Assembly (NCBI GenBank): GCA_029976065.1
Contig: JARKNV010000022.1
Coordinates: forward strand, 1-64,000
From: Selenomonadales bacterium
GTDB lineage: Bacteria > Bacillota > Negativicutes > Sporomusales > UBA7701
Direction of reading: 5' to 3'
Length of the DNA stretch: 64,000 bases
Positions 1 through 64,000 of this stretch are shown here, piece after piece (within the stretch, counting starts at the first letter, position 1; each line of letters starts with the position of its first letter). The position numbers and the translations under genes were made by a program. Below the pieces are notes generated by a model. That model did no database searches, was not told where the DNA came from, and saw nothing but the letters and a program-made list of their open reading frames with translations.

Positions 1-73
1 AGGCTCCCTTTTCGCAGGCAGCCAGCGTCAGCTCGCGGAGCGCCTCGCAATTGGTCTTGTAAATGCGCAGCAT
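1..73 (-). CDS. CorA-like magnesium transporter, N-terminal fragment
   Basis: Only the first 24 codons are inside the window; the gene runs off the left edge. The ATG is preceded by a strong GGAGG site six bases upstream. The peptide begins MLRIYKTNCEALREL, which resembles the usual opening of CorA-family divalent-cation channels (MLxIYKT...). That is a weak match over few residues, so a different cytosolic N terminus is possible. If correct, the product is a homopentameric inner-membrane Mg2+ channel whose cytoplasmic N-terminal domain starts here. Confidence 0.45.
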   Translation of the reverse strand, partial: MLRIYKTNCEALRELTLAACEKGA

Positions 74-352
74 GATGTTCCCTCCTTCTCGTCGGGAAAC
101 ATGCCATCTATCTTGCCGGATCGGCGGCAAGAAACATGGATATTGCCCGATAATTGCTCAAATACGACGAAAAATTGGTACTACAATAATCTGTATCCAT
201 ATCTCTCACCCGCCTTTACTCTGGAAGCTTATTGCTCTTAAAATATACTCTCCGGGCGGTGATTAGTCAATACGCTGGCGCTGTAATATTTTGTCCCGGT
301 ACCGGCCGCTTAATCGCCGGCCTCTGCGGCCAAAATTCCCAAACCACTTTTA

Positions 353-381
353 TTGACAGGGTTGGGGCCTTTTGTTATAAT
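353..381 (+). promoter_or_regulatory. consensus sigma-A promoter of the tRNA-Ser genes
   Basis: TTGACA (353-358) and TATAAT (376-381) are both perfect hexamers with a 17-base spacer. The first tRNA begins 19 bases after the -10, as expected for a stable-RNA promoter. The stretch 74-352 upstream holds no other feature I can support. Confidence 0.9.
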
Positions 382-399
382 ACAATATGTGCCGGACAC

Positions 400-488
400 G
401 GAGGGGTGTCCGAGTGGTTTATGGAGCTGGTCTTGAAAACCAGTGATCCCGCAAGGGACCGTGGGTTCGAATCCCACCCCCTCCGCCA
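400..488 (+). tRNA. tRNA-Ser (anticodon UGA)
   Basis: Acceptor stem GGAGGGG pairs with CCCCTCC (478-484). The anticodon loop CTTGAAA (432-438) gives TGA at 434-436. The long variable arm of a class II tRNA, the GTTCGAAT T-loop and an encoded CCA (486-488) are all present. It reads UCA/UCN serine codons. Confidence 0.95.
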
Positions 489-530
489 CGCATGTCTGGC
501 GGCGGGATCATACTTTGGCAGCGTCATCAC

Positions 531-621
531 GGAGTGGTACTCAAGTGGCTGAAGAGGACGGTTTGCTAAATCGTTAGACGGGTTACACCGTGCGAGGGTT
601 CAAATCCCTCCCACTCCGCCA
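531..621 (+). tRNA. tRNA-Ser (anticodon GCU)
   Basis: Acceptor stem GGAGTGG pairs with CCACTCC (611-617). The anticodon GCT is at 565-567. A long variable arm (class II), a GTTCAAAT T-loop and an encoded CCA (619-621) are present. It lies 42 bases after the first tRNA-Ser, so the two are probably one transcript from the promoter at 353-381. It reads AGC/AGU codons. Confidence 0.95.
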
Positions 622-634
622 CACATACAGCTCA

Positions 635-670
635 AGGCTCTCGCCTGGAAACAGGCGGGAGCCTTTTTAT
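635..670 (+). terminator. intrinsic terminator after the tRNA-Ser pair
   Basis: A 13-bp GC-rich stem (AGGCTCTCGCCTG / CAGGCGGGAGCCT) with a GAAA tetraloop is followed by a run of T residues. It ends the tRNA transcript. Confidence 0.9.
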
Positions 671-729
671 TTGGGACTGACCTCCCAGAAGGAAGGTCTG
701 TCCCAAATAAACCACCCGCTAGCGGGTGG
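666..729. repeat. two adjacent inverted repeats
   Basis: Positions 666-683 and 694-711 form an 18-bp stem with one T-T mismatch around a 10-base loop. Directly beyond it lies a perfect 18-base palindrome (712-729, CCACCCGCTAGCGGGTGG). A close relative of the second element is the minus-strand terminator at 17430-17459. On the minus strand the palindrome runs into TTTATTT, so it could terminate leftward transcription, although no minus gene ends here. The rest of 730-853 holds nothing I can identify. Confidence 0.6.
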
Positions 730-853
730 CAAAAAGTTTTACAGTTTAAGAGCCTAAGTGGTATCAAGCATTGATTCCGAGATTACAGAGACTGTTAGTT
801 GAGTAAAAATAGAGTCATTAACTCGCGGTGCTCTTTCTGACATCCCTGTTTCC

Positions 854-882
854 TTGATAAAACATATTCAGAATGGTATGAT
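854..882 (+). promoter_or_regulatory. probable sigma-A promoter for citXGC
   Basis: TTGATA (854-859) and TATGAT (877-882) are separated by 17 bases, 83 bases before the citX start. Each hexamer deviates from consensus at one position, typical of a regulated promoter. Confidence 0.65.
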
Positions 883-964
883 TAAAAAAATTGAAAAAAG
901 TGGTTAGATGGGGATTTAGCCTAGGCTATTTCCAATGGTCGAATAGTAAAAAGGAGAACTGGAT

Positions 965-1513
965 ATGCAGACGGCCAATATTTCAATCGCATATGAAATA
1001 ACTCTTGAACAAATGTTGAAGGCAAGAGATGAAAGAGCGGAAAAGCAAAAGCATTTGATTAAGGAATATAAAAAGACTCTGATTTCTTTTACCGTGAATA
1101 TACCTGGAGCAAATAAAAGGACGCCCGTTAGTGGAAAAATATTCAGAGAAGGTTACCAGTCACTGATAAAAAGGTTGCTGGAAAAAGACATACAGATTCT
1201 CTATAGGGAAACCCGTGATCTTGTCACAGGACCAGAAGCTTATGTTGTAGTTGATGAAGATGCAGGCAATTTGAAGATATATTTGATTGAAATGGAGAGC
1301 CAGCATCCGCTGGGCAGGCTTTTTGATTTTGATGTAATCGGCCTTGAAGGGTACCCTATTTCCCGAAAAGACGTAGGGCATCCACCGCGTAAATGTCTGC
1401 TTTGCGAACAGGACGCCCATGCTTGTTCCAGAAGTAGAAGCCATTCTGCTCATGAGCTTATAACCAGGATTCACGCTATGGCACATAGTTATTTTAAAGG
1501 TCAGCAATGTTGA
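965..1513 (+). CDS. citX: holo-ACP synthase of citrate lyase (CitX)
   Basis: CitX transfers the 2'-(5''-triphosphoribosyl)-3'-dephospho-CoA prosthetic group from its free precursor onto the serine of the citrate lyase acyl carrier protein CitD, making active lyase. The 182-residue length is right for a stand-alone CitX rather than the CitXG fusion. The family signatures visible are the N-terminal LEQML.ARDERA helix, NIPG near residue 45, RxxRDxxTGPEAY near 80-93, GRLFDFDV near 118-125 and a C-terminal C..C...AxxCxRxRxH cluster near 144-160. The ATG follows AAAAGGAGAA. It is the first gene of the plus-strand citX-citG-citC operon. Confidence 0.92.
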   Translation: MQTANISIAYEITLEQMLKARDERAEKQKHLIKEYKKTLISFTVNIPGANKRTPVSGKIFREGYQSLIKRLLEKDIQILYRETRDLVTGPEAYVVVDEDAGNLKIYLIEMESQHPLGRLFDFDVIGLEGYPISRKDVGHPPRKCLLCEQDAHACSRSRSHSAHELITRIHAMAHSYFKGQQC

Positions 1514-1546
1514 AGACTTATATTCAAAATAGGGAAGGATGGTTCT

Positions 1547-2422
1547 GTGATATCAGATTCTGGGCTTTGTGAAGATATAGGACGATATGCAGTGATGTCG
1601 CTCTTGTATGAGGTTTCTGCAAGCCCCAAGCCAGGGCTTGTGGACAGGTACAATCAAGGGGCTCATAAAGATATGGACATTTTCACCTTTATGGCAAGCT
1701 CGGCTGCTCTTCCTTACTATTTTTATAAATGTGCACGACAAGGTGCGTCATTTAAAGGGGGCGACCTCGAAGAGTTATTTGGCAGTTTGCGGTGCATTGG
1801 CTTAGAAGCTGAAAAAGCGATGTTTAAAGCTACTAATGGCGTAAACACACACAAGGGGTTAATATTTTCGCTGGGAGTCATTTGCGCAGCCGCTGCATAC
1901 TGCATGAAGGCTAAGGGAAATGAATATGTGAAAGCAGAGCAAATTTGCGAAACAGTCACCAGGATGACACGCGGCTTATGTCTACGGGAACTAATTTCCA
2001 TAAGAAAAAGTGGCGGACTTACACATGGTGAACGTGTTTTTGAACAATATGGCATAAAAGGTATTCGCGGAGAAGTGGAAGACGGATTCCCCACGGTAAG
2101 GCTTTTTTCGCTTCCGGCGCTTAAACGATTGAAAGCCATGACGGAGTATTCTTTTAATGATATTTTAGTGCAGATACTCCTTATTCTAATGGCAAAAAGC
2201 GACGATTCGAACATTGCAGCCAGACATGGCGCTAAAATGGTTGAATATACCCAGGAATACGCCCGGCGTATTATTGATTGTGGCGGGATGCTGTCTTCGC
2301 AAAGCAGACGGATGGTATATGAAATGGATCGCGAATTTATTGAAAAGAATATCAGTCCGGGAGGTTCGGCAGATCTTCTCGCAGTAACTATTATGTTTGA
2401 CCTTCTTGATGAAATGAAATAG
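1547..2422 (+). CDS. citG: triphosphoribosyl-dephospho-CoA synthase (CitG)
   Basis: CitG makes 2'-(5''-triphosphoribosyl)-3'-dephospho-CoA from ATP and dephospho-CoA, the precursor used by CitX. The 291-residue protein has the family's N-terminal block EVSASPKPGLVDR (about 22-34), a central TNGVNTHKG motif (about 97-105) that binds nucleotide, and a C-terminal SPGGSADLLA block (about 272-281). I chose the GTG at 1547 because AGGGAAGGA lies eight bases upstream and no better start exists. It lies 33 bases after citX in the same operon. Confidence 0.93.
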   Translation: MISDSGLCEDIGRYAVMSLLYEVSASPKPGLVDRYNQGAHKDMDIFTFMASSAALPYYFYKCARQGASFKGGDLEELFGSLRCIGLEAEKAMFKATNGVNTHKGLIFSLGVICAAAAYCMKAKGNEYVKAEQICETVTRMTRGLCLRELISIRKSGGLTHGERVFEQYGIKGIRGEVEDGFPTVRLFSLPALKRLKAMTEYSFNDILVQILLILMAKSDDSNIAARHGAKMVEYTQEYARRIIDCGGMLSSQSRRMVYEMDREFIEKNISPGGSADLLAVTIMFDLLDEMK

Positions 2423-2452
2423 AAAAACGTCTGAGTTGTTCAAGGAGGAGCA

Positions 2453-3499
2453 ATGTCGATGAATGATTTAAAAGAACAGATTCTCATTCTGTCATCCCAA
2501 AGTGAAAGGTCCAGATTGGAAAGCTTTCTGAAGGCACAAGATTTGTCCTTGGACAAGAATCTCGAATATTCCTTTGCCTTGACTGACGAGGACAGAATTG
2601 TTGCTACGGGTTCCTTTGAAGGCAACATACTGAAGTGTATTGCAGTAGATGAAGAATATAAGAGTCTAGGGCTTTCTGCAATCGTAATTACTCACCTCGT
2701 AAATGAGTTGCACCGCAGAGGAAGAACGCATCTTTTTATTTATACCAAACCGGCAAATAAAAATATTTTTTCGGAATTGGGGTTTTATCCTGTTGCCGAG
2801 GTTGATTCCAAGGTAATTTTAATGGAAAACAGGCGGGATGGCATTCAAACATACTTGAGTGAGATTACCTTGGAATCAGGGACTAGTGTTCCTTCAGCTG
2901 CAGTTATTGTAAATTGCAACCCGTTTACATTGGGACATCGGTATTTAATCGAATATGCAGCGTCAAGGTGTGAGAAGCTTCATATATTTGTTGTATGGGA
3001 GGACAAATCCAGTTTTCCGGCAGAAATCAGGTATAGGCTGGTTAAGGAAGGGGTAAGTCATTTATCCAATGTTGTTGTACACAAAGGAAAGGATTATATT
3101 ATTTCCAATGCTACCTTTCCTTCTTATTTTCTTAAAGAATACGACGACTTGGTAGAAATTCAGGCAAAGATTGATTTGACAATTTTCTCTGAGTATATTG
3201 CCCAGGCTTTGAAAATAGAAAAAAGGTTTGTTGGTGAAGAACCGTACTGTGAAGTGACCTCCGCATACAACCAGATTATGAAGGAGATGCTTCCGCCTGT
3301 TGGTATTGGCGTAGAGGAAGTGCCTAGATTAAGTTTGGATGGAATAGCAATTAGCGCGTCCAGGGTCAGGGAATTGATCAGGAACGGGGACATACCTGCG
3401 GTAAAAGATTTGGTGCCCGAAACAACATATAAATTTCTCTTATCTTCAGAAGCAGAGCCAATCATCCGTAACATTCAATCATCGTTCAAGCGTCATTAA
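2453..3499 (+). CDS. citC: [citrate (pro-3S)-lyase] ligase (CitC)
   Basis: CitC acetylates the phosphopantetheine-like thiol of CitD with acetate and ATP, converting inactive HS-citrate lyase to the active acetyl form. At 348 residues it has the usual length. An N-terminal GNAT-like region (about 1-115) precedes a nucleotidylyltransferase domain with an NCNPFTLGHR motif near residue 152-161 (the HxGH-type signature) and an ISASRVR motif near 300 (ISxSxVR type). A good AGGAGG site precedes the ATG. It is the last gene of the plus operon; convergent terminator 3514-3556 follows. Confidence 0.94.
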   Translation: MSMNDLKEQILILSSQSERSRLESFLKAQDLSLDKNLEYSFALTDEDRIVATGSFEGNILKCIAVDEEYKSLGLSAIVITHLVNELHRRGRTHLFIYTKPANKNIFSELGFYPVAEVDSKVILMENRRDGIQTYLSEITLESGTSVPSAAVIVNCNPFTLGHRYLIEYAASRCEKLHIFVVWEDKSSFPAEIRYRLVKEGVSHLSNVVVHKGKDYIISNATFPSYFLKEYDDLVEIQAKIDLTIFSEYIAQALKIEKRFVGEEPYCEVTSAYNQIMKEMLPPVGIGVEEVPRLSLDGIAISASRVRELIRNGDIPAVKDLVPETTYKFLLSSEAEPIIRNIQSSFKRH

Positions 3500-3513
3500 A
3501 AGTATAATCAAAC

Positions 3514-3556
3514 AAAAAGTCTGTCTCGCAATATCAGCTTGCGAGACAGACTTTTT
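3514..3556. terminator. bidirectional terminator between citC and the iclR gene
   Basis: A 15-bp stem, AAGTCTGTCTCGCAA (3517-3531) with TTGCGAGACAGACTT (3539-3553), has A/T runs on both outer sides. It therefore serves the converging citXGC and citDEF-iclR transcripts. Confidence 0.9.
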
Positions 3557-4335
3557 TAACGATAAAGATAATAATGTATCTCAGAAATCGCTTTCTGGAG
3601 AAGTCTTATAACCTCATGGCTCTTCTCTTCGCTTGCGTTTCCGATCGGAAAGGAAATATTTATGGACGCAATGATATTATGGGTGGGGCTGATCAATGGT
3701 TCGGCAATACTTCTGGCGCCAAGACCCATCTCATCTAAGGTAATTGCATAGCCGTCCTTGCGAATCTGGGCAATTTCCGCGCGCAACTTGGCGATGTCAA
3801 TGTTGAAAGAGTTTTCGGACTCCTCAATCTGCTCCCTGATGATTTCGTCAATTTGAGAATCGCTCAGTGACGCGAGTATTACCTTACCGCCGGCACCGAC
3901 GTACAGAGGCACCGGCGTTCCGATCGGCAGATAATGGTACAGCCTGAATCTCTCTTCGCCCTCTACACGGCTGACCACGACGCGGTATTTGTTCTGCAGA
4001 ATATTCAGCGTTGCATTCGCTCCAACTTTCGCTACAATATCCTGCATATATGGCATTGAAATCTTGACAAGATCCATTTGCGTCAGTGCGGCGCTTCCCA
4101 GTCGGAAAAATCCTTTGCCGATGCTGTACAAATCAGTTACCTGATCCTGATCGACCAAAGCGTAGGATTTTAACGTTCGCAGGATGCGAAACACTGTCGC
4201 TTTAGGAAGGGATAAGCTTGCCGCGATCTCTGTCAGGCCTTTTCCGGGATGCTCAGCGATATAATACAGGACTTCACAGGCGCGCTCAACGGCGCGGACG
4301 GAATTTGTGCTTTCATTTCGATTATGAATGTTCAT
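3556..4335 (-). CDS. IclR-family transcriptional regulator of the citrate lyase operon
   Basis: The 259-residue protein has an N-terminal winged helix (about 15-75; AVERACEVLYYIAEHPGKGL... with LPKATVFRILRTL as recognition region) and a C-terminal IclR effector domain (about 90-255; LPIGTPVPLYVGAGGKVILA and RSIAEPLI). It lies 12 bases after citF on the same strand, so it is probably co-transcribed and autoregulated. Citrate fermentation operons are classically controlled by CitAB two-component systems. An IclR protein here is an inferred local controller that may sense citrate, acetate or a related acid. No strong Shine-Dalgarno precedes the ATG, consistent with coupling to citF. Confidence 0.88.
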   Translation of the reverse strand: MNIHNRNESTNSVRAVERACEVLYYIAEHPGKGLTEIAASLSLPKATVFRILRTLKSYALVDQDQVTDLYSIGKGFFRLGSAALTQMDLVKISMPYMQDIVAKVGANATLNILQNKYRVVVSRVEGEERFRLYHYLPIGTPVPLYVGAGGKVILASLSDSQIDEIIREQIEESENSFNIDIAKLRAEIAQIRKDGYAITLDEMGLGARSIAEPLISPTHNIIASINISFPIGNASEEKSHEVIRLLQKAISEIHYYLYR

Positions 4336-4347
4336 ACATGCACTGCG

Positions 4348-5784
4348 TCAGAAGCTATAATCGCCAAGGGTATAGAGATGGTCGATCACCGTGCCGTCGC
4401 GCCAGAGAATATCTGCAACGACTTTATTCCCGAGGACGATCGGCTTCGGTTTTCCGGTTTTCTTTTCGATCATAAACTGCAGCTCGTGAATGTCATACAC
4501 AGGCAATTTGGCGTCTTTCAGCCGCAGAAACAGGTCGGCATTTTTCGCCAGTGCAGTATTAACGGCAATTCCCAACTGGCAGACAAAAACATCGATGTTC
4601 TCGCCCGGAGTGGAAATACAGGTAACGCGGTCAAGGATCATCGGTAAACGCGAACGGTATGCCGGTGCGCAGACGATACTCAGTTTCGCGCCCTGCGCTG
4701 TATCACCGTGACCGCCGGCACCGGCGATGCAATTGCCGAGCGAGTCTGTGTGAACATTAACATTAAAATTGACGTCAATTTCCGTCGCGCTCAAAATGAC
4801 GGTGTCTAGATCGTTGACCAGGCAGCCGCCCGGGATATCAGGGTTTGCGTACATCGAAGCACTAATCTCGATATGATTGGGGTCCTTCGCCATCGACTCG
4901 ATCGCGCCGGTATCAAAGCACTGAACGTCATAAAGAGCCTTGAACAGTCCTTGATGCATCATCTCGATAAACGCAGTGGTAATTCCGCCCATACCCCATT
5001 CCCCGCACACTTGATGCTTAGCCATATACTCTTTCAGCATCGAAGTGACAGCCAGAGAGATTCCACCTGAACCCGCCTGCATGGTAAAGCCGTCTTTGAT
5101 ATAGCCGGAAGCTTCAAGAATCTTCTGGGCATACTCGGAAATCAGCAGGGAAATTGGATCGCGCGTGATTCGCAACGCGGCGCCGGCAATTTTTTGCGGA
5201 TCGCCAAGATTTTCGACTTCCACGACATAATCAACATACGTCTGGTCAATGGAAATCGGCCAAATCGGGGCTTCCGAAAGACCATCTGTAATCACGATCA
5301 CTTTTTTTGCATGGCGGGCGTCCGTCATCGCATATCCCATCGACCCGAACGCGCTATTTCCGGTCCTGCCGTTGCAATTTCCGCGCTTATCACAGCAGGG
5401 TGCATAGATAAATGCAAGATCGGATTCATAAAAACCATCGGCGAACAGTTTCGGGCGTCCGCCGTGTGTTGTAAGTCGGGCGATATGCTTCATATTGCCG
5501 CGCTGAATGGTATTGGCAACGCCGGTTTTTCCAAGTCCGCCGCCGTCTATACGGGTAATGACGCCATCCTCAATACATTTAGCGGCATAACGGCCGTTTT
5601 CGCCCATCACACCACCACTGGAGTTCAGACGGATGTCGTGAAACCCCATATCGTGAATCGTACGCAGGACCTCACCGGTAATCTGATCTCCAAGGCGCAG
5701 ATTATGGGTAATCGAAACGGTCATTCCGTCTTGCAGTCCGCAAAGCTTGACTGCATCCTGTAAACTTTTAACAACTTTACTCAT
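4348..5784 (-). CDS. citF: citrate lyase alpha subunit (citrate:acetyl-ACP transferase, CitF)
   Basis: The alpha subunit exchanges acetate for citrate on the CitD prosthetic group, forming citryl-ACP. The sequence is full-length for CitF, with LRLGDQITG near residue 30, NSSGGVMG near 55, TRIDGGGLGKTGVAN and the SGGISLAVTSM block of the CoA-transferase-like fold. I start at the ATG at 5784 (MSKVVKSL), which has GGAGGGTACA directly upstream. An in-frame TTG at 5796 would place that Shine-Dalgarno inside the gene. It follows citE by 16 bases. Confidence 0.95.
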   Translation of the reverse strand: MSKVVKSLQDAVKLCGLQDGMTVSITHNLRLGDQITGEVLRTIHDMGFHDIRLNSSGGVMGENGRYAAKCIEDGVITRIDGGGLGKTGVANTIQRGNMKHIARLTTHGGRPKLFADGFYESDLAFIYAPCCDKRGNCNGRTGNSAFGSMGYAMTDARHAKKVIVITDGLSEAPIWPISIDQTYVDYVVEVENLGDPQKIAGAALRITRDPISLLISEYAQKILEASGYIKDGFTMQAGSGGISLAVTSMLKEYMAKHQVCGEWGMGGITTAFIEMMHQGLFKALYDVQCFDTGAIESMAKDPNHIEISASMYANPDIPGGCLVNDLDTVILSATEIDVNFNVNVHTDSLGNCIAGAGGHGDTAQGAKLSIVCAPAYRSRLPMILDRVTCISTPGENIDVFVCQLGIAVNTALAKNADLFLRLKDAKLPVYDIHELQFMIEKKTGKPKPIVLGNKVVADILWRDGTVIDHLYTLGDYSF

Positions 5785-5800
5785 TGTACCCTCCAAAGCC

Positions 5801-6664
5801 TCAACTTTTTATACTGTCAGCCCATTTCAAGACGTTCTGCGCCTGCAGAAGAACCGGAACATCCAGCATTTTTCCGTCCAGCTCGACTGCACCGATGCCT
5901 TTTTCCTCCGCCTCTTTCATCGCAGCAATGACACGGCGGGCATGCTCAATCTCGGCTTCCGTCGGCTGGAACACTTCACGGATGACCTTTGCCTGTCCCG
6001 GACTGATGCAGACTTTCGAAGAGTAACCAAGCGTTTTGGCGAATTCCGTCTCGGCGCGCAGACCTTCCATATCATTGACGTCGGTAAACGGAATATCACG
6101 GGCGGGAACGCCGGCAGCGGACGCCTCTGTAACAAGTCGCCTTCTGGCATAATCCATTTCCTGATTGGATCGGGTTCTTTTTGTGCCGAGGGCAACTGCA
6201 TAATCCTCGGACCCGAGGCCGACGGAAATAATACGATTACTGGCTGTCAGGATCTCGTAGGTATGCATTAAGCCTTTCGGCGTTTCGATCGCGACGTTGA
6301 CCTTCGTTCTGCCGATCTCAAGCCGATGCTGCTGCTCCAGTTCGCTGAGCGCATCATCCAGTCTGCGAATCTGGTCGGCGGAGTCCGCCATCGGGAAAGT
6401 AATCAATTCCGGTTTCAGTGGAATGATCTCTCTTAGATCATCCATAAAATACGGTGTGCTCATGCCGTTGACCCGAACGCCCCATTTATAATCGCAAAGT
6501 CCTGAGTGCACAAAGCGACGCACAAGACAGCGTGAGGCATCTTTCTGGTTTTGGGCTACAGCATCCTCCAGGTCAAAAATGATCGCATCAACGCCAAGCA
6601 ATCCTGCGTCGACCATCCGCCGCGCCGCGCTTCCCGGTACAAACAACGTTACACCTATAAACAT
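5801..6664 (-). CDS. citE: citrate lyase beta subunit (citryl-ACP lyase, CitE)
   Basis: CitE cleaves citryl-ACP to oxaloacetate and acetyl-ACP. The 287-residue sequence is typical of the HpcH/HpaI-like CitE family: an N-terminal LFVPGS motif (about 7-12), DAIIFDLEDAV (about 26-36, metal-binding region), RVNG near 63-66 and the AIETPKGL block. GGAGGTTGAAAC precedes the ATG. The start overlaps the 3' end of citD by 10 bases, indicating translational coupling. Confidence 0.95.
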   Translation of the reverse strand: MFIGVTLFVPGSAARRMVDAGLLGVDAIIFDLEDAVAQNQKDASRCLVRRFVHSGLCDYKWGVRVNGMSTPYFMDDLREIIPLKPELITFPMADSADQIRRLDDALSELEQQHRLEIGRTKVNVAIETPKGLMHTYEILTASNRIISVGLGSEDYAVALGTKRTRSNQEMDYARRRLVTEASAAGVPARDIPFTDVNDMEGLRAETEFAKTLGYSSKVCISPGQAKVIREVFQPTEAEIEHARRVIAAMKEAEEKGIGAVELDGKMLDVPVLLQAQNVLKWADSIKS

Positions 6665-6933
6665 GTTTCAACCTCCGAACCTCTCATGATCGCCGTTTCC
6701 ACGCGGGCCTTAATCGCAAAGTCAAAAGCGCCCTGATCCACGACGTCAAGAACGGCGTCCGCAACTTCAAACTCGTCAAGGACTTCATTGATAGTATCAA
6801 GAACACTCTCGAGATATTGAGGGCCGACCTTGCTTTTGACATGAATTTCCCTTTTTCCATTTCCGGGTGAGATCGTAACCATTAGATCGCTTGATTCCAA
6901 GGTTCCGGCTAGCGCGGTTTTGACGATTTTCAT
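6655..6933 (-). CDS. citD: citrate lyase acyl carrier protein, gamma subunit (CitD)
   Basis: CitD carries the triphosphoribosyl-dephospho-CoA arm on a serine and shuttles acetyl and citryl groups between CitF and CitE. The 92-residue form starts MKIVKTALAGTLESSD, where the second serine of ESSD is the usual attachment region. I chose the ATG at 6933, nine bases after AAAGGA. The ATG three codons earlier abuts the Shine-Dalgarno. It is the first gene of citD-citE-citF-iclR. Confidence 0.95.
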   Translation of the reverse strand: MKIVKTALAGTLESSDLMVTISPGNGKREIHVKSKVGPQYLESVLDTINEVLDEFEVADAVLDVVDQGAFDFAIKARVETAIMRGSEVETCL

Positions 6934-7050
6934 GATCACCATTCCTTTCGCTGCTTCAGGGTCCGATATTCACAACGGCCCGGCCGTCGGTTCACTCTAT
7001 GAACCGTTGTTTCAATCTTGCGCCAAAAAACAGGCATATTATTTTTTTTA

Positions 7051-7079
7051 AAAGTAGCACTCTTCAACTGACCTGTCAA
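7051..7079 (-). promoter_or_regulatory. sigma-A promoter of citDEF-iclR
   Basis: Read on the minus strand, TTGACA (7079-7074) and TACTTT (7056-7051) are separated by exactly 17 bases. The promoter lies about 118 bases upstream of citD, leaving a leader of roughly 110 bases. Confidence 0.75.
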
Positions 7080-7085
7080 GGGCCT

Positions 7086-7120
7086 GTGTTATAAAGTTTG
7101 CATATTTTGGAATATAACAC
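7086..7120. promoter_or_regulatory. inverted repeat just upstream of the citDEF -35 box
   Basis: GTGTTATA (7086-7093) and TATAACAC (7113-7120) form a perfect 8-bp inverted repeat with a 19-base spacer, centred about 27 bases upstream of the -35. The position suits an activator rather than a repressor. The neighbouring IclR protein is the obvious candidate, but that is inference. Confidence 0.45.
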
Positions 7121-7160
7121 GACAATTATCACTTTATGGTTGGCGGCCAGACCGGCATAG

Positions 7161-7200
7161 GTTTTCGTCTGCCCCGGTTGTTGACCGGGCCAGACGAAAC
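7161..7200. other. hairpin of unknown role upstream of the chemoreceptor
   Basis: GTTTTCGTCTGCCCCGG (7161-7177) pairs with CCGGGCCAGACGAAAC (7185-7200), with one bulged base. Neither strand continues into a T run, so it is not an ordinary terminator. It lies in the 461-base interval between the divergent citD and chemoreceptor genes. Confidence 0.4.
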
Positions 7201-7315
7201 AAAGCTCATGATGACACTTCTCCGGCAATTATTTCACCTTGTCTGTAACCGCTAACAGCTTGTGGAAAGAAATGTATTTGCCGGCAGGAACATGGAGAAT
7301 TATGTCGAAATATAG

Positions 7316-7340
7316 AAAACGTTTTCCGATATACGGAAAA
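7316..7340. promoter_or_regulatory. palindromic operator upstream of the chemoreceptor
   Basis: TTTTCCG-ATATA-CGGAAAA (7322-7340) is a perfect 7-5-7 palindrome, partly overlapping GAAAACGTTTTC (7316-7327). The same 7-5-7 palindrome recurs at 9569-9587 ahead of the fumarase operon, each preceded by TAGAAAACG. Its GGAAA/TTTCC symmetry resembles known IclR-family sites, so one of the two local IclR proteins may bind. A weak sigma-D-like reading (GAAA-N14-TCCGATAT) overlaps it. Confidence 0.55.
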
Positions 7341-7394
7341 TTACGCAAAAAACTACCGAGGAGTAGCGAGAGGGAGGAGATTTTTACGCGAAAT

Positions 7395-9374
7395 ATGCAG
7401 ATGAACAGTATTCAAATGAAACTCACGATTACTACCCTGACCATCTTTTTGCTGGCGCTTACAGCATTGGGCGGATTGAATTACTGGAAAGCCAGAGAGA
7501 TTATTTCCGAAAAAATTGTCGGCGAGCTTACCGAGAAAGCGGGAAATTCTGCCGGCGATATCAGGGACTGGCTGGAGGCCCGCAAGGGCGAGTTGCTGCT
7601 TCTGGCGGTGGCGCCGGTTGTTCAGAGCGGCAATAATGATGCTATTCTGCCGTTTTTGGCCAATGCTGCCGCAACCAATAAGGCGTATGTCAATATTCTT
7701 TGCACTAAAGCTGACGGCAGCTATGTCCGCGCTAACGGCACAAGCGGCACGCTGGCCGACCGCGACTATTTCTGGCGGGCTATGAAAGGGGAAACTGTCG
7801 TCTCCGACCCGCTTGTTTCCAAATCCACCGGGCGTCCGGTTATTGTCGTGGCGATGCCGGTAAAATCCAACGGTCAAATAACCGGGATCATGATGGGGTC
7901 GATCGACATAAACGATCTCGCCAACAGGGTGCTGGCGATCAAGGTCGGGCAGACGGGCAACGCATTTGTGACTCAGGGAGATGGCCTGCTTATAATCCAC
8001 GCCGACAACGAACTGGCAATGAAGGCCAACCCATTGAAGGACGCCAACGTCGACGCCGGGATGAAGCAAGTCGTCGGACGCATGGCACAGGCGGAAACTG
8101 GATTGGCGCGTGCTACCATCTATGGCAAGGAAAATTATGTCGCTTTTGCCCCTGTGCCTGGAATGGAATGGTCTTTGGCAGTTACCGTGCCGGTGGAGGA
8201 GGTCACGGGGGCCGTTTCAGCGTTGACAGCAATAACCATGGCGACAATAGCCGTCGTTTTGCTCATCGCTAGTCTGCTTATCGTCGGGTATGCCCGGCAC
8301 ATCGCGCGGCCAATCATTGGTCTGGAGGCCGCGGCCAGCCGGATTGCCGGAGGGGATATATCGCTGACCAAACTGGGTATAGTTTCGAATGACGAGCTTG
8401 GCCGACTGGGCCAGGCATTCGAAAAGATGACCGAGAATCTGCAGTTGCTGATTCGCAAGATAAACGCGGCCACCGACCATGTAGCTACTTCCACGGAAGA
8501 GCTGACGGCCAGCGCTGAACAGTCTTCTCAGGCGGCCAGCCAGGTAGCCGTCGCTATCGGCGATGTGGCTACAGGTGCCGAGCGGCAACTCAAAGCGGTC
8601 GATGAGACGGGGGCGATTGTCGGGCAAATGTCGGCAGGCGCCAAACATATCGCCGCGCAAGTCGATACAGTAGCGGAAACATCGACCAAATCGATGGCTG
8701 CCGCCCAAGAAGGCAGCAAAGTAGTAGACAAGACCATTACCCAGATGGGGAATATTGCCGATATAGTGGCTCGTTCCTCGCAGGTCGTGACAAGGCTGGG
8801 CGAACGGTCGACCGAGATTGGCCAGATAGTTAACTCCATTGCCAGTATCGCCGGGCAGACCAACTTGCTGGCCCTGAACGCGGCTATCGAGGCGGCCCGG
8901 GCAGGTGAACAGGGCCGCGGCTTTGCCGTGGTCGCTGACGAAGTCCGAAAATTAGCCGAGGAATCTCAGGAAGCTGCCAAACAGATCGCCGGATTGGTTG
9001 CCAGTATTCAGCAAGACACCGGTAGTGCGGTGTTGGCGATGACCGAAGGCTCCCAGGAAGTCGATTTGGGTATCTCAGTGGTCAATGAGGCCGGACAGGC
9101 TTTCCGGGAAATATTCCGGTCATTCAACGAGGTGACCGAAGAAATTCAGGAAATAGCGGCAGCCGCACAGCAGATGACCAAGAGTAGCCAACAAGTCGTA
9201 GCAGCGGTAAACGAAATCAGCGTCATATGCAAACAGACGGCAAGCCAAGCGCAGACCGTGTCGACGGCCACAGAGGAGCAATCTGCCACCATGGTTGAGG
9301 TTGCATCCTCCAGCCAGGCGCTGGCAAGCATGGCGGAAGACCTAAACGTTGCGGTCAACAAGTTTAAAGTGTAA
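7395..9374 (+). CDS. methyl-accepting chemotaxis protein with Cache sensor domain
   Basis: The 659-residue receptor has a short cytoplasmic start, TM1 (about 13-33), an extracytoplasmic Cache-type domain (about 40-270, with a [12 protein letters not shown]...SDP motif), TM2 (about 275-297), a HAMP linker and a C-terminal signalling domain. The conserved hairpin tip ([21 protein letters not shown]) is near 490-510. The citrate lyase and dicarboxylate neighbours suggest it senses a di- or tricarboxylate, which is inference. I placed the start at the ATG at 7395 because the more upstream in-frame start at 7239 would add about 50 residues with no membrane or domain logic. GGGAGGAG lies 15 bases upstream, a somewhat long spacing. 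Confidence 0.9.
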
Positions 9375-9413
9375 TCGATGATGTAGCGAGAACTCGATAC
9401 GGAGGTTTTCAGC

Positions 9414-9459
9414 TATACAGAAAAGAGAACTCAAAAAAATGAGTTCTCTTTTCTGTATA
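9414..9459 (+). terminator. long perfect hairpin terminator after the chemoreceptor
   Basis: A 19-bp perfect stem (9414-9432 with 9441-9459) encloses an A-rich 8-base loop. The stem's 3' arm contains TTTTCTGTATA rather than a separate U tract, so it may act with modest efficiency. It isolates the chemoreceptor from the fumarase operon. Confidence 0.7.
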
Positions 9460-9559
9460 AGAGAGGGGATGAGTGGACTCTAATTATTGCCAAAAAAATT
9501 TAATTCGAAAAATTTAGCAATTGTAGAAGGAGTTCAAGGGGATGTGGCGAAGTAGAAAA

Positions 9560-9587
9560 CGGAAAATATTTTCCGAAATACGGAAAA
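9560..9587. promoter_or_regulatory. palindromic operator upstream of the fumarase operon
   Basis: CGGAAAATATTTTCCG (9560-9575) is a perfect 16-base palindrome. Its right arm is shared with TTTTCCG-AAATA-CGGAAAA (9569-9587). The second unit matches the 7322-7340 element apart from one spacer base. Three half-sites in a row suggest cooperative binding of a dimeric regulator. Confidence 0.6.
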
Positions 9588-9679
9588 CGAAACGGAGTAG
9601 TTGGGGCATAGAGGGAAGAAAGGTTTGTTATTGATGTAGTACCCTTTGCGTTATTTTAAAAGTAATAGGAGGTCAAGGT

Positions 9680-10591
9680 ATGGGAAGCTTTGTCGATCTG
9701 AAGGAAGCTGTCAGTAGGTTATCGGAGAAGGTCTTGACTGTAGCAGCGACAGATTTGCCGCCGGCTATGGTGAAGGCACTCGGAGAGGCTGATGGACGGG
9801 AAAGAGTTCCGGCCGCCAAGGCGCAGCTGGAAACGATTTTAACGAACATTAATATATCGAAGCAGAAGTGCAACAGCATCTGCCAAGACCCGGGAATCCC
9901 TGTGTTTGATGTTAAAATCGGTTCGAAGTTTCCGCTGGATTTTGACATTGAGGCCATTCTAACTAAGGTAACGGCCGATGTGACAAAAAATGTCCCTTTG
10001 CGGCAAAACATTTGCCATCCGTTGACGAAAGTGAACACGAAAACTAATACCGGCTATAATTTGCCGTACATTTTTTACAAGTATCTTTACGGAGTGGACT
10101 ATTTAGAGATTACCGGTATGTTGAGAGGCGGCGGCTCGGCATTTCGTTCCGGGGTGTATTCGTTGGCGCCGACCGCGCCACGTTTAGAGGGAATTAAAAA
10201 GCTGGTGTTCGATCATGTAGCCATGGCCGGAGGAATTCCCTGTCCGCCCACAGTTGTAGGTGTTGGGTTGGGGGGGACGCCAGATATCGCTTTATACTTG
10301 GCGTTCGAAGCGTTGCGGAGAAGTCCGGTGGGAGGCAGCCATCCAGATGCCGATATGGCCAAACTGGAAGAGGCGCTTTTTGTGGAGTTGAATAAGACGG
10401 GTATCGGGACGATGGGTTTGGGCGGCGACACAACCGTATTAGGGGTGCATATTGAGTATGTCGGCAGTCATATCGCCACCCATCCGGTAGCCATCGCTTT
10501 CAGCTGCTGGCCAAATCGCTATGCTACCGCCCGACTTTACGCCGACGGGCGGGTGGAATGGATAACGCATGAACAGGAGGTCGCGAAATGA
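9680..10591 (+). CDS. class I fumarase / tartrate dehydratase family, alpha subunit
   Basis: The protein contains the N-terminal catalytic domain of iron-sulfur (class I) hydro-lyases. Cysteines that fit the three cluster ligands occur in KCNSICQDPG (about 54-63), RQNICHPL (about 111-118) and IPCPPTVVGVGLGG (about 190-203). The family hydrates or dehydrates fumarate/malate, tartrate/oxaloacetate or mesaconate/citramalate; sequence alone does not separate them. The next gene supplies the beta subunit, with a 4-base overlap. AGGAGGTCAAGGT precedes the ATG. The cluster context (FrdA-like, PrpD-like and aldolase-like genes) leaves room for a branched substrate such as mesaconate. Confidence 0.9.
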   Translation: MGSFVDLKEAVSRLSEKVLTVAATDLPPAMVKALGEADGRERVPAAKAQLETILTNINISKQKCNSICQDPGIPVFDVKIGSKFPLDFDIEAILTKVTADVTKNVPLRQNICHPLTKVNTKTNTGYNLPYIFYKYLYGVDYLEITGMLRGGGSAFRSGVYSLAPTAPRLEGIKKLVFDHVAMAGGIPCPPTVVGVGLGGTPDIALYLAFEALRRSPVGGSHPDADMAKLEEALFVELNKTGIGTMGLGGDTTVLGVHIEYVGSHIATHPVAIAFSCWPNRYATARLYADGRVEWITHEQEVAK

Positions 10592-11289
10592 GCGGTAAAA
10601 TTTACCATCTAACAACGCCGGTTACTAAAGAGCAGGCCATGGCTTTGCGGGTCGGTGACGTGGTTTATCTCGACGGCACTGTATATACGGCCAGGGATCT
10701 TGCCCATGAACGCCTGTTTGAGCTTGCCGATAAAGGGGAAAAGCCGGGCTTCGACCTGAACGGGGGGGCGGTTTGGCATTGCGGGCCGGTCTCACGGAAG
10801 AAAGGCGAGAACGAATGGGAGGTAACATCTATCGGTCCGACCACCAGTTACCGTTTGACGAATGAAACGCCCCGTCTGCTCAAGGAATTCGGTGTAAGGT
10901 TGATTATCGGCAAAGGCGGCATGGGCTTCCCGACTGTACGGGCGATGCAGGAGCATGGTGCGGCTTTCTTAGCAGCGACGGGTGGTTGTGCCAGCGTTTA
11001 TGCGGAAAATGTCAAGAGAGTGAGAAATGTGTACTGGGCGGATTTGGGACTGGCGGAAGCCGTATGGGAGCTTGAGATCGCCAAGCTGGGCGCTTTAGTG
11101 GTGGCGATCGATTCTACCGGCGCTACCCTTTACGAACAAATCATGAAGAATGCTGTGAGCAGGCTGCCGCAGTGTTATGACAATCTTGGCATCAAAGATC
11201 CGGGTTATCGGGTTATTCATTGGCCGCCGACTTTGGCAGGTACGAGTGACGTGCCGGAGGGTATGGCCAAAGTGGGTGGTGGGGAATAA
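10588..11289 (+). CDS. class I fumarase / tartrate dehydratase family, beta subunit
   Basis: The 233-residue C-terminal-domain partner of the alpha subunit completes the active site. Features are LTTPVTKEQAMALRVGDVVYLDGTVYTARDLAH at the N terminus (seen in pieces around residues 6-40), HCGPV (about 66-70), GPTTSYR (about 84-90), IGKGGMG (about 108-114) and a KLGALVVAIDSTG-type segment. It overlaps the alpha gene by 4 bases (ATGA), so stoichiometric coupled synthesis is likely. It ends exactly one base before the flavoprotein gene. Confidence 0.9.
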   Translation: MSGKIYHLTTPVTKEQAMALRVGDVVYLDGTVYTARDLAHERLFELADKGEKPGFDLNGGAVWHCGPVSRKKGENEWEVTSIGPTTSYRLTNETPRLLKEFGVRLIIGKGGMGFPTVRAMQEHGAAFLAATGGCASVYAENVKRVRNVYWADLGLAEAVWELEIAKLGALVVAIDSTGATLYEQIMKNAVSRLPQCYDNLGIKDPGYRVIHWPPTLAGTSDVPEGMAKVGGGE

Positions 11290-12984
11290 GTGGAAATCAT
11301 CAAACATGAGGTAGTAGTATTCGGCGCAGGCGCGGCGGGGTTGCGCGCGGCGGTTGAGGCCGCGAAGGTGTGCAAGGATGTGGCCGTGATCAGTAAAGTT
11401 CATCCGCTGCGGGTACAGTCGACGATGGCGACATCACTTAACGCGGCTTTCCGTGAGGGCGATAGTTGGGAGGACCATGTATTCGACACCGTCAAAGGCA
11501 GCGACTACCTGGGGGATGAAGACGCCATCACCTTTTTGTGCAAGCACGGCAAAGAGGATACGCTGGAGCTAGAACGTTTTGGGCTGATTTATAGCCGCGA
11601 TCCTGACGGCGGTTATACCAAAAAGTCGTCAGGCAGCGGAGGACAAGGATTCGCCCGCAGCATATTCACCGCCGACCGCACCGGACACACCATCGTCAAA
11701 ACGTTGTACGGTTACTTGCAGCAAACAGGCGTGAAAATCTATGATGAATGGTATGTCACTTCGATGGTAGTACAGGACAACTCGATAAAAGGTTTGACGT
11801 GCATCGACCTGAAAAGCGGCAAGATGTATTTTGTACACGCCAAAGCAGTGGTTACCTGTACCGGCGGTTACGGGCAGGTGTATTATCCCCGCTCTACCAA
11901 CGCGCTCAACACCACCGGCGACGGCATGGCGCTCGCGCTCCGCGCCGGGGTCCGGCTGATGGACATGGAATTCGTCCAGTTCCATCCCACCTCGCTTTCC
12001 AGGACCAATATTCTCATGAGCGAAGCTTGCCGATCCTCGGGCGCCTACCTGATCAACCGCCACGGCGAGCGTTTCATGAGTAAATACGCTCCCAAGAAGA
12101 TTGAATTGGCCACGCGCGACGTTGTATCACGCGGCATCCAGTCGGAAATCGAACTAGGCAACGGAATTGACGGCAAGGAATTTGTATATCTGGATTTGCG
12201 GCATCTCGGCGCACAGAAGATACTGCACTATCTGCCCAAGAACCGGGAACTGGCCCTTCAATATACCGGACGCGACATGATCGACAGCCCGATCCCCATA
12301 CAGCCGGCCCAACACTATTCGATGGGCGGGATCGAAGTGACGATTGAAGGTGATACCAAGGTCGCAGGCCTGCTGGCCGCGGGCGAAACAGCCTGCGTCA
12401 GCGTGCAAGGCGCCAACCGCCTGGGCGGGAATTCCGTTCTGGAAACGATCGTGTTTGGGAAACGGGTAGGAGCGTACGCCGCCAAGTCCATCCAAGACAG
12501 GGCGCCTTCCGACGTTGTATCGCAGGAATTAATCGCGCAGGAAGAAGCGCGAATCAAAGAGTTGATGCAAAGCAAGGGCAAGGAAAATGCCCTGGCCCTC
12601 AAACGGGAACTTGGCAAAATCATGAACGAAAACGTCGGGATATACCGGGATGAAGCTGGGTTGAAGCGGGCGATGGGTCTTTTACAGGATCTTAAGGAGC
12701 GGACGAAGTCGATCGGATGCTCGCAAAGTAGCCTTGTTTTCAACAACGGGCTGGTAGATCGGCTGGAACTGGCCAACATGCTGCTATTGGCCGAGGCGAT
12801 AACGGTCGGAGCCATAGCGCGCAAGGAAAGCCGAGGCGCGCATGCCCGCCGCGATTATCCCAAGCGTGATGATAAGGAATGGCTACGTCATTCGATCATT
12901 ACACTGGATGCTGCAGGCGGGTTGGAGCTGTCCTCCAAGAAAGTCTTTCACGATAAATATCAGCCTGCAGAGCGCACTTATTAA
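11290..12984 (+). CDS. fumarate reductase/succinate dehydrogenase-like flavoprotein lacking the covalent-FAD histidine
   Basis: The 564-residue FAD subunit has a dinucleotide-binding GAGAAGLRAAVEA (about 12-24). Catalytic landmarks of the family are present: FVQFHPT (about 226-232), SEACR (about 242-246), TRDVVSRG (about 274-281), HYSMGG (about 339-344) and RLGGNSVLE (about 377-385). The segment that normally reads RSHTVAAxGG and carries the 8-alpha-histidyl-FAD bond is here RVQSTMATSLNAAF (about 37-50), with no histidine. Known FrdA mutants with non-covalent FAD still reduce fumarate but lose succinate oxidation, so a reductase direction is inferred. The start is the GTG at 11290, one base after the preceding stop. 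The substrate may not be fumarate itself. Confidence 0.88.
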   Translation: MEIIKHEVVVFGAGAAGLRAAVEAAKVCKDVAVISKVHPLRVQSTMATSLNAAFREGDSWEDHVFDTVKGSDYLGDEDAITFLCKHGKEDTLELERFGLIYSRDPDGGYTKKSSGSGGQGFARSIFTADRTGHTIVKTLYGYLQQTGVKIYDEWYVTSMVVQDNSIKGLTCIDLKSGKMYFVHAKAVVTCTGGYGQVYYPRSTNALNTTGDGMALALRAGVRLMDMEFVQFHPTSLSRTNILMSEACRSSGAYLINRHGERFMSKYAPKKIELATRDVVSRGIQSEIELGNGIDGKEFVYLDLRHLGAQKILHYLPKNRELALQYTGRDMIDSPIPIQPAQHYSMGGIEVTIEGDTKVAGLLAAGETACVSVQGANRLGGNSVLETIVFGKRVGAYAAKSIQDRAPSDVVSQELIAQEEARIKELMQSKGKENALALKRELGKIMNENVGIYRDEAGLKRAMGLLQDLKERTKSIGCSQSSLVFNNGLVDRLELANMLLLAEAITVGAIARKESRGAHARRDYPKRDDKEWLRHSIITLDAAGGLELSSKKVFHDKYQPAERTY

Positions 12985-12999
12985 CCGGGAGGCAGCTAT

Positions 13000-13692
13000 A
13001 TGAAAAAAGTCAAAGTGTTCCGTTATTTGCCGGGGAGCGAATCACACTGGCAGGATTATCAAATAGAGGCTGATCCGGAAGACACCATTCTGACTGTTCT
13101 CAACAACTTAAGAATTCAGGACCCTACGCTGTCCTTCCGGTCTTCCTGCCGCAGCGCGGTTTGCGGCTCATGTGCCATGGTTATTAACGGCAAATTCCGC
13201 CTGGCGTGCAAAACAAAAGTAGGGAGTATAAACCGGGACGAAATCGTTTTATCACCGTTGCCGGGGCTGAAAGTGATCAAAGACCTAATCGTCGATCTGG
13301 AACCGTTCTGGGACGCCTACCGTAAAATCATGCCCTGGCTGGTGGAAAAGCCGGACGGCGAAAACATGGTAATTACCAACGAAGTCAGCGATCTGATGGA
13401 AAAGTTTTACGTCTGCCTGTTGTGCGGATCCTGTTATGCAGCTTGCCCGGAAGCAGGGGTGGACCGGCCATATCTCGGTCCGGCACCGCTGATGGAAGGA
13501 TATCGTTTTATTTGCGACCCCCGGGATGCTATTACCGATGAAAGAATGAAGGTTGTTGGCGGCGACGAGGGGGCTTGGGGCTGCGACGGCGCCTTTGCCT
13601 GTATCGATGCCTGCCCGTGGGATGTCGCTCCGATCGAGTATGTGGCCAAAATACGTACTGCCGCCACCAAATTGCGGCTTGGTTTTAAATAA
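13000..13692 (+). CDS. fumarate reductase/succinate dehydrogenase-like iron-sulfur subunit
   Basis: At 230 residues this is a standard FrdB/SdhB. The [2Fe-2S] motif is CRSAVCGSCAMVINGKFRLAC (cysteines about 49-69). The [4Fe-4S] motif is CLLCGSCYAACP (about 141-152). The third cluster motif is CDGAFACIDACP (about 197-208), with the C-x5-C-x3-CP spacing used for [3Fe-4S]. It passes electrons between the membrane subunits and the flavoprotein. GGGAGGCAGCTAT precedes the ATG, 15 bases after the flavoprotein gene. Confidence 0.93.
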   Translation: MKKVKVFRYLPGSESHWQDYQIEADPEDTILTVLNNLRIQDPTLSFRSSCRSAVCGSCAMVINGKFRLACKTKVGSINRDEIVLSPLPGLKVIKDLIVDLEPFWDAYRKIMPWLVEKPDGENMVITNEVSDLMEKFYVCLLCGSCYAACPEAGVDRPYLGPAPLMEGYRFICDPRDAITDERMKVVGGDEGAWGCDGAFACIDACPWDVAPIEYVAKIRTAATKLRLGFK

Positions 13693-13720
13693 GGAGTTGC
13701 GCGCACTGGGAGGGAGAACG

Positions 13721-14104
13721 TTGGATAAAACGGAGATCAGAACCCGCACGCCTTGGAGCTTGGGAACTTGGGCCTGGCTGTTAAATCGGATCGCCGGTAC
13801 GGCTCTGATATTGTACCTGTTGGTTCATATAATGGTCATTTCCCAAACCCTGTATGGGGCAAAAGGGTTTGACAGCTTGATGGAGTTGGCGCACCAACCC
13901 GTAGCGTTAGCATTGGAAATAATGCTGATGATGGCGGTAGCTTTTCACGGTTTGAATGGCCTTAGACACGTGTTGATCGACTTTGGCATCTGCGGTCCGC
14001 GAAACCATCTTGCCCTGTTATGGACGGCAGTTGCGTTTTGTGTGGTGATTTTTCTGGCGAGTGTGGCCGTTTTTGGCCCTATCATCACAGGCAAACTTGG
14101 TTAA
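13721..14104 (+). CDS. succinate dehydrogenase/fumarate reductase-like membrane subunit (SdhC type)
   Basis: A 127-residue membrane protein with three hydrophobic helices. Histidines in LVHIMV (first helix) and AFHGLNGLRHVLID (second helix) are placed as in haem-b-binding SdhC/D proteins, implying quinone and haem binding. I chose the TTG at 13721 because GGGAGGGAGAACG lies directly before it. The open frame extends upstream into sdhB but without a ribosome site. It overlaps nothing and sits 28 bases after the iron-sulfur gene. Confidence 0.82.
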   Translation: MDKTEIRTRTPWSLGTWAWLLNRIAGTALILYLLVHIMVISQTLYGAKGFDSLMELAHQPVALALEIMLMMAVAFHGLNGLRHVLIDFGICGPRNHLALLWTAVAFCVVIFLASVAVFGPIITGKLG

Positions 14105-14125
14105 TTGAGAAAAGGAGGGGATTTG

Positions 14126-14458
14126 ATGCCGTTCTGGGGATGGTTTCTGCAGCGAATAACGGGCGCTTGTCTGCTGTTCCTTTTGGCAGCCCACATGTAT
14201 TTGACGCATTTCGTTACGCCGCAAGACCCAATCACGCTGCATAGTGTTCAGGCAAGAATGCATGTTTCGACATTGTTGACGATCAATTACCTACTGCTTT
14301 TTTTGGCCCTTTTTCACGGGCTTTACGGGTTGCGCATCGTGCTGATGGATCTGGCCCCGAAAACGCTTAATGCCAAAGTTGTCGGCGTTGTTCTAACCAT
14401 CGTCGGGATTTGTTTCGGTGTTTTTGGCGCTTATACTTTACGCGTTTTGGCTTCATAA
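14126..14458 (+). CDS. succinate dehydrogenase/fumarate reductase-like membrane subunit (SdhD type)
   Basis: A 110-residue, three-helix protein paralogous to the previous one (FWGWFLQRITG, then AAHMYLTHF and LFHGLYGLRIVLMD). The HGLYGLR motif is the conserved second-helix haem/quinone site. The ATG at 14126 has AAGGAGGGGATTTG upstream; the TTG at 14105 would put that site inside the gene. With two small membrane subunits the complex resembles a type A/C quinone-coupled enzyme. Confidence 0.82.
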   Translation: MPFWGWFLQRITGACLLFLLAAHMYLTHFVTPQDPITLHSVQARMHVSTLLTINYLLLFLALFHGLYGLRIVLMDLAPKTLNAKVVGVVLTIVGICFGVFGAYTLRVLAS

Positions 14459-14516
14459 TCCAACGAAATGAGGTGTAGAATGTGGCTCGTGTTTTTGAAC
14501 ACAGGGATACCTGTAG

Positions 14517-14768
14517 TTGGCCGAAACCATGGTTAGCCTGACGGCCTCGATTAGCGGCCGGGCGCTGCTGATCGTAGACGACTGGGTTACAGCGATCGTA
14601 TCGGAGCTGGACGCCGATCATCGTATCGGCAAGAGTGTTTTCCTGCTCGGCCGGGTATTCGGCATCACCGCCGGCTTCTTTGAAGAGAATGTGCGGGCGC
14701 AGTTGCCGTCCGCCGGTCAACACAAATATGACGGTCCGCAGTTTCGGCCGTTTCTGGGAGTAATGTGA
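14517..14768 (+). pseudogene. C-terminal remnant of a citrate synthase/citryl-CoA lyase-like gene
   Basis: The 83-residue frame reads like the final part of citrate-synthase-superfamily citryl-CoA lyases: a VSELxxDHRIGKSVFLLGRVFGI helix pair (about residues 29-51), then a HKYDGP...RPF tail (about 70-78). No N-terminal catalytic part exists. Stops in the same frame lie at 14496-14498 and 14514-14516, and there is no ribosome site. The stop overlaps the next gene's ATG by one base, as expected if an intact gene was once translationally coupled. The assignment rests on recalled family pattern, so a genuine small protein is the alternative. Confidence 0.5.
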
Positions 14769-16108
14769 TGGGAAGAGCAATTAGCGAACAAATTGCTTCC
14801 TATATAAGTAGCATTAAATTTGACGATCTTTCACCGGCCGTGATCGAGCAGACGAAAGCGTGTCTGTTAGACTGGCTGGGGTGTACCTGGATTGGCGCAC
14901 AAACACCACTGGGGAAAAAAGCGATTGAATTTGCCCTGCGGCAAGGGCGAAATGGGACATCTACAATAGTAGGGGCCGGGGAACGGACTTCAACTTGGGC
15001 AGCCAGTTTTGTAAATGGCTTCAATTCCCATGTGGAAGAGCTGGATGATGTCTATGAAGGTTCTTATTACCATCCGGGTGTTGCTGCCGTTGCTGCGGCG
15101 CTGGCTGTAGCCGAGGCGGAACGCAATAGCGGCAAGGACTTGATCTGCGCCGTTGCCGCCGGCTACGAGGTGGGAATCAGGATAGCGCTGGCGGTCAATC
15201 CCTCCCATTACGAATTTTGGCACACCACCGGGACGGTCGGCACTTTTGCGGCGGCCGTTGCCGCGGGGAAGCTACTCGGCCTCAGCGGGGAACAATTCGT
15301 TTGGGCGTTGGGCAACGCGGGAACCCAAGCCGCCGGGTTATGGCAGTTTGTCGAAGAAGGCGCGATGAGTAAGCCGCTCCATCCGGGGAAGGCGGCTTTG
15401 GGCGGAGTCATGGCTGCTTATTTAGCCGCAGCGGGGGTGACCGGCGCCAAATACATTTTTGAGGGCAAGAAAGGCTTCTGCAGGGCCATGTCGACTGATG
15501 CCAAGTACGATACGATAACCGCCGGTTTGGGGGAGGACTACCTTATCCTCGGCGTTTCGCCCAAGCGCTTTGCGTCATGTTTTTACACGCATCCGGCGAT
15601 TAGAGCCAGCCTTATTCTCCGGGAAAAACTAAAAAACCGGATTGGGGCGATAAGCAGGATAGAGATATGGACCGACCGTGTCTCAGCGCAAATAGCGGGA
15701 CTAACTGACGTAACCGCTTCGCACCAGGCCAAATTCAGTATAGGATTTTGTTTCGCTTTGGGGCTGATTTGGGGCAAGGCCGGTCGGGATGAGTTCGCCC
15801 AAGAAGCGCTTAATAACCGGGATGTCAGGAATGTTTTTACGCGAACCAGTTTAGTGGTGGAGCCTAAATTTTCCGAAGGCTTTCCTCGCCGCAAGCGTTG
15901 TAAAGTGGTTGTTACGCTGACAGACGGAGAGGTATTGGTTGAAGAGGCAGATACCGCCGGAAAGCAGACTCTAAGCTTGCAGGAAATACGGACCAAACTA
16001 TTGGACGTCATCGGCATGCCGGACAATCTTGTCGCAGGTGCTTATAAGCGCATTAATAGCTTGCCCGATATTCCACAGATAACCGGCTGTTGGGATGCGC
16101 TGCCATAA
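14768..16108 (+). CDS. MmgE/PrpD family protein
   Basis: This 446-residue protein spans the whole MmgE/PrpD fold. Its landmarks are LLDWLGCTWIGA near residue 30, FVNGFNSHVEELDDV (about 80-93), YHPGVAAVAAALA (about 99-111), AGYEVGIRIALA, and the KPLHPGKAALGGV block (about 202-214). Family members dehydrate 2-methylcitrate, decarboxylate cis-aconitate to itaconate or epimerise iminodisuccinate; which one cannot be told here. The ATG at 14768 is 7 bases after GGGAG. Its operon partners suggest a C4-C7 acid pathway. Confidence 0.85.
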   Translation: MGRAISEQIASYISSIKFDDLSPAVIEQTKACLLDWLGCTWIGAQTPLGKKAIEFALRQGRNGTSTIVGAGERTSTWAASFVNGFNSHVEELDDVYEGSYYHPGVAAVAAALAVAEAERNSGKDLICAVAAGYEVGIRIALAVNPSHYEFWHTTGTVGTFAAAVAAGKLLGLSGEQFVWALGNAGTQAAGLWQFVEEGAMSKPLHPGKAALGGVMAAYLAAAGVTGAKYIFEGKKGFCRAMSTDAKYDTITAGLGEDYLILGVSPKRFASCFYTHPAIRASLILREKLKNRIGAISRIEIWTDRVSAQIAGLTDVTASHQAKFSIGFCFALGLIWGKAGRDEFAQEALNNRDVRNVFTRTSLVVEPKFSEGFPRRKRCKVVVTLTDGEVLVEEADTAGKQTLSLQEIRTKLLDVIGMPDNLVAGAYKRINSLPDIPQITGCWDALP

Positions 16109-16173
16109 GAATCTGTGTTCAGGCGGGATGGTATACCGAACGGTTGGCGAACCAAGGAAAGGAGTGAGTGACT

Positions 16174-17364
16174 ATGGAGGACAGAAAAGATTTCTGGCTT
16201 AGCGACTTTAACACTTTGCCGGACGTGACCAGAGAGTTGACGGGATTGCCGCCGAAAGTCAAAATCTATGACACGACCCTGCGGGACGGAGAACAGACTG
16301 TCGGAATAAGCATGGACGTTGACGAGAAAGTAGCGATCGCCAATGCGCTGGCCCGTGCCGGGGTTGACCGCATCGAAGCTGGTTTTGCCAGCAGCAGTGC
16401 GAGCGATAAACTGGCGATAACGAAGATCGTCCAACAAGTAAAGGGCGCAGAAATATGGGGTTTTGCCCGCTGCAATGTCAACGATATCAAAGATTGCGTC
16501 GAAACCGGCGTCAAATCGCTCGTCTGCGAAATAGCCACAAGTCCATACAAAATGCAGGCCTGGAGTTTGAGCGAGGAAGTCATCCTGAAAAGAATTCGCG
16601 ACAGTATCAAATTCGCGAAACAACAGGGCCTGTATACGGCATTTTTTGCCGTCGACGCTACCAGAGCTAAATTGGATTTCTTAAAGCGCGTCTACCAATG
16701 CGCGGTAAATGAATGCGGGGCCGATGAAGTCGTTGTCGTCGATACCTTGGGCGTGGCGACGCCGGAAGCGATGTTTTACCTTACAAAGCAAGTCAAAAGT
16801 TGGGTGAATGTCCCGGTGGCCGTCCACTGCCACAACGACTTCGGGCTGGCCACGGCCTGTACATTAGCGGCCCTTAAGGCGGGCGCAGAATGCGCCCACG
16901 TAACGGTGAACGGCCTGGGCGAAAAAACCGGTAACGCCGATATTGCCGAATTGGCTATCGCCTTATACGGGCTATATGGCGTTGAAACCAATTTGAAACT
17001 CGGCGAACTGTGCAGCCTGAGTAAATTGGTCCAGGACATTACCAAGGTGCCGGTTTCCCCCCAGAAACCAATGGTGGGCGATATGGCGTTCAAGCGCGAG
17101 AGCGGTCTGGTTGTTGCCCAACTGCTTTCCTATCCGCCGTCGGTAGAAGGTTATGCACCGGAAGTCGTCGGCCGGGAGCGGGAAATCGTCTTGGGCAAAA
17201 AGAGCGGCAAGAAGTCCATTGAGTATGCCCTTGAGCGAGTCGGGATTACCCTGTCGCCGGAGAAGGCGGATGAATTACTGGCCCAAGTAAAACAATTGGG
17301 GACCGATAAAAAGGCTGCCGTTGCTTGGGACGAATTCCGGAAACTAGCCGAAAATTTACAATAG
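16174..17364 (+). CDS. DRE-TIM metallolyase (homocitrate/citramalate synthase-like)
   Basis: The 396-residue enzyme has the YDTTLRDGEQTVGISM motif (about 31-46) containing the RDGE metal and catalytic residues. HCHNDFGLA (about 216-224, metal-binding HxH) and NGLGEKTGNADIAELA (about 243-258) are also present. The family makes C-C bonds between acetyl-CoA and 2-oxo acids or cleaves such products. Residues beyond about 280 form a short linker with GKKSGKKSIEYAL, but there is no LeuA regulatory domain, so leucine-type feedback is unlikely. ATG 16174 sits nine bases after AAAGGAG. It ends the operon starting at 9680. Confidence 0.85.
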   Translation: MEDRKDFWLSDFNTLPDVTRELTGLPPKVKIYDTTLRDGEQTVGISMDVDEKVAIANALARAGVDRIEAGFASSSASDKLAITKIVQQVKGAEIWGFARCNVNDIKDCVETGVKSLVCEIATSPYKMQAWSLSEEVILKRIRDSIKFAKQQGLYTAFFAVDATRAKLDFLKRVYQCAVNECGADEVVVVDTLGVATPEAMFYLTKQVKSWVNVPVAVHCHNDFGLATACTLAALKAGAECAHVTVNGLGEKTGNADIAELAIALYGLYGVETNLKLGELCSLSKLVQDITKVPVSPQKPMVGDMAFKRESGLVVAQLLSYPPSVEGYAPEVVGREREIVLGKKSGKKSIEYALERVGITLSPEKADELLAQVKQLGTDKKAAVAWDEFRKLAENLQ

Positions 17365-17429
17365 GGGCAACTAAAATCCTCGATTCGCTCTTGTATAGTG
17401 GGGGGCGGTGAAAAAACCGCCCCCTCACA

Positions 17430-17459
17430 AAAAAGAAAACCCACCCGCTACGCGAGTGG
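17430..17459 (-). terminator. minus-strand terminator of the iclR gene at 17479
   Basis: Read leftward, CCACTCGC-GTA-GCGGGTGG forms a short stem followed by TTTTCTTTTTT. A second GC-rich hairpin (about 17396-17427) lies beyond it and has no T run. The stem closely resembles the palindrome at 712-729. Confidence 0.7.
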
Positions 17460-17478
17460 AGTGCTTTAATCGTATTTT

Positions 17479-18261
17479 TCAGTTAACCCGCAGGTTATAG
17501 TAATGAGATATTTTCTTGGCAGCCTGTAACACTTGAGGAACAATTTTTTCTTCCAATTTATTATCGAATCTTGTCATAGGAAAAGAAACGCTCACCGCAG
17601 CAATTACTGCACCTGAAAAACCAAAAACCGGAGCGCTGATGCCACCTACCCCTTTGTTTCTTTCACCGTGGCTTACAGCATAGCCTCTGGTTCTTATCAA
17701 CGCTGCTTCATTGAGCAAAGCCGCCTTATCACAGATCGTTTTATCGGTTAAGCGTGTCAGTTCGATGTTATCGAGAAGTTCGATGATTTTGTCATCCGAA
17801 TCAAAAGCCCACAAGACACGGGAAGCTGAACCGGTATAAAGCGGGGCTAAATTATTTACCGGCGAAGTTGTTTTCAGTTCCTGCAAGCTTTCTATGGAGA
17901 AGACATGTTCGCGATATAATCCGTTGCGGACATAAATCAGGGCCGTCTCCCCCGTGCTGTCCCGCAGGTCAACCAATATTTTCTGGGAAATGTTTTTCAG
18001 GATAGTCTTGTTATTGCCGATGTTCATGAATTTTTGCAGGACAAAACCGATACCGTACTTTTTACTCGTTGGGTTCTGAATTACGAAGCCTCTCCGCACC
18101 AGGGTTGTCAAAATCCGCGATATTGTACTGACGGGCAATAAGGTTTTGTTGCTTAACTCAGTAATTCCCATCTCTTCAGCATTATTTGCCAACTCTAACA
18201 GGAGAGTTAGTCCTTTATCCAATGAACTGCTAATATCCAGTTTATCATTAGATCGGCTCAA
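17479..18261 (-). CDS. IclR-family transcriptional regulator
   Basis: The protein has a winged helix (about 12-70; ITELSNKTLLPVSTISRILTTLVRRGFV) and an IclR effector domain with GETALIYVRNG, LAPLYTGSASRVLWAF and GVGGISAPVFG. It is encoded opposite the fumarase-prpD operon and diverges from the dcuC-like carrier, so it probably controls one or both. I prefer the TTG at 18261 (MSRSNDKL) because GGGGGAG lies six bases upstream. The ATG at 18282 has no ribosome site and would make this site internal. Confidence 0.85.
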   Translation of the reverse strand: MSRSNDKLDISSSLDKGLTLLLELANNAEEMGITELSNKTLLPVSTISRILTTLVRRGFVIQNPTSKKYGIGFVLQKFMNIGNNKTILKNISQKILVDLRDSTGETALIYVRNGLYREHVFSIESLQELKTTSPVNNLAPLYTGSASRVLWAFDSDDKIIELLDNIELTRLTDKTICDKAALLNEAALIRTRGYAVSHGERNKGVGGISAPVFGFSGAVIAAVSVSFPMTRFDNKLEEKIVPQVLQAAKKISHYYNLRVN

Positions 18262-18491
18262 GTTCGCTCCCCCAAAATTCATTTTATCATCGCCACAGCC
18301 ATCTCGGAATAACGGATTTGCTATTTATTTCACATAGTCCGATAAACTTACGCTGCTAGCTGGACATTACAATGCTATTCTACCACATAAAACGTGCAAG
18401 TAAATACAATATTTGCTGGAATTCGAAAAGAAGCAGTCCTGGATTCCCTTATCGATTAAATTGCCGCTAATTATTATGAGGAGGGATATAC

Positions 18492-19730
18492 TTGTTGATT
18501 TGGATTGGTGCTCTGATTGTCTTGTTGACTATTATCGCCATTGTTAAGCGGTATGAGACAAGAATGGTGATGCTCGTTTCCGGGTTTGCCCTGGCAGCGA
18601 TAGCGGGGAAGCCCTTCGCGGCTATGGATGCGTTAGTCAAGAATATGGTCAACGGCGTACTTTTCCCGAATATCCTTATGATAATGGGTTTCGCATATGT
18701 AATGAAGCTGACTGAATGCGACAGTCATTTAGTGCATCTGCTGGCCGATAAACTGAAGAAATTCCGCGGCCTTTTAATTCCCGGCGCAGTTTTTATCACC
18801 TATGCCATCAATGTTGCTCTCCCGAGCGCAGCGGGGGTTGCAGCTGCGGTCGGGACGATCATGATACCGGTGCTGATGGGCTCCGGTGTGCATCCGGCAA
18901 TTGCCGGGTCGGCCGTTCTGGCCGGCACGTTCGGCAGCACGATAAGTCCCGGTAGCCCGCAAAACATATTTATGATGAAAGTTGCCAATACGAATATTAT
19001 GTCTACAGTTTACACGGCTTTGCCAGGTTCTTTGACGGCAGTGGTTATTGTGGCCTTGACGTTAACCGCAATCGCCTATTTTCGCAAAGAGCATAAGGGA
19101 TATGAGAGTGATATTATCGGCGACCCGAGCCACGAGTTCAAGGTTAGTATTCCCAAGGCCCTGATGCCGCTGGTGCCGTTGGCTTTACTGGTGGCGTTTA
19201 CTAGACACGGCGTCACGATTCCCATGGCTGTTCTCGTTGGTACGGTGGTTACCCTGCTCGTCACCAGGGTTAATCCGCAGTCGCTCACCAAACAGTTTTT
19301 CGCCGGAATGGGCGAGGCATACGCTCACATATGCGGCATAATCCTTGCGGCGGCGGTGTTTGTCGTTGGCATGGATACAATCGGGCTGATCCGCGCCATG
19401 ATAGAGACCATGAAAGCTTCGGAGCATATCGCCAAAGTTGCCGCGACTTACGGGCCGTTTATCGTCGCCGTTTTATCGGGATCAGGCGATGCTGCCGCCT
19501 TGGCATTCAATGGGGCGGTTACTCCGCACGCACAACAGTTTGGTGTCGGTGTCCTGGATATGGGGATAACGGCAGCAATCACGGCCGGGATAGGACGAGC
19601 CATGTCGCCAGTGGCCGGATGTACCATTATTTGCGCCCAACTGGCCGGCGTCAGTCCGCTTGACTTGACAAAGCGCAATGCGTTAGGAACGATTTTGGCT
19701 GCGACGGCGGTTATGTTGATCTTACTTTAA
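18492..19730 (+). CDS. DcuC-family C4-dicarboxylate carrier
   Basis: A 412-residue membrane protein with about eleven hydrophobic helices. It includes ALPSAAGVAAAVGTIMIP (about 112-129), AGTFGSTISPGSPQNIFM (about 145-162) and GSGDAAALAFNGAVTPHA (about 331-348), as in DcuC/CitMHS-like anaerobic carriers. It probably exchanges or takes up succinate, fumarate, malate or a related acid for the pathway at 9.7-17.4 kb. The TTG start lies seven bases after GGAGG. It diverges from the IclR gene, and the 230-base gap is the likely regulated promoter region. Confidence 0.83.
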   Translation: MLIWIGALIVLLTIIAIVKRYETRMVMLVSGFALAAIAGKPFAAMDALVKNMVNGVLFPNILMIMGFAYVMKLTECDSHLVHLLADKLKKFRGLLIPGAVFITYAINVALPSAAGVAAAVGTIMIPVLMGSGVHPAIAGSAVLAGTFGSTISPGSPQNIFMMKVANTNIMSTVYTALPGSLTAVVIVALTLTAIAYFRKEHKGYESDIIGDPSHEFKVSIPKALMPLVPLALLVAFTRHGVTIPMAVLVGTVVTLLVTRVNPQSLTKQFFAGMGEAYAHICGIILAAAVFVVGMDTIGLIRAMIETMKASEHIAKVAATYGPFIVAVLSGSGDAAALAFNGAVTPHAQQFGVGVLDMGITAAITAGIGRAMSPVAGCTIICAQLAGVSPLDLTKRNALGTILAATAVMLILL

Positions 19731-19763
19731 ACGACGCTTGCGGGACGGGGTAAAAAAGGATTA

Positions 19764-19803
19764 TTTATTAATCGGCCCTACTATGGGCCGATTAATAAAT
19801 TTA
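19764..19803 (+). terminator. terminator after the dcuC-like gene
   Basis: A perfect 15-bp stem TTTATTAATCGGCCC / GGGCCGATTAATAAA (19764-19778, 19785-19799) is followed by TTTA. The A/T-rich flanks make it usable in both directions. Confidence 0.75.
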
Positions 19804-19916
19804 GTGCAACATTATTGGTAGCAAGCGTGTGCGGAACAAAAACGATGGACAGTAGTACCTTGTCGATAAAACGGTTGGTCTGTTGAGCAGAAAAAGAATG
19901 TAACGGAGGCTTTACG

Positions 19917-21098
19917 TTGATTGGATGCACAAAACTACTTTGTGGCACTGCCACTGTTTCCGGGATCACAAAATATAGCCATAGTTCGGAGGATATGCCT
20001 TCCCATTTGCTGCAGTTTTCCTCCAACGCCGCTCCCATTGTCGTTTGGAATATGACCAACCGCTGTAACCTTTCCTGTCAGCACTGTTACATCAATGCCG
20101 AAGATCGTACCTACGCCGGCGAGTTGACCACTGATGAAGGAAAGACGCTTATCGACGATTTGGCGTCCATGAAGGTGCCGGTGCTACTTTTCTCTGGCGG
20201 AGAACCGCTAATAAACGAAGCCGTCTTCGAACTAGGCGCCTACGCTGTAGCCAAGGGAATCCGTCCTGCCATATCCACTAACGGCACGCTTATCACCCCT
20301 GAAATGGCGCAGAAGATAAAAGAAGCCGGCTTTCAGTACGTCGGCGTAAGCATCGACGGCAACGAGGAAATCCATGACCGCTTTCGCGGCCGCAAAGGCT
20401 GTTTCGCTGAAGCCATCCGCGGTATTCGCAATTCCCTGGCCGCTGGCAACAAAACGGGCATCCGCTTCACCATCAACAAGCTGAACTATCATGTTCTCGG
20501 CGATATCCTCGATATCGTTGAACGTGAGAAAGTGCCTCGTTTCTGCATGTACCACCTCGTCTATGCCGGCCGCGGCAAAGGCATGGCTGATCTCGATACT
20601 AGTCACGAGGAGAAGCGCAAGACCATCGACCTGCTTATTGAAAGAACCCTGGATTTCGCCAGACGCGGTGTCGAGACCGAAATACTTACTACCGACAACC
20701 ATGCCGATGGAATCTATATCCTGCAGTATATCGAACGTATACGGCCCGAACGGAGCGAAGAGATTAAACAGCTCCTCAAAATGCATGGCGGCTGCTCGGC
20801 CGGAGAGAAGATGGCCAATATCGATCCTTGGGGCAGGGTGCACGCCTGCCAGTTTTGGGGCCATGTCAGCCTCGGCAATATCAGGGAAGAACCTTTCAGC
20901 GCAATATGGCGGAAAACCAGGGACGAGTTCATTACGAAATTGCGCGACAAGGGCAGCCACCTCGAAGGACGCTGCGGCGAATGCCGTTACAAGACCCTGT
21001 GCGGCGGCTGCCGCATCCGGGCTGAGGCGGTTTCGGGCAGCCTGTGGGGCGAGGACCCGGCTTGCTACCTCACCGACTGGAAGGAGGCCGGGGTATGA
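19917..21098 (+). CDS. ahbC: 12,18-didecarboxysiroheme deacetylase, radical SAM (AhbC)
   Basis: AhbC removes the acetate side chains of 12,18-didecarboxysiroheme to give Fe-coproporphyrin III in the alternative haem pathway. The protein starts MIGCTKLLCGTATVSG and has PSHLLQFSSNAAPIVVWNMT, typical of AhbC/NirJ. The radical SAM motif is CNLSCQHC (about 50-57), and a C-terminal SPASM-type cysteine set includes CGECRYKTLCGGC (about 360-372). The start is a TTG with ACGGAGG seven bases upstream. It overlaps ahbA by four bases. NirJ (haem d1) is the alternative, but no other nir genes are present. Confidence 0.85.
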   Translation: MIGCTKLLCGTATVSGITKYSHSSEDMPSHLLQFSSNAAPIVVWNMTNRCNLSCQHCYINAEDRTYAGELTTDEGKTLIDDLASMKVPVLLFSGGEPLINEAVFELGAYAVAKGIRPAISTNGTLITPEMAQKIKEAGFQYVGVSIDGNEEIHDRFRGRKGCFAEAIRGIRNSLAAGNKTGIRFTINKLNYHVLGDILDIVEREKVPRFCMYHLVYAGRGKGMADLDTSHEEKRKTIDLLIERTLDFARRGVETEILTTDNHADGIYILQYIERIRPERSEEIKQLLKMHGGCSAGEKMANIDPWGRVHACQFWGHVSLGNIREEPFSAIWRKTRDEFITKLRDKGSHLEGRCGECRYKTLCGGCRIRAEAVSGSLWGEDPACYLTDWKEAGV

Positions 21099-21598
21099 AT
21101 GGTTTCGGAGAGATGGCAGGGGACGTTGACTCCGGTTCTGAATTAGATGAGTTCGATCGTCAGGTGCTCCATTTGCTACAACGCGAATTTCCCGTGTCGG
21201 CAAGGCCTTACCTGGAATTGGCCGCCAAGCTTGGCATCAGTGAAACCGAACTGCTGGGGCGGGTTCGCTTGCTTTTCGGCCAAGGGTATATCCGTCGCCT
21301 AGGGGCAAGCATCAACGGCAATCAGGTAGGCTATACCAGTATTCTGGTGGCGCTGAAAGTAACGGCAGAGCGAATTGCCGACGTAGCCAGGCTAGTGAAC
21401 GATTTTGCCGGTGTTACCCACAATTATCTGCGGGAGGGTGACTATAACATGTGGTTCACCGCCATCGCTGCCAATAAGGCTGATTTGAATGCCTTGCTGC
21501 AAACGGTAGCCGCTGCCGACGGGGTGAAGAAACTGGTGCCGTTACCGGCGAAGCGGGTGTTCAAGGTTAACGTCAGGTTTCCGCTCATAGCGGGGTGA
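21095..21598 (+). CDS. ahbA: siroheme decarboxylase subunit A (AhbA)
   Basis: AhbA with AhbB decarboxylates the two acetate-bearing positions of siroheme to 12,18-didecarboxysiroheme. The 167-residue Lrp/AsnC-like protein has an N-terminal winged-helix-like part (FDRQVLHLLQREFPVSARPY) and a C-terminal RAM-like domain with VTHNYLREGDYNMWFTA (about 109-125), which carries the histidine and tyrosine used in the family. The ATG overlaps the ahbC stop (ATGA). Confidence 0.82.
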   Translation: MNGFGEMAGDVDSGSELDEFDRQVLHLLQREFPVSARPYLELAAKLGISETELLGRVRLLFGQGYIRRLGASINGNQVGYTSILVALKVTAERIADVARLVNDFAGVTHNYLREGDYNMWFTAIAANKADLNALLQTVAAADGVKKLVPLPAKRVFKVNVRFPLIAG

Positions 21599-21602
21599 TA
21601 AA

Positions 21603-22067
21603 ATGACCGAACTGGAAAAAAAAATTATCATTGAGTTGCAGCAAGACATGCCGCTTGTCCCCCGCCCGTACGCCGTTATCGCTTCCCGCCTGGAAATTAC
21701 CGAGGGCGAGTTGCTTCGCCAAATCGAGGCAATGCGCGGCAAGGGGGTCATCCGCAAAATGGGGGCGGTTCTTCGGCATCGCCGGATAGGGATTAAGGCC
21801 AACGCACTGTGCGTTTGGCAGGTTCCGGAGGAGAGGGTGGAAGCCGTCGGCGAACTGTTTGCTGCCTTGCCGGAGGTTACTCATTGCTATGAGCGGGAGA
21901 CTCGCTCCGACTGGCCGTACAACCTGTATACCATGGTCCATGCCGCTACCCGCGAACAATGCGAGGAACACCTGAAAGCGATGTACCGTATGAGCCGGAT
22001 CGCAAACTATCGTGTTTTTTTCAGCACCCAAGAATTGAAAAAAACAACCATGCAATATTTTCGTTAG
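21603..22067 (+). CDS. ahbB: siroheme decarboxylase subunit B (AhbB)
   Basis: The 154-residue partner of AhbA has the same Lrp-like architecture: KKIIIELQQDMPLVPRPY near the start, a VIRKMGAVLRHRRIG hinge and VTHCYERETRSDWPYNLYTMVH (about 95-116, seen in two parts), which is the AhbB form of the active-site region. It lies four bases after ahbA. The ahbC-ahbA-ahbB set could serve the b-haem of the SdhC/D-like proteins nearby. An AhbD step is not in the window. Confidence 0.83.
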   Translation: MTELEKKIIIELQQDMPLVPRPYAVIASRLEITEGELLRQIEAMRGKGVIRKMGAVLRHRRIGIKANALCVWQVPEERVEAVGELFAALPEVTHCYERETRSDWPYNLYTMVHAATREQCEEHLKAMYRMSRIANYRVFFSTQELKKTTMQYFR

Positions 22068-22096
22068 AGGAGAAGCTTAGTAAGACACTCCGAAAA

Positions 22097-22239
22097 CGTT
22101 AGGAAGGTTCTATCCTAACGACGCGCGACCCCAGTTGATAATCATCACATAGAACTATAAAGAAAAGAAAGGACAGTAACGCTAGCGATAAGCAGATTGC
22201 TTGGGGAAATTGCATGAAGTAATTCTAGGATAAGTCCTA
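22097..22239. promoter_or_regulatory. repeated TCCTAAC-type inverted repeats upstream of the [FeFe] hydrogenase
   Basis: CGTTAGGA (22097-22104) pairs with TCCTAACG (22113-22120). About 110 bases later, TAGGA (22226-22230) pairs with TCCTA (22235-22239), followed by AC. Neither hairpin has a T run. The shared TCCTAAC half-site in the 216-base gap between ahbB and the hydrogenase suggests two operators of one regulator, but this is only a pattern. Confidence 0.35.
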
Positions 22240-22283
22240 ACAGTCTGAGGCCTACACGTTACTATTCATCTCAGGAGGAAGTT

Positions 22284-23867
22284 ATGTCGACTCGATCCGT
22301 CGAAACAAAAATGTCGCGACGCAATTTTTTTAAATTAATCGGGGGAACCGGTCTCGGCGGTATCACCGCGGCGACAATAGCTGGCTGCAGCCGGGAAACG
22401 GCGGGCGGTACGGGCTGGATACCCAAGCAATATCAAGTTGCCAGCACATGGCCTGCGCAGGTCAGAGGCCGTATTTCGATAGACCCGGAAAATCCGTCAA
22501 TTGTCAGGGATGACCGAAAATGTATCCTTTGTGGACAGTGTCTGGAAGTCTGCGAAAGAATTCAATCAGTTTACGGTTGTTATGAGCTTCCGGTAAAAAA
22601 AGAGATTGTTTGCGTCAACTGCGGACAATGCACTTTGTGGTGTCCGTCAGGCGCTATTACAGAGCGGGATGATACCGACCGGGTGATTGCCGCGCTGGAT
22701 AACGATGAACTGCATGTTGTCGTGCAAACAGCCCCGGCCACGCGCGTGGCCCTGGGGGAGGAGTTCGGCATGAGCCCCGGCAGCATCGTTGAGGGCAAAC
22801 AGGTAGCTGCTTTGAAGAAGCTCGGCTTTGATGCCGTTTTCGATACCAATTACACTGCCGACCTGACGATTATGGAAGAGGGCACCGAATTGGTCAAGCG
22901 CATTGAGGGGAAGCCCGGACACCCTTTGCCGCAGTTTACGTCGTGCAGCCCCGGATGGGTCAAGTTCTGCGAGTATTACTATAGCGACCTGATTCCGAAT
23001 CTTTCGACCGCCAAATCGCCGCAGCAAATGCTGGGGGCTCTCGCCAAGACTTATTATGCGAAGCACAAAAGGATACAGCCGGAAAAAATCGTCTCGGTGG
23101 CGATTATGCCGTGCACGGCGAAAAAATTCGAATGCCAGAGACCGGAGATGAATGCCGCCGGCCGTTTGCAGGGCAAGCCGGATATCCGCGATGTCGATAT
23201 TGTCCTGACGACCCGGGAATTGGCGCGTTTGATAAAGAGAAAGGGTATTGACCTTACCAAGCTGGCAGACGCTCCTTATGACCGGATAATGGGTGAAGGA
23301 ACGGGAGCCGGCGTGATCTTCGGCGCCACGGGCGGCGTTATGGAAGCCGCCATCAGAGGGGCGTATTATCTTATTACCCATGAAAATCCTCCAGAAACTT
23401 TGCTGAATTTGACGCCCGTGCGCGGACTGGCGGGGATCAAGGAAGCAACGGTCACCATTCCTGGTGTTGGGCCGATCAGTGTGGCTATTTGCCACGGGCT
23501 CAAAAATGCGCGGCTTGTTTTGGATGAAGTCAGGGAAGGGAAGTCTCGTTGGCAGTTTATCGAATTCATGTCTTGCCCCGGGGGGTGTATCGGCGGCGGC
23601 GGACAGCCGCGCACTTCGCTTCCCCCGTCCAACGAAGTGCGGCAGGCGCGTATAGCAAGTCTTTATCATCTGGACGGCAAGGTCTATAAAAAACGGTTAA
23701 GCTATCAGAATCAGGAAGTACAAAGCCTTTATCACAACTATTTAGATCATCCTATGAGTGAACTTGCCGAGAAATTGCTGCATACGCATTATACCGACCG
23801 GAGCAAACAATTGACGGTAAAAAGAAAGGTCGCCAAGTTCCCGCTAGGAGGTAATACGAATGCCTAA
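22284..23867 (+). CDS. Tat-exported [FeFe] hydrogenase catalytic subunit
   Basis: The 527-residue enzyme carries a Tat signal (SRRNFFKLIGG, about 11-21) that ends in AGC. Two [4Fe-4S] motifs follow, CILCGQCLEVC and CVNCGQCTLWCP (about 79-118). The H-cluster motifs are TSCSPGW (about 219), MPCTAKKFE (about 275) and EFMSCPGGCIGGGGQP (about 428-443). It oxidises or produces H2 outside the cytoplasmic membrane. The next two genes supply an electron-transfer subunit and a membrane quinone-linked anchor. GGAGGAAGTT precedes the ATG. No HydEFG maturases are in the window. Confidence 0.93.
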   Translation: MSTRSVETKMSRRNFFKLIGGTGLGGITAATIAGCSRETAGGTGWIPKQYQVASTWPAQVRGRISIDPENPSIVRDDRKCILCGQCLEVCERIQSVYGCYELPVKKEIVCVNCGQCTLWCPSGAITERDDTDRVIAALDNDELHVVVQTAPATRVALGEEFGMSPGSIVEGKQVAALKKLGFDAVFDTNYTADLTIMEEGTELVKRIEGKPGHPLPQFTSCSPGWVKFCEYYYSDLIPNLSTAKSPQQMLGALAKTYYAKHKRIQPEKIVSVAIMPCTAKKFECQRPEMNAAGRLQGKPDIRDVDIVLTTRELARLIKRKGIDLTKLADAPYDRIMGEGTGAGVIFGATGGVMEAAIRGAYYLITHENPPETLLNLTPVRGLAGIKEATVTIPGVGPISVAICHGLKNARLVLDEVREGKSRWQFIEFMSCPGGCIGGGGQPRTSLPPSNEVRQARIASLYHLDGKVYKKRLSYQNQEVQSLYHNYLDHPMSELAEKLLHTHYTDRSKQLTVKRKVAKFPLGGNTNA

Positions 23868-24672
23868 AGGAGTTTTGATCGATTTAACGAAGTGTATCGG
23901 CTGTGGCAGCTGTACTGTGGCCTGCAAGCTGTGGAACGAAACAAAATTTCAGGATAAAACGCCCCACACCGGCGAAAATGCCAAGCTGACGAGCGAAAAC
24001 TGGACGATTGTCAAGCGCCACGCGGTTGCGACGAACGGAGAACCGGCCTGGCGTTTCGTCAAGGAACAGTGCCTGCATTGTGTTCATCCGGCGTGCGCTT
24101 CCGCTTGCTTTTCCAAAGCACTGCAGAAAACGCCGGGAGGCCCTGTGGTCTATTATCCGCATTTATGCGTTGGTTGCCGGTATTGTATGGTTTCGTGTCC
24201 GTTTGGCATCCCCAAGTATCAATGGGAGAAGGCGTTGCCGCTGGTGACAAAGTGCCAGATGTGCTCTACGCGGCTTGAACAGGGCGAAGCGCCCGCCTGC
24301 GTGTCCGTTTGCCCTACGGGGGTTATGAAGTTCGGCGAACGGGACGAGTTGCTGAAGGAAGCGAAAGGCACAATAGCCGGCGATAAAAAATATGTTCAGC
24401 ATATTTACGGCGAAAAGGAAGTGGGCGGTACTTCCTGGATGTATATTTCCGATGTTCCGTTTGGGCAGCTTGGCTTTAAGACAGGGCTTACTACCAAACC
24501 GTTGCCCGAGTTCACGCACGACGGCTTCCTGAAATACACGCCGTTTGTTGCCGCGGGCTGGGGCTTGCTCTTAAGCGGGATGTACCTTTATACCAGGCGC
24601 CGAAACGAGATGGCGCAGGCGAGAGACCGGGAAGACGGACAAACCGAAAAAGGTGCGGATCACACGCTGTAA
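23860..24672 (+). CDS. membrane-tethered four-cluster ferredoxin subunit of the [FeFe] hydrogenase
   Basis: This 270-residue HybA/DmsB-like protein has cysteine clusters CIGCGSCTVAC (about 12-22), CLHCVHPACASAC, CVGCRYCMVSCP (about 103-114) and CQMCSTRLEQGEAPACVSVCP, giving four cubane sites. A single C-terminal helix (FVAAGWGLLLSGMYLY, about 229-244) anchors it to the membrane. It links the hydrogenase to NrfD. The ATG overlaps the hydrogenase stop by eight bases and has AGGAGG upstream. Confidence 0.9.
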   Translation: MPKGVLIDLTKCIGCGSCTVACKLWNETKFQDKTPHTGENAKLTSENWTIVKRHAVATNGEPAWRFVKEQCLHCVHPACASACFSKALQKTPGGPVVYYPHLCVGCRYCMVSCPFGIPKYQWEKALPLVTKCQMCSTRLEQGEAPACVSVCPTGVMKFGERDELLKEAKGTIAGDKKYVQHIYGEKEVGGTSWMYISDVPFGQLGFKTGLTTKPLPEFTHDGFLKYTPFVAAGWGLLLSGMYLYTRRRNEMAQARDREDGQTEKGADHTL

Positions 24673-24685
24673 GGAGCTGATAGGG

Positions 24686-25825
24686 ATGAATAAAACGTGG
24701 GATATATTGGGATGGAAGTTTGCCATATCTCCGGCGCGGTTGGTTATGCTTGCGCTGGCCCTATTGGGCATTGGCGTGATTTTGGTGCGCTTTCTTACGG
24801 GCTTCGGCCTGGTGACGAATCTGAATGATGACTGGCCGTGGGGACTTTGGATTACCTTTGATGTGCTCATCGGTGTCGCCCTGGCCGGCGGCGGCTATTT
24901 CACCGCGCTTATCGTGCATGTTCTGCATCAGGACAGGTACCTGCCGATTTCCCGTAGCGCGATGCTGACCTCGCTTATCGGCTATCTTCTGGTGCTGGCA
25001 GGTTTGGGCGTCGATATCGGTCAATGGTTTAACTTCTGGCGGCCGTTTGTTTCTTGGGGCTATTCCTCCGTACTGTTTGAAGTATTTCTCTGCATTTCCG
25101 CGTATACGACCATCCAACTGCTTGAGTTCGGCGAAATTTTCACCGAGCGGGTGGGCGTCAAATGGCATTCCTTTTTTAAGAAAATAATGCCTGTATTGAT
25201 TGTGACTGGTATTATCTTCCCAACGCTCCATCAGTCTTCCCTGGGCGGCTTATATCTGATCGCCGTCAATAAGCTGCACCCTCTTTGGTGGTCGCCTTTC
25301 CTGCCGGCGTTTTTCTTCATGTCGTCCTTCTTTGTCGGACCGGCGATGATCTGCGTCGAGTCGACTTTAGCCGGGCGCGCCTACCAGCACAAGGTTCCTC
25401 TTAAAGTACTGCGCGGGCTGGGGCAAATCGGCGGCGGCATGATGATTGTTTATTTTGCGTTTAAAATGTATGATATGATAGACAGGGGAAATTTGCCGTT
25501 GCTGTTCCAGGGCAGTCTGGAAGGAAATCTGTTTCTGGCCGAGATGGTTATCGGCATAATCATTCCGGTTATCATGATTTTTACGAAGCTGACAAAATCG
25601 TATCAGGGGCTTTTCATATACGGAATGCTGGTCAGCGCGGGCGTTGTTCTAAACCGAGTGGATGTCTCGTTGGTGGGCATGGCCGGCAAGGCGGCAACCG
25701 GTTATTTTCCGACAGTATGGGAGTTCGCCACCAGTGTCGGTTTTACGGCGATAGGCTGCTTGCTATATTGTTTTATTGCTGATAATTTCCGCATTCTGGG
25801 ACATGAAGAAACGGAGCAAGCCTGA
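24686..25825 (+). CDS. NrfD-type membrane subunit of the [FeFe] hydrogenase
   Basis: A 379-residue polytopic protein with about ten hydrophobic helices is typical of NrfD/HybB quinone-interacting anchors (WPWGLWITFDVLIGVALAGGGYF near 43-63, seen in parts; HQSSLGGLY near 180-188). It would connect extracytoplasmic H2 oxidation to menaquinone. I start at the ATG at 24686, preceded by AAGGAGCTGATAGGG, just past the previous stop. The frame opens upstream at 24653, but that would overlap the ferredoxin gene. Confidence 0.88.
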   Translation: MNKTWDILGWKFAISPARLVMLALALLGIGVILVRFLTGFGLVTNLNDDWPWGLWITFDVLIGVALAGGGYFTALIVHVLHQDRYLPISRSAMLTSLIGYLLVLAGLGVDIGQWFNFWRPFVSWGYSSVLFEVFLCISAYTTIQLLEFGEIFTERVGVKWHSFFKKIMPVLIVTGIIFPTLHQSSLGGLYLIAVNKLHPLWWSPFLPAFFFMSSFFVGPAMICVESTLAGRAYQHKVPLKVLRGLGQIGGGMMIVYFAFKMYDMIDRGNLPLLFQGSLEGNLFLAEMVIGIIIPVIMIFTKLTKSYQGLFIYGMLVSAGVVLNRVDVSLVGMAGKAATGYFPTVWEFATSVGFTAIGCLLYCFIADNFRILGHEETEQA

Positions 25826-26055
25826 AATATTCTTTCCGCCTACCGCTCGCATCACCAGGTGGCATTGTGGCGATCAATTTGTGGTGTTCCGAACAGCGTG
25901 TTGATGACATGCTGCTTTTCCTTAAAAAAATTCTATTGTAAGGGCATCTATTGTTAACAGTTGATTGAGCTTTCTTCGAATAGGCAACTTAGAGCAGGCG
26001 CCAAACCGTTTAATAATCGGGATTATTGGGAAATTTGAGCTCATCAAGGTGAATT

Positions 26056-27243
26056 ATGGAAATCTGGAAGAAAAATCTCTGGGTATGCTGGTTCGGGGTG
26101 TTCATAGTATCCTCCGGAATGAGCCAGATGGCGCCGATTTTGCCGCTTTATATTGAACACCTCGGTATTCACAACCCGGCAGCCATTGCCAGATGGTCCG
26201 GCATTGCCTTTGGCGCCAATTTTATTAGTTTAGCAGTCTTTTCGCCGATCTGGGGCAATTTTGCCGACAAATATGGCCGCAAACCGATGATTTTACGAGC
26301 AAGTCTTTGGACAGCGATTATCATAACCTGCATGGGGTTTGTAAATAACGTGTATCAATTGACGGGCTTGCGTTTAATCCAGGGAGCTCTTTCGGGGTAC
26401 CAATCAGCGGTAATTACGCTAGTTGCGACACAAACTCCTAAAGAACGATCAGGTTGGGCTTTAGGCGTTCTTTTCAGTGGGCAAGTCGGCGGAACATTGA
26501 TGGGACCTTTATTTGGCGGTTATTTGACGGAAGTAGTTGGGTTCCGTGAAGATTTTCTCGTCATCGGTATTCTTTGTTTCGTCGCCTTTGTCGCATCATG
26601 CGTATTCGTAAAAGAACAAAAAGTCGCCGTAATCCACCGCCCCCTTAGTAATCGTGAATTTTGGCGGGCCCTGCCAAATCGCAAGGTGACGGTCTGCTTG
26701 TTCATTACCACGCTAGTAATACAACTGGCGCTTATGTCGGTGCAACCGATCATTACCGTCTACGTTGCACAGTTATCAGCCAGCAAGGAGCATATTGCCC
26801 TGATTTCCGGTGCCGTTTTTGCTGCTTCGGGACTTGCGAGCATCCTTTCCGCCCTCCGATTAGGAAAAATCTCGGACCGGATCGGACCACATAAAGTACT
26901 GTTGGGGGCGCTGATTGTTGCCGGCTTAACATTCATTCCGCAAGCCCTTGTCAATAGTCCCTGGCAGCTGGGATGCATGCGCTTTTTGTTGGGATTAGCC
27001 ACGGCCGGGTTGTTGCCCTCCATTAACAGCTTAATCAAACGAACTACGCCTGATTCAGTTGCTGGCCGGACCTATGGCTTTAATCAGTCCGCACAATTTT
27101 TCGGTATGTTTTGCGGTGGGGTAATCGGCGGGCAATTAGCAGCCGCGCTCGGGATTCAATACATGCTATACCTTACCGGGACGTTGCTGCTGATCAATGC
27201 GGTGTGGGTTTATAAAACGATATATAAAGTAAATATCAATTAG
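26056..27243 (+). CDS. MFS transporter, MdtG/multidrug-like
   Basis: A 395-residue protein with twelve predicted helices and the major facilitator loop motif GNFADKYGRKPMIL (about 74-87), repeated less exactly as GKISDRIGPHKVLL in the second half. The sequence resembles MdtG/YqjV-type drug:H+ antiporters; the substrate is unknown. It is a single gene. The 230-base gap before it has no feature I can support. AAGGTGAATT precedes the ATG. Confidence 0.78.
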   Translation: MEIWKKNLWVCWFGVFIVSSGMSQMAPILPLYIEHLGIHNPAAIARWSGIAFGANFISLAVFSPIWGNFADKYGRKPMILRASLWTAIIITCMGFVNNVYQLTGLRLIQGALSGYQSAVITLVATQTPKERSGWALGVLFSGQVGGTLMGPLFGGYLTEVVGFREDFLVIGILCFVAFVASCVFVKEQKVAVIHRPLSNREFWRALPNRKVTVCLFITTLVIQLALMSVQPIITVYVAQLSASKEHIALISGAVFAASGLASILSALRLGKISDRIGPHKVLLGALIVAGLTFIPQALVNSPWQLGCMRFLLGLATAGLLPSINSLIKRTTPDSVAGRTYGFNQSAQFFGMFCGGVIGGQLAAALGIQYMLYLTGTLLLINAVWVYKTIYKVNIN

Positions 27244-27566
27244 CGACAGAGGGCCAAAATCCGCAGGGTGACAGTGGCGCGACGACCGGCCGCCAGCCAT
27301 AAAACAAACGCCGGATGGAATCTTAAGCACCAGGAGGCCCCAAAGAATAGTCTTGAACCTCGAACTGCGCCACCCATAAAGCTCCAGGCTAGCAGAAATG
27401 CTGATAGGCATAAGTGTAACGATGTCTTCGCTTGCGCCGAAAGGCTTGGCGAAGACAAGTTTTCTAATGCCGGTTAGCCGGAAATGCCGGGGAGGAAAAT
27501 GACGGGAAATAGCGAAGGAAAACCCCATGTATTCGACCGCTATCGGCGCAATAAGGAGATGATTGC
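27244..27566. other. 323-base gap at the composition boundary
   Basis: No convincing gene is present. A 9-bp hairpin TGTCTTCGC / GCGAAGACA (27423-27431, 27449-27457) followed by AGTTTTCT may be a weak terminator for the MFS gene. The visible shift from AT-richer to GC-rich sequence happens across this gap. Minus-strand frames here read as hydrophobic but have no start signals. Confidence 0.4.
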
Positions 27567-29075
27567 ATGGAACGGCGCGATTTCCTGAAGCTGGCCTTGA
27601 TGTCGGCTCTGGCCGGCGGGATGGCCGTCGACTTGCAGCCTGCCACTGCGAGAGGCATACCTGCCGCCGCTTTTCCCGGCTTCCCCCCGGAAAAATGCTA
27701 TCAGGGCCCGCCCGCCGGCGTCATCCGTACGGCGCTGACCGACCTGTTCAAAGTCGGTCCCGGCCCGTCCAGTTCCCACACCATCGCCCCGCTCAGGATC
27801 GCCAACAACTTTTGGACGGTGCTGGCCGGCCTTCCCGATGAAGACCTCCGCCGGGGGGCGAAAATCGAAGCCCGCCTGTTCGGCAGTCTCAGCGCCACCG
27901 GCAGGGGGCACCGCACCGACCGCGCCATTCTCGCCGGCCTCATGGGGCAGCAGCCCGAGACGTGCGACACCAGGCTGATGGACGAGCTGGCGGACCCGGC
28001 GCGGAAGTATGCCGTCGCCATCCGGGGCGTCGGCTTCGAGCTGAGCGGCGCGACCATCATCTGGGACAAGCACGAGCACGATTACCCGTACGCCAACACG
28101 ATGATCATGTGGCTGCTGGCCGCCGACGGAGCCGTCATCTGCGAGCGGGAATATTATTCGACCGGCGGCGGTTTCTTCGCCTGGAAGGGCCAGCCGGCCG
28201 ACGACAGGGGCGAACCGGCCTACCCCTACGGGAGCATGGCCGGCTTCCGGGAAATTGTCGGCGCCAGCGGCAAAAGCCTCGACGAGATAATGCTTGCCAA
28301 CGAAAAGGCCATCCGCAGGGTGAGCGAGCGTGAGATATACACCCACCTCGACATGGTGCTGACGACGATGGAAGAGGGGGTGCGCCTCGGACTGAGCGAG
28401 GACGGCCTCCTGCCGGCGCCGTTCGAATTTTACCGCAAAGCAAAACAGATTTACGAGCGGTCGAAGGCGGCGGGCGCGGACGAGCGCTTCATGGGCCAGC
28501 TCAGCAGCTACGCTTTGGCCGTATCCGAGGGCAACGCCGCCGGACGCCTGGCCGTAACCGCGCCGACGCTGGGTTCGGCCGGCACCATGCCGGCGATCGT
28601 CTATCTGATGAAAAACCACCTGAAATTCACCCGCGATGCGATGCGCAGAGGGCTGCTGGCCGCCGGCCTGGTCGGCTTCCTCTGCAAAAACAACGCCAGC
28701 GTGGCCGGAGCTGAGGTGGGCTGCCAGGGAGAGATCGGCGTCGCCGCGGCCATGGCGGCCGCCATGCTCGCCCATGCCGCCGGCGCGCCGCTCGACGTCA
28801 CCGAAATCGCGGCTACCATCGCCCTTGAGCACCATCTGGGCATGACGTGCGACCCGGTCGGCGGCTTTGTCCTGCTGCCCTGCATCGAACGCAACGCCTT
28901 CGGGGCGGTGAAAGCCTACAACGCCTGGCTGATCGCCAAAAACGAAATAACCGCCCGCCATTGGGAGGATCTGGACAGGGTCATCGCCGTCATGCTGGAA
29001 ACAGGGCGGGCGATGCAGCCGAAGTTCAGGGAAACGGGCAAGGGCGGGCTGGCCACGGCGATGATAAGCTGCTGA
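27567..29075 (+). CDS. iron-sulfur L-serine dehydratase-like protein with Tat signal peptide
   Basis: The protein is a single-chain (beta plus alpha) [4Fe-4S] L-serine dehydratase. The KVGPGPSSSHTIAP motif (about 62-75), TGRGHRTD, and three cysteines in EVGCQGEIG (about 386), MTCDPVGG (about 428) and PCIERNA (about 439) have the 42- and 11-residue spacing of the cluster ligands. It would deaminate L-serine (or a close analogue) to pyruvate and ammonia. Uniquely, it begins MERRDFLKLALMSALAGGMA, a textbook Tat twin-arginine signal followed by a plausible cleavage region near ATARG (about 26-30). Family members are normally cytoplasmic. AAGGAGATGATTGC precedes the ATG, so the signal is inside the expected start. 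Confidence 0.88.
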   Translation: MERRDFLKLALMSALAGGMAVDLQPATARGIPAAAFPGFPPEKCYQGPPAGVIRTALTDLFKVGPGPSSSHTIAPLRIANNFWTVLAGLPDEDLRRGAKIEARLFGSLSATGRGHRTDRAILAGLMGQQPETCDTRLMDELADPARKYAVAIRGVGFELSGATIIWDKHEHDYPYANTMIMWLLAADGAVICEREYYSTGGGFFAWKGQPADDRGEPAYPYGSMAGFREIVGASGKSLDEIMLANEKAIRRVSEREIYTHLDMVLTTMEEGVRLGLSEDGLLPAPFEFYRKAKQIYERSKAAGADERFMGQLSSYALAVSEGNAAGRLAVTAPTLGSAGTMPAIVYLMKNHLKFTRDAMRRGLLAAGLVGFLCKNNASVAGAEVGCQGEIGVAAAMAAAMLAHAAGAPLDVTEIAATIALEHHLGMTCDPVGGFVLLPCIERNAFGAVKAYNAWLIAKNEITARHWEDLDRVIAVMLETGRAMQPKFRETGKGGLATAMISC

Positions 29076-29181
29076 GGGGGCGGCAGCCGCGGCGTTTTCC
29101 AGATAATTCATAGAGGAAAATGCCGACAAAAAAGGAAAATTAACAGATGAATACTGGCGATCCGCCCCAAAAGGAGAAATT

Positions 29182-29670
29182 ATGAGCAGAAAACTGATAG
29201 TGTTTCTTGTCGCCGCGGTCCTGTGCCTGGGCATCGCCGCCACGGCCCACGCCGCCAAGCCGGTGATCAAGGCCGACAATACCTCGTTCGACTTCGCCCG
29301 CGGCATGTATGTGCTGAAAGGCAACGTTTCCGTCGAGGTCAACAACCGCCTGATAACCGCCGGCGAAGCCAGGGTCAAGGTCCTTAGCCTCGAGGTTTGG
29401 GGCGAGGGCGGCATCACCCTCACGCAGGACGACATCTATTTTACCGGCGACAACGTATATGTCAACGGGCCGCAGAACAGCGCCGCGATCAAGGGCGGCG
29501 TGACCTTCAGGCGGGGCGGCGTATACATAACCGCCGACGAAGCGGATTTCAACTGGCAGACGAAGCAGGGCGTCTTTCGCAACAACGTCCAGATCGACGA
29601 CAACGGCCAGCAGATAACGACCGACATGCTGACCTACAACGTAGCCACCAATACATATCAGACCGAATAA
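29182..29670 (+). CDS. LptA/OstA-like periplasmic protein
   Basis: This 162-residue secreted protein has a signal peptide (MSRKLIVFLVAAVLCLGIAA, cleavage near AHAA, about 22-25). Short beta-strand repeats follow, of the type FDFARGMYVLKGNVSVEVNN, GDNVYVNG and GVYITADEADFNWQTKQGVFRNNVQI. This is the OstA/LptA beta-jellyroll that ferries lipopolysaccharide to the outer membrane. Its presence supports a diderm Firmicute. It could be a short LptC/LptA-like paralogue rather than the core LptA. AAAAGGAGAAATT precedes the ATG. Confidence 0.75.
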   Translation: MSRKLIVFLVAAVLCLGIAATAHAAKPVIKADNTSFDFARGMYVLKGNVSVEVNNRLITAGEARVKVLSLEVWGEGGITLTQDDIYFTGDNVYVNGPQNSAAIKGGVTFRRGGVYITADEADFNWQTKQGVFRNNVQIDDNGQQITTDMLTYNVATNTYQTE

Positions 29671-29678
29671 CAGCCATT

Positions 29679-29711
29679 AAAAAAGCTTCCGGACGCGCCG
29701 GAAGCTTTTTC
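29679..29711. terminator. bidirectional terminator between lptA-like and beta-lactamase genes
   Basis: GCTTCCGG (29685-29692) and CCGGAAGC (29698-29705) form the core, flanked by A and T runs on both sides. The two convergent genes end on either side. Confidence 0.9.
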
Positions 29712-29718
29712 TGTCCCG

Positions 29719-30528
29719 TTATTGCGGAAGGATGTCGAGGTCTTTGAGGATGGCTGCGGTTATTTTTTTCGCCGCGCCGCCGCTCGCGCCGTCCGGCGCC
29801 TCGATGTTCACGGCGAAAATATAGCGGCTGTCCCCTTTTTCCACACAGCCGACGAACCAGCCCAGCAGCCAGCGGCCGTCGGCGAAGCCCGAGCCGGTTT
29901 TCCCCATGAAGGTCGTCCCGTTGCCGCCGGACAAAGTAATGTTTCTTTTCACGATCGCCGCGTTCCTCGCCGCGAACGGCAGCCGGCCGGAATAAAGCCG
30001 GGCGAGCAGTTCGACCTGCTCCACCGCCGAAATCTGCAGCGACGACTGCAGCCAGAAGGTCGTCAGGCCGCCGGAGATATCCCGGTTGCCGTAGCCGAGC
30101 TTGTCGAGCTGCTCCTGCATCCGTTCAGCGCCGATCCGCGAGGCGAGATCCTGGAAGTACCAGACCACCGACTCGCGGGTGGCGGACGCCAGCGTGTGGT
30201 CGCGGTTCCAGTTCGGGAAGGTGCGCTCCGTGCCGTCCCACTTAATAAGCGTGTACACGTCCTCGTCGGCCAGCACGCCGGTTTCCAGACCGATCAGCGA
30301 GTTGTATATCTTGAAAGTCGAACACGGCGACAACCGCTTGCGGCTTTGCGGCTCGTTGTAGATCAGATACCTCTCGTTCGCTTGGTCATAGAGGACGATT
30401 GTTCCCGCATAACCCTGGAAATACGCTTCCCAGTCGTCCCTGACCTCCACCGCCGGCGCGGCTTCCCCGGTCAGCGGCGCCAACAGGAGCGCCGCCGTGC
30501 ACAGCATTGACAGCAAGACTTTTTTCAT
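29719..30528 (-). CDS. class D (OXA-type) beta-lactamase
   Basis: The 269-residue protein has a signal peptide (MKKVLLSMLCTAALLLAPL) and class D active-site motifs. These are STFK (about 67-70, nucleophilic serine and carboxylated lysine), SVV (about 117-119), YGN (about 145-147) and KTGSG (about 210-214). WLQSSL follows the YGN element as in OXA enzymes. It would hydrolyse penicillins in the periplasm. I start at the ATG at 30528, with GGGAGGAAAAAC upstream; the longer frame adds a charged N terminus before the signal. Related intrinsic enzymes occur in Firmicutes. Confidence 0.9.
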   Translation of the reverse strand: MKKVLLSMLCTAALLLAPLTGEAAPAVEVRDDWEAYFQGYAGTIVLYDQANERYLIYNEPQSRKRLSPCSTFKIYNSLIGLETGVLADEDVYTLIKWDGTERTFPNWNRDHTLASATRESVVWYFQDLASRIGAERMQEQLDKLGYGNRDISGGLTTFWLQSSLQISAVEQVELLARLYSGRLPFAARNAAIVKRNITLSGGNGTTFMGKTGSGFADGRWLLGWFVGCVEKGDSRYIFAVNIEAPDGASGGAAKKITAAILKDLDILPQ

Positions 30529-30656
30529 CCGTTTTTCCTCCCTTGATTTCCGTTCCTTTTCTATTTTAACCACCGGCCGGGGAGGAAAAAATAGCAGCCG
30601 GCTTACAGTTTCCTTACAAAATGACGGCGCGGCCGCCGGATCGGCAGCAGCGCCCG

Positions 30657-31364
30657 CTATAGCCTCAGTATGCAGCCTTGTCCGCGGCGGGTTACGAGAA
30701 TATGGCCGTGAGCGCCAAGCTTCTTCCGCAGGCGGTATACGAGCAGGCTCAATTCGTCAAGACCGACATCGGGCGCGCCGCCCAGGAGAGGACGTTCGCT
30801 CCATACCGCCGGCCGGATGGCCGCGTAAGGGACGAGCTTGTCGCGGTGGCCGTAGAGCAGTGCGAGCAGGCGCCATTCCTTGACCGACAGCGGCACCTCC
30901 GCCTCATCCACGAACAGTGTTCTCCGCGCCAGGTCGACGGCCACCGGCGGCCCTTGCGGCGCCCGGGACGGCTCGTTGACCGGCTGGGTGTCGCCGAACG
31001 GGAGCGTTTGCTCGAACTCGGCGGCGAGCGCGAAACGGAGCGCGACCACATCCGCCGCCAGGCCGATCCTGTCCCCGGAGGCGAGCGGGGCTGGGTCCTG
31101 GGGCAGGGGACGGCCGTTTACCGTCGTCCCGTGGCGGCTGCCGAGATCGCGGACCGTCCACCGGCCGTCCCGCAGCTCCAGGCAGCAGTGGCGGCGCGAT
31201 ACGAGCAGGCTTGAAAACGCTATATCGGGGCTGGACGAGGCCGTGCCCCGGCCAAGAATTACCTTGCCGGGCTCCAGGGTCAGGCAGGCGCCCCTGACGT
31301 GGGGATCGCCCCGCTCCACCAGCAGCCTGGCAATGGCGGGCTTGTCGCCCCTGGGGATATGCAT
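30657..31364 (-). CDS. FHA domain fused to an OmpR/PhoB-type winged helix
   Basis: The N-terminal half is an FHA phosphothreonine-binding domain (ILGRG near 36-40, SRRH near 57-60, GSRHGTTVNG near 75-84, with the conserved Gly-Arg, Ser-x-x-His and Asn-Gly). The C-terminal half (about 140-235) is a transcriptional-regulator wHTH (LSVKEWRLLALLYGHR, then LSLLVYRLRKKLG). It may bind DNA in response to Ser/Thr phosphorylation; no kinase is nearby. Start ATG 31364 lies within the 3' end of the Nudix gene's Shine-Dalgarno context (ACGGAGAAG), eight bases after its stop. Confidence 0.82.
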   Translation of the reverse strand: MHIPRGDKPAIARLLVERGDPHVRGACLTLEPGKVILGRGTASSSPDIAFSSLLVSRRHCCLELRDGRWTVRDLGSRHGTTVNGRPLPQDPAPLASGDRIGLAADVVALRFALAAEFEQTLPFGDTQPVNEPSRAPQGPPVAVDLARRTLFVDEAEVPLSVKEWRLLALLYGHRDKLVPYAAIRPAVWSERPLLGGAPDVGLDELSLLVYRLRKKLGAHGHILVTRRGQGCILRL

Positions 31365-31371
31365 GGGACAA

Positions 31372-31785
31372 TCACTTCTCCGTAGCGTTAATTGCACCGG
31401 GGAACTCGCTCATCAGCCTGGCGGCGATCGGCGCGTCGGCGGGGGCGAAATCGTATCCTCCCAGCTCGGACGCGGCGACCCAACGGTACTCCTCATGCTC
31501 CACCGGCAGGATATCGCCGCCGGCCCAGCGGCAGAAATAAGCGAGGACAAGAATCTGGCCTCCGGTAAAGGTGTGAAGGCTTTCGGTGAAAAACTCGCCG
31601 ACGCTGACATCGATGGCGAACTCCTCCGCCATCTCCCTGGCCAGGCATTCTTCCGGGCTCTCCCCGGGCTCGATCTTACCGCCGGGAAACTCCCAGCGGT
31701 GGGCGAACCTTCCTTCCGGCCCCCGTTTGGCGATGAAGATGGCGTCGTCGCGGACGAGAATTGCGGCGGTTACCTTGGTAAGCAT
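31372..31785 (-). CDS. Nudix hydrolase, MutT-like (8-oxo-dGTP diphosphatase type)
   Basis: The 137-residue protein carries a complete Nudix box, GGKIEPGESPEECLAREMAEEF (about 34-55 in the protein, with the REMAEE metal-binding glutamates). MutT-family enzymes hydrolyse oxidised nucleoside triphosphates, protecting DNA; other nucleotide substrates are possible. I chose ATG 31785 with AGGGGGCGCC upstream rather than the GTG at 31803. It is first in a two-gene operon with the FHA-wHTH regulator. Confidence 0.88.
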   Translation of the reverse strand: MLTKVTAAILVRDDAIFIAKRGPEGRFAHRWEFPGGKIEPGESPEECLAREMAEEFAIDVSVGEFFTESLHTFTGGQILVLAYFCRWAGGDILPVEHEEYRWVAASELGGYDFAPADAPIAARLMSEFPGAINATEK

Positions 31786-31851
31786 GGCGCCCCCTGTTTT
31801 CACGACAATTTTTTGCTTATTTCGCCCTCCGGCCGATAAATCCTTTTTGGC

Positions 31852-32595
31852 TTAGTCCTGACGGGAGGCGTTTTCGGCGAGGAACAGGGCGACCTTGCGC
31901 CTGATCGCCGGCAGGGCCGCCGAGGGCGGCAGGGCGTCGAGCAGGCGGTCGATGTGGCCGCGGGCCGCCAGTTCCCGGATCGTCCAGGGGAAATTCACGT
32001 CAAACAGCCAGCTTAGCATCACCAGCTTGCGGTCGTCGGTTGTTTTGATGTCCTCGTAATAGAGCAAATTGCCGGCGAGAAATTCGTTCTCCAGCCCGGG
32101 CGAGCAGCCATCGGCCGGCGGGGAGGGCGGCAGCACCCGGCAGATGTCGAGTTTGTCCGTGTCGCGGATCAGCTTGCTGTGAAGGGCGAGGCGGGCGTCC
32201 GGCTGGCCGGGCACAGCGGCGGCGTTGTGCCAGCGGACGGCAAAAGCGAGCGCCTCCCAGTCGCGCGGCTCCAGGCGGCCGTCGATGCCGGCGGCCAGCA
32301 GCTCCTCGACCCCCAGGCGGCCATGGTCGACCGAATCCCGGTCGCGGAAGGTGCGGTAAACGGTCACCTGCCGGAAGCGGCCGACATCGTGGCACAAACC
32401 GATCGCTTCCGCCAGCTGCGTCTCCGCGGCGTCGAGCCCGAGGCTCCGGGCCAGGTCGCGGTTGAGCCCGGCGACGATAAGGCTGTGTTTTTCTTTTTCA
32501 AGCACCTTGGGCTGAATCTCGGCATCGTCGCTGTAAAAGGTTTGCACATAATCTCCGAACCAGTGGTAAAGGCTTTCGAGTATGGCGGTTTCCAA
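31852..32595 (-). CDS. HD-domain phosphohydrolase
   Basis: The 247-residue protein has an HD domain: histidine in KEKHSLIVAG (about 37-46), the HD pair in IGLCHDVGRFRQ (about 64-75), VDHGRLG, and an aspartate in KLIRDTDKLDI. Metal-dependent phosphohydrolases of this type act on nucleotides or cyclic dinucleotides; the substrate is not identifiable. I start at the TTG at 32595 with GGAGG nine bases upstream. The frame opens further upstream without a ribosome site. Confidence 0.78.
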   Translation of the reverse strand: METAILESLYHWFGDYVQTFYSDDAEIQPKVLEKEKHSLIVAGLNRDLARSLGLDAAETQLAEAIGLCHDVGRFRQVTVYRTFRDRDSVDHGRLGVEELLAAGIDGRLEPRDWEALAFAVRWHNAAAVPGQPDARLALHSKLIRDTDKLDICRVLPPSPPADGCSPGLENEFLAGNLLYYEDIKTTDDRKLVMLSWLFDVNFPWTIRELAARGHIDRLLDALPPSAALPAIRRKVALFLAENASRQD

Positions 32596-32774
32596 ATCAC
32601 GGTTCCTCCGTTGGCTGTGTTTGCAACCAGAATACCACTTTTGCCGCCCAGCGGCAAGGCCGGCAAAATAGGACCAGCGTCCTAGCAAAATACGACAAAA
32701 GTATGCAGGAATATTCCTTTTTAATAGCCAATTTGTTCCATTACCCTCAAAGAGGGGTGATGGAGGTAGGCGCT

Positions 32775-32954
32775 ATGAACGTCGGTGATTTCAAGGCAGG
32801 CAACGCGGTGCGTTGGGACACCAACGACAACAAGATTTATTTCGATACCGAGCAATGGGCTGTGCGCGGACGACTGGTGCTGCGCAAGAACGCCGACGGG
32901 AAAATCGACATGTACATCCTTAAGGTCGACCCGCCGCTCGCCCAGGATTATTGA
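32775..32954 (+). CDS. 59-residue protein of unknown function
   Basis: I do not recognise this small soluble protein. It is rich in charged and aromatic residues (NAVRWDTNDNKIYFDTEQWAV in parts, ending KVDPPLAQDY) and could form a small beta-barrel. The ATG at 32775 has GGAGGTAGGCGCT upstream, a convincing start. An upstream in-frame ATG at 32703 lacks a site. A strong terminator follows, so it is monocistronic. Confidence 0.6.
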   Translation: MNVGDFKAGNAVRWDTNDNKIYFDTEQWAVRGRLVLRKNADGKIDMYILKVDPPLAQDY

Positions 32955-32980
32955 CAGGTCACGCCATAGCCGCTCTTTCT

Positions 32981-33011
32981 GCTGCCTTGAGTCAAGGCAG
33001 CTTTGTTTTTT
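32981..33011 (+). terminator. intrinsic terminator after the 59-residue gene
   Basis: GCTGCCTTGA-GTCAAGGCAGC is a near-perfect hairpin followed by TTTGTTTTTT. It separates this gene from the poly-glutamate operon. Confidence 0.9.
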
Positions 33012-33157
33012 GCGGAGGATGGCCGGGACGGGCCATGCGGCGGCGGGTGATGGATATTGTATACCGAAAAGATAAAAATGAGAAAAAATAGGTATTTTTT
33101 TATTTATAGCAAAAAGTAACCACGAACATCTTTTTTTCTCTAAAGGAGGATGCAGCT

Positions 33158-33727
33158 ATGAAAATCAGATTGTTGACCATGACAGTGCTTTGCCTCGTGT
33201 TTGCCGCCGCCTTCGCCTTCTCCGGCATCGCCCTGGGCGCGGGGCTGACGGGCGCCCAGTTCGAGCAGCCGCTGCTCATCACCAGCGTCGGCCAGAGCGC
33301 CGACGGCCAGATGGTGCGGATTCTCGCCCAGCGTGCGGGCCTTAACTTTACCTACGACTCCGTGGCCGGCGCCGATGCCCTGTCGGGCTACAAAACCGTC
33401 GCTCTCGTCGTCGGCGGCAGCTCCAAGGGGCTGGGCGCCGCGGGCATCAATCTCGACCAGGAGGAACAGCGCGCCCAGGCCCTGATCGACGCCGCCAAAA
33501 GCAGCGGCGTAGCCGTAATCGTCATGCACGTCGGCGGCGAAGCGCGGCGCGGCGACCTCACCGACCGCTTCGTGCGCGTCTCCGCTCCCAAGGCGGATTA
33601 CATGATCGTCGTCGCCGAAGGCAACATGGATAACCTCTTCGGTCAGATCGCCGGCGACAGCATTCCCGTCGATTATCCCGGTTCGGTCGGCGAAGCCGGC
33701 GGTTACCTGAAAGCCGCTTTCAAATAA
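33158..33727 (+). CDS. secreted DUF6305-like protein
   Basis: The 189-residue protein has a signal peptide (KIRLLTMTVLCLVFAAAFAF, cleavage near ALGAG about 25-30). A Rossmann-like globular domain follows, with TSVGQSADGQMV, YKTVALVVGGSSKGLGAAG and GVAVIVMHVGG. I associate it with DUF6305, from family memory only. As the first gene before a TRAP-type permease it may be the extracytoplasmic binding component, replacing the usual DctP. AAAGGAGGATGCAGCT precedes the ATG. The AT-rich 33060-33140 stretch upstream probably holds the operon promoter. Confidence 0.65.
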   Translation: MKIRLLTMTVLCLVFAAAFAFSGIALGAGLTGAQFEQPLLITSVGQSADGQMVRILAQRAGLNFTYDSVAGADALSGYKTVALVVGGSSKGLGAAGINLDQEEQRAQALIDAAKSSGVAVIVMHVGGEARRGDLTDRFVRVSAPKADYMIVVAEGNMDNLFGQIAGDSIPVDYPGSVGEAGGYLKAAFK

Positions 33728-33763
33728 CCGCGCCCGTTTCGGGATATTGATGGGGGTTGTTCT

Positions 33764-35032
33764 ATGTCGGAACTTATGCTCTTAGCCGTCATGCTGGCCG
33801 TTTTTCTCCTCTGCGTTCTCTGGCTGAAGCTGCCGGTCGGCCTTTCCCTGGCCGCCACCAGCGTCGCTTTGGCCGCCGCGGCCGGGCACGGCCTGCCCCT
33901 CCGGCATCTCGTCGAGGGCATGTTCGGTTATTTCGACGTCTCGCTCGTGCTGGCCACGGCGATGATCTTCATGAAAATAATCGAGCGCAACGGCCTGCTC
34001 GAACAACTGACGCGCGACCTTACCGCCAGGTTCGGGAAATCGCCGCTGGCCATGCTCACCGTGCTGACGCTCATCATCATGTTCCCCGGCGCCATAACCG
34101 GCTCGTGCACCGCCTCGGTGCTCAGCACCGGCGTGCTGCTCGCCCCGGTCCTGCTGGGGATGGATATGCCGCGGCATATCGCCGGGGCGATAATCGCCAT
34201 GGCCTCGGTGTATGGCATGATTGCCCCGCCGGTCAACATCGTCGTCATGATCATCGGCGGCGGCATCGACATGCCGTACGTCGGCTTCGACCTCATTCTC
34301 CTGCTCGTCACCGTGCCGCTGGCCATTTTGACGACCATCTACCTCGGCTACCGCTATGCCCGGAAGGCCAACCTGGCCGCGGTCGTCGACAAGCTCGGCG
34401 ACGCCGGCGCCGGCCGCGGCTATACGCTCTATCTGCCGCTGGCCGTCCTCATCGTCCTCATGGTCGGCCCCAAGGTTCTGCCGGGGATTTTTCCCGACCC
34501 GCGCATGCCGCTCGCCTTCCTTATCGCCAGCCTCGCCGGCCTGCTCGTCGGCCGGAAGTTCGCCTTCCTCCAGGCCGCCCGCGAAGGCGTGCGGGAAATT
34601 CTCCCCGTTATCGGCATCCTCATGGGCGTCGGCATGCTGCTGCAGATCATCACCCTGACCGGCGTCAGGGGCTATATCGCCGTCAGCAGCCTCAGCCTGC
34701 CGTCCTATCTGCTTCTCGGCAGCATCGCCGTCACCCTGCCCCTGTTCGGCGGCATCTCGGTCTTCGGCGCCGCCAGCATCCTCGGAGTGCCCTTCATCCT
34801 CGCCTTCCTCAGCCAGAACCTCATCGTGACCGCCACGGCGCTGTCACTCATTGCCGCCATGGGCAGCTTCACGCCGCCGGTCGCGCTTACGGCGGTCATC
34901 GCCGCCCAGGTCGTGGGCGAGAGCAACTACCTCAAGATCGTCAGGCCGCTGATCCTGCCCTCGGTCGTCGCCATCGTCATCGGTGTCCTGATGATCGTCT
35001 ACGCCAACCCGATCGGCAAGCTCGTTCTGTAG
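33764..35032 (+). CDS. TRAP-type transporter large permease (DctM-like)
   Basis: The 422-residue protein has about eleven or twelve helices and DctM/GntP-like landmarks: PGAITGSCTASVLSTGVLLAP (about 108-128, seen in parts), YGMIAPPVNIVVMIIGGG (about 148-165) and SFTPPVALTAVIAAQVVGES (about 368-387). It is an ion-coupled solute carrier. A typical TRAP system also needs DctP and DctQ; here only the DUF6305-like protein and a 48-residue membrane peptide flank it. The substrate is inferred to be glutamate or a gamma-glutamyl peptide from the operon. Confidence 0.85.
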   Translation: MSELMLLAVMLAVFLLCVLWLKLPVGLSLAATSVALAAAAGHGLPLRHLVEGMFGYFDVSLVLATAMIFMKIIERNGLLEQLTRDLTARFGKSPLAMLTVLTLIIMFPGAITGSCTASVLSTGVLLAPVLLGMDMPRHIAGAIIAMASVYGMIAPPVNIVVMIIGGGIDMPYVGFDLILLLVTVPLAILTTIYLGYRYARKANLAAVVDKLGDAGAGRGYTLYLPLAVLIVLMVGPKVLPGIFPDPRMPLAFLIASLAGLLVGRKFAFLQAAREGVREILPVIGILMGVGMLLQIITLTGVRGYIAVSSLSLPSYLLLGSIAVTLPLFGGISVFGAASILGVPFILAFLSQNLIVTATALSLIAAMGSFTPPVALTAVIAAQVVGESNYLKIVRPLILPSVVAIVIGVLMIVYANPIGKLVL

Positions 35033-35043
35033 GAGGGATAGCG

Positions 35044-35190
35044 ATGATAACCGTCGTCTACCGGCTCATCGTCATTTTCGTAGCCGTCCTGGTAATCTGG
35101 GAGCTGTTCTCCCAGAAGGAACTCAAAGCGCAGGCCACCGCCGCCCTGGTCGTCATCCCCCTCGTGCTGCGGGCCTTCATGCTCGTATAG
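35044..35190 (+). CDS. 48-residue membrane peptide, possible DctQ substitute
   Basis: Two hydrophobic segments (ITVVYRLIVIFVAVLVIWEL and ATAALVVIPLVLRAFMLV) flank a short charged loop. GGAGGGATAGCG precedes the ATG, and the gene sits 11 bases after the permease and 13 before the next gene, so translation is likely. It has no recognised family. Its position suggests a small accessory subunit of the permease, which is inference. Confidence 0.6.
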   Translation: MITVVYRLIVIFVAVLVIWELFSQKELKAQATAALVVIPLVLRAFMLV

Positions 35191-35203
35191 GGGAGGGGAA
35201 GCC

Positions 35204-36319
35204 ATGACCGGAACGAAGAAAACGGCCCTTGCCCTGCTGGCGGTCGCCGTCGCCGTAATAATCGCGGTAACGCCCCATTTTGCCGCCATGCACACCCCCG
35301 ACACCATCAATAAAGGCCCGGGCGTCACCGCCGTCAAAATGCTGAGCGATTATTTCCCCGGCCTGAAAAACACCCCCGGCGACACGGCCGTATACGTCCT
35401 CGACAGCGGTAAGCCAGGCGGCGCCGTGCTGCTCGTCGGCGGCACCCACCCCAACGAGCCGTCCGGCTATATCAGCGCCATCCTGATGGTGGAAAAAGCC
35501 CGGCTCACCAAGGGCAAGCTGTTCGTCATCCCCCAGGCCAACGCCAGCGGCTTCACCCACAACGACTATTCCGAAGGGTCGCCCCAGCGGATCGCCATCG
35601 CCACCGCGAACGGCGAGCGCTCCTTCCGCTACGGGTCGCGGGCGACCAACCCCGTCCACCAGTGGCCCGACCCCGACATCTACGTGCACGCCTCCTCGGG
35701 GCAGAAGCTGTCCGGCAGCGAAACCCGCAACCTCAACCGGGCCTACCCGGGGCGCCCCGACGGCACGCTGACCGAACAGGTCGCCTACGGCATTGTCCAA
35801 CTGATCAGGCAGGAGCAGGTGGGCCTGTCCATCGACCTCCACGAAGCCTCGCCGGAGTATCCCGTTATCAACGCCCTCGTCTTCCATGACCGGGCGATGG
35901 ATGTGGCGGCGACCGCCGCCCTTGACCTGGAGATGGAAAAAATCAAGATCGGCCTCGAACCCTCTCCCAAGACGCTGCGCGGTCTGTCGCACCGCGAATG
36001 GGGCGACGCCACCGCCACGATGGCCGTGCTGATGGAAACAGGCAATCCCGCCCAGGGCCGCCTGCGGGGCGCCACCAACGAAGCGCTCGTCCTCACCGGC
36101 AAAGACCCGATGTATGAACGGGCCGCCAAACTCGGCCGGCTGTTCATCCCCTACGACAAGAACGGCCAGCCCCTCAGCCTGCGGGTGGCCCGCCACGTCG
36201 CGGCCACCATGGTCCTCGTACGCGACGCCTTCGAGAAGGAGCCGCGCCAGACGGTCGTCATCACCGGCGTCCCCTCGTACGGCGAAATCGTCAGGAAAGG
36301 CATAGGCGCCTTTTTATAA
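35204..36319 (+). CDS. membrane-anchored AstE/M14-like zinc carboxypeptidase
   Basis: The 371-residue protein has an N-terminal signal anchor (about 8-28) and the zinc and substrate motifs of succinylglutamate desuccinylase/aspartoacylase-like peptidases. These are GGTHPNEPSG (about 78-87), NLNRAYPGRPDGT (about 176-188) and SIDLHEASPEYP (about 208-219). It would act outside the cytoplasmic membrane, plausibly trimming terminal glutamate or amide bonds from poly-gamma-glutamate. A shorter paralogue lies two genes downstream. Confidence 0.82.
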   Translation: MTGTKKTALALLAVAVAVIIAVTPHFAAMHTPDTINKGPGVTAVKMLSDYFPGLKNTPGDTAVYVLDSGKPGGAVLLVGGTHPNEPSGYISAILMVEKARLTKGKLFVIPQANASGFTHNDYSEGSPQRIAIATANGERSFRYGSRATNPVHQWPDPDIYVHASSGQKLSGSETRNLNRAYPGRPDGTLTEQVAYGIVQLIRQEQVGLSIDLHEASPEYPVINALVFHDRAMDVAATAALDLEMEKIKIGLEPSPKTLRGLSHREWGDATATMAVLMETGNPAQGRLRGATNEALVLTGKDPMYERAAKLGRLFIPYDKNGQPLSLRVARHVAATMVLVRDAFEKEPRQTVVITGVPSYGEIVRKGIGAFL

Positions 36320-36342
36320 AACAACGAGGGAGGTTATTGTAA

Positions 36343-38052
36343 ATGAAGGGTAAAAAATTCAACATTCTTGCGTGGCTGATGATTTTCGTTTTCGCCGTCG
36401 GCATCGTTGGCAACTTCGTCCCCGCGTATGCCGCCGACAAACGCGACGTCATCGCCAAGAACGGCGTCGTGGCCGCGGCTCACCCGCTGGCCGCCCAGGC
36501 CGGGGTGGAAGTGCTCAAGCAAGGCGGCAACGCCTTCGACGCCGCCCTCGCCACCGCCTTCATGCTCAACGTCGTGGAGCCGAACGCTTCCGGCATGGGC
36601 GGCGGCGGTTTCGCCATCATCTATGTGGCCAAAGAGAAAAAGACCTACATGATCGACTACCGCGAAATGGCCCCCGCCCAAGCGGCCCCGGACATGTACG
36701 CCCTTGACGAAAACGGCAAGGTCAAAGACAACGCCACCGTCACCGGCTACTATGCATCCGGCGTGCCCGGCATGCTGCGGGGCATGGAAATGATTCACCA
36801 GAAATTCGCCACCCAGAAATGGGCCGACCTCATGGCCCCGGCCATCGCCCAGGCCGAAGCCGGCCTGCCGGTTTCCAAGAACCTGTCCGGCATAATCGGC
36901 GACGAAATGAACCGCCTGGAAAAATACTCGCCGTCGCGCGACTGGTTCCATAAGGTCTACTTCAAGGACGGCATCCCCCTCCAGCCGGGCGATGTCCTCA
37001 AAAACACCGAACTGACCGCATCGCTCAAGAAAGTCGCCGCCGGCGGCGCCGACGTCTTCTACAAAGGCGAAATCGCCGACCAGCTCGCGGCCTACTACGA
37101 GAAAAACGCCAACGGCTGGATCACCAAGGCCGACCTGGCCAACTACAAGGCCAAATTGCGCGAGCCCGTCACCACCACCTACCGCGGCTACACGCTCGTA
37201 ACCTCGCCGCCGCCGTCCTCCGGCGGCCTCACCCTCGCCAACATCCTCAATATAATGGAAAAATTCGACGTGGCCCAAATGGGCCGCACCTCGACCGCCT
37301 TCCACCATACCTTCATCGAAGCCCAGAAGCTGGCCTACGCCGACCGCGCCCGCTACATGGCCGACACCGATTTCGTCAACGTGCCGATGGCCGGCCTGGT
37401 CAACAAGGAATACGCCGCCGAGCGGGCCGCAGGCATCAGCCCCGACACCGCCAACAACGGCATCAAGCCCGGCGATCCCGCCAAATATTCCGCCGGCAGC
37501 ACCACCTCCTTCTCGGTCATCGACAAGGACGGCAACATGATCACCGTAACCCAGACGATCAACGATTTCCTTGGCGCCTGCGTCGTTCCCGACGGCACCG
37601 GCATTCTCATGAACGACGAAATGGACGACTTCGTCACGAATAACCCCGCTTCGGTCAATGCGCCGCAGCCCGGCAAACGGCCGCTCAGCAGCATCACTCC
37701 CACCATCGTCCTCAAAGACGGCAAACCGTTCATGACCCTCGGCACGCCGGGCGGTCCGCGCATCATCACCACCGTCGCCCAGATCATCATGAATGTCGTC
37801 GACTTCAAGATGGATCTGCAATCCGCCATCACCGACCCGCGGATGCATAACCCCAACGCCGCCGTCGCTCAGCTCGAAAATCCCATCGACGAGGCCACCG
37901 TCAACGAACTCATCGGCTGGGGCCACAAAGTCAACCTGCGGCCGGAGCGCTCCCCGTACTTCGGCGGGGCCCAGGGCATCATGATCCTGCCTGACGGCAG
38001 CCTGCACGGCGCGGCCGACAACCGCCGCCTCGGCCAGGCATTCGGCTACTAA
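36343..38052 (+). CDS. ggt: gamma-glutamyltransferase / poly-gamma-glutamate hydrolase (GGT/CapD type)
   Basis: This 569-residue Ntn-hydrolase proenzyme has a signal peptide (about 1-30) and the full GGT fold. AASHPLAAQAGVEVL-type sequence, GGGGFAIIY, DYREMAP, and the autoprocessing site GSTTSFSVIDKDGNMITVTQTIN have the nucleophilic threonine near 387. The residue after TT is serine rather than the usual histidine (TTHxS). It may cleave poly-gamma-glutamate or anchor it as CapD does, with neighbouring PgsBCW genes supporting this over glutathione metabolism. The ATG follows GGGAGGTTATTGTAA. Confidence 0.93.
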   Translation: MKGKKFNILAWLMIFVFAVGIVGNFVPAYAADKRDVIAKNGVVAAAHPLAAQAGVEVLKQGGNAFDAALATAFMLNVVEPNASGMGGGGFAIIYVAKEKKTYMIDYREMAPAQAAPDMYALDENGKVKDNATVTGYYASGVPGMLRGMEMIHQKFATQKWADLMAPAIAQAEAGLPVSKNLSGIIGDEMNRLEKYSPSRDWFHKVYFKDGIPLQPGDVLKNTELTASLKKVAAGGADVFYKGEIADQLAAYYEKNANGWITKADLANYKAKLREPVTTTYRGYTLVTSPPPSSGGLTLANILNIMEKFDVAQMGRTSTAFHHTFIEAQKLAYADRARYMADTDFVNVPMAGLVNKEYAAERAAGISPDTANNGIKPGDPAKYSAGSTTSFSVIDKDGNMITVTQTINDFLGACVVPDGTGILMNDEMDDFVTNNPASVNAPQPGKRPLSSITPTIVLKDGKPFMTLGTPGGPRIITTVAQIIMNVVDFKMDLQSAITDPRMHNPNAAVAQLENPIDEATVNELIGWGHKVNLRPERSPYFGGAQGIMILPDGSLHGAADNRRLGQAFGY

Positions 38053-38068
38053 AACCGGCACCATCCGG

Positions 38069-38096
38069 CGAGGGGGGAGCTAAGGCTCCTCCCTCG
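38069..38096 (+). other. hairpin between ggt and the second AstE-like gene
   Basis: A 12-bp stem (38069-38080 with 38085-38096, one G-T pair) closes a TAAG loop. No T run follows, so it may act as an RNA stabiliser or partial pause rather than a terminator. It divides the ten-kilobase operon. Confidence 0.5.
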
Positions 38097-38161
38097 TGCC
38101 GTTTGGTGGTGCCGGCAGGGAAATGGAAGAAAACGGGGAAGTTTTTCTTAGAGGTGTGATT

Positions 38162-38890
38162 ATGCGCATATCGTCAATCGTACTGGTGCTCCTCCTGCTC
38201 GCTTCGCCCGCGGTAGCCGCAGCGGCGGAGCAAAGCGTCCTCCTGCCGGGCACGCCCTATGCCACCGAGGTCTTCGTCAGCCGCGGCGCCGCCGGCCCCG
38301 CCGCCCTCGTGACAGGCGGCGCGCACGGCAACGAGCCGGCCGGGGCGCTGGCGGCCGAAAAAATAGCCCAGCTTGCCGCCAGCCGGGGTACCCTCATCGT
38401 CATCCCGCGGCTGAACAAGCTGGCCCTGGCCGCGCACCTCCGCACCCTGCCGGAGATCGGCGACATCAACCGCGCCTACCCAGGACGCCCCGACGGCACG
38501 CCGGCCGAGCAAATCGCCGCCGCCGTCGAGGCGCTTGTCAGGCAATACGGCGTCACCCTGGTCATCGACCTCCACGAGGCCCGCACCTTCCACCGCCTCG
38601 ACCATACCTCGCTCGGCCAGATGCTCCTGTTTGCCGCCAACGACCGCAGCGCCGACCTGGCGCTGGCGGCCATCGACCATGTCAACGGCCTCATTGCCGA
38701 GCCGGTCAAAAAGTTCACCTTCGGCGCCCATCCCATCCCCGGCAGCGCCGCCTATTACGCCGGCAACACCCTCGGCCTGGCCGCCTTCACCGTCGAAACC
38801 AGCGGCGAGCAGGCGATCGAGGAACGCGCCGCCCAGCACGTCGCAATCGTCCGTTTCCTCCTCGGCCGGGAAGGAGTGGTCGCGGAGTGA
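38162..38890 (+). CDS. secreted AstE/M14-like zinc carboxypeptidase, short paralogue
   Basis: The 242-residue protein has a signal peptide (RISSIVLVLLLLASPAVAAAA) and the same zinc motifs as the gene at 35204: GGAHGNEPAG (about 57-66), INRAYPGRPDGT (about 102-113) and VIDLHEARTFH (about 137-147). It lacks the paralogue's insertions. AGAGGTGATT precedes the ATG at 38162. Its stop overlaps the pgsB GTG start by 4 bases, linking it tightly to polymer synthesis. Confidence 0.8.
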   Translation: MRISSIVLVLLLLASPAVAAAAEQSVLLPGTPYATEVFVSRGAAGPAALVTGGAHGNEPAGALAAEKIAQLAASRGTLIVIPRLNKLALAAHLRTLPEIGDINRAYPGRPDGTPAEQIAAAVEALVRQYGVTLVIDLHEARTFHRLDHTSLGQMLLFAANDRSADLALAAIDHVNGLIAEPVKKFTFGAHPIPGSAAYYAGNTLGLAAFTVETSGEQAIEERAAQHVAIVRFLLGREGVVAE

Positions 38891-40044
38891 CCGCTCACGC
38901 CGGCGGGTTTCTGTTCGCCCTCGCCGTTTTTCTCCTCCTCGCCGCCTATTACGCCGCCGAGCGCCGCCGCCACGACCGGGCTCTGGCTCGCATTCCGCTG
39001 CGCATCCACGTCAACGGCACGCGCGGCAAATCGTCGGTCACCCGCCTGATCGCCGCCGGCCTGCGGGCGGGAGGCCGCACCGTCGTGGCCAAGACGACCG
39101 GCTCGGCGGCGCGGGTCATCCTCCCCGACGGCGGCGAACGGCCCCTCGTCCGGCGCGGCCCGGCCAACATCCGCGAACTCATTCCCTTTGTCGCCCGCGC
39201 CGCCGCTATGGGCGCCGACGCCATCGTCGTCGAATGCATGGCGGTGAGGCCGGATATGCAGTCCTTCGCCGAGGACAAGCTCGTCAGGGCGCACATCGGC
39301 GTAATCACCACCATCCGACCCGACCACGAGGAGGTAATGGGCGAAGGTCAGGGCGTCGCCCGGGCACTGGCCGGCGCCATTCCCCGCAGCGGCACGCTCG
39401 TCATCACCCCCGCCGCCCATGCCGCCCTGGCCGCGGCCGGCGCAGCCCCCGCCGGGCCGGTGTGCCTGGCCGGGCCGGACGACCTCGCGCCGGAAGCCCT
39501 CGCCGCCTTTCCCTACGAAGTCTTCGCCGAAAATGTCGCCCTCGCCCTCGCGGTCTGCGCGCAGGCCGGCGTCGACCGGGACACCGCCCTGCGCGGCATG
39601 CGGGCCGCCAGCCCCGACCCCGGCAACGTCACCGTCGGCGAATACCCGGCCGCCGGCCGGACGGTCACGCTCATCAACGCTTTGGCCGCCAACGACCCCG
39701 AATCCACCAGCATCCTCTGGCAGCGGTACGCCGCCGGCCGGGTCTCCGTCATCCTGCTCAACTGCCGCCCGGACCGCAAATACCGCACCGTCCGGCTCGC
39801 CCAGATGCTCGCCGGGCTGCACCGCGGCCCGTACCTCGTCACCGGCGACGGCGAATTCGCCAGGCGCCAGCTCATCAGCCAGGGAATCGCCGCCGCCGCC
39901 ATAACCGTAATACCCCGCCCCGCCGTCCCGGCCGACCTCGCCGCCACGGCGGCGGCCGGCGACCGTCTGACCGTCTTCGCCGCCGGCAATGTCCAGGGGC
40001 TGGAAGGCCTCATCGATTGCCGGCCGTCAGGAGTGGATAACTGA
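38887..40044 (+). CDS. pgsB: poly-gamma-glutamate synthase ligase PgsB (CapB)
   Basis: PgsB is the ATP-dependent amide ligase that extends poly-gamma-glutamate. The 385-residue protein has one N-terminal helix (FLFALAVFLLLAAYYAA) and a Mur-ligase-like P-loop, HVNGTRGKSSVTRLI (about 40-54). The conserved DAIVVECMAVRPDMQ (about 112-126) and NALAANDPEST (about 262-272) follow. The GTG start overlaps the preceding stop. PgsC and PgsW follow directly; no PgsA/CapA is present. Confidence 0.93.
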   Translation: MTAHAGGFLFALAVFLLLAAYYAAERRRHDRALARIPLRIHVNGTRGKSSVTRLIAAGLRAGGRTVVAKTTGSAARVILPDGGERPLVRRGPANIRELIPFVARAAAMGADAIVVECMAVRPDMQSFAEDKLVRAHIGVITTIRPDHEEVMGEGQGVARALAGAIPRSGTLVITPAAHAALAAAGAAPAGPVCLAGPDDLAPEALAAFPYEVFAENVALALAVCAQAGVDRDTALRGMRAASPDPGNVTVGEYPAAGRTVTLINALAANDPESTSILWQRYAAGRVSVILLNCRPDRKYRTVRLAQMLAGLHRGPYLVTGDGEFARRQLISQGIAAAAITVIPRPAVPADLAATAAAGDRLTVFAAGNVQGLEGLIDCRPSGVDN

Positions 40045-40045
40045 T

Positions 40046-40480
40046 ATGCACCTACTCTTCATCGGCATCGTCGTCTCGCTCCTCACCGCCGAACTGACCG
40101 GATTTTCCCCCGGCGGCATCGTCGTCGCCGGCTACCTGGCGCTATTCATCGGCCATCCCGTGTGGCTCGCCGGCACGGCCGCCGCCGCCCTCGTCACGCT
40201 GGCCACCGGCCGGCTGCTGGAACGGCGCCTCCTCCTCTACGGCCGGCGCCAGTTCGCCGTCTATATCCTCGTCGGCATGCTCGTCGGCCAGGGGGCGATG
40301 CTGCTCACCCGCGGCGGCGCCTACCTCGACTGGGGCCTGCTGGTCATCGGCTACCTCGTGCCCGGGCTGATCGCCCGCGACTTCGCCCGCCAGGGGATAT
40401 TGCCCACGCTCCTCGCCCTGGCGCTCGCGGTGGCGCTGACCGCGCTCGCCGCTCTGGCCGGGGAGGGACTGTTATGGTGA
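40046..40480 (+). CDS. pgsC: poly-gamma-glutamate synthesis membrane protein PgsC (CapC)
   Basis: The 144-residue protein has four or five helices and PgsC features: GIVVSLLTAELTGFSPGGIVVAGYLALF at the N terminus (in parts about 6-33) and LVIGYLVPGLIARDF (about 97-111). It forms the membrane synthase with PgsB. It lies one base after pgsB; the pgsW start overlaps its end by seven bases. Confidence 0.92.
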   Translation: MHLLFIGIVVSLLTAELTGFSPGGIVVAGYLALFIGHPVWLAGTAAAALVTLATGRLLERRLLLYGRRQFAVYILVGMLVGQGAMLLTRGGAYLDWGLLVIGYLVPGLIARDFARQGILPTLLALALAVALTALAALAGEGLLW

Positions 40481-41490
40481 GCCGCGCGCGTTTCGCCTTG
40501 CTGGCGCTCGCCAGCATCCTGCTGCTCGTCGCCGCCCAGGGGACGGTCCGGCGCGAGCCTGACGCCGCCTATCCCGCCATGGCCGCCGCCGTCGCCACCG
40601 CCGTCAGGGCCCAGGCGGCCGTCGGCGACCGGCTTATCGGCCCGGAATACACGGAAATAACCACCACCCTCGGTCCCCTGGCTGCCAAAAAACTGTCCCG
40701 CCACCCCGACTTCGCCGCCCTCGCCGTCCGTTATCTGCTGGCCGCCGGCGTCGGTCCGGGCGACCGGGTGGCCGTCAACTTCTCGGGCTCCTTCCCGGCG
40801 CTCAACATCGCCGTCCTGGCCGCCATTCAGGCCGTCGGCGCCGAACCGGTGATAACAAGCTCGGTCGGCGCCTCCACCTGGGGAGCCAGCGATCCAGGCT
40901 ACACCTGGCTGGACATCGAGCAGACGCTCGTCGGCAGCGGACTGTGGCCGTGGCGGTCGGCCGCCGCGTCGGTCGGCGGCGTCGGCGATATTGGCGGCGG
41001 CCTGACGCCCGAGGGCGTGGCCGCCGCCAGGGCCGCCATCCAAAGAACGGGCGTCGCCGAAATGCGGTCCGCCGATCTCGATGAAGCGGTCGCGCGCCGG
41101 TTGGCTGCCTACCGGCGCGACGGACAACTGCCCGTCGCCCTCGTGAATGTCGGCGGCAGCCATGTCATCTTCGGCCGCCAGGGGCACGACACGCCCCTCA
41201 GGAGTGCCCTCACCGCCGGCTATAAGCCCCAGCGGCTCGTCGCCGACGGGCTGGCGGCCCCCTTCGTGGACAACAACCGGCCGGTCATTCACTTCCTCAA
41301 TCTCGGCCGGCTGGCGGCCGCCCACGGCATCAAAGCCGACAATCCCCCGGGAACGAGCGACGTGCTGTACGCGCGGACAGTCCCGGCCGCCACCCGCCTG
41401 GCGATAGCCGCCTGGCTGGCGGCCGTGGCCTGGGCGCTGTGGTACGGCGGGCGCAGGAAAGAGTGGTGGCGCGGACCGTGCCGGCCTTGA
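40474..41490 (+). CDS. poly-gamma-glutamate system protein (PgsW type)
   Basis: The 338-residue protein has an N-terminal helix, an extracytoplasmic domain (GPEYTEITTTLGPLAAKK, GDRVAVNFSGSFPALNIAVLAA, SVGASTWGASDPGYTWLD in pieces) and a C-terminal helix. This matches the conserved poly-gamma-glutamate system protein (TIGR04332 type) that accompanies PgsBC in some diderm lineages in place of PgsA. The exact biochemical role is unknown. I use the ATG at 40474 inside the pgsC end; the open frame extends further upstream without need. Confidence 0.85.
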   Translation: MVSRARFALLALASILLLVAAQGTVRREPDAAYPAMAAAVATAVRAQAAVGDRLIGPEYTEITTTLGPLAAKKLSRHPDFAALAVRYLLAAGVGPGDRVAVNFSGSFPALNIAVLAAIQAVGAEPVITSSVGASTWGASDPGYTWLDIEQTLVGSGLWPWRSAAASVGGVGDIGGGLTPEGVAAARAAIQRTGVAEMRSADLDEAVARRLAAYRRDGQLPVALVNVGGSHVIFGRQGHDTPLRSALTAGYKPQRLVADGLAAPFVDNNRPVIHFLNLGRLAAAHGIKADNPPGTSDVLYARTVPAATRLAIAAWLAAVAWALWYGGRRKEWWRGPCRP

Positions 41491-42827
41491 AAGCGTTGAA
41501 CTATCCCCACATCCTCACCGGCCTCGGGCTCGTCCTCCTGGGCCTGCTCGCGCCGGCAGTATTAAGCGTGAAGGGCTTCGGCATCTTTCCCCTGCTGGAG
41601 CGCAGCATCGTTCACGGCAGCAGCGGCGCCCTTTTGAGCGCGTCCCTGAAGCTGGTCGCCCTCAACACCATGCGCGCCCTGCCCCTATACATCGGCACGC
41701 TGCTGCTCGCCCAGGGGATCGGCACCTTCCGCAGCGGCGCGCCCCGCATCCTCCTCGTTCTGCCGCTGGCCGTAATTCCGGCCGCCTACGAGGTAATCAA
41801 GCTCATCTACGGCATCGCCTACGACTTCGGTATCCCGGCCATCAGCCTCACCCTCGCCATCATCCTCATGAGCAGGATGGAAAGCATGACCCGCAAAGTG
41901 CTCCACAAAATCCCCGTCCTCGCCCTGCTGCTGTTCGGGGTCGAGTGGCTGGACACCGTGCCTCTCCTCAGCGGCTACTGGTTCGGCCGCGGGGAAATTT
42001 CCACCGATCTGAAGAAAATCGCCGCCTTCCTGGAGGCGGAGGAAATACTCAACATCACCGGCATCGCCCTGTTCATCATCTGCACCGCCAACTCGTTCAT
42101 CCTCGCCCGGCTGCTCAGCGTCTACACCAAGGAGCTGAAGATCGCCGAACAGGTCCGCCTCGACAGCGAACTCAAGCTCAGGACGCTGGAGAACAGATCG
42201 CTGCGGGAAATGCAGTCCCTCGTCCACGATCTGAAAACGCCGCTCACCTCCATCCAGGGGCTGGCCGGGGTGCTCGCCGTCTCGGCCGCCGACGACCAGG
42301 GCCGCCTGTATGCCGGCCGCATCGTCGAAGCCAGCGACAAGATGAGCAGCATGATCAGCGAAATGCTGCGCGACGACACCCGCCAGGTCATCAGCGGCCG
42401 CGAACTCGTCGAATACGCCGCCGCCCATGTCCCCGAACTCAGCGGCCTGAGCAGCTTCCGCATCGAATCGGTCGAACCCCTGCCGGCGGTTGAGGTCAAC
42501 AAGATCAAAATGGCGCGGGCGATCGTCAACCTGCTCGAAAATGCCATGGAGGCAGTCGGCCGGGAAAACGGGCGGGTCGCCGTCCGGGTGTCCGCCCGGG
42601 ACGGCCAGGCGATCATCGAAATAACCGACAACGGGCCGGGTATTCCGCCCGACCAGTCGCAGCTCATCTGGGAGCCGGGTTTCTCCACCAAGAATTCCTC
42701 GGGGTTCGGGCTGCCCTTCGTGCGCGACACGGTCGCGACCAACGGCGGCGCGATCGCCATCCACAGCGGCGACGGCCACGGAACGCGCGTCGTCATCACC
42801 CTGCCGGAGGTAACGGACAATGACTGA
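41466..42827 (+). CDS. sensor histidine kinase with multi-helix membrane sensor
   Basis: The N-terminal half has six or seven hydrophobic helices and no PAS or Cache domain. The kinase core has a His box LVHDLKTPLTSIQG (about 240-253), N box NLLENAMEAVG, and G boxes DNGPGIPP and GFGLPFVRD. It probably senses an envelope or membrane signal and phosphorylates the next gene product. I chose the GTG at 41466, seven bases after AGGA, inside the end of pgsW; a GTG three bases earlier is equally possible. The 8-base overlap with the regulator gene indicates coupling. Confidence 0.87.
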   Translation: MARTVPALKALNYPHILTGLGLVLLGLLAPAVLSVKGFGIFPLLERSIVHGSSGALLSASLKLVALNTMRALPLYIGTLLLAQGIGTFRSGAPRILLVLPLAVIPAAYEVIKLIYGIAYDFGIPAISLTLAIILMSRMESMTRKVLHKIPVLALLLFGVEWLDTVPLLSGYWFGRGEISTDLKKIAAFLEAEEILNITGIALFIICTANSFILARLLSVYTKELKIAEQVRLDSELKLRTLENRSLREMQSLVHDLKTPLTSIQGLAGVLAVSAADDQGRLYAGRIVEASDKMSSMISEMLRDDTRQVISGRELVEYAAAHVPELSGLSSFRIESVEPLPAVEVNKIKMARAIVNLLENAMEAVGRENGRVAVRVSARDGQAIIEITDNGPGIPPDQSQLIWEPGFSTKNSSGFGLPFVRDTVATNGGAIAIHSGDGHGTRVVITLPEVTDND

Positions 42828-43458
42828 CAAAGCGATCACCATCCTGGCCGTCGACGACGACCAGGACATCCTCTTCACCCTGGGGGCGATCGGCAAAACC
42901 TACGGCTGGCAGGTCATCACCGAAAGCGACGGCCGGCAGGCAGTGGCCAAGGTCCGCGGCCTGAAGCCCGACCTCATCCTCATCGATTACCATATGCCCG
43001 GCCTCGACGGCCTGTCGGCGGTCGAAATAATCCGCGCCCAGGACCGCAGCGTGCCGATCGTCGTCCTGACCGTCGACGAGCGGCAGGAAATCGCCGACCG
43101 CTTCCTGGACGCGGGGGCGAGCGACTTCGCCAACAAGCCCATCAAGATCACCGACCTCGCCGCCCGGATCAAGGTCCACATGCAGATGCGGCAGCAGCAG
43201 GAAATGTCGCCGCCAGCGCCCTTTTACGACAAAGGCATCAACGAGGCCACCCTCAGGCTGGTGCGGTCTTTCTGCCGGTCCGCCGCCGGGCCGTTCGCCG
43301 CCGAAGAGGTGGCCGAAGGCACCGGTCTCGCCTATCAGACCATCGTCCGCTACCTCCAGTTCCTGCAGGGCCGCAGGGAGCTGACCGCGTCGAGCAGCTA
43401 CGGAAAAGTCGGCCGGCCGCGCAAAAAATACCAGTGGGCAGCAAGGCCGGGGCAATAG
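42820..43458 (+). CDS. response regulator, CitB/DcuR-like
   Basis: The 212-residue protein has a receiver domain (acidic pair in AVDDDQD about 10-16, phospho-acceptor aspartate in LIDYHMPG about 57-64, lysine in NKPIKI about 108). A C-terminal helix-turn-helix (about 165-200; AEEVAEGTGLAYQTIVRYLQFL) is like DcuR/CitT/DpiA regulators of dicarboxylate metabolism. It likely controls its own operon in response to glutamate-polymer status or a related acid. It ends the 33.1-43.5 kb operon. Confidence 0.87.
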   Translation: MTDKAITILAVDDDQDILFTLGAIGKTYGWQVITESDGRQAVAKVRGLKPDLILIDYHMPGLDGLSAVEIIRAQDRSVPIVVLTVDERQEIADRFLDAGASDFANKPIKITDLAARIKVHMQMRQQQEMSPPAPFYDKGINEATLRLVRSFCRSAAGPFAAEEVAEGTGLAYQTIVRYLQFLQGRRELTASSSYGKVGRPRKKYQWAARPGQ

Positions 43459-43542
43459 GGAAAGAAACAGTTAAGTCTCCCGCCGATTGCCACGATAATA
43501 TGGTAACTGGGGCGTATTCCGTCAGACATGCGGGAGGCTTTC

Positions 43543-43611
43543 ATGGAGATATTCGCCATCCTGACCGTGGGCGCGCTCATCGCCAACTGGTGGGCCTGGC
43601 GCCATCGTTAG
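43543..43611 (+). CDS. 22-residue single-helix membrane peptide
   Basis: A GCGGGAGGCTTTC ribosome site precedes an ATG encoding MEIFAILTVGALIANWWAWRHR, seen as a short hydrophobic helix with a basic C-terminal end. Such peptides are easily missed. Translation is supported only by the Shine-Dalgarno match and composition, with no conservation data. Confidence 0.4.
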   Translation: MEIFAILTVGALIANWWAWRHR

Positions 43612-43727
43612 CGGCGCCGGTATTCCGCCGCCCGCGGGCCGCATTTAAGATCGTCGCAGCCGGCTGGAATATTTCCCCGCCGGCGGGGTATTCTATACGG
43701 AGTAGTGCGACGAACGGGGGCATGGTC

Positions 43728-43970
43728 ATGAATGTGCGGAGCGGGCTGGAAATCGTGGATCTGCACAAGGAATACGAACATAAAATGAAAGAACTCGAAG
43801 AAGCCGCGGCCCGACTGGAAGACCTCGGCTACACAAAATCGCTGCTCCACACCCAACTTAGCAAGCTCGGCGACGAACTCAAGATACTGGAAACGACCCG
43901 CTTTCAGGCGTTGGACCCGGTGACGGTACCCAAATCGGCCCTTGGCGGGCACGACTACTTCGTTTCATAA
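43728..43970 (+). CDS. 80-residue coiled-coil protein of unknown function
   Basis: The central stretch (about 10-60) is a heptad-rich helix (EIVDLHKEYEHKMKELEEAA, then LEDLGYTKSLLHTQLSKLGDELK) suggesting a coiled coil. No known family is recognised. I prefer the ATG at 43728, with GGGGG seven bases upstream, over the ATG at 43722 that abuts it. It is followed by the LexA-type promoter of dinB. Confidence 0.6.
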   Translation: MNVRSGLEIVDLHKEYEHKMKELEEAAARLEDLGYTKSLLHTQLSKLGDELKILETTRFQALDPVTVPKSALGGHDYFVS

Positions 43971-43985
43971 TTGCCTTTACAAGCC

Positions 43986-44007
43986 AGAACAAGTGTTCTA
44001 ATATAAT
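43986..44007 (+). promoter_or_regulatory. LexA box and -10 element of dinB
   Basis: AGAACAAGTGTTCT (43986-43999) is a perfect 14-base palindrome matching the Firmicutes LexA core GAACN4GTTC. It is immediately followed by TATAAT (44002-44007). A -35-like TTTACA (43976-43981) is weak and widely spaced. LexA binding would block RNA polymerase, giving SOS control. Confidence 0.85.
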
Positions 44008-44020
44008 AGTAGGATAAATT

Positions 44021-44057
44021 CACACCGGACCGGCACAGGACAGGTGTGCGTTTTTTT
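44021..44057 (+). terminator. leader terminator in front of dinB
   Basis: CACACC (44021-44026) and GGTGTG (44043-44048) can pair around a 16-base loop, followed by CG and seven T residues (44051-44057). It begins about seven bases after the expected transcription start, so most transcripts could end here unless bypassed. Confidence 0.5.
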
Positions 44058-44094
44058 ATCTGCGGCCTTGGCGCCGCAGGTGGCGGGTGAGAGC

Positions 44095-45255
44095 ATGCAG
44101 CGCTGGATAATTCACGTCGATATGGATGCCTTCTTCGCCGCCGTCGAGCAGCGGGACGATCCCTCCCTCCGCGGCCGCCCGGTCATTGTCGGCGGCGTCG
44201 GCCGGCGCGGGGTCGTTTCCACCGCTTCCTACGAAGCGCGCCGTTTCGGGGTGCACTCGGCAATGCCGATGAGCGAGGCGCGGCGGCTTTGCCCCCAGGG
44301 CGTATTTATCCCCGGGAACCACGGAAAATACGAACGGGTGGCGGCGGCGATAAGGGCGATTCTGGCCGCCTTTTCGCCGCTGGTCGAACCGCTGTCCCTC
44401 GACGAGGCCTTTCTCGACGTCACCGGCATGGAATGGCTGTATGACGACCCCAAGGATATCGCGGCGGCGATCAAACAGAGGATCAGTGACGAGCTGTCCC
44501 TGACCGCCTCGGCCGGCGTCGCCCCCAACAAGTTCCTCGCCAAGCTCGCTTCCGACTGGGGCAAGCCAGACGGTCTGGTGGTCGTGCGGCCGGGGGAAGT
44601 CGCGGCCTTCCTGCGGGCCATGCCCATCTCCCGCCTGTGGGGCGCCGGCGAGAAAACCACCGCCCAACTGAAAGGCATCGGCATAAACACCATCGGCCAG
44701 CTGGCCGGGGCCGACGACGCCCTTCTCCACAGGCACTTCGGCCAAGCGGCCGACGACATGCGGCGCCTGGCGCGGGGCGAGGACGACCGGCCGGTGGTTC
44801 CGGAACACGAACCGAAGTCGCTCGGCAACGAGATAACCTTCGCCGAAGACCTGCGCACCCGGGACGAAATCGGCACCTGTCTGCTGGCCCTCAGCCAGAA
44901 GGTCAGCCGCCGGCTGAGGCAGTCCGGCTACGCCGGGCGGACGGTGACGGTCAAAATCCGCTTCGGCTCCTTCCGTACCATTACCCGCAGCCGCACCCTC
45001 GGCGAGCCGACCCTGCTCGGCGACACCATCTACGAAACCGCGCGGGCGATCATGGCGGGCGTGGAACTGACCGAAGGCGTGCGCCTCCTCGGCGTGACGC
45101 TGTCCAACCTCCAGGTGTACGGCGGCCAGACCAGCCTGTTTGCCGTCGACGAAGACAAGAAACTGAAGATATCGGTCGCCGTCGACCGTCTCAAGGACAA
45201 GTTCGGCGAAGGCGCCGTCACCCGCGGCCGCCTGCTGATTCCGAAAAAGGAATAA
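44095..45255 (+). CDS. dinB: DNA polymerase IV (DinB)
   Basis: DinB is the Y-family polymerase that performs error-prone translesion synthesis. The 386-residue protein has the catalytic DMDAFFAAVEQ (about 8-18) and SLDEAFLDVT (about 103-112) motifs, a thumb region and a little-finger domain. No C-terminal clamp-binding extension stands out, but QTSLF (about 352-356) fits a beta-clamp motif (QxSLF). The LexA box upstream supports SOS induction. The ATG is at 44095 with GGCGGGTGAGAGC upstream. Confidence 0.95.
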   Translation: MQRWIIHVDMDAFFAAVEQRDDPSLRGRPVIVGGVGRRGVVSTASYEARRFGVHSAMPMSEARRLCPQGVFIPGNHGKYERVAAAIRAILAAFSPLVEPLSLDEAFLDVTGMEWLYDDPKDIAAAIKQRISDELSLTASAGVAPNKFLAKLASDWGKPDGLVVVRPGEVAAFLRAMPISRLWGAGEKTTAQLKGIGINTIGQLAGADDALLHRHFGQAADDMRRLARGEDDRPVVPEHEPKSLGNEITFAEDLRTRDEIGTCLLALSQKVSRRLRQSGYAGRTVTVKIRFGSFRTITRSRTLGEPTLLGDTIYETARAIMAGVELTEGVRLLGVTLSNLQVYGGQTSLFAVDEDKKLKISVAVDRLKDKFGEGAVTRGRLLIPKKE

Positions 45256-45301
45256 TAAAGAAAGCAACCCAAGAGGTTGCCAAGAGGCAGTTAAGGCTAT
45301 A

Positions 45302-45426
45302 GGATGTTCAGAAAGCCCCAGATGCAAGGCGCACCGGAGGATGGGCCGCGACGGCGTACTTGTTTGCGTACGTCAAGCGCGGGCCATCCGAGGAGCAACG
45401 CCGCAGATGGGGCTTTCTGAACGTCC
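45302..45426. repeat. about 125-bp palindromic hairpin repeat
   Basis: GTTCAGAAAGCCCCA (45306-45320) and TGGGGCTTTCTGAAC (45408-45422) are perfect inverted arms. An inner arm GGATGGGCCGCG (around 45337-45350) pairs imperfectly with CGCGGGCCATCC near 45379-45390, and GTAC/GTAC closes the tip (about 45357-45372). The whole forms one long imperfect cruciform between dinB and the ykuS-like gene. It looks like a dispersed intergenic repeat, but one copy cannot prove that. Confidence 0.6.
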
Positions 45427-45430
45427 GTAG

Positions 45431-45757
45431 TTACGTGCGCCAGGGGCGGTGCCGCAGGCGGCTCTCCAGCTCATCCGCCACCTGCTCGGGATGCAGTCCG
45501 GTGATGTTGAGCATAATAGCGCCAGGCAGGGCTTCCTCCGGAGCCCATTCGCCGCGGTGGCCGACGCTGATATCGGCGTTTTCCAGGCTGCTCTGGAAAG
45601 CGGGGACGGTTTCCGCCCGGCGGGAGGAGTAAAGCACGGCGTCCACATGGGCGCGGAAACTCAAGGCTTCCTGCAGGCTGATGACCTTATAGCCTCTGGC
45701 GGCCAGCGTTGCGGCCACCCAGGCCGAAGGGTGCTGCAATGCGACTGTTTTGTTCAT
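45431..45757 (-). CDS. YkuS/UPF0180-like small protein
   Basis: The 108-residue protein has VALQHPSAWVAATLAARGYKVISL at the N terminus and IMLNITGLHPEQVADELESRL at the C terminus (in pieces). This is the pattern of YkuS/UPF0180 proteins, of unknown function, often under stress control in Firmicutes. It is longer than the usual about 80 residues by a central insertion (about 35-70). It is transcribed toward the hairpin repeat. Confidence 0.65.
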   Translation of the reverse strand: MNKTVALQHPSAWVAATLAARGYKVISLQEALSFRAHVDAVLYSSRRAETVPAFQSSLENADISVGHRGEWAPEEALPGAIMLNITGLHPEQVADELESRLRHRPWRT

Positions 45758-45906
45758 TCCGGCCCGCCCCTTTGCTTGTTATCGGCGTCGCCGCTAGTTT
45801 TTCCCCGGCGGGAAAAATTATGTGGCTGCGGTCGGTCAAAAAGGCAGGAACAGGCGCGGTGTTCGCCTAAAGATTAGAACAGACTGTTGCGGGGGAGGCA
45901 AAGATA

Positions 45907-47034
45907 ATGGTTAATAAGGAAAGAGTGCTGGCCGAGTTCTACGAACTGGTCACAATTAAATGCTCGACAAGGGCGGAGCGGGAAGTGGCCGATGTGGTCA
46001 AGGCCAAGCTGGCCGCGCTGGGCCTCGCGGTGGAAGAAGACGACGTCGGCGGCCGCATCGGCGGCAACTGCGGCAACGTGCTCGCCTACCTCAAAGGCAA
46101 TGTTCCCGGCGCGCCGGTCGTGATGTTCAGCGCCCATCTCGACTGCGTCGAACCCTGCGCCGGCATCAAGCCGCAGCTCAAGGACGGCGTGATCACCTCA
46201 AGCGGCGACACCATCCTCGGCTCGGACGACAAATCCGGCGTGGTGGCCATCCTTGAGGCGCTCAGGGTCATCCGCGAGACCGGCACCGCCCACGGCGACA
46301 TCCAGGTGGTCTTCACCGTCGCCGAGGAAGGCGGCGTCAACGGCTCCAAAAACATGGACCGCGAGCGGTTCGTGGCCGACTTCGGCTATGTCCTCGACTC
46401 CGGCGGCGCCCCGGGACGGATAATCAATGCCGCTCCCGGCCAGAACAGCATCAAGGTCATCGTCCGCGGCAAAACCGCCCATGCCGGCGTAGCCCCCGAA
46501 GAGGGCATCAACGCCATCGTCGTGGCCGGCAAAGCCCTGGCCGGGCTGCGGCAGGGCCGCATCGACGAGGAAACGACCGCCAACGTCGGCATCATCAAGG
46601 GCGGCCAGGCCACCAACATCGTGCCCGACTACGTCGAGCTCGCCTGCGAGGCCCGCAGCCGCAACAAGGCGAAACTCGCCGCCCAGACCAAGCACATGGT
46701 CGATACCTTCGAACAGGTGGCCGCCGCCAACGGCGCCAAAGCGGAAATCACCGTCAAAACCGCCTACGACCCGTACGTGCTGACCGCCGACATGCCGGTC
46801 GTCGCGCTGGCCCGCCAGGCGGCGGAAAGCATCGGCCTCACGCCCGTTTTCGAAGCCACCGGCGGTGGCAGCGACGCCAATTTCTTCAACGCCTACGGTG
46901 TGCCGTCGGCGGTGCTGGGCACAGGCATGTCCAAAGTGCACACCGCCAACGAGTTCATCAAGGAAGCCGACCTCTACAAGATACCGGAGCTGGTGGTCGC
47001 GCTCGTCAAAACCGCCGCCGCGGCTCAGAAGTAA
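45907..47034 (+). CDS. M20-family peptidase, PepT/YqjE-like
   Basis: The 375-residue cytosolic metallopeptidase has FSAHLDCVEPC (about 74-84), GSDDKSGVVAILE (about 109-121), TVAEEGGVNGS (about 139-149) and GGGSDANFF (about 320-328), which supply the two-zinc ligands of tripeptidase-like M20 enzymes. A dimerisation domain (about 180-290) is present. It would cleave small peptides or aminoacyl compounds. GGGGGAGGC precedes the ATG. Confidence 0.85.
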   Translation: MVNKERVLAEFYELVTIKCSTRAEREVADVVKAKLAALGLAVEEDDVGGRIGGNCGNVLAYLKGNVPGAPVVMFSAHLDCVEPCAGIKPQLKDGVITSSGDTILGSDDKSGVVAILEALRVIRETGTAHGDIQVVFTVAEEGGVNGSKNMDRERFVADFGYVLDSGGAPGRIINAAPGQNSIKVIVRGKTAHAGVAPEEGINAIVVAGKALAGLRQGRIDEETTANVGIIKGGQATNIVPDYVELACEARSRNKAKLAAQTKHMVDTFEQVAAANGAKAEITVKTAYDPYVLTADMPVVALARQAAESIGLTPVFEATGGGSDANFFNAYGVPSAVLGTGMSKVHTANEFIKEADLYKIPELVVALVKTAAAAQK

Positions 47035-47065
47035 ATACAAAATATAGGAACGGCCATCGAATCGT

Positions 47066-47106
47066 AAAAAAGAACCGGGCGGGGGTAACCCGTCCCGGTT
47101 CTTTTT
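47066..47106. terminator. bidirectional terminator between the peptidase and thioesterase genes
   Basis: GAACCGGG (47072-47079) and CCCGGTTC (47094-47101) are flanked by A6 and T5 runs, serving the two converging genes. Confidence 0.9.
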
Positions 47107-47109
47107 ATT

Positions 47110-47526
47110 CTAATATACCCCCGTATCCTCGCCGGTGATGTAAAATATCGCCCGCCCCTTGGCGACCAATGTGCCCTCGCCGTTCACGACCTCCACTTCG
47201 GCGTGGAGGAGTTTGCCGCCCTCGTGCACAACGCGGGCTTCGGCCGTCAGCACGTCGCCGATGGTCGCCGGCAGGAAATAATTCGCCGCCGTCTCCACCG
47301 TCACCACGCGGACCTTGAGGGTCCGCAGCGAAATGCCGGCGGCCATGTCGACGATCGACGCCACGACGCCGCCGTGGGCCATGCCATAAGAGTTGGCGTG
47401 CTCGGGTTTCAGGGGGATGGCTATCCGGGCGTAGCCGCGGTCGGTTTCGATGATGTCGGCGCCGAAAAAGCGGATGAAGGGGACGGTTTTGAAATGCTGC
47501 TTGATGAATTCCGGCCAGTTGTCCAT
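47110..47526 (-). CDS. PaaI-family hotdog-fold thioesterase
   Basis: The 138-residue protein has the PaaI-type active-site segment NSYGMAHGGVVASIVDMAAG (about 45-64) followed by VTVETAANYFLPA and GDVLTAEARVVHEGGK. Family members hydrolyse acyl- or aryl-CoA thioesters, for example to rescue CoA. The ATG has GAGGAGGAAC upstream. It is downstream of and probably co-transcribed with the DUF2600 gene, 47 bases away. Confidence 0.82.
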   Translation of the reverse strand: MDNWPEFIKQHFKTVPFIRFFGADIIETDRGYARIAIPLKPEHANSYGMAHGGVVASIVDMAAGISLRTLKVRVVTVETAANYFLPATIGDVLTAEARVVHEGGKLLHAEVEVVNGEGTLVAKGRAIFYITGEDTGVY

Positions 47527-47573
47527 GTCCGGGCGTTCCTCCTCGGTTATGCCGCCGGGAGCGGCGGGCGTAG

Positions 47574-48638
47574 TCAGAGCACTCCCCGCCGGCGTAGCAG
47601 CCGGCAGAGGCTGTGGAGCAGGCGGGCGTAAGCGCCGGCGGCGTCCAGGAGGGCCGCCTTAACCCTGCCTTCCAGCGGCGCCTGGGTTTTGGGGTCGGAG
47701 AGGTACATCGCCAGCAGTCCATAAACGACCGTCGCCGCGAACGACGGCTCGGCCAGAGAGCCGGCGCGGTCCATGGCCCGTCGCCAGAAATGGGTCAGGC
47801 GGGCGGTAATCTCGTCCTCGTTCCGGTAGTAGGCGACGAAGTTCAGATCGCCGTGGCCGCGGTCCTCGGCCAGGTCGATGAAATAGTCGAGCAGGATGTG
47901 CAGGCCGCAGATCCAGGGGAAATAAGCCGTATACGTACCTTCGGCCTCGTCGCCGGTCAGTTCCGGATCGGCGGCCAGGGCGCACAGCATGAACATCCCC
48001 AGCGTCGAACCGGTGGCGGCGGCAAACTCCCACAGCGTTATCCCGGGGTGCGCCGCAAGATGGCGGCCGCCCCAGGCGGCCATTTTTTCTTCCCGCACCG
48101 CCGGGTCGAGGTGCTTGTATATCTGCAGTTCGCTGTAAAGACCGGCCAAGCGGAGCGCCGCCGGCCTGACTCGGCCGTACCCGGGCAGGTGCGCCGTCTC
48201 CTCGCGGCAGGCGGCGACAAGGGCGGCGAGGTAGCCGCCGTCGTTTTTCAGCGGGTAGGCGCGGTAGTAATCGTGCGTCGTTCCCGCCGGATCGAGAGCG
48301 TCGGTCATGGCCAGGTGGAGCTGTCGGAAGGCCTCCTCGTCCGCGATCCCCGCCCGGTCGCAGAGGTTATCGAGATAATCGCTGATCGTCTGCAGGGCGA
48401 CCACCAGCCTGACGAAACGGCCGGTATCGACTCCGGGGTACAGGCTGTAAACAGCGCCCCCCAGGCAGTGGAACCGCTTGTCCCTGATGCTGGCAAGCGC
48501 CTGGGCGGCCAGGTCCGGTTCGGCGTCGGCGGCCAACTGCCGCCACCCGGCCAGTTCGCCGTCCACCAGCGGAAACACCTTGCCGACGAAGCGGGCGATG
48601 AGTTTCAGACCGGAGGCCATTGTCAAAAACGAGGTCAT
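47574..48638 (-). CDS. DUF2600 / tetraprenyl-beta-curcumene synthase family protein (YtpB-like)
   Basis: YtpB-type class IB terpene synthases convert long-chain prenyl diphosphates to sesquarterpenes. The 354-residue protein has DYLDNLCDRAG (about 98-108) and LLDYFIDLAEDRGHGDLNF (about 249-267), aspartate-rich segments that may bind the metal-diphosphate. The frame opens at 48857, but the ATG at 48638, preceded by GGAGGAACA, is the credible start. It lies 20 bases downstream of ppx. Confidence 0.8.
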   Translation of the reverse strand: MTSFLTMASGLKLIARFVGKVFPLVDGELAGWRQLAADAEPDLAAQALASIRDKRFHCLGGAVYSLYPGVDTGRFVRLVVALQTISDYLDNLCDRAGIADEEAFRQLHLAMTDALDPAGTTHDYYRAYPLKNDGGYLAALVAACREETAHLPGYGRVRPAALRLAGLYSELQIYKHLDPAVREEKMAAWGGRHLAAHPGITLWEFAAATGSTLGMFMLCALAADPELTGDEAEGTYTAYFPWICGLHILLDYFIDLAEDRGHGDLNFVAYYRNEDEITARLTHFWRRAMDRAGSLAEPSFAATVVYGLLAMYLSDPKTQAPLEGRVKAALLDAAGAYARLLHSLCRLLRRRGVL

Positions 48639-48658
48639 TGTTCCTCCTGTGCGCGCGG

Positions 48659-50197
48659 TTACCTGGACAGAGCCGGCATCAACTGCCAGGCGAGCTCGAC
48701 GCCGAACTCCTTCTTGAACCATTTGCGGTGCTGTTCCGCCTCTTGGATCTCGATGGCCGCTCCCTGGGGGCCGACCGCCAGCGCCAGGCTGGCTTCCTTG
48801 GCCTTCAGGCCGGCCGTCGCCCTGGACACCACCCCCATCTGAGTGGTGTCGAGACATTCGGCCAGCGCCAGCAGCAGGGCCATCTTGCGGGCCTTCTGCC
48901 AGTCGGTGTCGTCGAGGAATTCAGTGTACAGGCGGTTGCGCATATACTTCGCGGTCGGGCCCTCGTGCCAGCCCGCCACCACCGCCGTCAGCATCTGCTC
49001 GCGATGGGTGAGGCCGAACAGGCGGGCATTCTCCACCAGATACGCCGTATGGCGGGGATGATCATAATAATTGATCGTTATGCCGATATCGTGGAGCAGG
49101 GCCGCCACCCTGAGGAGCATGCGGTCGCGTTCGTCGAGCTTGTGCAGGTCCTGCCAGCCGTCGAACATGGCCTCCGCCAGGTCGGCGACATGGTAGGCGT
49201 GAGGCGTGTTGCCCTTGTAGAAAAGCAGCATGTTATTAGTGCTGTGAAGCAGAATATTGTCGATTACTTCCGGCCGGCCGGTGCTGGTCAGATAGTAACG
49301 GAGAAAGAGGCCCTCTCTCAGGCCGCAGCCGCTGATGATCAGGCGGTTGGCGCGGGTGACGTCGAACAGGCACTTGACGATCGTGCTGCCGGCGACGATG
49401 ATATCGGCCCGTTCGCTGCTCAGCCCGGGAATTTTCAGACGCTGCTTGTAATCGGTCAACACCAGGGTCCGCCACAGGTCGGTGAGGGAAATGTCGCCCA
49501 GGCGATAGTTGTGGACCTTGTTGAAGGGGTAGTTTTTCCGCTTCTGATCCATCTTGGCGATGTTGCGGGCCGTACCGCCCACCCCCACGAGGGGCAGGCC
49601 GACATTCTTGAGCCACGGATTTTTTTCCAGTTGGTGCATAATATAACCGCGGAGCTTCTCGAGCTGCAAGTCGGTTATGCGGTCCTGGGCGGCGAATTGT
49701 TCCGTAAGGTTGACCGCCCCGAACGGCAGGCTGACCACCTTCTGCGGTTTGCGGTCGCGGATGAGCGTAAGCTCGGTGCTGCCGCCGCCGAGGTCGAACA
49801 GCACCCCGTCCTCGACATTGATGGTGTTGATGACGCCGATATAACCGATAAAAGCTTCGTCATGGCCGGAGATCGACTCCAGGCGTATGCCTGTTTCCGA
49901 TTCGATCAACTCGATGAGCGTCGGACCGTTCTTGGCGCTCCGGACCGCCGCGGTCGTCACGGCCAGCGTCTTGTCGACCTTGAACAGCAGGCACATATGG
50001 GCGAAGGTCCGCATCGTCTCCACCGCCCGCCTGACCGCGTCCGGCCTGAGGGTGTGCGACTTGCCCATCCCTTCGCTGAGCCGCACCGTCTCCTTCTGGT
50101 GATAGACGAGGTTATAGGCGCCGTTTGCGTAAATATGCATTACGATAAGGCGGGCGGAGTTCGAGCCAAGGTCGATGATGGCTAATCTTTCCGTCAT
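48659..50197 (-). CDS. ppx: exopolyphosphatase / GppA phosphatase with C-terminal HD domain (Ppx)
   Basis: The enzyme removes terminal phosphate from polyphosphate and/or pppGpp. Its ASKHA motifs are complete: IDLGSNSARLIV (about 6-17), ISGHDEAFIGY (about 119-129, glutamate region) and DLGGGSTELTL (about 143-153). An HD domain follows, with ALLHDIGITINYYDHPRHTAY (about 344-364 in parts). At 512 residues it is the long Ppx form. I start at the ATG at 50197 with GGGGAGTGATAGACA upstream. It diverges from the ppx-like/ppk operon across 189 bases. Confidence 0.92.
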   Translation of the reverse strand: MTERLAIIDLGSNSARLIVMHIYANGAYNLVYHQKETVRLSEGMGKSHTLRPDAVRRAVETMRTFAHMCLLFKVDKTLAVTTAAVRSAKNGPTLIELIESETGIRLESISGHDEAFIGYIGVINTINVEDGVLFDLGGGSTELTLIRDRKPQKVVSLPFGAVNLTEQFAAQDRITDLQLEKLRGYIMHQLEKNPWLKNVGLPLVGVGGTARNIAKMDQKRKNYPFNKVHNYRLGDISLTDLWRTLVLTDYKQRLKIPGLSSERADIIVAGSTIVKCLFDVTRANRLIISGCGLREGLFLRYYLTSTGRPEVIDNILLHSTNNMLLFYKGNTPHAYHVADLAEAMFDGWQDLHKLDERDRMLLRVAALLHDIGITINYYDHPRHTAYLVENARLFGLTHREQMLTAVVAGWHEGPTAKYMRNRLYTEFLDDTDWQKARKMALLLALAECLDTTQMGVVSRATAGLKAKEASLALAVGPQGAAIEIQEAEQHRKWFKKEFGVELAWQLMPALSR

Positions 50198-50282
50198 TTG
50201 TCTATCACTCCCCACACAAAATAGTATTCGGCTTTTTTTACAAAATCCTTGCCGGGCGTACGAAAAAACGGCGACAAACAAA

Positions 50283-50309
50283 TTGACAGACTTTTACAAA
50301 AAATTAACA
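50283..50309 (+). promoter_or_regulatory. PHO-box-like direct repeats upstream of the ppx-like/ppk operon
   Basis: TTTACA (50293-50298) and TTAACA (50304-50309) are separated by five bases, the classic Firmicutes PhoP spacing. TTGACA (50283-50288) lies four bases before them and ACTAAC five bases beyond. TTGACA may double as a -35 for CATAAT (50308-50313), 19 bases on. PhoP control under phosphate limitation would fit the polyphosphate genes. Confidence 0.6.
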
Positions 50310-50386
50310 TAATAACTAACCGGGAAAGAGGAATTTGGCCGGCAACACCCGAAGTTTTTAGTTATAAGCTTTTGGAGGCTAAATCC

Positions 50387-51940
50387 ATGTCCAACTTTTT
50401 CGGCGTAATGCATATCGGTTCCGAGCAAGTCAGCCTGCAGATAGTCGAGTACACCTCCCTGGGGGATATGAAAACCGTCGAGCGGGCCAGCTCGCAGGTC
50501 ACCCTCGGCGAGGAAACCTTCAAAACCGGTCGGATCAGTTTCGCCGCCGTTCGCGAACTGTGCGAGCTGCTGAAAGGCTACCGGCGGATCCTCCACGAAT
50601 ACGGCGTCAAAGAATACCGGCTGCTGGCCACCACCGCCATCCGCGAGGCGGACAACCAGCAGTACATCATCGACCAAGTCAGGCTGAAGACGGGCTTCAC
50701 GCTGGAAGTCGTCGACATGCTCCAGGAAATGTACCAGAAATACATCGCCCTGTTCCGCGACATCGAAGCCGAGGGCCTGTCCGGCGAGCAGGAGGGCATC
50801 CTGTTCGTCGACATCTCCTCCGGCGGACTGTCCTTCACCCTGTACGAGGCCGGTATTCTCCGCTACCAGCAGAACATCCACATCGGCGCGCTGCGCATCA
50901 AGGAGAGCTTTGAAAAATACCAGCGCGACTCCGCCCATTTCTACCAGGCCCTGACCGAATACATCTACAGCACCATCGACCTCGTCGAAATCGAGCTCAA
51001 CCAATACAAAATCAAATACCTCGTCCTGTCGGGAGCCGAAACCGGCCTGCTGCTCAAAATGCTGGGGCGGGACGAGGCCGCCAGGATATCCTATGTCGGC
51101 GTCGACGAGTTCCTTGCCCTGTACGACCGGGTCAAACAACTAAATCTGCCCCAGCTCATGCAGGCCTTCGACCTGTCCGAGAGCCGGGCCGAAATGGTTC
51201 TGCCCACCATCGTCCTCTACCAGCAAATCCTCGCCCTCAGCAACGTCGCGCAGATCGTTGTCTCCGGCGTGCAGTTCGGCGACGGCATCACCATCTCCCA
51301 TATCTCCGAAAAGAGCGGCGACCGGTGGCTGGACGTCGTCGAACAGCAGATCGTCAGCTTCGCCCACACCCTGGGCGAAAAATACCGGCACGACCCCAAG
51401 CACGCCGCCAGCGTGGAAAGCACCTCGCTGCTGCTGTTCGATCGCCTCGTCAAGGTTCACGGCCTCGGCAGGCGCGAACGCTTTTTGCTCAAAGTCGCCT
51501 GCATCCTTCACGACATCGGCAAATACGTCAGCCTTCGGCGGCACTACTTCTATTCCTACCGCCTGATCATCTCCTCCGACATCATCGGTTTTTCCGAGGA
51601 GGAGCGGGCGCTGATGGCCAATGTCGCCTACTACCACTCCAAAGGAACCCCGACCCTCAGCGACGTCAACTTCGCCGCCCTGTCGCCCGCCGGGCGGATA
51701 ACGCTCGCCAAACTGGCGGCCATTATCAGGGTGGCCGACGCCGTCGACCGCGGCCATCTGCAAAAGGCCACCATCGCCAACGTGGCGCTCTGCGGCGAAG
51801 AACTCATCATCACCGTTACCGCCGAACAGGATATATCCCTGGAGGAGTGGACCTTCATCGACAAGGCCGACTTCTTCGAGAACGTGTTCGGCATCCGGCC
51901 GATCCTGGCCCGACAGGGGGAAACGCCCGGTGTTCGATAA
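50387..51940 (+). CDS. degenerate Ppx/GppA-like domain with intact HD domain
   Basis: The 517-residue protein has the Ppx-HD layout, but its ASKHA motifs are altered. The DLGSNS position reads HIGSEQ (about 9-14), the acidic SGxxEA position reads DMLQEMYQK, and the DxGGGSTE position reads DISSGGLSF (about 143-151). The C-terminal HD domain keeps ILHDIGKYVSL (about 367-377). It is therefore probably not a phosphatase on polyphosphate and may be a sensor or regulator. The ATG at 50387 follows TTTTGGAGGCTAAATCC. It overlaps the ppk1 start by eleven bases. Confidence 0.8.
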   Translation: MSNFFGVMHIGSEQVSLQIVEYTSLGDMKTVERASSQVTLGEETFKTGRISFAAVRELCELLKGYRRILHEYGVKEYRLLATTAIREADNQQYIIDQVRLKTGFTLEVVDMLQEMYQKYIALFRDIEAEGLSGEQEGILFVDISSGGLSFTLYEAGILRYQQNIHIGALRIKESFEKYQRDSAHFYQALTEYIYSTIDLVEIELNQYKIKYLVLSGAETGLLLKMLGRDEAARISYVGVDEFLALYDRVKQLNLPQLMQAFDLSESRAEMVLPTIVLYQQILALSNVAQIVVSGVQFGDGITISHISEKSGDRWLDVVEQQIVSFAHTLGEKYRHDPKHAASVESTSLLLFDRLVKVHGLGRRERFLLKVACILHDIGKYVSLRRHYFYSYRLIISSDIIGFSEEERALMANVAYYHSKGTPTLSDVNFAALSPAGRITLAKLAAIIRVADAVDRGHLQKATIANVALCGEELIITVTAEQDISLEEWTFIDKADFFENVFGIRPILARQGETPGVR

Positions 51941-54023
51941 ACACGACTACTTCATCAACCGGGAACTGAGCTGGCTGAAGTTCAACCTGCGCGTCCTGCG
52001 CGAAGCCCAGGACAAGCGCAACCCGCTCCTGGAGAGAGTGCGCTTCATCGGCATCACCGGCTCGAATCTCGACGAATTCTACATGATCCGCGTTGCCGGC
52101 CTCCGGCGGCAGCTCGAAAACGGCGTCAACAAGCTCGACGCGGCCGGGCTGACGGTGGAGGAACAACTGCGTCAGATCTCGCTGAGCACGCGCGAACTGG
52201 TGAAAAAGATGTACAACTACCTGCGGGTGCTGAGGCGGGAGATGGAGAAGGAAGACATCTTCTTCGCCACCGTCGAGGACCTGCCGGACAAAAACCGCGC
52301 CTGGACGGAGCGTTACTTCCACCACACCATCTATCCCGTCCTTACGCCGCTCGCCGTCGATTCCAGCCACCCCTTCCCCTTCCTCCTCAACCGCAGCCTC
52401 AACCTCGCCGTCGAACTCCGCCAGGACGGCGAAACCAGGACGGCCGTCATCCAGGTGCCCAGCGTGCTGCCCCGGATAGTCGAAACCCCGGCGATCGGCC
52501 GCAAGCGGCGGTTCGTCTTTCTTGAGGAAATAATCAAAGCCTATTGCGACGAGCTCTTCCACGGCTATGACGTCAAGGAAGTCACCCCGTTCCGCATCAC
52601 CCGCAACGCCGACCTGTCCATCGACGAAGAAGAGGCCGACGATCTGCTGGCCGAGGTCCAGAAATCGCTCCGTCAGCGCAAACGCGGGCAAACGGTGCGC
52701 CTCGAAATCGCCAAAACGGCCAGCCGTTCCATGCGGGAATTCATCATCGACAGCCTCAAAATCGCCGAACAGGACGTGTTCGAAATCCGCGGCCCGATCG
52801 ACACCAGCTACTTCATGCGGTTCGCCGATCTGCCCGGCGGCAGCCGGCTGCGCTACGAGCCGTTCATCCCTGCCGTGCCCGCCGATCTCGTGGGCGAGGA
52901 AGACCTGTTCGCCGCCATCCGCCGGCGCGAGATACTTCTCCACCATCCCTACGAATCGTTCGCCCCGGTGGTCGAATTCATCCGCCGCGCCGCCGTCGAC
53001 CCTCAGGTGCTGGCCATCAAACAGACCCTCTACCGCGTCGGCGGCGACTCGCCGATCGTCGCCGCGCTGGCCCAGGCGGCCGAAAACGGCAAGCAGGTCA
53101 CCGTGCTGGTCGAACTGAAGGCGCGCTTCGACGAGGAGAACAACATCCTCTGGGCCCGCCGGCTTGAAGAGGCCGGCTGCCATGTTATCTACGGGCTCGT
53201 CGGCCTCAAGACCCACGCCAAGATCGCCCTGGTGGTGCGCAAGGAGACCGCCGGCATCAAACGCTACGTCCATCTCGGCACAGGCAACTACAACGACGTC
53301 ACCGCCAAGCTCTACACCGACCTGGGGCTGTTCACCGCCAACGACCAGATCGGGGCCGACGCCTCCGCCTTCTTCAACGTCATCTCCGGCTACTCCGACC
53401 CGCCGGTATGGAACAAATTCGCCGTTGCCCCCATCGGCCTCAGGCAGAAATTCTACGAACTGATCGACCGGGAGATCGGCTTCGCCCGCTCCGGCAAGCC
53501 GGCCCGCATCATCGCCAAAGTCAACTCCCTCGTCGACAAGGAAGTCGTCCGCAAACTCTACGAAGCGTCCAACGCCGGCGTGAAAATCGACCTCATCGTC
53601 CGCGGCATCTGCCAGCTCAGACCCGGCATCCCCGACGTGAGCGACACAATCACCGTCAGAAGCATCGTCGGCCGCTTCCTTGAGCATAGCCGGATATTCC
53701 TGTTCGCCAACGGCGGCGACGAACGCGTATTTCTGTCCAGCGCCGACTGGATGTTCCGCAACCTCAGCGAGCGGGTCGAACTCCTCTTCCCGGTGGACGA
53801 CCCCGCCCACGTCGAGCGCATCAGGGCCATTCTCGACCTCTTTCTGCAGGACAGCCAGAAAGCCTATGTAATGAGAACCGACGGCAGTTACCGCCGCGCG
53901 GACAAACGGGCCCGCAACATCAGCAGCCAGGAGGAACTCCTTCTTCAGGCCAGCCAGGCCGCCATGGCCGAGGACGTGCCGCTCGAAAAGCGGCTGAAGC
54001 CCGCCTACCGCCGCGGCGAGTAG
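51930..54023 (+). CDS. ppk1: polyphosphate kinase 1 (Ppk1)
   Basis: Ppk1 polymerises the gamma-phosphate of ATP into polyphosphate and can run in reverse. The 697-residue protein has the expected N domain (FINRELSWLKFNLRVL), head domain and two catalytic PLD-like C domains. The phospho-accepting histidine is in GLKTHAKIALV (about 426-436), and YVHLGTGNYND (about 446-456) and VRGICQLRPG follow. The GTG start at 51930 overlaps the ppx-like gene by 11 bases, so translation is coupled and the two products are made together. Confidence 0.96.
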   Translation: MFDKHDYFINRELSWLKFNLRVLREAQDKRNPLLERVRFIGITGSNLDEFYMIRVAGLRRQLENGVNKLDAAGLTVEEQLRQISLSTRELVKKMYNYLRVLRREMEKEDIFFATVEDLPDKNRAWTERYFHHTIYPVLTPLAVDSSHPFPFLLNRSLNLAVELRQDGETRTAVIQVPSVLPRIVETPAIGRKRRFVFLEEIIKAYCDELFHGYDVKEVTPFRITRNADLSIDEEEADDLLAEVQKSLRQRKRGQTVRLEIAKTASRSMREFIIDSLKIAEQDVFEIRGPIDTSYFMRFADLPGGSRLRYEPFIPAVPADLVGEEDLFAAIRRREILLHHPYESFAPVVEFIRRAAVDPQVLAIKQTLYRVGGDSPIVAALAQAAENGKQVTVLVELKARFDEENNILWARRLEEAGCHVIYGLVGLKTHAKIALVVRKETAGIKRYVHLGTGNYNDVTAKLYTDLGLFTANDQIGADASAFFNVISGYSDPPVWNKFAVAPIGLRQKFYELIDREIGFARSGKPARIIAKVNSLVDKEVVRKLYEASNAGVKIDLIVRGICQLRPGIPDVSDTITVRSIVGRFLEHSRIFLFANGGDERVFLSSADWMFRNLSERVELLFPVDDPAHVERIRAILDLFLQDSQKAYVMRTDGSYRRADKRARNISSQEELLLQASQAAMAEDVPLEKRLKPAYRRGE

Positions 54024-54054
54024 AAGTTTTCCGCGGGGCGGGGGCGTGCCCCTC

Positions 54055-54083
54055 TTGACGGGCTATGCCCCACCACTTATACT
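54055..54083 (+). promoter_or_regulatory. promoter of the riboswitch leader
   Basis: TTGACG (54055-54060) and TATACT (54078-54083) have a 17-base spacer. Transcription from about 54090 would give a leader of about 200 bases before the larA-like start. Confidence 0.75.
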
Positions 54084-54125
54084 ATATTGTAATACATGTA
54101 TAATGTATACAGGCACAGTTTATGA

Positions 54126-54236
54126 TGGAAGTGCGCCTAGGGTTCCGGCCGCGCCCGCGGCGTCTGGTCCGAGCGGCGCAAGACCCTGCGACAGGGTCGA
54201 CACCGTGGGTGCAAAATACCCCAGCGGAAAGTTCCA
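54126..54236 (+). ncRNA. ykkC-family riboswitch aptamer (subtype 2-like)
   Basis: The conserved ykkC core CTAGGGTTCCGG (54137-54148) and CTGGTCCGAG (54164-54173) are present. Pairings fit the family: P1 TGGAA (54126-54130) with TTCCA (54232-54236); GCGCC (54133-54137) with GGCGC (54175-54179); GCCGC (54148-54152) with GCGGC (54157-54161); GACCCTG (54182-54188) with CAGGGTC (54192-54198); and the GGGT-ACCC P3 hairpin (54207-54221) after ACACCG. The 3' core reads CCAGCGGAAAG. This resembles the CCCAGGCGG of ppGpp/PRPP subtypes more than the CCCGGGAGA of the guanidine-I subtype. The ligand is thus not settled. Confidence 0.82.
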
Positions 54237-54267
54237 CAGGGAATTTTCGCTGGGGTTTTCTAATTTT
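54219..54267 (+). terminator. riboswitch-controlled terminator
   Basis: CCCCAGCG (54219-54226) pairs with CGCTGGGG (54248-54255), extended by AAA/TTT and TTCC/GGGAA pairs, and is followed by TTTTCTAATTTT. The 5' arm uses bases of the aptamer's P3 and P1 core. Ligand binding should therefore block the terminator, an ON switch. Confidence 0.8.
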
Positions 54268-54289
54268 CTTACAGGGGAGAGTGGCGGTT

Positions 54290-55582
54290 ATGGCAGAATA
54301 CACGCTTCCTTTCGGCAGCGGCACGGTCACGTTCGCCCTGCCGGCGGCGCGGAGCATCCAGGTGGTCGACGGCAAACCCGTCCCGCCGGTCAAGGATATC
54401 GCCGCCGCCGTGCGCCAGGCTCTCGCTCGCCCGATCGGCACGCCGCCCCTCGGGCAAGTGGTGGTTCCCGGCGACCGCGTGGCCGTCGTCGCCAGCGACC
54501 TGACCCGCAGCGGCCTTCGCCATGACCTCTTCCTGCCCGTGCTGCTCGACGAACTTAACGCTGCCGGCATCCCCGACCGGGACATAACCCTCGTCGTGGC
54601 TCTCGGCGCCCACCGCTGCCATACATCGGACGAGAACCTGACCGTCTACGGGCCGGAAATCGTCAGCCGCGTCCGCATCGCCCAAAGCTTCGCCGGCGAC
54701 CCGGACGGCTTCATACTTCTCGGCACCACCTCCCGCGGCGTGGCCGCAAGGCTCAGCCGCCACGTCGCCGCTGCCGACAAAGTAATCCTCACCGGCGGCA
54801 TCGTCTACCACTCCATGGCCGGGTTCGCCGGCGGCCGGAAAAGCCTCGTCCCCGGCGTGGCTGCCTACGAAACCATCCAGGCCAACCACCGCTTCTGCCT
54901 GAGCGACACCCCCGGCGGCGGCCTCAACCCCCTCTGCGGCAGCGGCCTCTTAGCCGGCAACCCGCTCCACGAAGACCAGCTGGAAATCGCCGCCATGCTC
55001 GCCCCCGCCTTCCTGCTCAACGTCATCCCCGCGCCCGCCGGCGGCATCGCCGGCTTCGTCGCCGGCCACTGGCGCGAGGCGTGGGAGGAGGGCTGCCGGC
55101 GGGTGGCCGCCATCTACGGCGTGCCTGTCCGCGAGAAGACCGACCTTGTCATCGCGTCCGCCGGCGGCTACCCCAAGGACATAAACTTCTACCAGGCCAC
55201 CAAGGCCACTGAAAACGCCCTGGCGGCCTGCAAACAGGGCGGCGTCGTCATCGCCCTCCTGGAATGCCGTCAGATTGCCGAGCCGCCCGACTTCAGCGGC
55301 TGGTTCGACATTACCTCGCTCGCCGAGCGGGAGAGCGGGCTGAGAGAACGATTTACCGTGCCGGGCTTCGTGGCCTTGAAAACCGGCCTCGATGCCCGGC
55401 GGATCCCTCATATCATCGTCACCCTGCCGGAAAACCGCGCCTTCATCGCCAAGGCGGGCATGACGCCGGCAGACTGCTTCGGCGCGGCCCTGGCGCTCGC
55501 CGAAGCCAGGCTCGGGCGCACGGACTACACCGTCACCGTGATGCCCCACGCCGCCGAAACCCTGCCGCTCCCGGCCGGGTGA
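54290..55582 (+). CDS. LarA-family (nickel-pincer racemase-like) protein
   Basis: LarA enzymes use a nickel-pincer nucleotide to racemise or epimerise 2-hydroxy acids. The 430-residue protein has [13 protein letters not shown] (about 102-114) and [21 protein letters not shown] (about 169-189), which hold the conserved histidines and lysine of LarA, plus [17 protein letters not shown] (about 287-303). No LarB, LarC or LarE is nearby. The substrate may not be lactate. GGGGAGAG precedes the ATG at 54290, and expression depends on the riboswitch. Confidence 0.82.
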
Positions 55583-55610
55583 GGCGCGCCTCAATTTAGG
55601 AGGGATTTAT

Positions 55611-56909
55611 TTGTATTGGAATAAACCGATGGAAACCATGAGCCGGCCGGAACTGGCGGCCTTGCAGACCACCAGGCTGCGCGATACCGTCGACCGCGCC
55701 TACCGCCAAGTGCCGTTCTACCGCAGCCGGATGCAGGCCGCCGGCCTGCTGCCCGAAGACGCCGCCAGCCTCGACAACATCGGGCGGCTGCCCTTCACCA
55801 CCAAACAGGACATGCGCGACAACTACCCCTACGGCCTGTTCGCCGTGCCGCCGGCTGAAATCGTCCGCATCCACGCTTCCAGCGGCACCACCGGCAAACC
55901 GACCGTCGTCGGCTACACCAAGCGCGACATCGGCATCTGGGCCGAGGTCATGGCGCGCACGCTGACCGCGGCTGGCGCCAGCCGCCAGTCCTACATCCAG
56001 GTGGCCTACGGCTACGGCCTGTTCACCGGCGGCCTGGGCGTCCACTACGGCGCCGAACTCGTCGGCGCGTCCGTCATCCCCGTTTCGAGCGGCAACACCG
56101 CCCGGCAGATAATGCTCATGAAAGACTTCGGCACCACCCTGCTGGCCTGCACGCCGTCCTATGCCCTCTACATCGCCGAAACCCTCGGTGAAATGGGCCT
56201 CGAGCCCAAGGACCTCTCGCTGCGCGCCGGCGTCTTCGGGGCCGAGCCGTGGTCGGAACGCATGCGCAAGGAAATCGAGGCCCGCCTGTCGATCAAGGCC
56301 ATCGACATCTACGGCCTCAGTGAAATCATCGGCCCGGGCGTGGCCAGCGAATGCGAGTGCCAGGAAGGCCTGCACATCAACGAAGACCACTTCTACCCCG
56401 AAATCATCAACCCCGTGACAGGAGAAACGCTGCCGGACGGCGAAAAGGGCGAACTGGTGCTGACCACCATCACCAAAGAAGGCATGCCCATGATCCGCTA
56501 CCGCACCCGCGACCTCACGGTGCTCAACCGCAAGCCGTGCGCCTGCGGGCGGACGCTCGTGCGCATGGGCAAGGTGCTGGGGCGCAGCGACGACATGCTC
56601 ATAATCCGGGGCGTCAACGTCTTTCCCTCCCAGGTGGAGACCGTGCTCCTCGGCCTCGGCGAAACCTCGCCCCACTACCAGCTTATCGTCGACCGCGAAG
56701 ACAACCTCGACAAACTCACCGTCCTCGTCGAACTCACCGAGGCGCTGTTCTCCGACGAGGTTCGCCGGCTGGAAACGCTCGAGCACAGGATCGAAGCCGC
56801 CCTGGCCAGCGTGCTCGGGGTGACGGCCCAGGTGCGCCTGGTGGGGCCGAAGAGCATCGAGCGCAGCGAAGGCAAAGCCAAACGGGTTATCGACAACCGC
56901 AAACTGTAA
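55611..56909 (+). CDS. phenylacetate-CoA ligase family (PaaK-like) adenylate-forming enzyme
   Basis: The 432-residue protein activates an aryl or short carboxylic acid to its CoA thioester. The P-loop [16 protein letters not shown] (about 87-102), [10 protein letters not shown] (about 234-243) and the C-terminal hinge [19 protein letters not shown] (about 325-343) are diagnostic of PaaK. Fermenters use such ligases for aryl acetates from aromatic amino acids. The start is the TTG at 55611, with AGGAGGGA upstream. It is followed by an ACT-domain gene, a common pairing. Confidence 0.88.
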
Positions 56910-56924
56910 GGGGGAGCGACAACC

Positions 56925-57353
56925 ATGATCATCAAGCAAATCTCGGTTTTCCTCGAGAACAAGCCGGGCACGCTGGCGCAGGTGCTGACCGTCCTGGGCG
57001 AGAACAACTTCAACCTCCGGGCCCTGTCGGTCGCCGACACCGCCGATTTCGGCATCCTCAGGCTGGTGGTCAACGAGCCCGACAAGGTCGAGCAGGCCCT
57101 CAAAGGGGCAAGCCTCGCCGTCAAAACGACCCCCGTGCTGGCCATGAAAATTTCCGACAAGCCGGGCGGGCTGCTGGCCGAGGTCAATAAACTCACCGCC
57201 GCCAACATAAACATCGAATACATCTACGCCTTTGCCGCCGCGGCCGCCGACGAGGCGCGGGTCGTGCTCAAGGTGGACGACCTCGCCAAAGCCGAGAAGA
57301 TACTGAACGGCGAAAAGACCGACGGCGGCGACGGACCGAATTTCTACTGGTGA
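56925..57353 (+). CDS. tandem ACT-domain protein
   Basis: The 142-residue protein contains two ACT repeats: IIKQISVFLENKPGTLAQVL (about 2-21) and KISDKPGGLLAEVNKLTAANINIEYIYAF (about 71-99, in pieces). ACT domains bind amino acids and regulate partner enzymes. Next to PaaK it is inferred to sense an aromatic or branched amino acid. GGGGGAGCGACAACC precedes the ATG, 15 bases after paaK; a terminator follows. Confidence 0.88.
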   Translation: MIIKQISVFLENKPGTLAQVLTVLGENNFNLRALSVADTADFGILRLVVNEPDKVEQALKGASLAVKTTPVLAMKISDKPGGLLAEVNKLTAANINIEYIYAFAAAAADEARVVLKVDDLAKAEKILNGEKTDGGDGPNFYW

Positions 57354-57390
57354 ATTTAAGCCGGTCTGACCCTGAATTTCATCGGCTCTT

Positions 57391-57417
57391 GGGGACGCAA
57401 ACGCGCCCCCCTTTTTT
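57391..57417 (+). terminator. terminator of the larA-like/paaK/ACT operon
   Basis: GGGGACGC-AAAC-GCGCCCC forms a stem with one A-C mismatch, followed by CCTTTTTT. Confidence 0.75.
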
Positions 57418-57545
57418 GTTCCTGCGGCAGCCGCATAGCAAGGCGCTTATGGACCTATAAACGATTTCGATTAGCCAAAAAACCGTTTTGGGAGGGGAAT
57501 GAGCAAATAAGGTTTAAACAAGAAGAGAGAAATATTTCGAGATTT

Positions 57546-57563
57546 CCGTGAATTGTTTCACAA
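57546..57563. promoter_or_regulatory. Rex-like operator upstream of the molybdoenzyme-hydrogenase operon
   Basis: CCGTGAATTGTTTCACAA matches the Rex consensus TTGTGAA-N4-TTCACAA, with a perfect right half and two mismatches at the outer left edge. It lies 27 bases before the start codon. Rex represses fermentation and respiratory genes when NADH/NAD+ is low, a fitting control for hydrogenase. Confidence 0.55.
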
Positions 57564-57590
57564 TTTGGAACGGGAGGCGAAGAAACGAAT

Positions 57591-59768
57591 ATGTGGGCCA
57601 GCAAGTTCCCGCGACGGACCTTCCTCAAAGCCACGGCCGCCACAGCAGCCGCCGTGGGTGCGGGGGATGTCTTTTCCTTCGGCGAGTGGATGAAACAGGC
57701 CAATGCCGCTCCGGTGACCAAGATTCCGTCCCTCTGTGAAACCTGCTCGGCGGCGTGCGGCATGTGGGTGCACGTCAAGAACGGCCGGATTTGGAAGGTC
57801 ACCGGCCAGAAGGATCATTCCCAGAGCAGGGGGCAACTGTGCGCCCGCGGGCACGCAGGCATCGCCCAGGCCTATCACAAGGACCGCATCACCCACCCCA
57901 TGAAGCGCGTCGGCGAAAACGACTTCGTGCCGGTCTCCTGGGAGCAGGCGTACAGCGAAATCGCCGCCAAGCTCAAAAAAGTGCTCCAGGAACACGGACC
58001 CGACAAAGTCTTCTTTTCCCACAATCCCCGGCCGACCAACGCTTTCTATTGGCCGCGCCTCATGGCGGCCGTCGGCTCGAACACCATCCAGTCCCACCAC
58101 TCCATGTGCAGCACCGGCCGCGACGTCGCCTACAAATGGACGACCGGCGGCATGGCCACCGCCGACCTGGGCAAGACCAAATATATCGTCTTCCTCGGCC
58201 GCAACTACGTCGAGGGCCTCTCGCCCTCCTCGGCGGCCGGCATGGCGGCCGCCCACGAAAAGGGCACCACCATCATCGTCGTCGACCCCCGCCACAGCAA
58301 TGCCTGCCTGTTCGCCACCGAGTGGGTGCCGATCAGGCCGGGCACCGACCTCGCCCTGCTGCTGGCCGTCGCCAACGTCCTCATCGCCGAGGACCTCTAC
58401 GACAAAGAGTTCGTTGACGAATGGTGCGCCGGCTTCGACGAGTTCAAGAAAGGCATGAAAGAGTACACTCCCGAGTGGGCGTCCGCCGTCACCGACATCC
58501 CCGCCGCCATCATCTACGCCATCGCCCGCGGCCTGGGCAAGAACAGGCCCGCCAGCTGTATCGAGCAGGGCTACAAGGCGCCCAACGGCTGCAACTACGC
58601 CAACGGCACCCAGATGTTCCGCATGGTCGCCTGCGTCAACGCCCTGCTCGGCAACTACGGCCAGGACGGCGGCATGAAATTCCCCAATGCCCCCAGACTC
58701 GGCTCGCTCGACGCCAAAAAATACCCGGCCCCGCCCAAATCCAAGGCCGCCCGCTGCGACGGCGTCGGCATCAAGGGCGAGTTCCCCCTCTGCCAGACCA
58801 GCCAGGGCATCGTCCACGTGATGCCCCAGCGGGCGCTCGAAGGCAAAGCCAAAGCCGGTTTCCTCTACCGCATCAACGTCGCCCGCAACGCCCCCGATCC
58901 CGAACTGCTCACCAGAGGCTACAAAGCCCTCGACCTCTTCGTCGTCTGCGACATCAAATGGTCCGAGTCGGCGATGTGCGCCCACTACGTCCTGCCGGAG
59001 TGCAGCGCCGCCGAGCGCGAGGACCTGCCGGCCATAGTCGGCGCGGCCGTCACCATGCGCACCGCCGCCATCGACCCCGTCCACGCCGAAACCAAGCCCC
59101 TGCCGGACATCGTCACCGAATTCGCCGGCTACATGGGCCTCGAGCAATACTTCAACTTCACCCGCGAGGACGTCGCCGCCGCCATGGTCAAGCCGCTGGG
59201 CGTCACCCTCGACGACCTCAGAGCCAAAGGCACCGTCAAGGTCAAAGCCCCGGCCGCCAAGCCGCTCAGCTTCGCCACCGGGTCCAAGAAAGTCGAACTC
59301 TACTGCAAAGCCTTCGCCGACCACGGCTTCAAGCCGGTGCCCGAATGGGAGCCGCCCTACGCCAAAGCCGGCAAGGACAGCTTCGTCCTCATCCACGGCA
59401 AACAGGGCTTCCTGTCCCACACCACCAGCATCAGCGACCCTTACCTCCTGGCCGTCGCCAAACGGGGCGATCTGGAGCGGCTGTGGATCAACGCCGACCG
59501 GGCCAAGAAAATGGGCATCAGGAATGGTGACCTCGTCGAAGTCGCCTCGCCGCAGGCCAAGCGGCGCGTCAGAGTCAAAGTAACTGAGCGCGTCCACCCC
59601 GACGCCGCCTACCTGCCCGCCGGCTACGGCCGTTTCGCCCCCTTCCTCAAAACGGGCGTCGGCTACGGCATCAACCCCAACGACTTCGTCCCCTGCCGGG
59701 CGGAAGCCATCTCCGGCCACGCCATGATGATGGAAGTCACCGTCACCGTCAGAAAGGCGGGTGAATAA
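57591..59768 (+). CDS. Tat-exported molybdopterin oxidoreductase (PsrA/PhsA-like)
   Basis: The 725-residue catalytic subunit has a Tat signal (FPRRTFLKATAATAAAVG, about 6-23). An N-terminal [4Fe-4S] motif, CETCSAACGMW...QLCARGH, spans about 49-89, with C-x2-C-x3-C and a distant fourth cysteine. A SHHSMCSTGRD segment (about 166-176) has a cysteine that fits the molybdenum ligand of PsrA/PhsA/FdhN-like enzymes. It may reduce sulfur compounds or another acceptor, or act on a different substrate. GGGAGGCGAAGAAACGAAT precedes the ATG. Its neighbours are a ferredoxin subunit and [NiFe] hydrogenase. Confidence 0.9.
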   Translation: MWASKFPRRTFLKATAATAAAVGAGDVFSFGEWMKQANAAPVTKIPSLCETCSAACGMWVHVKNGRIWKVTGQKDHSQSRGQLCARGHAGIAQAYHKDRITHPMKRVGENDFVPVSWEQAYSEIAAKLKKVLQEHGPDKVFFSHNPRPTNAFYWPRLMAAVGSNTIQSHHSMCSTGRDVAYKWTTGGMATADLGKTKYIVFLGRNYVEGLSPSSAAGMAAAHEKGTTIIVVDPRHSNACLFATEWVPIRPGTDLALLLAVANVLIAEDLYDKEFVDEWCAGFDEFKKGMKEYTPEWASAVTDIPAAIIYAIARGLGKNRPASCIEQGYKAPNGCNYANGTQMFRMVACVNALLGNYGQDGGMKFPNAPRLGSLDAKKYPAPPKSKAARCDGVGIKGEFPLCQTSQGIVHVMPQRALEGKAKAGFLYRINVARNAPDPELLTRGYKALDLFVVCDIKWSESAMCAHYVLPECSAAEREDLPAIVGAAVTMRTAAIDPVHAETKPLPDIVTEFAGYMGLEQYFNFTREDVAAAMVKPLGVTLDDLRAKGTVKVKAPAAKPLSFATGSKKVELYCKAFADHGFKPVPEWEPPYAKAGKDSFVLIHGKQGFLSHTTSISDPYLLAVAKRGDLERLWINADRAKKMGIRNGDLVEVASPQAKRRVRVKVTERVHPDAAYLPAGYGRFAPFLKTGVGYGINPNDFVPCRAEAISGHAMMMEVTVTVRKAGE

Positions 59769-59770
59769 CC

Positions 59771-60304
59771 ATGCCGCGCTACGCCATGATCATCGACGCC
59801 AGGAAATGCGTCGGCTGCTACGCCTGCCAGGTCGCCTGCCAGATGCAGAACGAACTGGGGCCGGAAAGCGTCTTTATCCGCTTTGAAGACCGGGAAACGG
59901 GCAAATACCCCAACCCCAAATACGTCATGGTTCCCCTGCAGTGTCAGCACTGCCAGGACGCCCCGTGCGTGCCCGTCTGCCCCACCACCGCCTCCCATAA
60001 AGACAAGAACGGCCTGACCATGATCGACAAGAACAAATGCATGGGCTGCCGGCGCTGTGTCGCCGCCTGTCCCTACAACGCCCGCACCTACCTCAAGGAC
60101 GAAGGCGTCGTCCAGGCCTGCAACCTGTGCCTGTCGCTCGTCGCCCAGGGCGAGGAGCCGGCCTGCGTATCCACCTGCCTCACAAAGGCCCGCTACTTCG
60201 GCGACCTCGACGACCCCAAGGGCGAATTCGCCAAACAGCTCGCCAGAGCCAAGCAGCTCAGGCCGGACTTCGGCACCAAGCCGACCCTGCTCTACATCAT
60301 ATAG
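59771..60304 (+). CDS. four-cluster ferredoxin subunit (PsrB/PhsB-like)
   Basis: The 177-residue protein has four cysteine quartets: CVGCYACQVAC (about 13-23), CQHCQDAPCVPVCP (about 58-71), CMGCRRCVAACP (about 90-101) and CNLCLSLVAQGEEPACVSTC (about 117-136). This is the DmsB/PsrB arrangement of four [4Fe-4S] clusters. It would pass electrons between the molybdoenzyme and hydrogenase. It has no signal peptide, so it is probably co-exported with a Tat partner. It starts two bases after the previous stop. Confidence 0.93.
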   Translation: MPRYAMIIDARKCVGCYACQVACQMQNELGPESVFIRFEDRETGKYPNPKYVMVPLQCQHCQDAPCVPVCPTTASHKDKNGLTMIDKNKCMGCRRCVAACPYNARTYLKDEGVVQACNLCLSLVAQGEEPACVSTCLTKARYFGDLDDPKGEFAKQLARAKQLRPDFGTKPTLLYII

Positions 60305-60322
60305 CCGCCGGGAGGGATAAAG

Positions 60323-61300
60323 ATGCGAAACCTAAGCCGTCGTGAATTCCTGCGCCTGTGCGGTGCGACCGGAGCCGCGCTTGGCCTCACCCACGCCATC
60401 CAGCCGGAAATCCTCGAAGCCTTCGCCGGCCCCGCCGGCGGCCAGCCGCCGGTCGTCTGGCTCCAGGGAGGCTCGTGCAGCGGCTGCTCCGTGTCGCTTT
60501 TGAACGGCGTCCAGCCGGAGATCGGCAAGGTGCTCACCGAAGTAATCAGCCTCGAATTCCACCAGACCCTGATGGCCGCAGCCGGCGAACCGGCCATGGC
60601 CATCCTGCCGGCCGTCAAAAAACGCTACGCCGGCCAGTACTACCTCGTTGTCGAAGGCTCGGTCTCCACCGGCGAAAAAGCCATGTACTCCACCCTCGGC
60701 GAACGGGACGGCCGCCCCGTGTCCTTCGCCGAATGGGTCAAAACGATGGCCGAAGGCGCCAAAGCCGTCGTCGCCGTCGGTACCTGCGCCGCATACGGCG
60801 GCATACCCGCCGCCGGCAGCAACCCCGCCGGCTGCAAACCGGTCAGCGCCGTCATCGGCGGCGCGCCCCTCATCAACGTCCCCGGCTGCCCCATCCACCC
60901 CGACCGCGTGCTCGGCACCCTCGTCCACGCCATCAAATACGGCCTGCCCGAGCTCGACGAGCACAAGCGCCCCACCGTCTTCTTCGGCAAATGCGTCCAC
61001 GACCTCTGCGGACGGCGCGAAATGTTCGATGAAGGCATATTCGCCACCCGCCTGTCCGAGAAAGGCTGCCTCTACAAGCTAGGCTGCAAGGGGCCGATGG
61101 CCTACAACGACTGCCCCACCCGCAAATACAACAACGGCACCAGCTGGTGCGTCGCCGCCAACGCTCCCTGCATCGCCTGCGTCGAGCCCGGCTTCCCCGA
61201 TCACACCAGCCCCTTCTTCGAGCGCATGCCCGAGTACGGACCGGCCGGCACCCCGTCGCCGCAGCCCCGCCAGGGCAAAATCATCGGGGGTGACAACTAA
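60323..61300 (+). CDS. [NiFe] hydrogenase small subunit, Tat-exported
   Basis: The 325-residue protein has a Tat signal (LSRREFLRLCGATGAALG, about 4-21). Iron-sulfur cysteines are in GGSCSGCSVSLLN (about 50-62), GTCAAYGGI (about 153-161), GCPIHPD (about 192-198), KCVHDLC, and the distal CLYKLGCKGP and CIACVEPGF motifs. It matches group 1-type periplasmic uptake hydrogenases. It overlaps the large-subunit gene by one base. GGGAGGGATAAAG precedes the ATG. Confidence 0.95.
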   Translation: MRNLSRREFLRLCGATGAALGLTHAIQPEILEAFAGPAGGQPPVVWLQGGSCSGCSVSLLNGVQPEIGKVLTEVISLEFHQTLMAAAGEPAMAILPAVKKRYAGQYYLVVEGSVSTGEKAMYSTLGERDGRPVSFAEWVKTMAEGAKAVVAVGTCAAYGGIPAAGSNPAGCKPVSAVIGGAPLINVPGCPIHPDRVLGTLVHAIKYGLPELDEHKRPTVFFGKCVHDLCGRREMFDEGIFATRLSEKGCLYKLGCKGPMAYNDCPTRKYNNGTSWCVAANAPCIACVEPGFPDHTSPFFERMPEYGPAGTPSPQPRQGKIIGGDN

Positions 61301-62700
61301 TGCGCAAAATCGTAATCGACCCCGTAACCCGCCTTGAGGGTCACCTTAAAGTCGAGGTCACGGCCGACAACGGCAAAGTGGTCGCCGCCGAAGCCGCCGG
61401 CACCATGTACCGCGGTTTCGAAACCATCCTCGCCGGCCGCGACCCGCGCGACGCCGTCTACATCACCCAGCGCATCTGCGGCGTCTGCCCCGTCAGCCAC
61501 GCCACCGCCGCCGCCTTCGCCCTCGACGACGCCTTCGGCGTCCAGGTGCCGTCCAACGGCCGCATCATCAGAAACCTCATCCTCGGCGGCAACTTCCTCC
61601 AGTCCCACATCATCCACTTTTACAACCTCTCCCTGCCCGACTACGTACAGTTCCCGGCGGTCGCGCCCTTCACCCACCACTACACCGGCGACTACCGCTT
61701 CAACAAAGAAACCAACGAACGGCTCGTCGGCAACTACTTCAAAGCCCTCGAAATCCGCCGCAAATGCCACGAAATGGTCGCCGTCTTCGGCGGCAAGATG
61801 CCCCATCAGGTGGCCATCATCGCCGGCGGCACCTCCATGACCGCCCAGAAGGACAAAATCGACGCCTACCGGCAGCTGCTGGCCGAAATCGCCCAATTCG
61901 TCGCCAACGAATACGCCGAAGACACCCGCCTCCTCGCCAACGCCTACAGCGACTACTTCCAGGTCGGCAAAGGCCCGGCCAACTTCCTCGCCTACGGCGC
62001 CTTCCCGCTTGACGACGCCGGCGGCGACAAACTGTTTGGCGCGGGCGTCCACCTCGGCGGCCAGCCGGCGGCCTTCGACGCCGCCAAAATCACCGAAGAC
62101 GCCACCCATTCCTGGTACGACCAAACCGCCGACGGCCAGCCGGCCCAAACCGCCACCAACGCCAGCTACGGCAAAACCGGCGCCTACAGTTGGGTCAAAG
62201 CGCCGCGCTACGGCGGCGAAGTCTGCGAAGTCGGCCCGCTGGCCCGCATGTGGATATCCGGCCGCTACACCGCCGGCGTATCCGCCATGGACCGCATCGT
62301 CGCCCGCACGCTCGAAGCCGCCCTGCTGACCAAGGCCCTCGCCGGCTGGCTCGACGAACTCGTACCCGGCGCCCCCTGCGAAGCGGCTGTCGAAATACCC
62401 TACGCCGCCGCCGGCGTCGGTCTGATGGAAGCTCCGCGCGGCGCCCTCGGCCACTGGGTCACCATCAGGAACCACCGTATCGAACGCTACCAGGCGGTCG
62501 TACCCACCACCTGGAACGCCTCGCCCCGCGACGCGGGCGGCAAAGCCGGCGCCCTCGAGCAGGCCCTCATCGGCCTGCCGGTCCCCGACGCCGACAACCC
62601 CCTGGCGGTCGTCCGCACCGTCCACTCCTTCGACCCGTGCCTGGCCTGCGCCGTCCACGTCATCACCCCCGGCCGGCCGGTCGGCGAATTCAGACTGTAA
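61300..62700 (+). CDS. [NiFe] hydrogenase large subunit
   Basis: The 466-residue catalytic subunit ligates the NiFe site with RICGVC (about 58-63) and the C-terminal DPCLACAVH (about 445-453). Thirteen residues follow the last histidine (VITPGRPVGEFRL), the usual extension removed by a HyaD/HycI-type protease after nickel insertion. It has no signal and is expected to ride out with the small subunit. No maturation genes or cytochrome b subunit follow. Confidence 0.96.
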   Translation: MRKIVIDPVTRLEGHLKVEVTADNGKVVAAEAAGTMYRGFETILAGRDPRDAVYITQRICGVCPVSHATAAAFALDDAFGVQVPSNGRIIRNLILGGNFLQSHIIHFYNLSLPDYVQFPAVAPFTHHYTGDYRFNKETNERLVGNYFKALEIRRKCHEMVAVFGGKMPHQVAIIAGGTSMTAQKDKIDAYRQLLAEIAQFVANEYAEDTRLLANAYSDYFQVGKGPANFLAYGAFPLDDAGGDKLFGAGVHLGGQPAAFDAAKITEDATHSWYDQTADGQPAQTATNASYGKTGAYSWVKAPRYGGEVCEVGPLARMWISGRYTAGVSAMDRIVARTLEAALLTKALAGWLDELVPGAPCEAAVEIPYAAAGVGLMEAPRGALGHWVTIRNHRIERYQAVVPTTWNASPRDAGGKAGALEQALIGLPVPDADNPLAVVRTVHSFDPCLACAVHVITPGRPVGEFRL

Positions 62701-62717
62701 AAAAAGCGCGTTCCTAT

Positions 62718-62750
62718 CCGGCAGGAGGCTCTCCTGCCGGGTTTTCCTTT
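62718..62750 (+). terminator. terminator of the hydrogenase operon
   Basis: A perfect 10-bp stem, CCGGCAGGAG-GCT-CTCCTGCCGG, is followed by GTTTTCCTTTT. Confidence 0.85.
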
Positions 62751-62857
62751 TAATAACAAGCCGTTCCGGAAAAAATATATGTAAACGAGCAGGATTTTCC
62801 CCTCCCGGGAAGTATAATTAATACTGCCATACTGCTACGGATAAGAAAGGATGTACT

Positions 62858-63154
62858 ATGGGAGAAAAATACCGCGTAGCGATTCACCACGACAACGACT
62901 GCGGCTACATCGAGTACGACCTCGAAACCAAGAAAGTGCAGGTCATACTGGCCGATGCGGTCGTGCGCAAAACCGTGGAAGCCTTCCTGCACAGCGAGCA
63001 TCTGCTCAGGGAGGCCCAGCGGACCCTCCGCGACTTCCGGGGAAGAACCGCCCAGCCGACCGAAAGCCTGGCATCCCTCAAGCTTTCTCTCACCAGCCTG
63101 TGGCAGCAGACCGGCGTATTCGTCGACTGGAGCCGTCCAGTACCCACTCCCTGA
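62858..63154 (+). CDS. 98-residue protein of unknown function
   Basis: I do not recognise this small soluble protein. It starts MGEKYRVAIHHDNDCGYIEY, has a helical middle (VVRKTVEAFLHSEHLLREAQ) and ends DWSRPVPTP. AGAAAGGATGTACT precedes the ATG. A TATAAT element (62813-62818) is a plausible -10 for its own promoter. It is monocistronic. Confidence 0.65.
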   Translation: MGEKYRVAIHHDNDCGYIEYDLETKKVQVILADAVVRKTVEAFLHSEHLLREAQRTLRDFRGRTAQPTESLASLKLSLTSLWQQTGVFVDWSRPVPTP

Positions 63155-63189
63155 GGATAATCTGCCTGCCGGGAAACCAGACAGATGAG

Positions 63190-63232
63190 TTATCCACAAA
63201 ACAATCCACAAAATGCCGACAATTGTGGATAA
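63190..63232. promoter_or_regulatory. cluster of DnaA boxes
   Basis: TTATCCACA (63190-63198) and its inverted copy TGTGGATAA (63224-63232) are perfect consensus DnaA boxes. A third, weaker AATCCACAA (63203-63211) lies between them. The gap 63155-63321 has no gene. It could titrate DnaA or regulate a neighbour. Confidence 0.7.
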
Positions 63233-63321
63233 AAACGCGGTACTAGTTGCGAAAATGTCGGTTTATGTTGAATTAACGACAAAGGCTGTTGATATCTCTT
63301 GGCCGTCCGTCCGGCGCCCGT

Positions 63322-63351
63322 TTGACGCCGCTCCCGGCGCTGTGCTATAAT
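63322..63351 (+). promoter_or_regulatory. upstream tandem promoter of the tRNA-Arg region
   Basis: TTGACG (63322-63327) and TATAAT (63346-63351) have an 18-base spacer. Transcription would begin about 63358, exactly at the hairpin described next. Confidence 0.75.
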
Positions 63352-63357
63352 CTCCGG

Positions 63358-63381
63358 CACGGGTAAGGCCCGTGTTTTTTT
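63358..63381 (+). terminator. terminator at the start site of the upstream promoter
   Basis: CACGGG-TAAGG-CCCGTG (63358-63374) is followed by seven T residues. It begins at the predicted transcription start of the preceding promoter. Confidence 0.75.
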
Positions 63382-63419
63382 CTCGCTCCCGCCGGGATAA
63401 TTTGCCTCACGGCCCTTTA

Positions 63420-63448
63420 TTGACAACGCGGGGCCGGGATGCTATAAT
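63420..63448 (+). promoter_or_regulatory. consensus promoter of tRNA-Arg
   Basis: TTGACA (63420-63425) and TATAAT (63443-63448) are perfect hexamers with a 17-base spacer, 67 bases before the mature tRNA. Confidence 0.9.
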
Positions 63449-63515
63449 CTTTCAGGTAGAGTAGCCGTCCCGGAGGACGCTACTCCTAAATAGTCTTAAC
63501 GGCAAAACTGACAAC

Positions 63516-63591
63516 GCGCCCGTAGCTCAGGGGATAGAGCAGCGGTTTCCTAAACCGCGGGTCGGACGTTCGATTCGTCTCGGGCGCACCA
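63516..63591 (+). tRNA. tRNA-Arg (anticodon CCU)
   Basis: Acceptor GCGCCCG pairs with CGGGCGC (63581-63587). Anticodon stem GCGGT/ACCGC encloses loop TTCCTAA with CCT at 63549-63551. GTTCGATT forms the T-loop, and CCA (63589-63591) is encoded. It reads AGG codons. Confidence 0.95.
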
Positions 63592-63614
63592 GGCTTTCAA
63601 GCGTGGTGAACCGG

Positions 63615-64000
63615 ATGCCTGACGATGAGTATTATATGGACCTAGCCCTGGTCGAGGCCCGCAAAGCTTACGACGCCGGCGAAGTGCCCATCGGGGCGGT
63701 GCTCGTCATGGACGGCGAGGTCATCGCCGCCGGCCATAACATGCGCGAAACGTGGCATGACGCCACCGCTCACGCCGAAATCATCGTTATCCGCGAAGCC
63801 TGCCGCAAACTTGGGCGGTGGCGGCTGACCGGCGCGACGCTTTATGTTACAATAGAACCGTGCCCCATGTGCGCCGGCGCGCTCGTCATGAGCCGCATCG
63901 ACCGGCTGGTGTACGGCAGCGCCGATTACAAGGCCGGCGCGGTCGAATCGATCTTCAACGTCGTCCAGAACGACGCCCTCAACCACAGGGCGGAAGTGCT
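63615..64000 (+). CDS. tadA: tRNA-specific adenosine deaminase TadA (truncated by the window end)
   Basis: TadA converts the wobble adenosine of tRNA-Arg(ACG) to inosine. The visible 128 residues include the zinc site HAE (about 55-57, in TAHAEIIV) and PCPMCAGA (about 85-92), with EVPIGAVLV near residue 19-27. The start ATG is 63615, 23 bases after tRNA-Arg. The C terminus lies outside the window. In many Firmicutes tadA sits close to tRNA genes and dnaX. Confidence 0.93.
   Translation, partial: MPDDEYYMDLALVEARKAYDAGEVPIGAVLVMDGEVIAAGHNMRETWHDATAHAEIIVIREACRKLGRWRLTGATLYVTIEPCPMCAGALVMSRIDRLVYGSADYKAGAVESIFNVVQNDALNHRAEV

Follow-up and report, generated by a model that had tools for sequence, protein, structure and literature searches.

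A ykkC-family RNA with ppGpp-subtype features precedes a larA-paaK-ACT operon in a Selenomonadales bacterium

Results

The larA-paaK-ACT operon

The window is the 64,000-nucleotide stretch analysed here, positions 1 to 64,000 of contig JARKNV010000022.1 from the Selenomonadales assembly GCA_029976065.1. The locus lies on the plus strand and begins with a sigma-70-type promoter, TTGACG-17-TATACT (54055-54083), that agrees with the consensus at 10 of 12 positions; the 3.8-kb stretch contains 3 promoter-like sites where 0.7 are expected. A ykkC-fold aptamer (54126-54236), an intrinsic terminator and three genes follow. Family matches confirm the larA-like, paaK and ACT genes that the first-pass annotation had placed downstream of the RNA.

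The first gene (54290-55582) encodes a LarAH10-family NPN-dependent 2-hydroxyacid racemase with Lar_N and LarA_C domains, which scores 596 bits against NF052525 (LarAH10) with a cut-off of 540. This equivalog-level match likens the protein by sequence to the LarAH10 enzymes described as phenyllactate racemase and later as hydrophobic hydroxyacid racemase (PMC7583248, PMC11770544); gluconate is proposed in PMC11770544 as the likely native substrate of the Megasphaera LarAH10. What sets the window larA apart from the known LarAH10 racemases is its place alongside a CoA ligase gene in an operon headed by a ykkC RNA. The same genome also encodes a LarC-family (Ni_insertion) protein. The second gene (55611-56909, TTG start) encodes an aryl/acyl-CoA ligase whose closest solved chain is 2y27, a phenylacetate-CoA ligase (E 5e-144). 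Its 604.6 bits against TIGR02155 fall below the PaaK equivalog cut-off of 646.3, and the ligase is therefore designated PaaK-like from its sequence, a family match that does not fix substrate specificity. The third gene (56925-57353) encodes a tandem ACT-domain protein, an ACT pair (PF19571 ACT_8, 90.5 bits; solved relative 2f06). The larA and paaK products probably act on organic acids that resemble amino acids, racemising and activating them. A probable operon terminator, recognized by eye at 57391-57417, consists of the stem GGGGACGC-AAAC-GCGCCCCC with one mismatch followed by T6; the consensus terminator scan did not list it.

Structure and conservation of the leader RNA

The aptamer consists of P0 (54126-54130/54232-54236, UGGAA/UUCCA), P1 (54132-54137/54175-54180), P1a-P1b (54140-54170), P2 (54182-54198), P3 (54207-54221) and a 3' tail (54222-54231), as delineated by the Rfam match, alignment A1 with its pair counts and the R2 model described below. 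The Rfam Guanidine-I model RF00442 matches 54126-54229 on the plus strand over its full length with 59.5 bits, slightly below the gathering score of 63; the E value is 2.7e-10 for 371 bases searched. Because of this shortfall the RNA is absent from the whole-window Rfam scan at gathering cut-offs, which returned three tRNAs only. The end-to-end match bears out the earlier claim of a complete aptamer with P1, P2 and P3, which rejection of the fold by covariance models was to have refuted, and the P1-P3 fold carries the ykkC cores CUAGGGUUCC, CUGGNCCRAG and ACAC. The P0 helix was missing from that description; it is present here, as in the non-guanidine subtypes.

Twelve RNAs that precede paaK, the window RNA and 11 sisters, were aligned, and 94.4% of the alignment cells are paired. 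Two-sided pair changes occur in 20 cells compared to 7.5 in shuffled alignments, which together with the recurrence of the RNA before paaK indicates more than a chance resemblance. P0 is paired in 93.3% of its cells yet has zero two-sided changes. Folded at minimum energy, the window stretch forms the terminator without the ykkC fold, a single-sequence result that is not decisive.

Overlap of the aptamer and the terminator

The intrinsic terminator (54218-54259) ends in a U run and is recognized from the sequence and from folds of the window stretch and the 11 sisters, although the consensus terminator scan did not list it. Its stem (54218-54256) re-uses the P3 3' strand, the conserved GCGG and the P0 3' strand, as expected from the earlier claim that terminator and aptamer share core bases. 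A stable hairpin that engages GCGG and the P0 strand is found in the folds of all 12 paaK RNAs; in 10 it also engages the P3 strand, which L042 and L128 do not show in their minimum-energy folds. This strand overlap supports the ON-switch logic put forward in the first-pass annotation, and the same ON mechanism is reported from measurements on a ppGpp riboswitch (PMC10687018).

Affinity to the ppGpp subtype

Two covariance models were compared, R2 built from 20 RNAs in ppGpp contexts, none of them from paaK operons, and R3 built from 15 pur RNAs (PRPP context). The window RNA scores 87.9 bits with R2 and 55.0 bits with R3, and R2 exceeds R3 in 12/12 paaK RNAs. This subtype scan, with the nearest-neighbour and spacer results below, narrows the original guess of a ppGpp or PRPP type to ppGpp (2a). 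A nearest-neighbour test that placed 80/80 labelled RNAs correctly with their own genome left out also assigns 12/12 paaK RNAs to the 2a group. The spacer from CACCG to GGG/GAG is one nucleotide in 12/12 paaK RNAs and in 43/44 ppGpp-context RNAs; the two-nucleotide CACCG-NN-GGG spacer is found in 21/21 pur RNAs and in 0/12 paaK RNAs. Marker position 49 is C in all 12 paaK RNAs (C54174 in the window), and a pyrimidine in place of A at this position is described as the mark of ykkC subtype 2 (PMC6031431). By motif, C54201 corresponds to C75 in that paper, the residue that pairs with the ligand. The window RNA thus resembles the 2a riboswitch in its P0 fold, marker residue, one-nucleotide spacer and ON-switch terminator overlap. 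It resembles the 2b (PRPP) riboswitch in overall scaffold, but has neither the two-nucleotide spacer nor the purine genes of that class.

The paaK RNAs also carry features of their own. An extra A before GCGG (A54223) is present in 12/12 compared to 3/44 other 2a-context RNAs (L080, L100, L107), and the base of P1b is G-C, with G54148 in all 12, rather than the C-G of 2a. Their R2 scores (83-99 bits) lie below those of five held-out 2a RNAs (104-122 bits), which have close kin among the R2 model rows. In the tree the paaK RNAs are nested in 2a as one well-supported group (99/95). Constrained trees that place them beside the PRPP or guanidine-I RNAs lose 1.7 likelihood units (AU p 0.46 and 0.47), and uniting the 2a, paaK and MFS-LarA RNAs in one clade loses 2.4 units (p 0.44). 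Since these placements survive the AU tests, the phylogeny was dropped as proof of subtype. The CCAGCGG motif on which the original guess was based is a weak clue by itself for the same PRPP-side tree and because position 96 is ambiguous, being A54223 if P3 has four pairs and G54224 in the Rfam register, a G as in PRPP RNAs. A GCGGG tail was likewise abandoned as a sign of PRPP RNAs, since it also occurs in paaK RNA L128 and in several ilv RNAs.

The NDP (2c) class was set aside: its marks are HAD/NUDIX genes and the GGCACCUAUUGGC core seen in the order's five such RNAs, and the window RNA has neither. Subtype 2d is characterized in a review by EamA/TauE transporter genes and a guanidine-like pocket; names were assigned to all but 14 of the 102 gene contexts, and no 2d reference was identified among them.

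Recurrence and gene context

The RNA of the window lineage lies before paaK in 19/28 genomes of the order, one copy being decayed (G017), and in one genome outside it (G058), which answers the survey of downstream genes proposed at the outset. The ACT gene is next after paaK in 17/19; the G013 and G016 loci end before that point. An ACT match accompanies 79/80 PaaK loci. In five genomes (G009, G010, G017, G018, G019) the RNA-paaK unit has another ykkC RNA and ilvN/ilvC downstream of it, and at L148 paaK-ACT-ilvN-ilvC-leuA are consecutive. RNAs of the paaK lineage (R1-type) precede a LeuA-family gene in G040 and G055, where U replaces the extra A, and the extra-A RNAs L080, L100 and L107 precede glt and liv operons. 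The window-type RNAs therefore share with 2a riboswitches a neighbourhood of amino-acid biosynthesis genes, and differ in targeting paaK-ACT and a LarAH10 racemase. The first-pass annotation had found the target unfamiliar; the paaK-ACT-LarA context stands but is less foreign than supposed, since the repeated association of paaK-ACT with ilvN-ilvC-leuA in the order fits the operon among the amino-acid genes that known ppGpp riboswitches control.

Within the operon larA is seen only in the window's genus. The G024 LarA (L132) at first resembled a member of the operon no longer preceded by the RNA, but the LarA tree places it as another paralogue, so the G024 operon is simply without larA. RNA-MFS transporter-LarAH10 units occur in G001, G020, G021 and G026.

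A match to IOR is found in 25/28 genomes and exceeds the cut-off in 14/28; the IOR-alpha match in the window's genome is below it (573 vs 650.9 bits). At the limit used, none was found among the 28 genomes in G001, in G009, which has RNA-paaK, or in G017 with its decayed copy, and IOR was rejected as a fixed partner of RNA-paaK. In Malonomonas rubra (L171) iorA-iorB-like genes, paaK and ACT are grouped together, and an R1 search at E 1 did not detect the RNA there. This cluster shares the PaaK-ACT pair with the window operon but has adjacent oxidoreductase genes, of which the window operon has none.

Discussion

The locus is probably controlled by a ykkC 2a, ppGpp-class ON switch that drives salvage of acids into amino acids. 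Without ligand the nascent 54218-54256 stem would form and RNA polymerase would halt at the U run. At high ppGpp the ligand would bind between P3 and the P0 region and retain the P3 and P0 3' strands in the aptamer, blocking the terminator and allowing larA-paaK-ACT expression. PaaK may then form CoA thioesters of aryl or branched-chain carboxylic acids, from which a 2-oxoacid:ferredoxin oxidoreductase encoded elsewhere in the genome could make, by reductive carboxylation, the 2-oxoacids that lead to Phe/Tyr/Trp or Val/Leu/Ile. Both enantiomers of the corresponding 2-hydroxyacids (phenyllactate type) would reach the same pool through the LarAH10 racemase, and the ACT pair is a possible sensor of the amino-acid product. 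In rumen microbes phenylacetate is reported to serve as a source of Phe, and isovalerate as a source of Leu (PMC7356843). The arrangement suggests that starving cells switch on amino-acid recovery from such acids.

The riboswitch class is known and paaK-ACT-larA is an apparently new gene context for it; no paaK or larA context of a ykkC or ppGpp riboswitch was found among the papers listed from the open-licence literature, as judged largely from titles and abstract openings. If the salvage reading is correct, the ppGpp-riboswitch regulon extends past de novo amino-acid synthesis and import, and starvation also opens a way to rebuild amino acids out of hydroxyacids and aryl or branched acids, with a nickel-dependent racemase as part of it. 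The widespread paaK-ACT pair would gain a testable function, and the paaK RNAs would provide a natural ykkC pocket variant useful for specificity studies.

PaaK and LarA relatives act in catabolism elsewhere, and the operon behind a 2a switch could instead be degradative, with ppGpp inducing the use of aryl and hydroxy acids for carbon and energy. The RNA-MFS-LarAH10 units, which resemble hydroxyacid uptake, are consistent with this role, but the location of paaK-ACT within or beside ilvN-ilvC-leuA units and the LeuA-family genes behind same-lineage RNAs argue for salvage and make degradation a possible, somewhat unlikely direction.

A ligand other than ppGpp is less likely. The extra A and the swapped first P1b pair set the paaK RNAs apart, and these residues, the single 99/95 group and the lower R2 scores could mark a separate subtype 2 specificity class that reports an acid-activation metabolite or an alarmone other than ppGpp (pGpp, an acyl intermediate attached to a nucleotide or some other phosphorylated compound, for example). 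We consider such a class unlikely because the extra A also occurs before glt/liv operons and same-lineage RNAs with U precede the LeuA-family gene.

A PRPP (2b) riboswitch linking the operon to purine status would agree with G at position 96 in the Rfam register and with the tree beside the pur group (p 0.46). It is improbable given the R3 score and the spacer, and the window's genome already has a separate pur-type RNA (L001) before a xanthine/uracil-family permease. An ordinary guanidine-I riboswitch can be dismissed with near certainty even though RF00442 is the best Rfam match: the score is below gathering, the marker residue is C not A, the core reads CACCG not CACGG, guanidine genes are absent downstream, and three guanidine-type RNAs from the order score 45-48 bits with R2.

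The operon and its genes

Positions 54055-57417 of the window read as one transcription unit on the plus strand. A promoter (54055-54083) precedes the RNA (54126-54236), whose 3' end overlaps a terminator (54218-54259), and a larA-like gene (54290-55582), a paaK-like gene (55611-56909) and an ACT gene (56925-57353) follow. Inspection of the sequence by eye placed a likely end terminator 3' of the three genes. The Rfam Guanidine-I model (RF00442) spans the full RNA at 59.5 bits (E 2.7e-10), which is below its gathering score of 63. Family scans identified the racemase as LarAH10 (596 bits against a cut-off of 540), the ligase as PaaK-like (604.6 bits, below the cut-off of 646.3) and the third gene product as an ACT-domain pair. 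The riboswitch class is already known; searches of open-licence literature, which did not extend to the gene tables of the primary papers, turned up neither a paaK-ACT nor a LarAH10 context for it.

The segment 48659-54023, just upstream of the RNA, holds a polyphosphate kinase gene and two genes of the Ppx/GppA family, and genome G022 (L248) has the same upstream genes by sequence appearance. GppA-type enzymes elsewhere act on pppGpp. Downstream, 57591-62700 encodes a molybdopterin oxidoreductase for which a Tat signal was matched, a ferredoxin-like subunit and then the small and large subunits of a NiFe-hydrogenase.

ykkC RNAs across the order

RF00442 matched 27 of the 28 genomes of the order (128 matches at E <= 0.001, the window's own genome accounting for three). 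Gene contexts were taken from 102 matches, 99 from other genomes and the three own; the remaining 26 are all in G011-G016. Contexts were sorted by downstream genes, from clusters and then labels. The genes downstream were ilv, leu, glt or liv (ppGpp-type contexts) in 44, pur in 21, paaK-ACT in 12, a HAD-NUDIX fusion in 5, SMR genes in 3, an MFS transporter with LarAH10 in 3 and others in 14. The ligand labels are putative and come from gene context and published descriptions. Genes were initially named by sequence appearance, and family scans of one representative each confirmed ilvC, ilvN, ilvB, leuA, leuC, purC, purE, purF, permease, glutamate synthase, liv, HAD-NUDIX, MFS and SMR; the leading gene in the glt units matched no Pfam family.

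A larA lies between the RNA and paaK-ACT in 4 of the 12 (the window, G022, G023 and G025). MFS transporter-LarAH10 units behind the RNA occur at L049 (G026), L099 (G020), L106 (G021) and L266 (G001), the fourth being additional to the three counted above, and form a further hydroxyacid setting of 2a-like RNAs. The window's genome also has a PRPP-like ykkC RNA upstream of a xanthine/uracil-family permease gene (G000:C68:74901-75020); its third, ppGpp-like, is flanked by ilvN and a gene for an acetolactate-synthase-like large subunit (G000:C34:89973-90071).

Subtype of the RNA

The published marker position is A in guanidine-I and a pyrimidine in the ppGpp (2a) and PRPP (2b) types (PMC6031431), and it is C in the window RNA. 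The spacer from CACCG to GGG/GAG is one nucleotide in the window RNA, in 12/12 paaK RNAs and in 43/44 ppGpp-context RNAs, the other one being outside this pattern, and two nucleotides in 21/21 pur RNAs. Models were built from 20 RNAs of ilv/leu/glt/liv contexts (R2) and 15 pur RNAs (R3). The window RNA scored 87.9 bits with R2 versus 55.0 with R3, and the 12 paaK RNAs scored 83-99 and 41-59. These ranges compare with 104-122 and 59-74 for five held-out 2a RNAs and 62-67 and 143-145 for four held-out pur RNAs, where held-out RNAs have close kin inside the models and paaK RNAs do not; three guanidine-type RNAs scored 45-48 and 19-31. With each RNA's own genome excluded, the nearest neighbor was 2a for 12/12 paaK and 3/3 MFS-LarA RNAs, and the control placed 80/80 labeled RNAs correctly, seven guanidine-I labels having been taken from the RNA core, not from genes.

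A 102-RNA tree nests the paaK group (support 99/95) inside 2a. In constraint tests, from which five 2c (NDP-type) RNAs and two long rows were omitted, joining the paaK RNAs to guanidine-I (p 0.47) or to the pur group (p 0.46) was not rejected, and a single clade of 2a, paaK and MFS-LarA RNAs (p 0.44) was also not the best tree. The nesting in 2a is thus fragile, and the subtype call rests on the profiles and characters. Position 96, reported to discriminate ppGpp from PRPP aptamers (PMC6031431), is A54223 if P3 has four pairs and G54224 in Rfam's register.

Aptamer structure and predicted switch

Across the 12 paaK RNAs, 94.4% of cells are paired, which none of 500 shuffles reached. Cells changed on both sides of a pair number 20 versus 7.5 in shuffles (0/500 as high) and are spread over 8 of 30 pairs (reached by 26/500); the number of pair types in these RNAs was not above chance (142/500). 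In predicted folds the hairpin 3' of ACACCG absorbs GCGG and the P0 strand in 12/12 paaK RNAs and also the P3 strand in 10/12, and 85-nt folds past ACACCG range from -21.5 to -40.1 kcal/mol. In the ppGpp riboswitch described in PMC10687018, ppGpp stabilizes the outer helix (P1 in that paper, P0 here) against the terminator. The window RNA has the same outer-helix/terminator geometry and, by this analogy, is predicted to be an ON switch.

Distribution of RNA control

A model built on the 12 paaK RNAs (R1) was run against 300 genomes drawn from the class. Of 21 matches of at least 102 bits, 19 are upstream of paaK (18 in the order, plus G058 outside it) and two are upstream of a LeuA-family gene (G040, G055). 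Slightly lower matches at nine loci (L234-L242) are all upstream of glutamate-synthase-type genes by sequence appearance. An altered copy in G017 (80.1 bits) is still upstream of paaK-ACT, bringing the count to 19/28 genomes of the order. In this paaK-type RNA (L247, G017:C1:4588000-4592500) the P1 5' strand is altered and the terminator side retained, so that the aptamer looks decayed.

A PaaK survey kept 80 of 463 loci in named genomes and overlaps in genomes with the 300-genome survey. An ACT match was present at 79/80 loci and an R1 match upstream of paaK at 12/80, including Sporomusa malonica, acidovorans, ovata and silvacetica. Six of these 12 have a second R1 match downstream, followed by ilv/leu genes in both loci inspected (L137, L145). 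At 16 loci PaaK shares 76% identity or more with the query, and four of these loci lack the RNA (L135, L136, L146, L148); L148 reads paaK-ACT-ilvN-ilvC-leuA, and L135 (Lucifera butyrica) reads ppx-ppk-paaK-ACT by sequence appearance. The paaK-ACT pair is thus widespread, and its control by the RNA was observed mainly within this order.

Function of the operon

LarAH10 of Megasphaera elsdenii is reported to racemize phenyllactate (PMC7583248), and later work describes racemization of 16 mostly hydrophobic 2-hydroxyacids and suggests gluconate as the native substrate (PMC11770544). In rumen microbes, phenylacetate is described as a possible source of Phe and isovalerate of Leu (PMC7356843). These acid-to-amino-acid routes and the ilv-leu neighbors favor salvage of acids to amino acids over breakdown, a reading in which we infer both substrate and direction. 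In a quick tree the operon larA genes form one clade of four genomes, separate from the MFS-LarA copies and the G001 copy, which suggests that LarAH10 genes were brought under such RNAs more than once.

A ykkC-like RNA before a CBASS-type operon

At L048 (G025:C3:3994-8303) a ykkC-like RNA at locus positions 4001-4110, minus strand (RF00442 45.3 bits, E 5.7e-7), lies 93 bases upstream of genes that PADLOC assigns to a CBASS-type nucleotide cyclase (E 1.2e-99) and a phospholipase effector (E 2.9e-91). A riboswitch upstream of a defense operon would be unusual, and L048 is the single case seen. A search of 398 genomes gave one distant cyclase (30% identity), a scan of viral contigs for close relatives gave none, and plasmid matches reach at most 45.7% identity.
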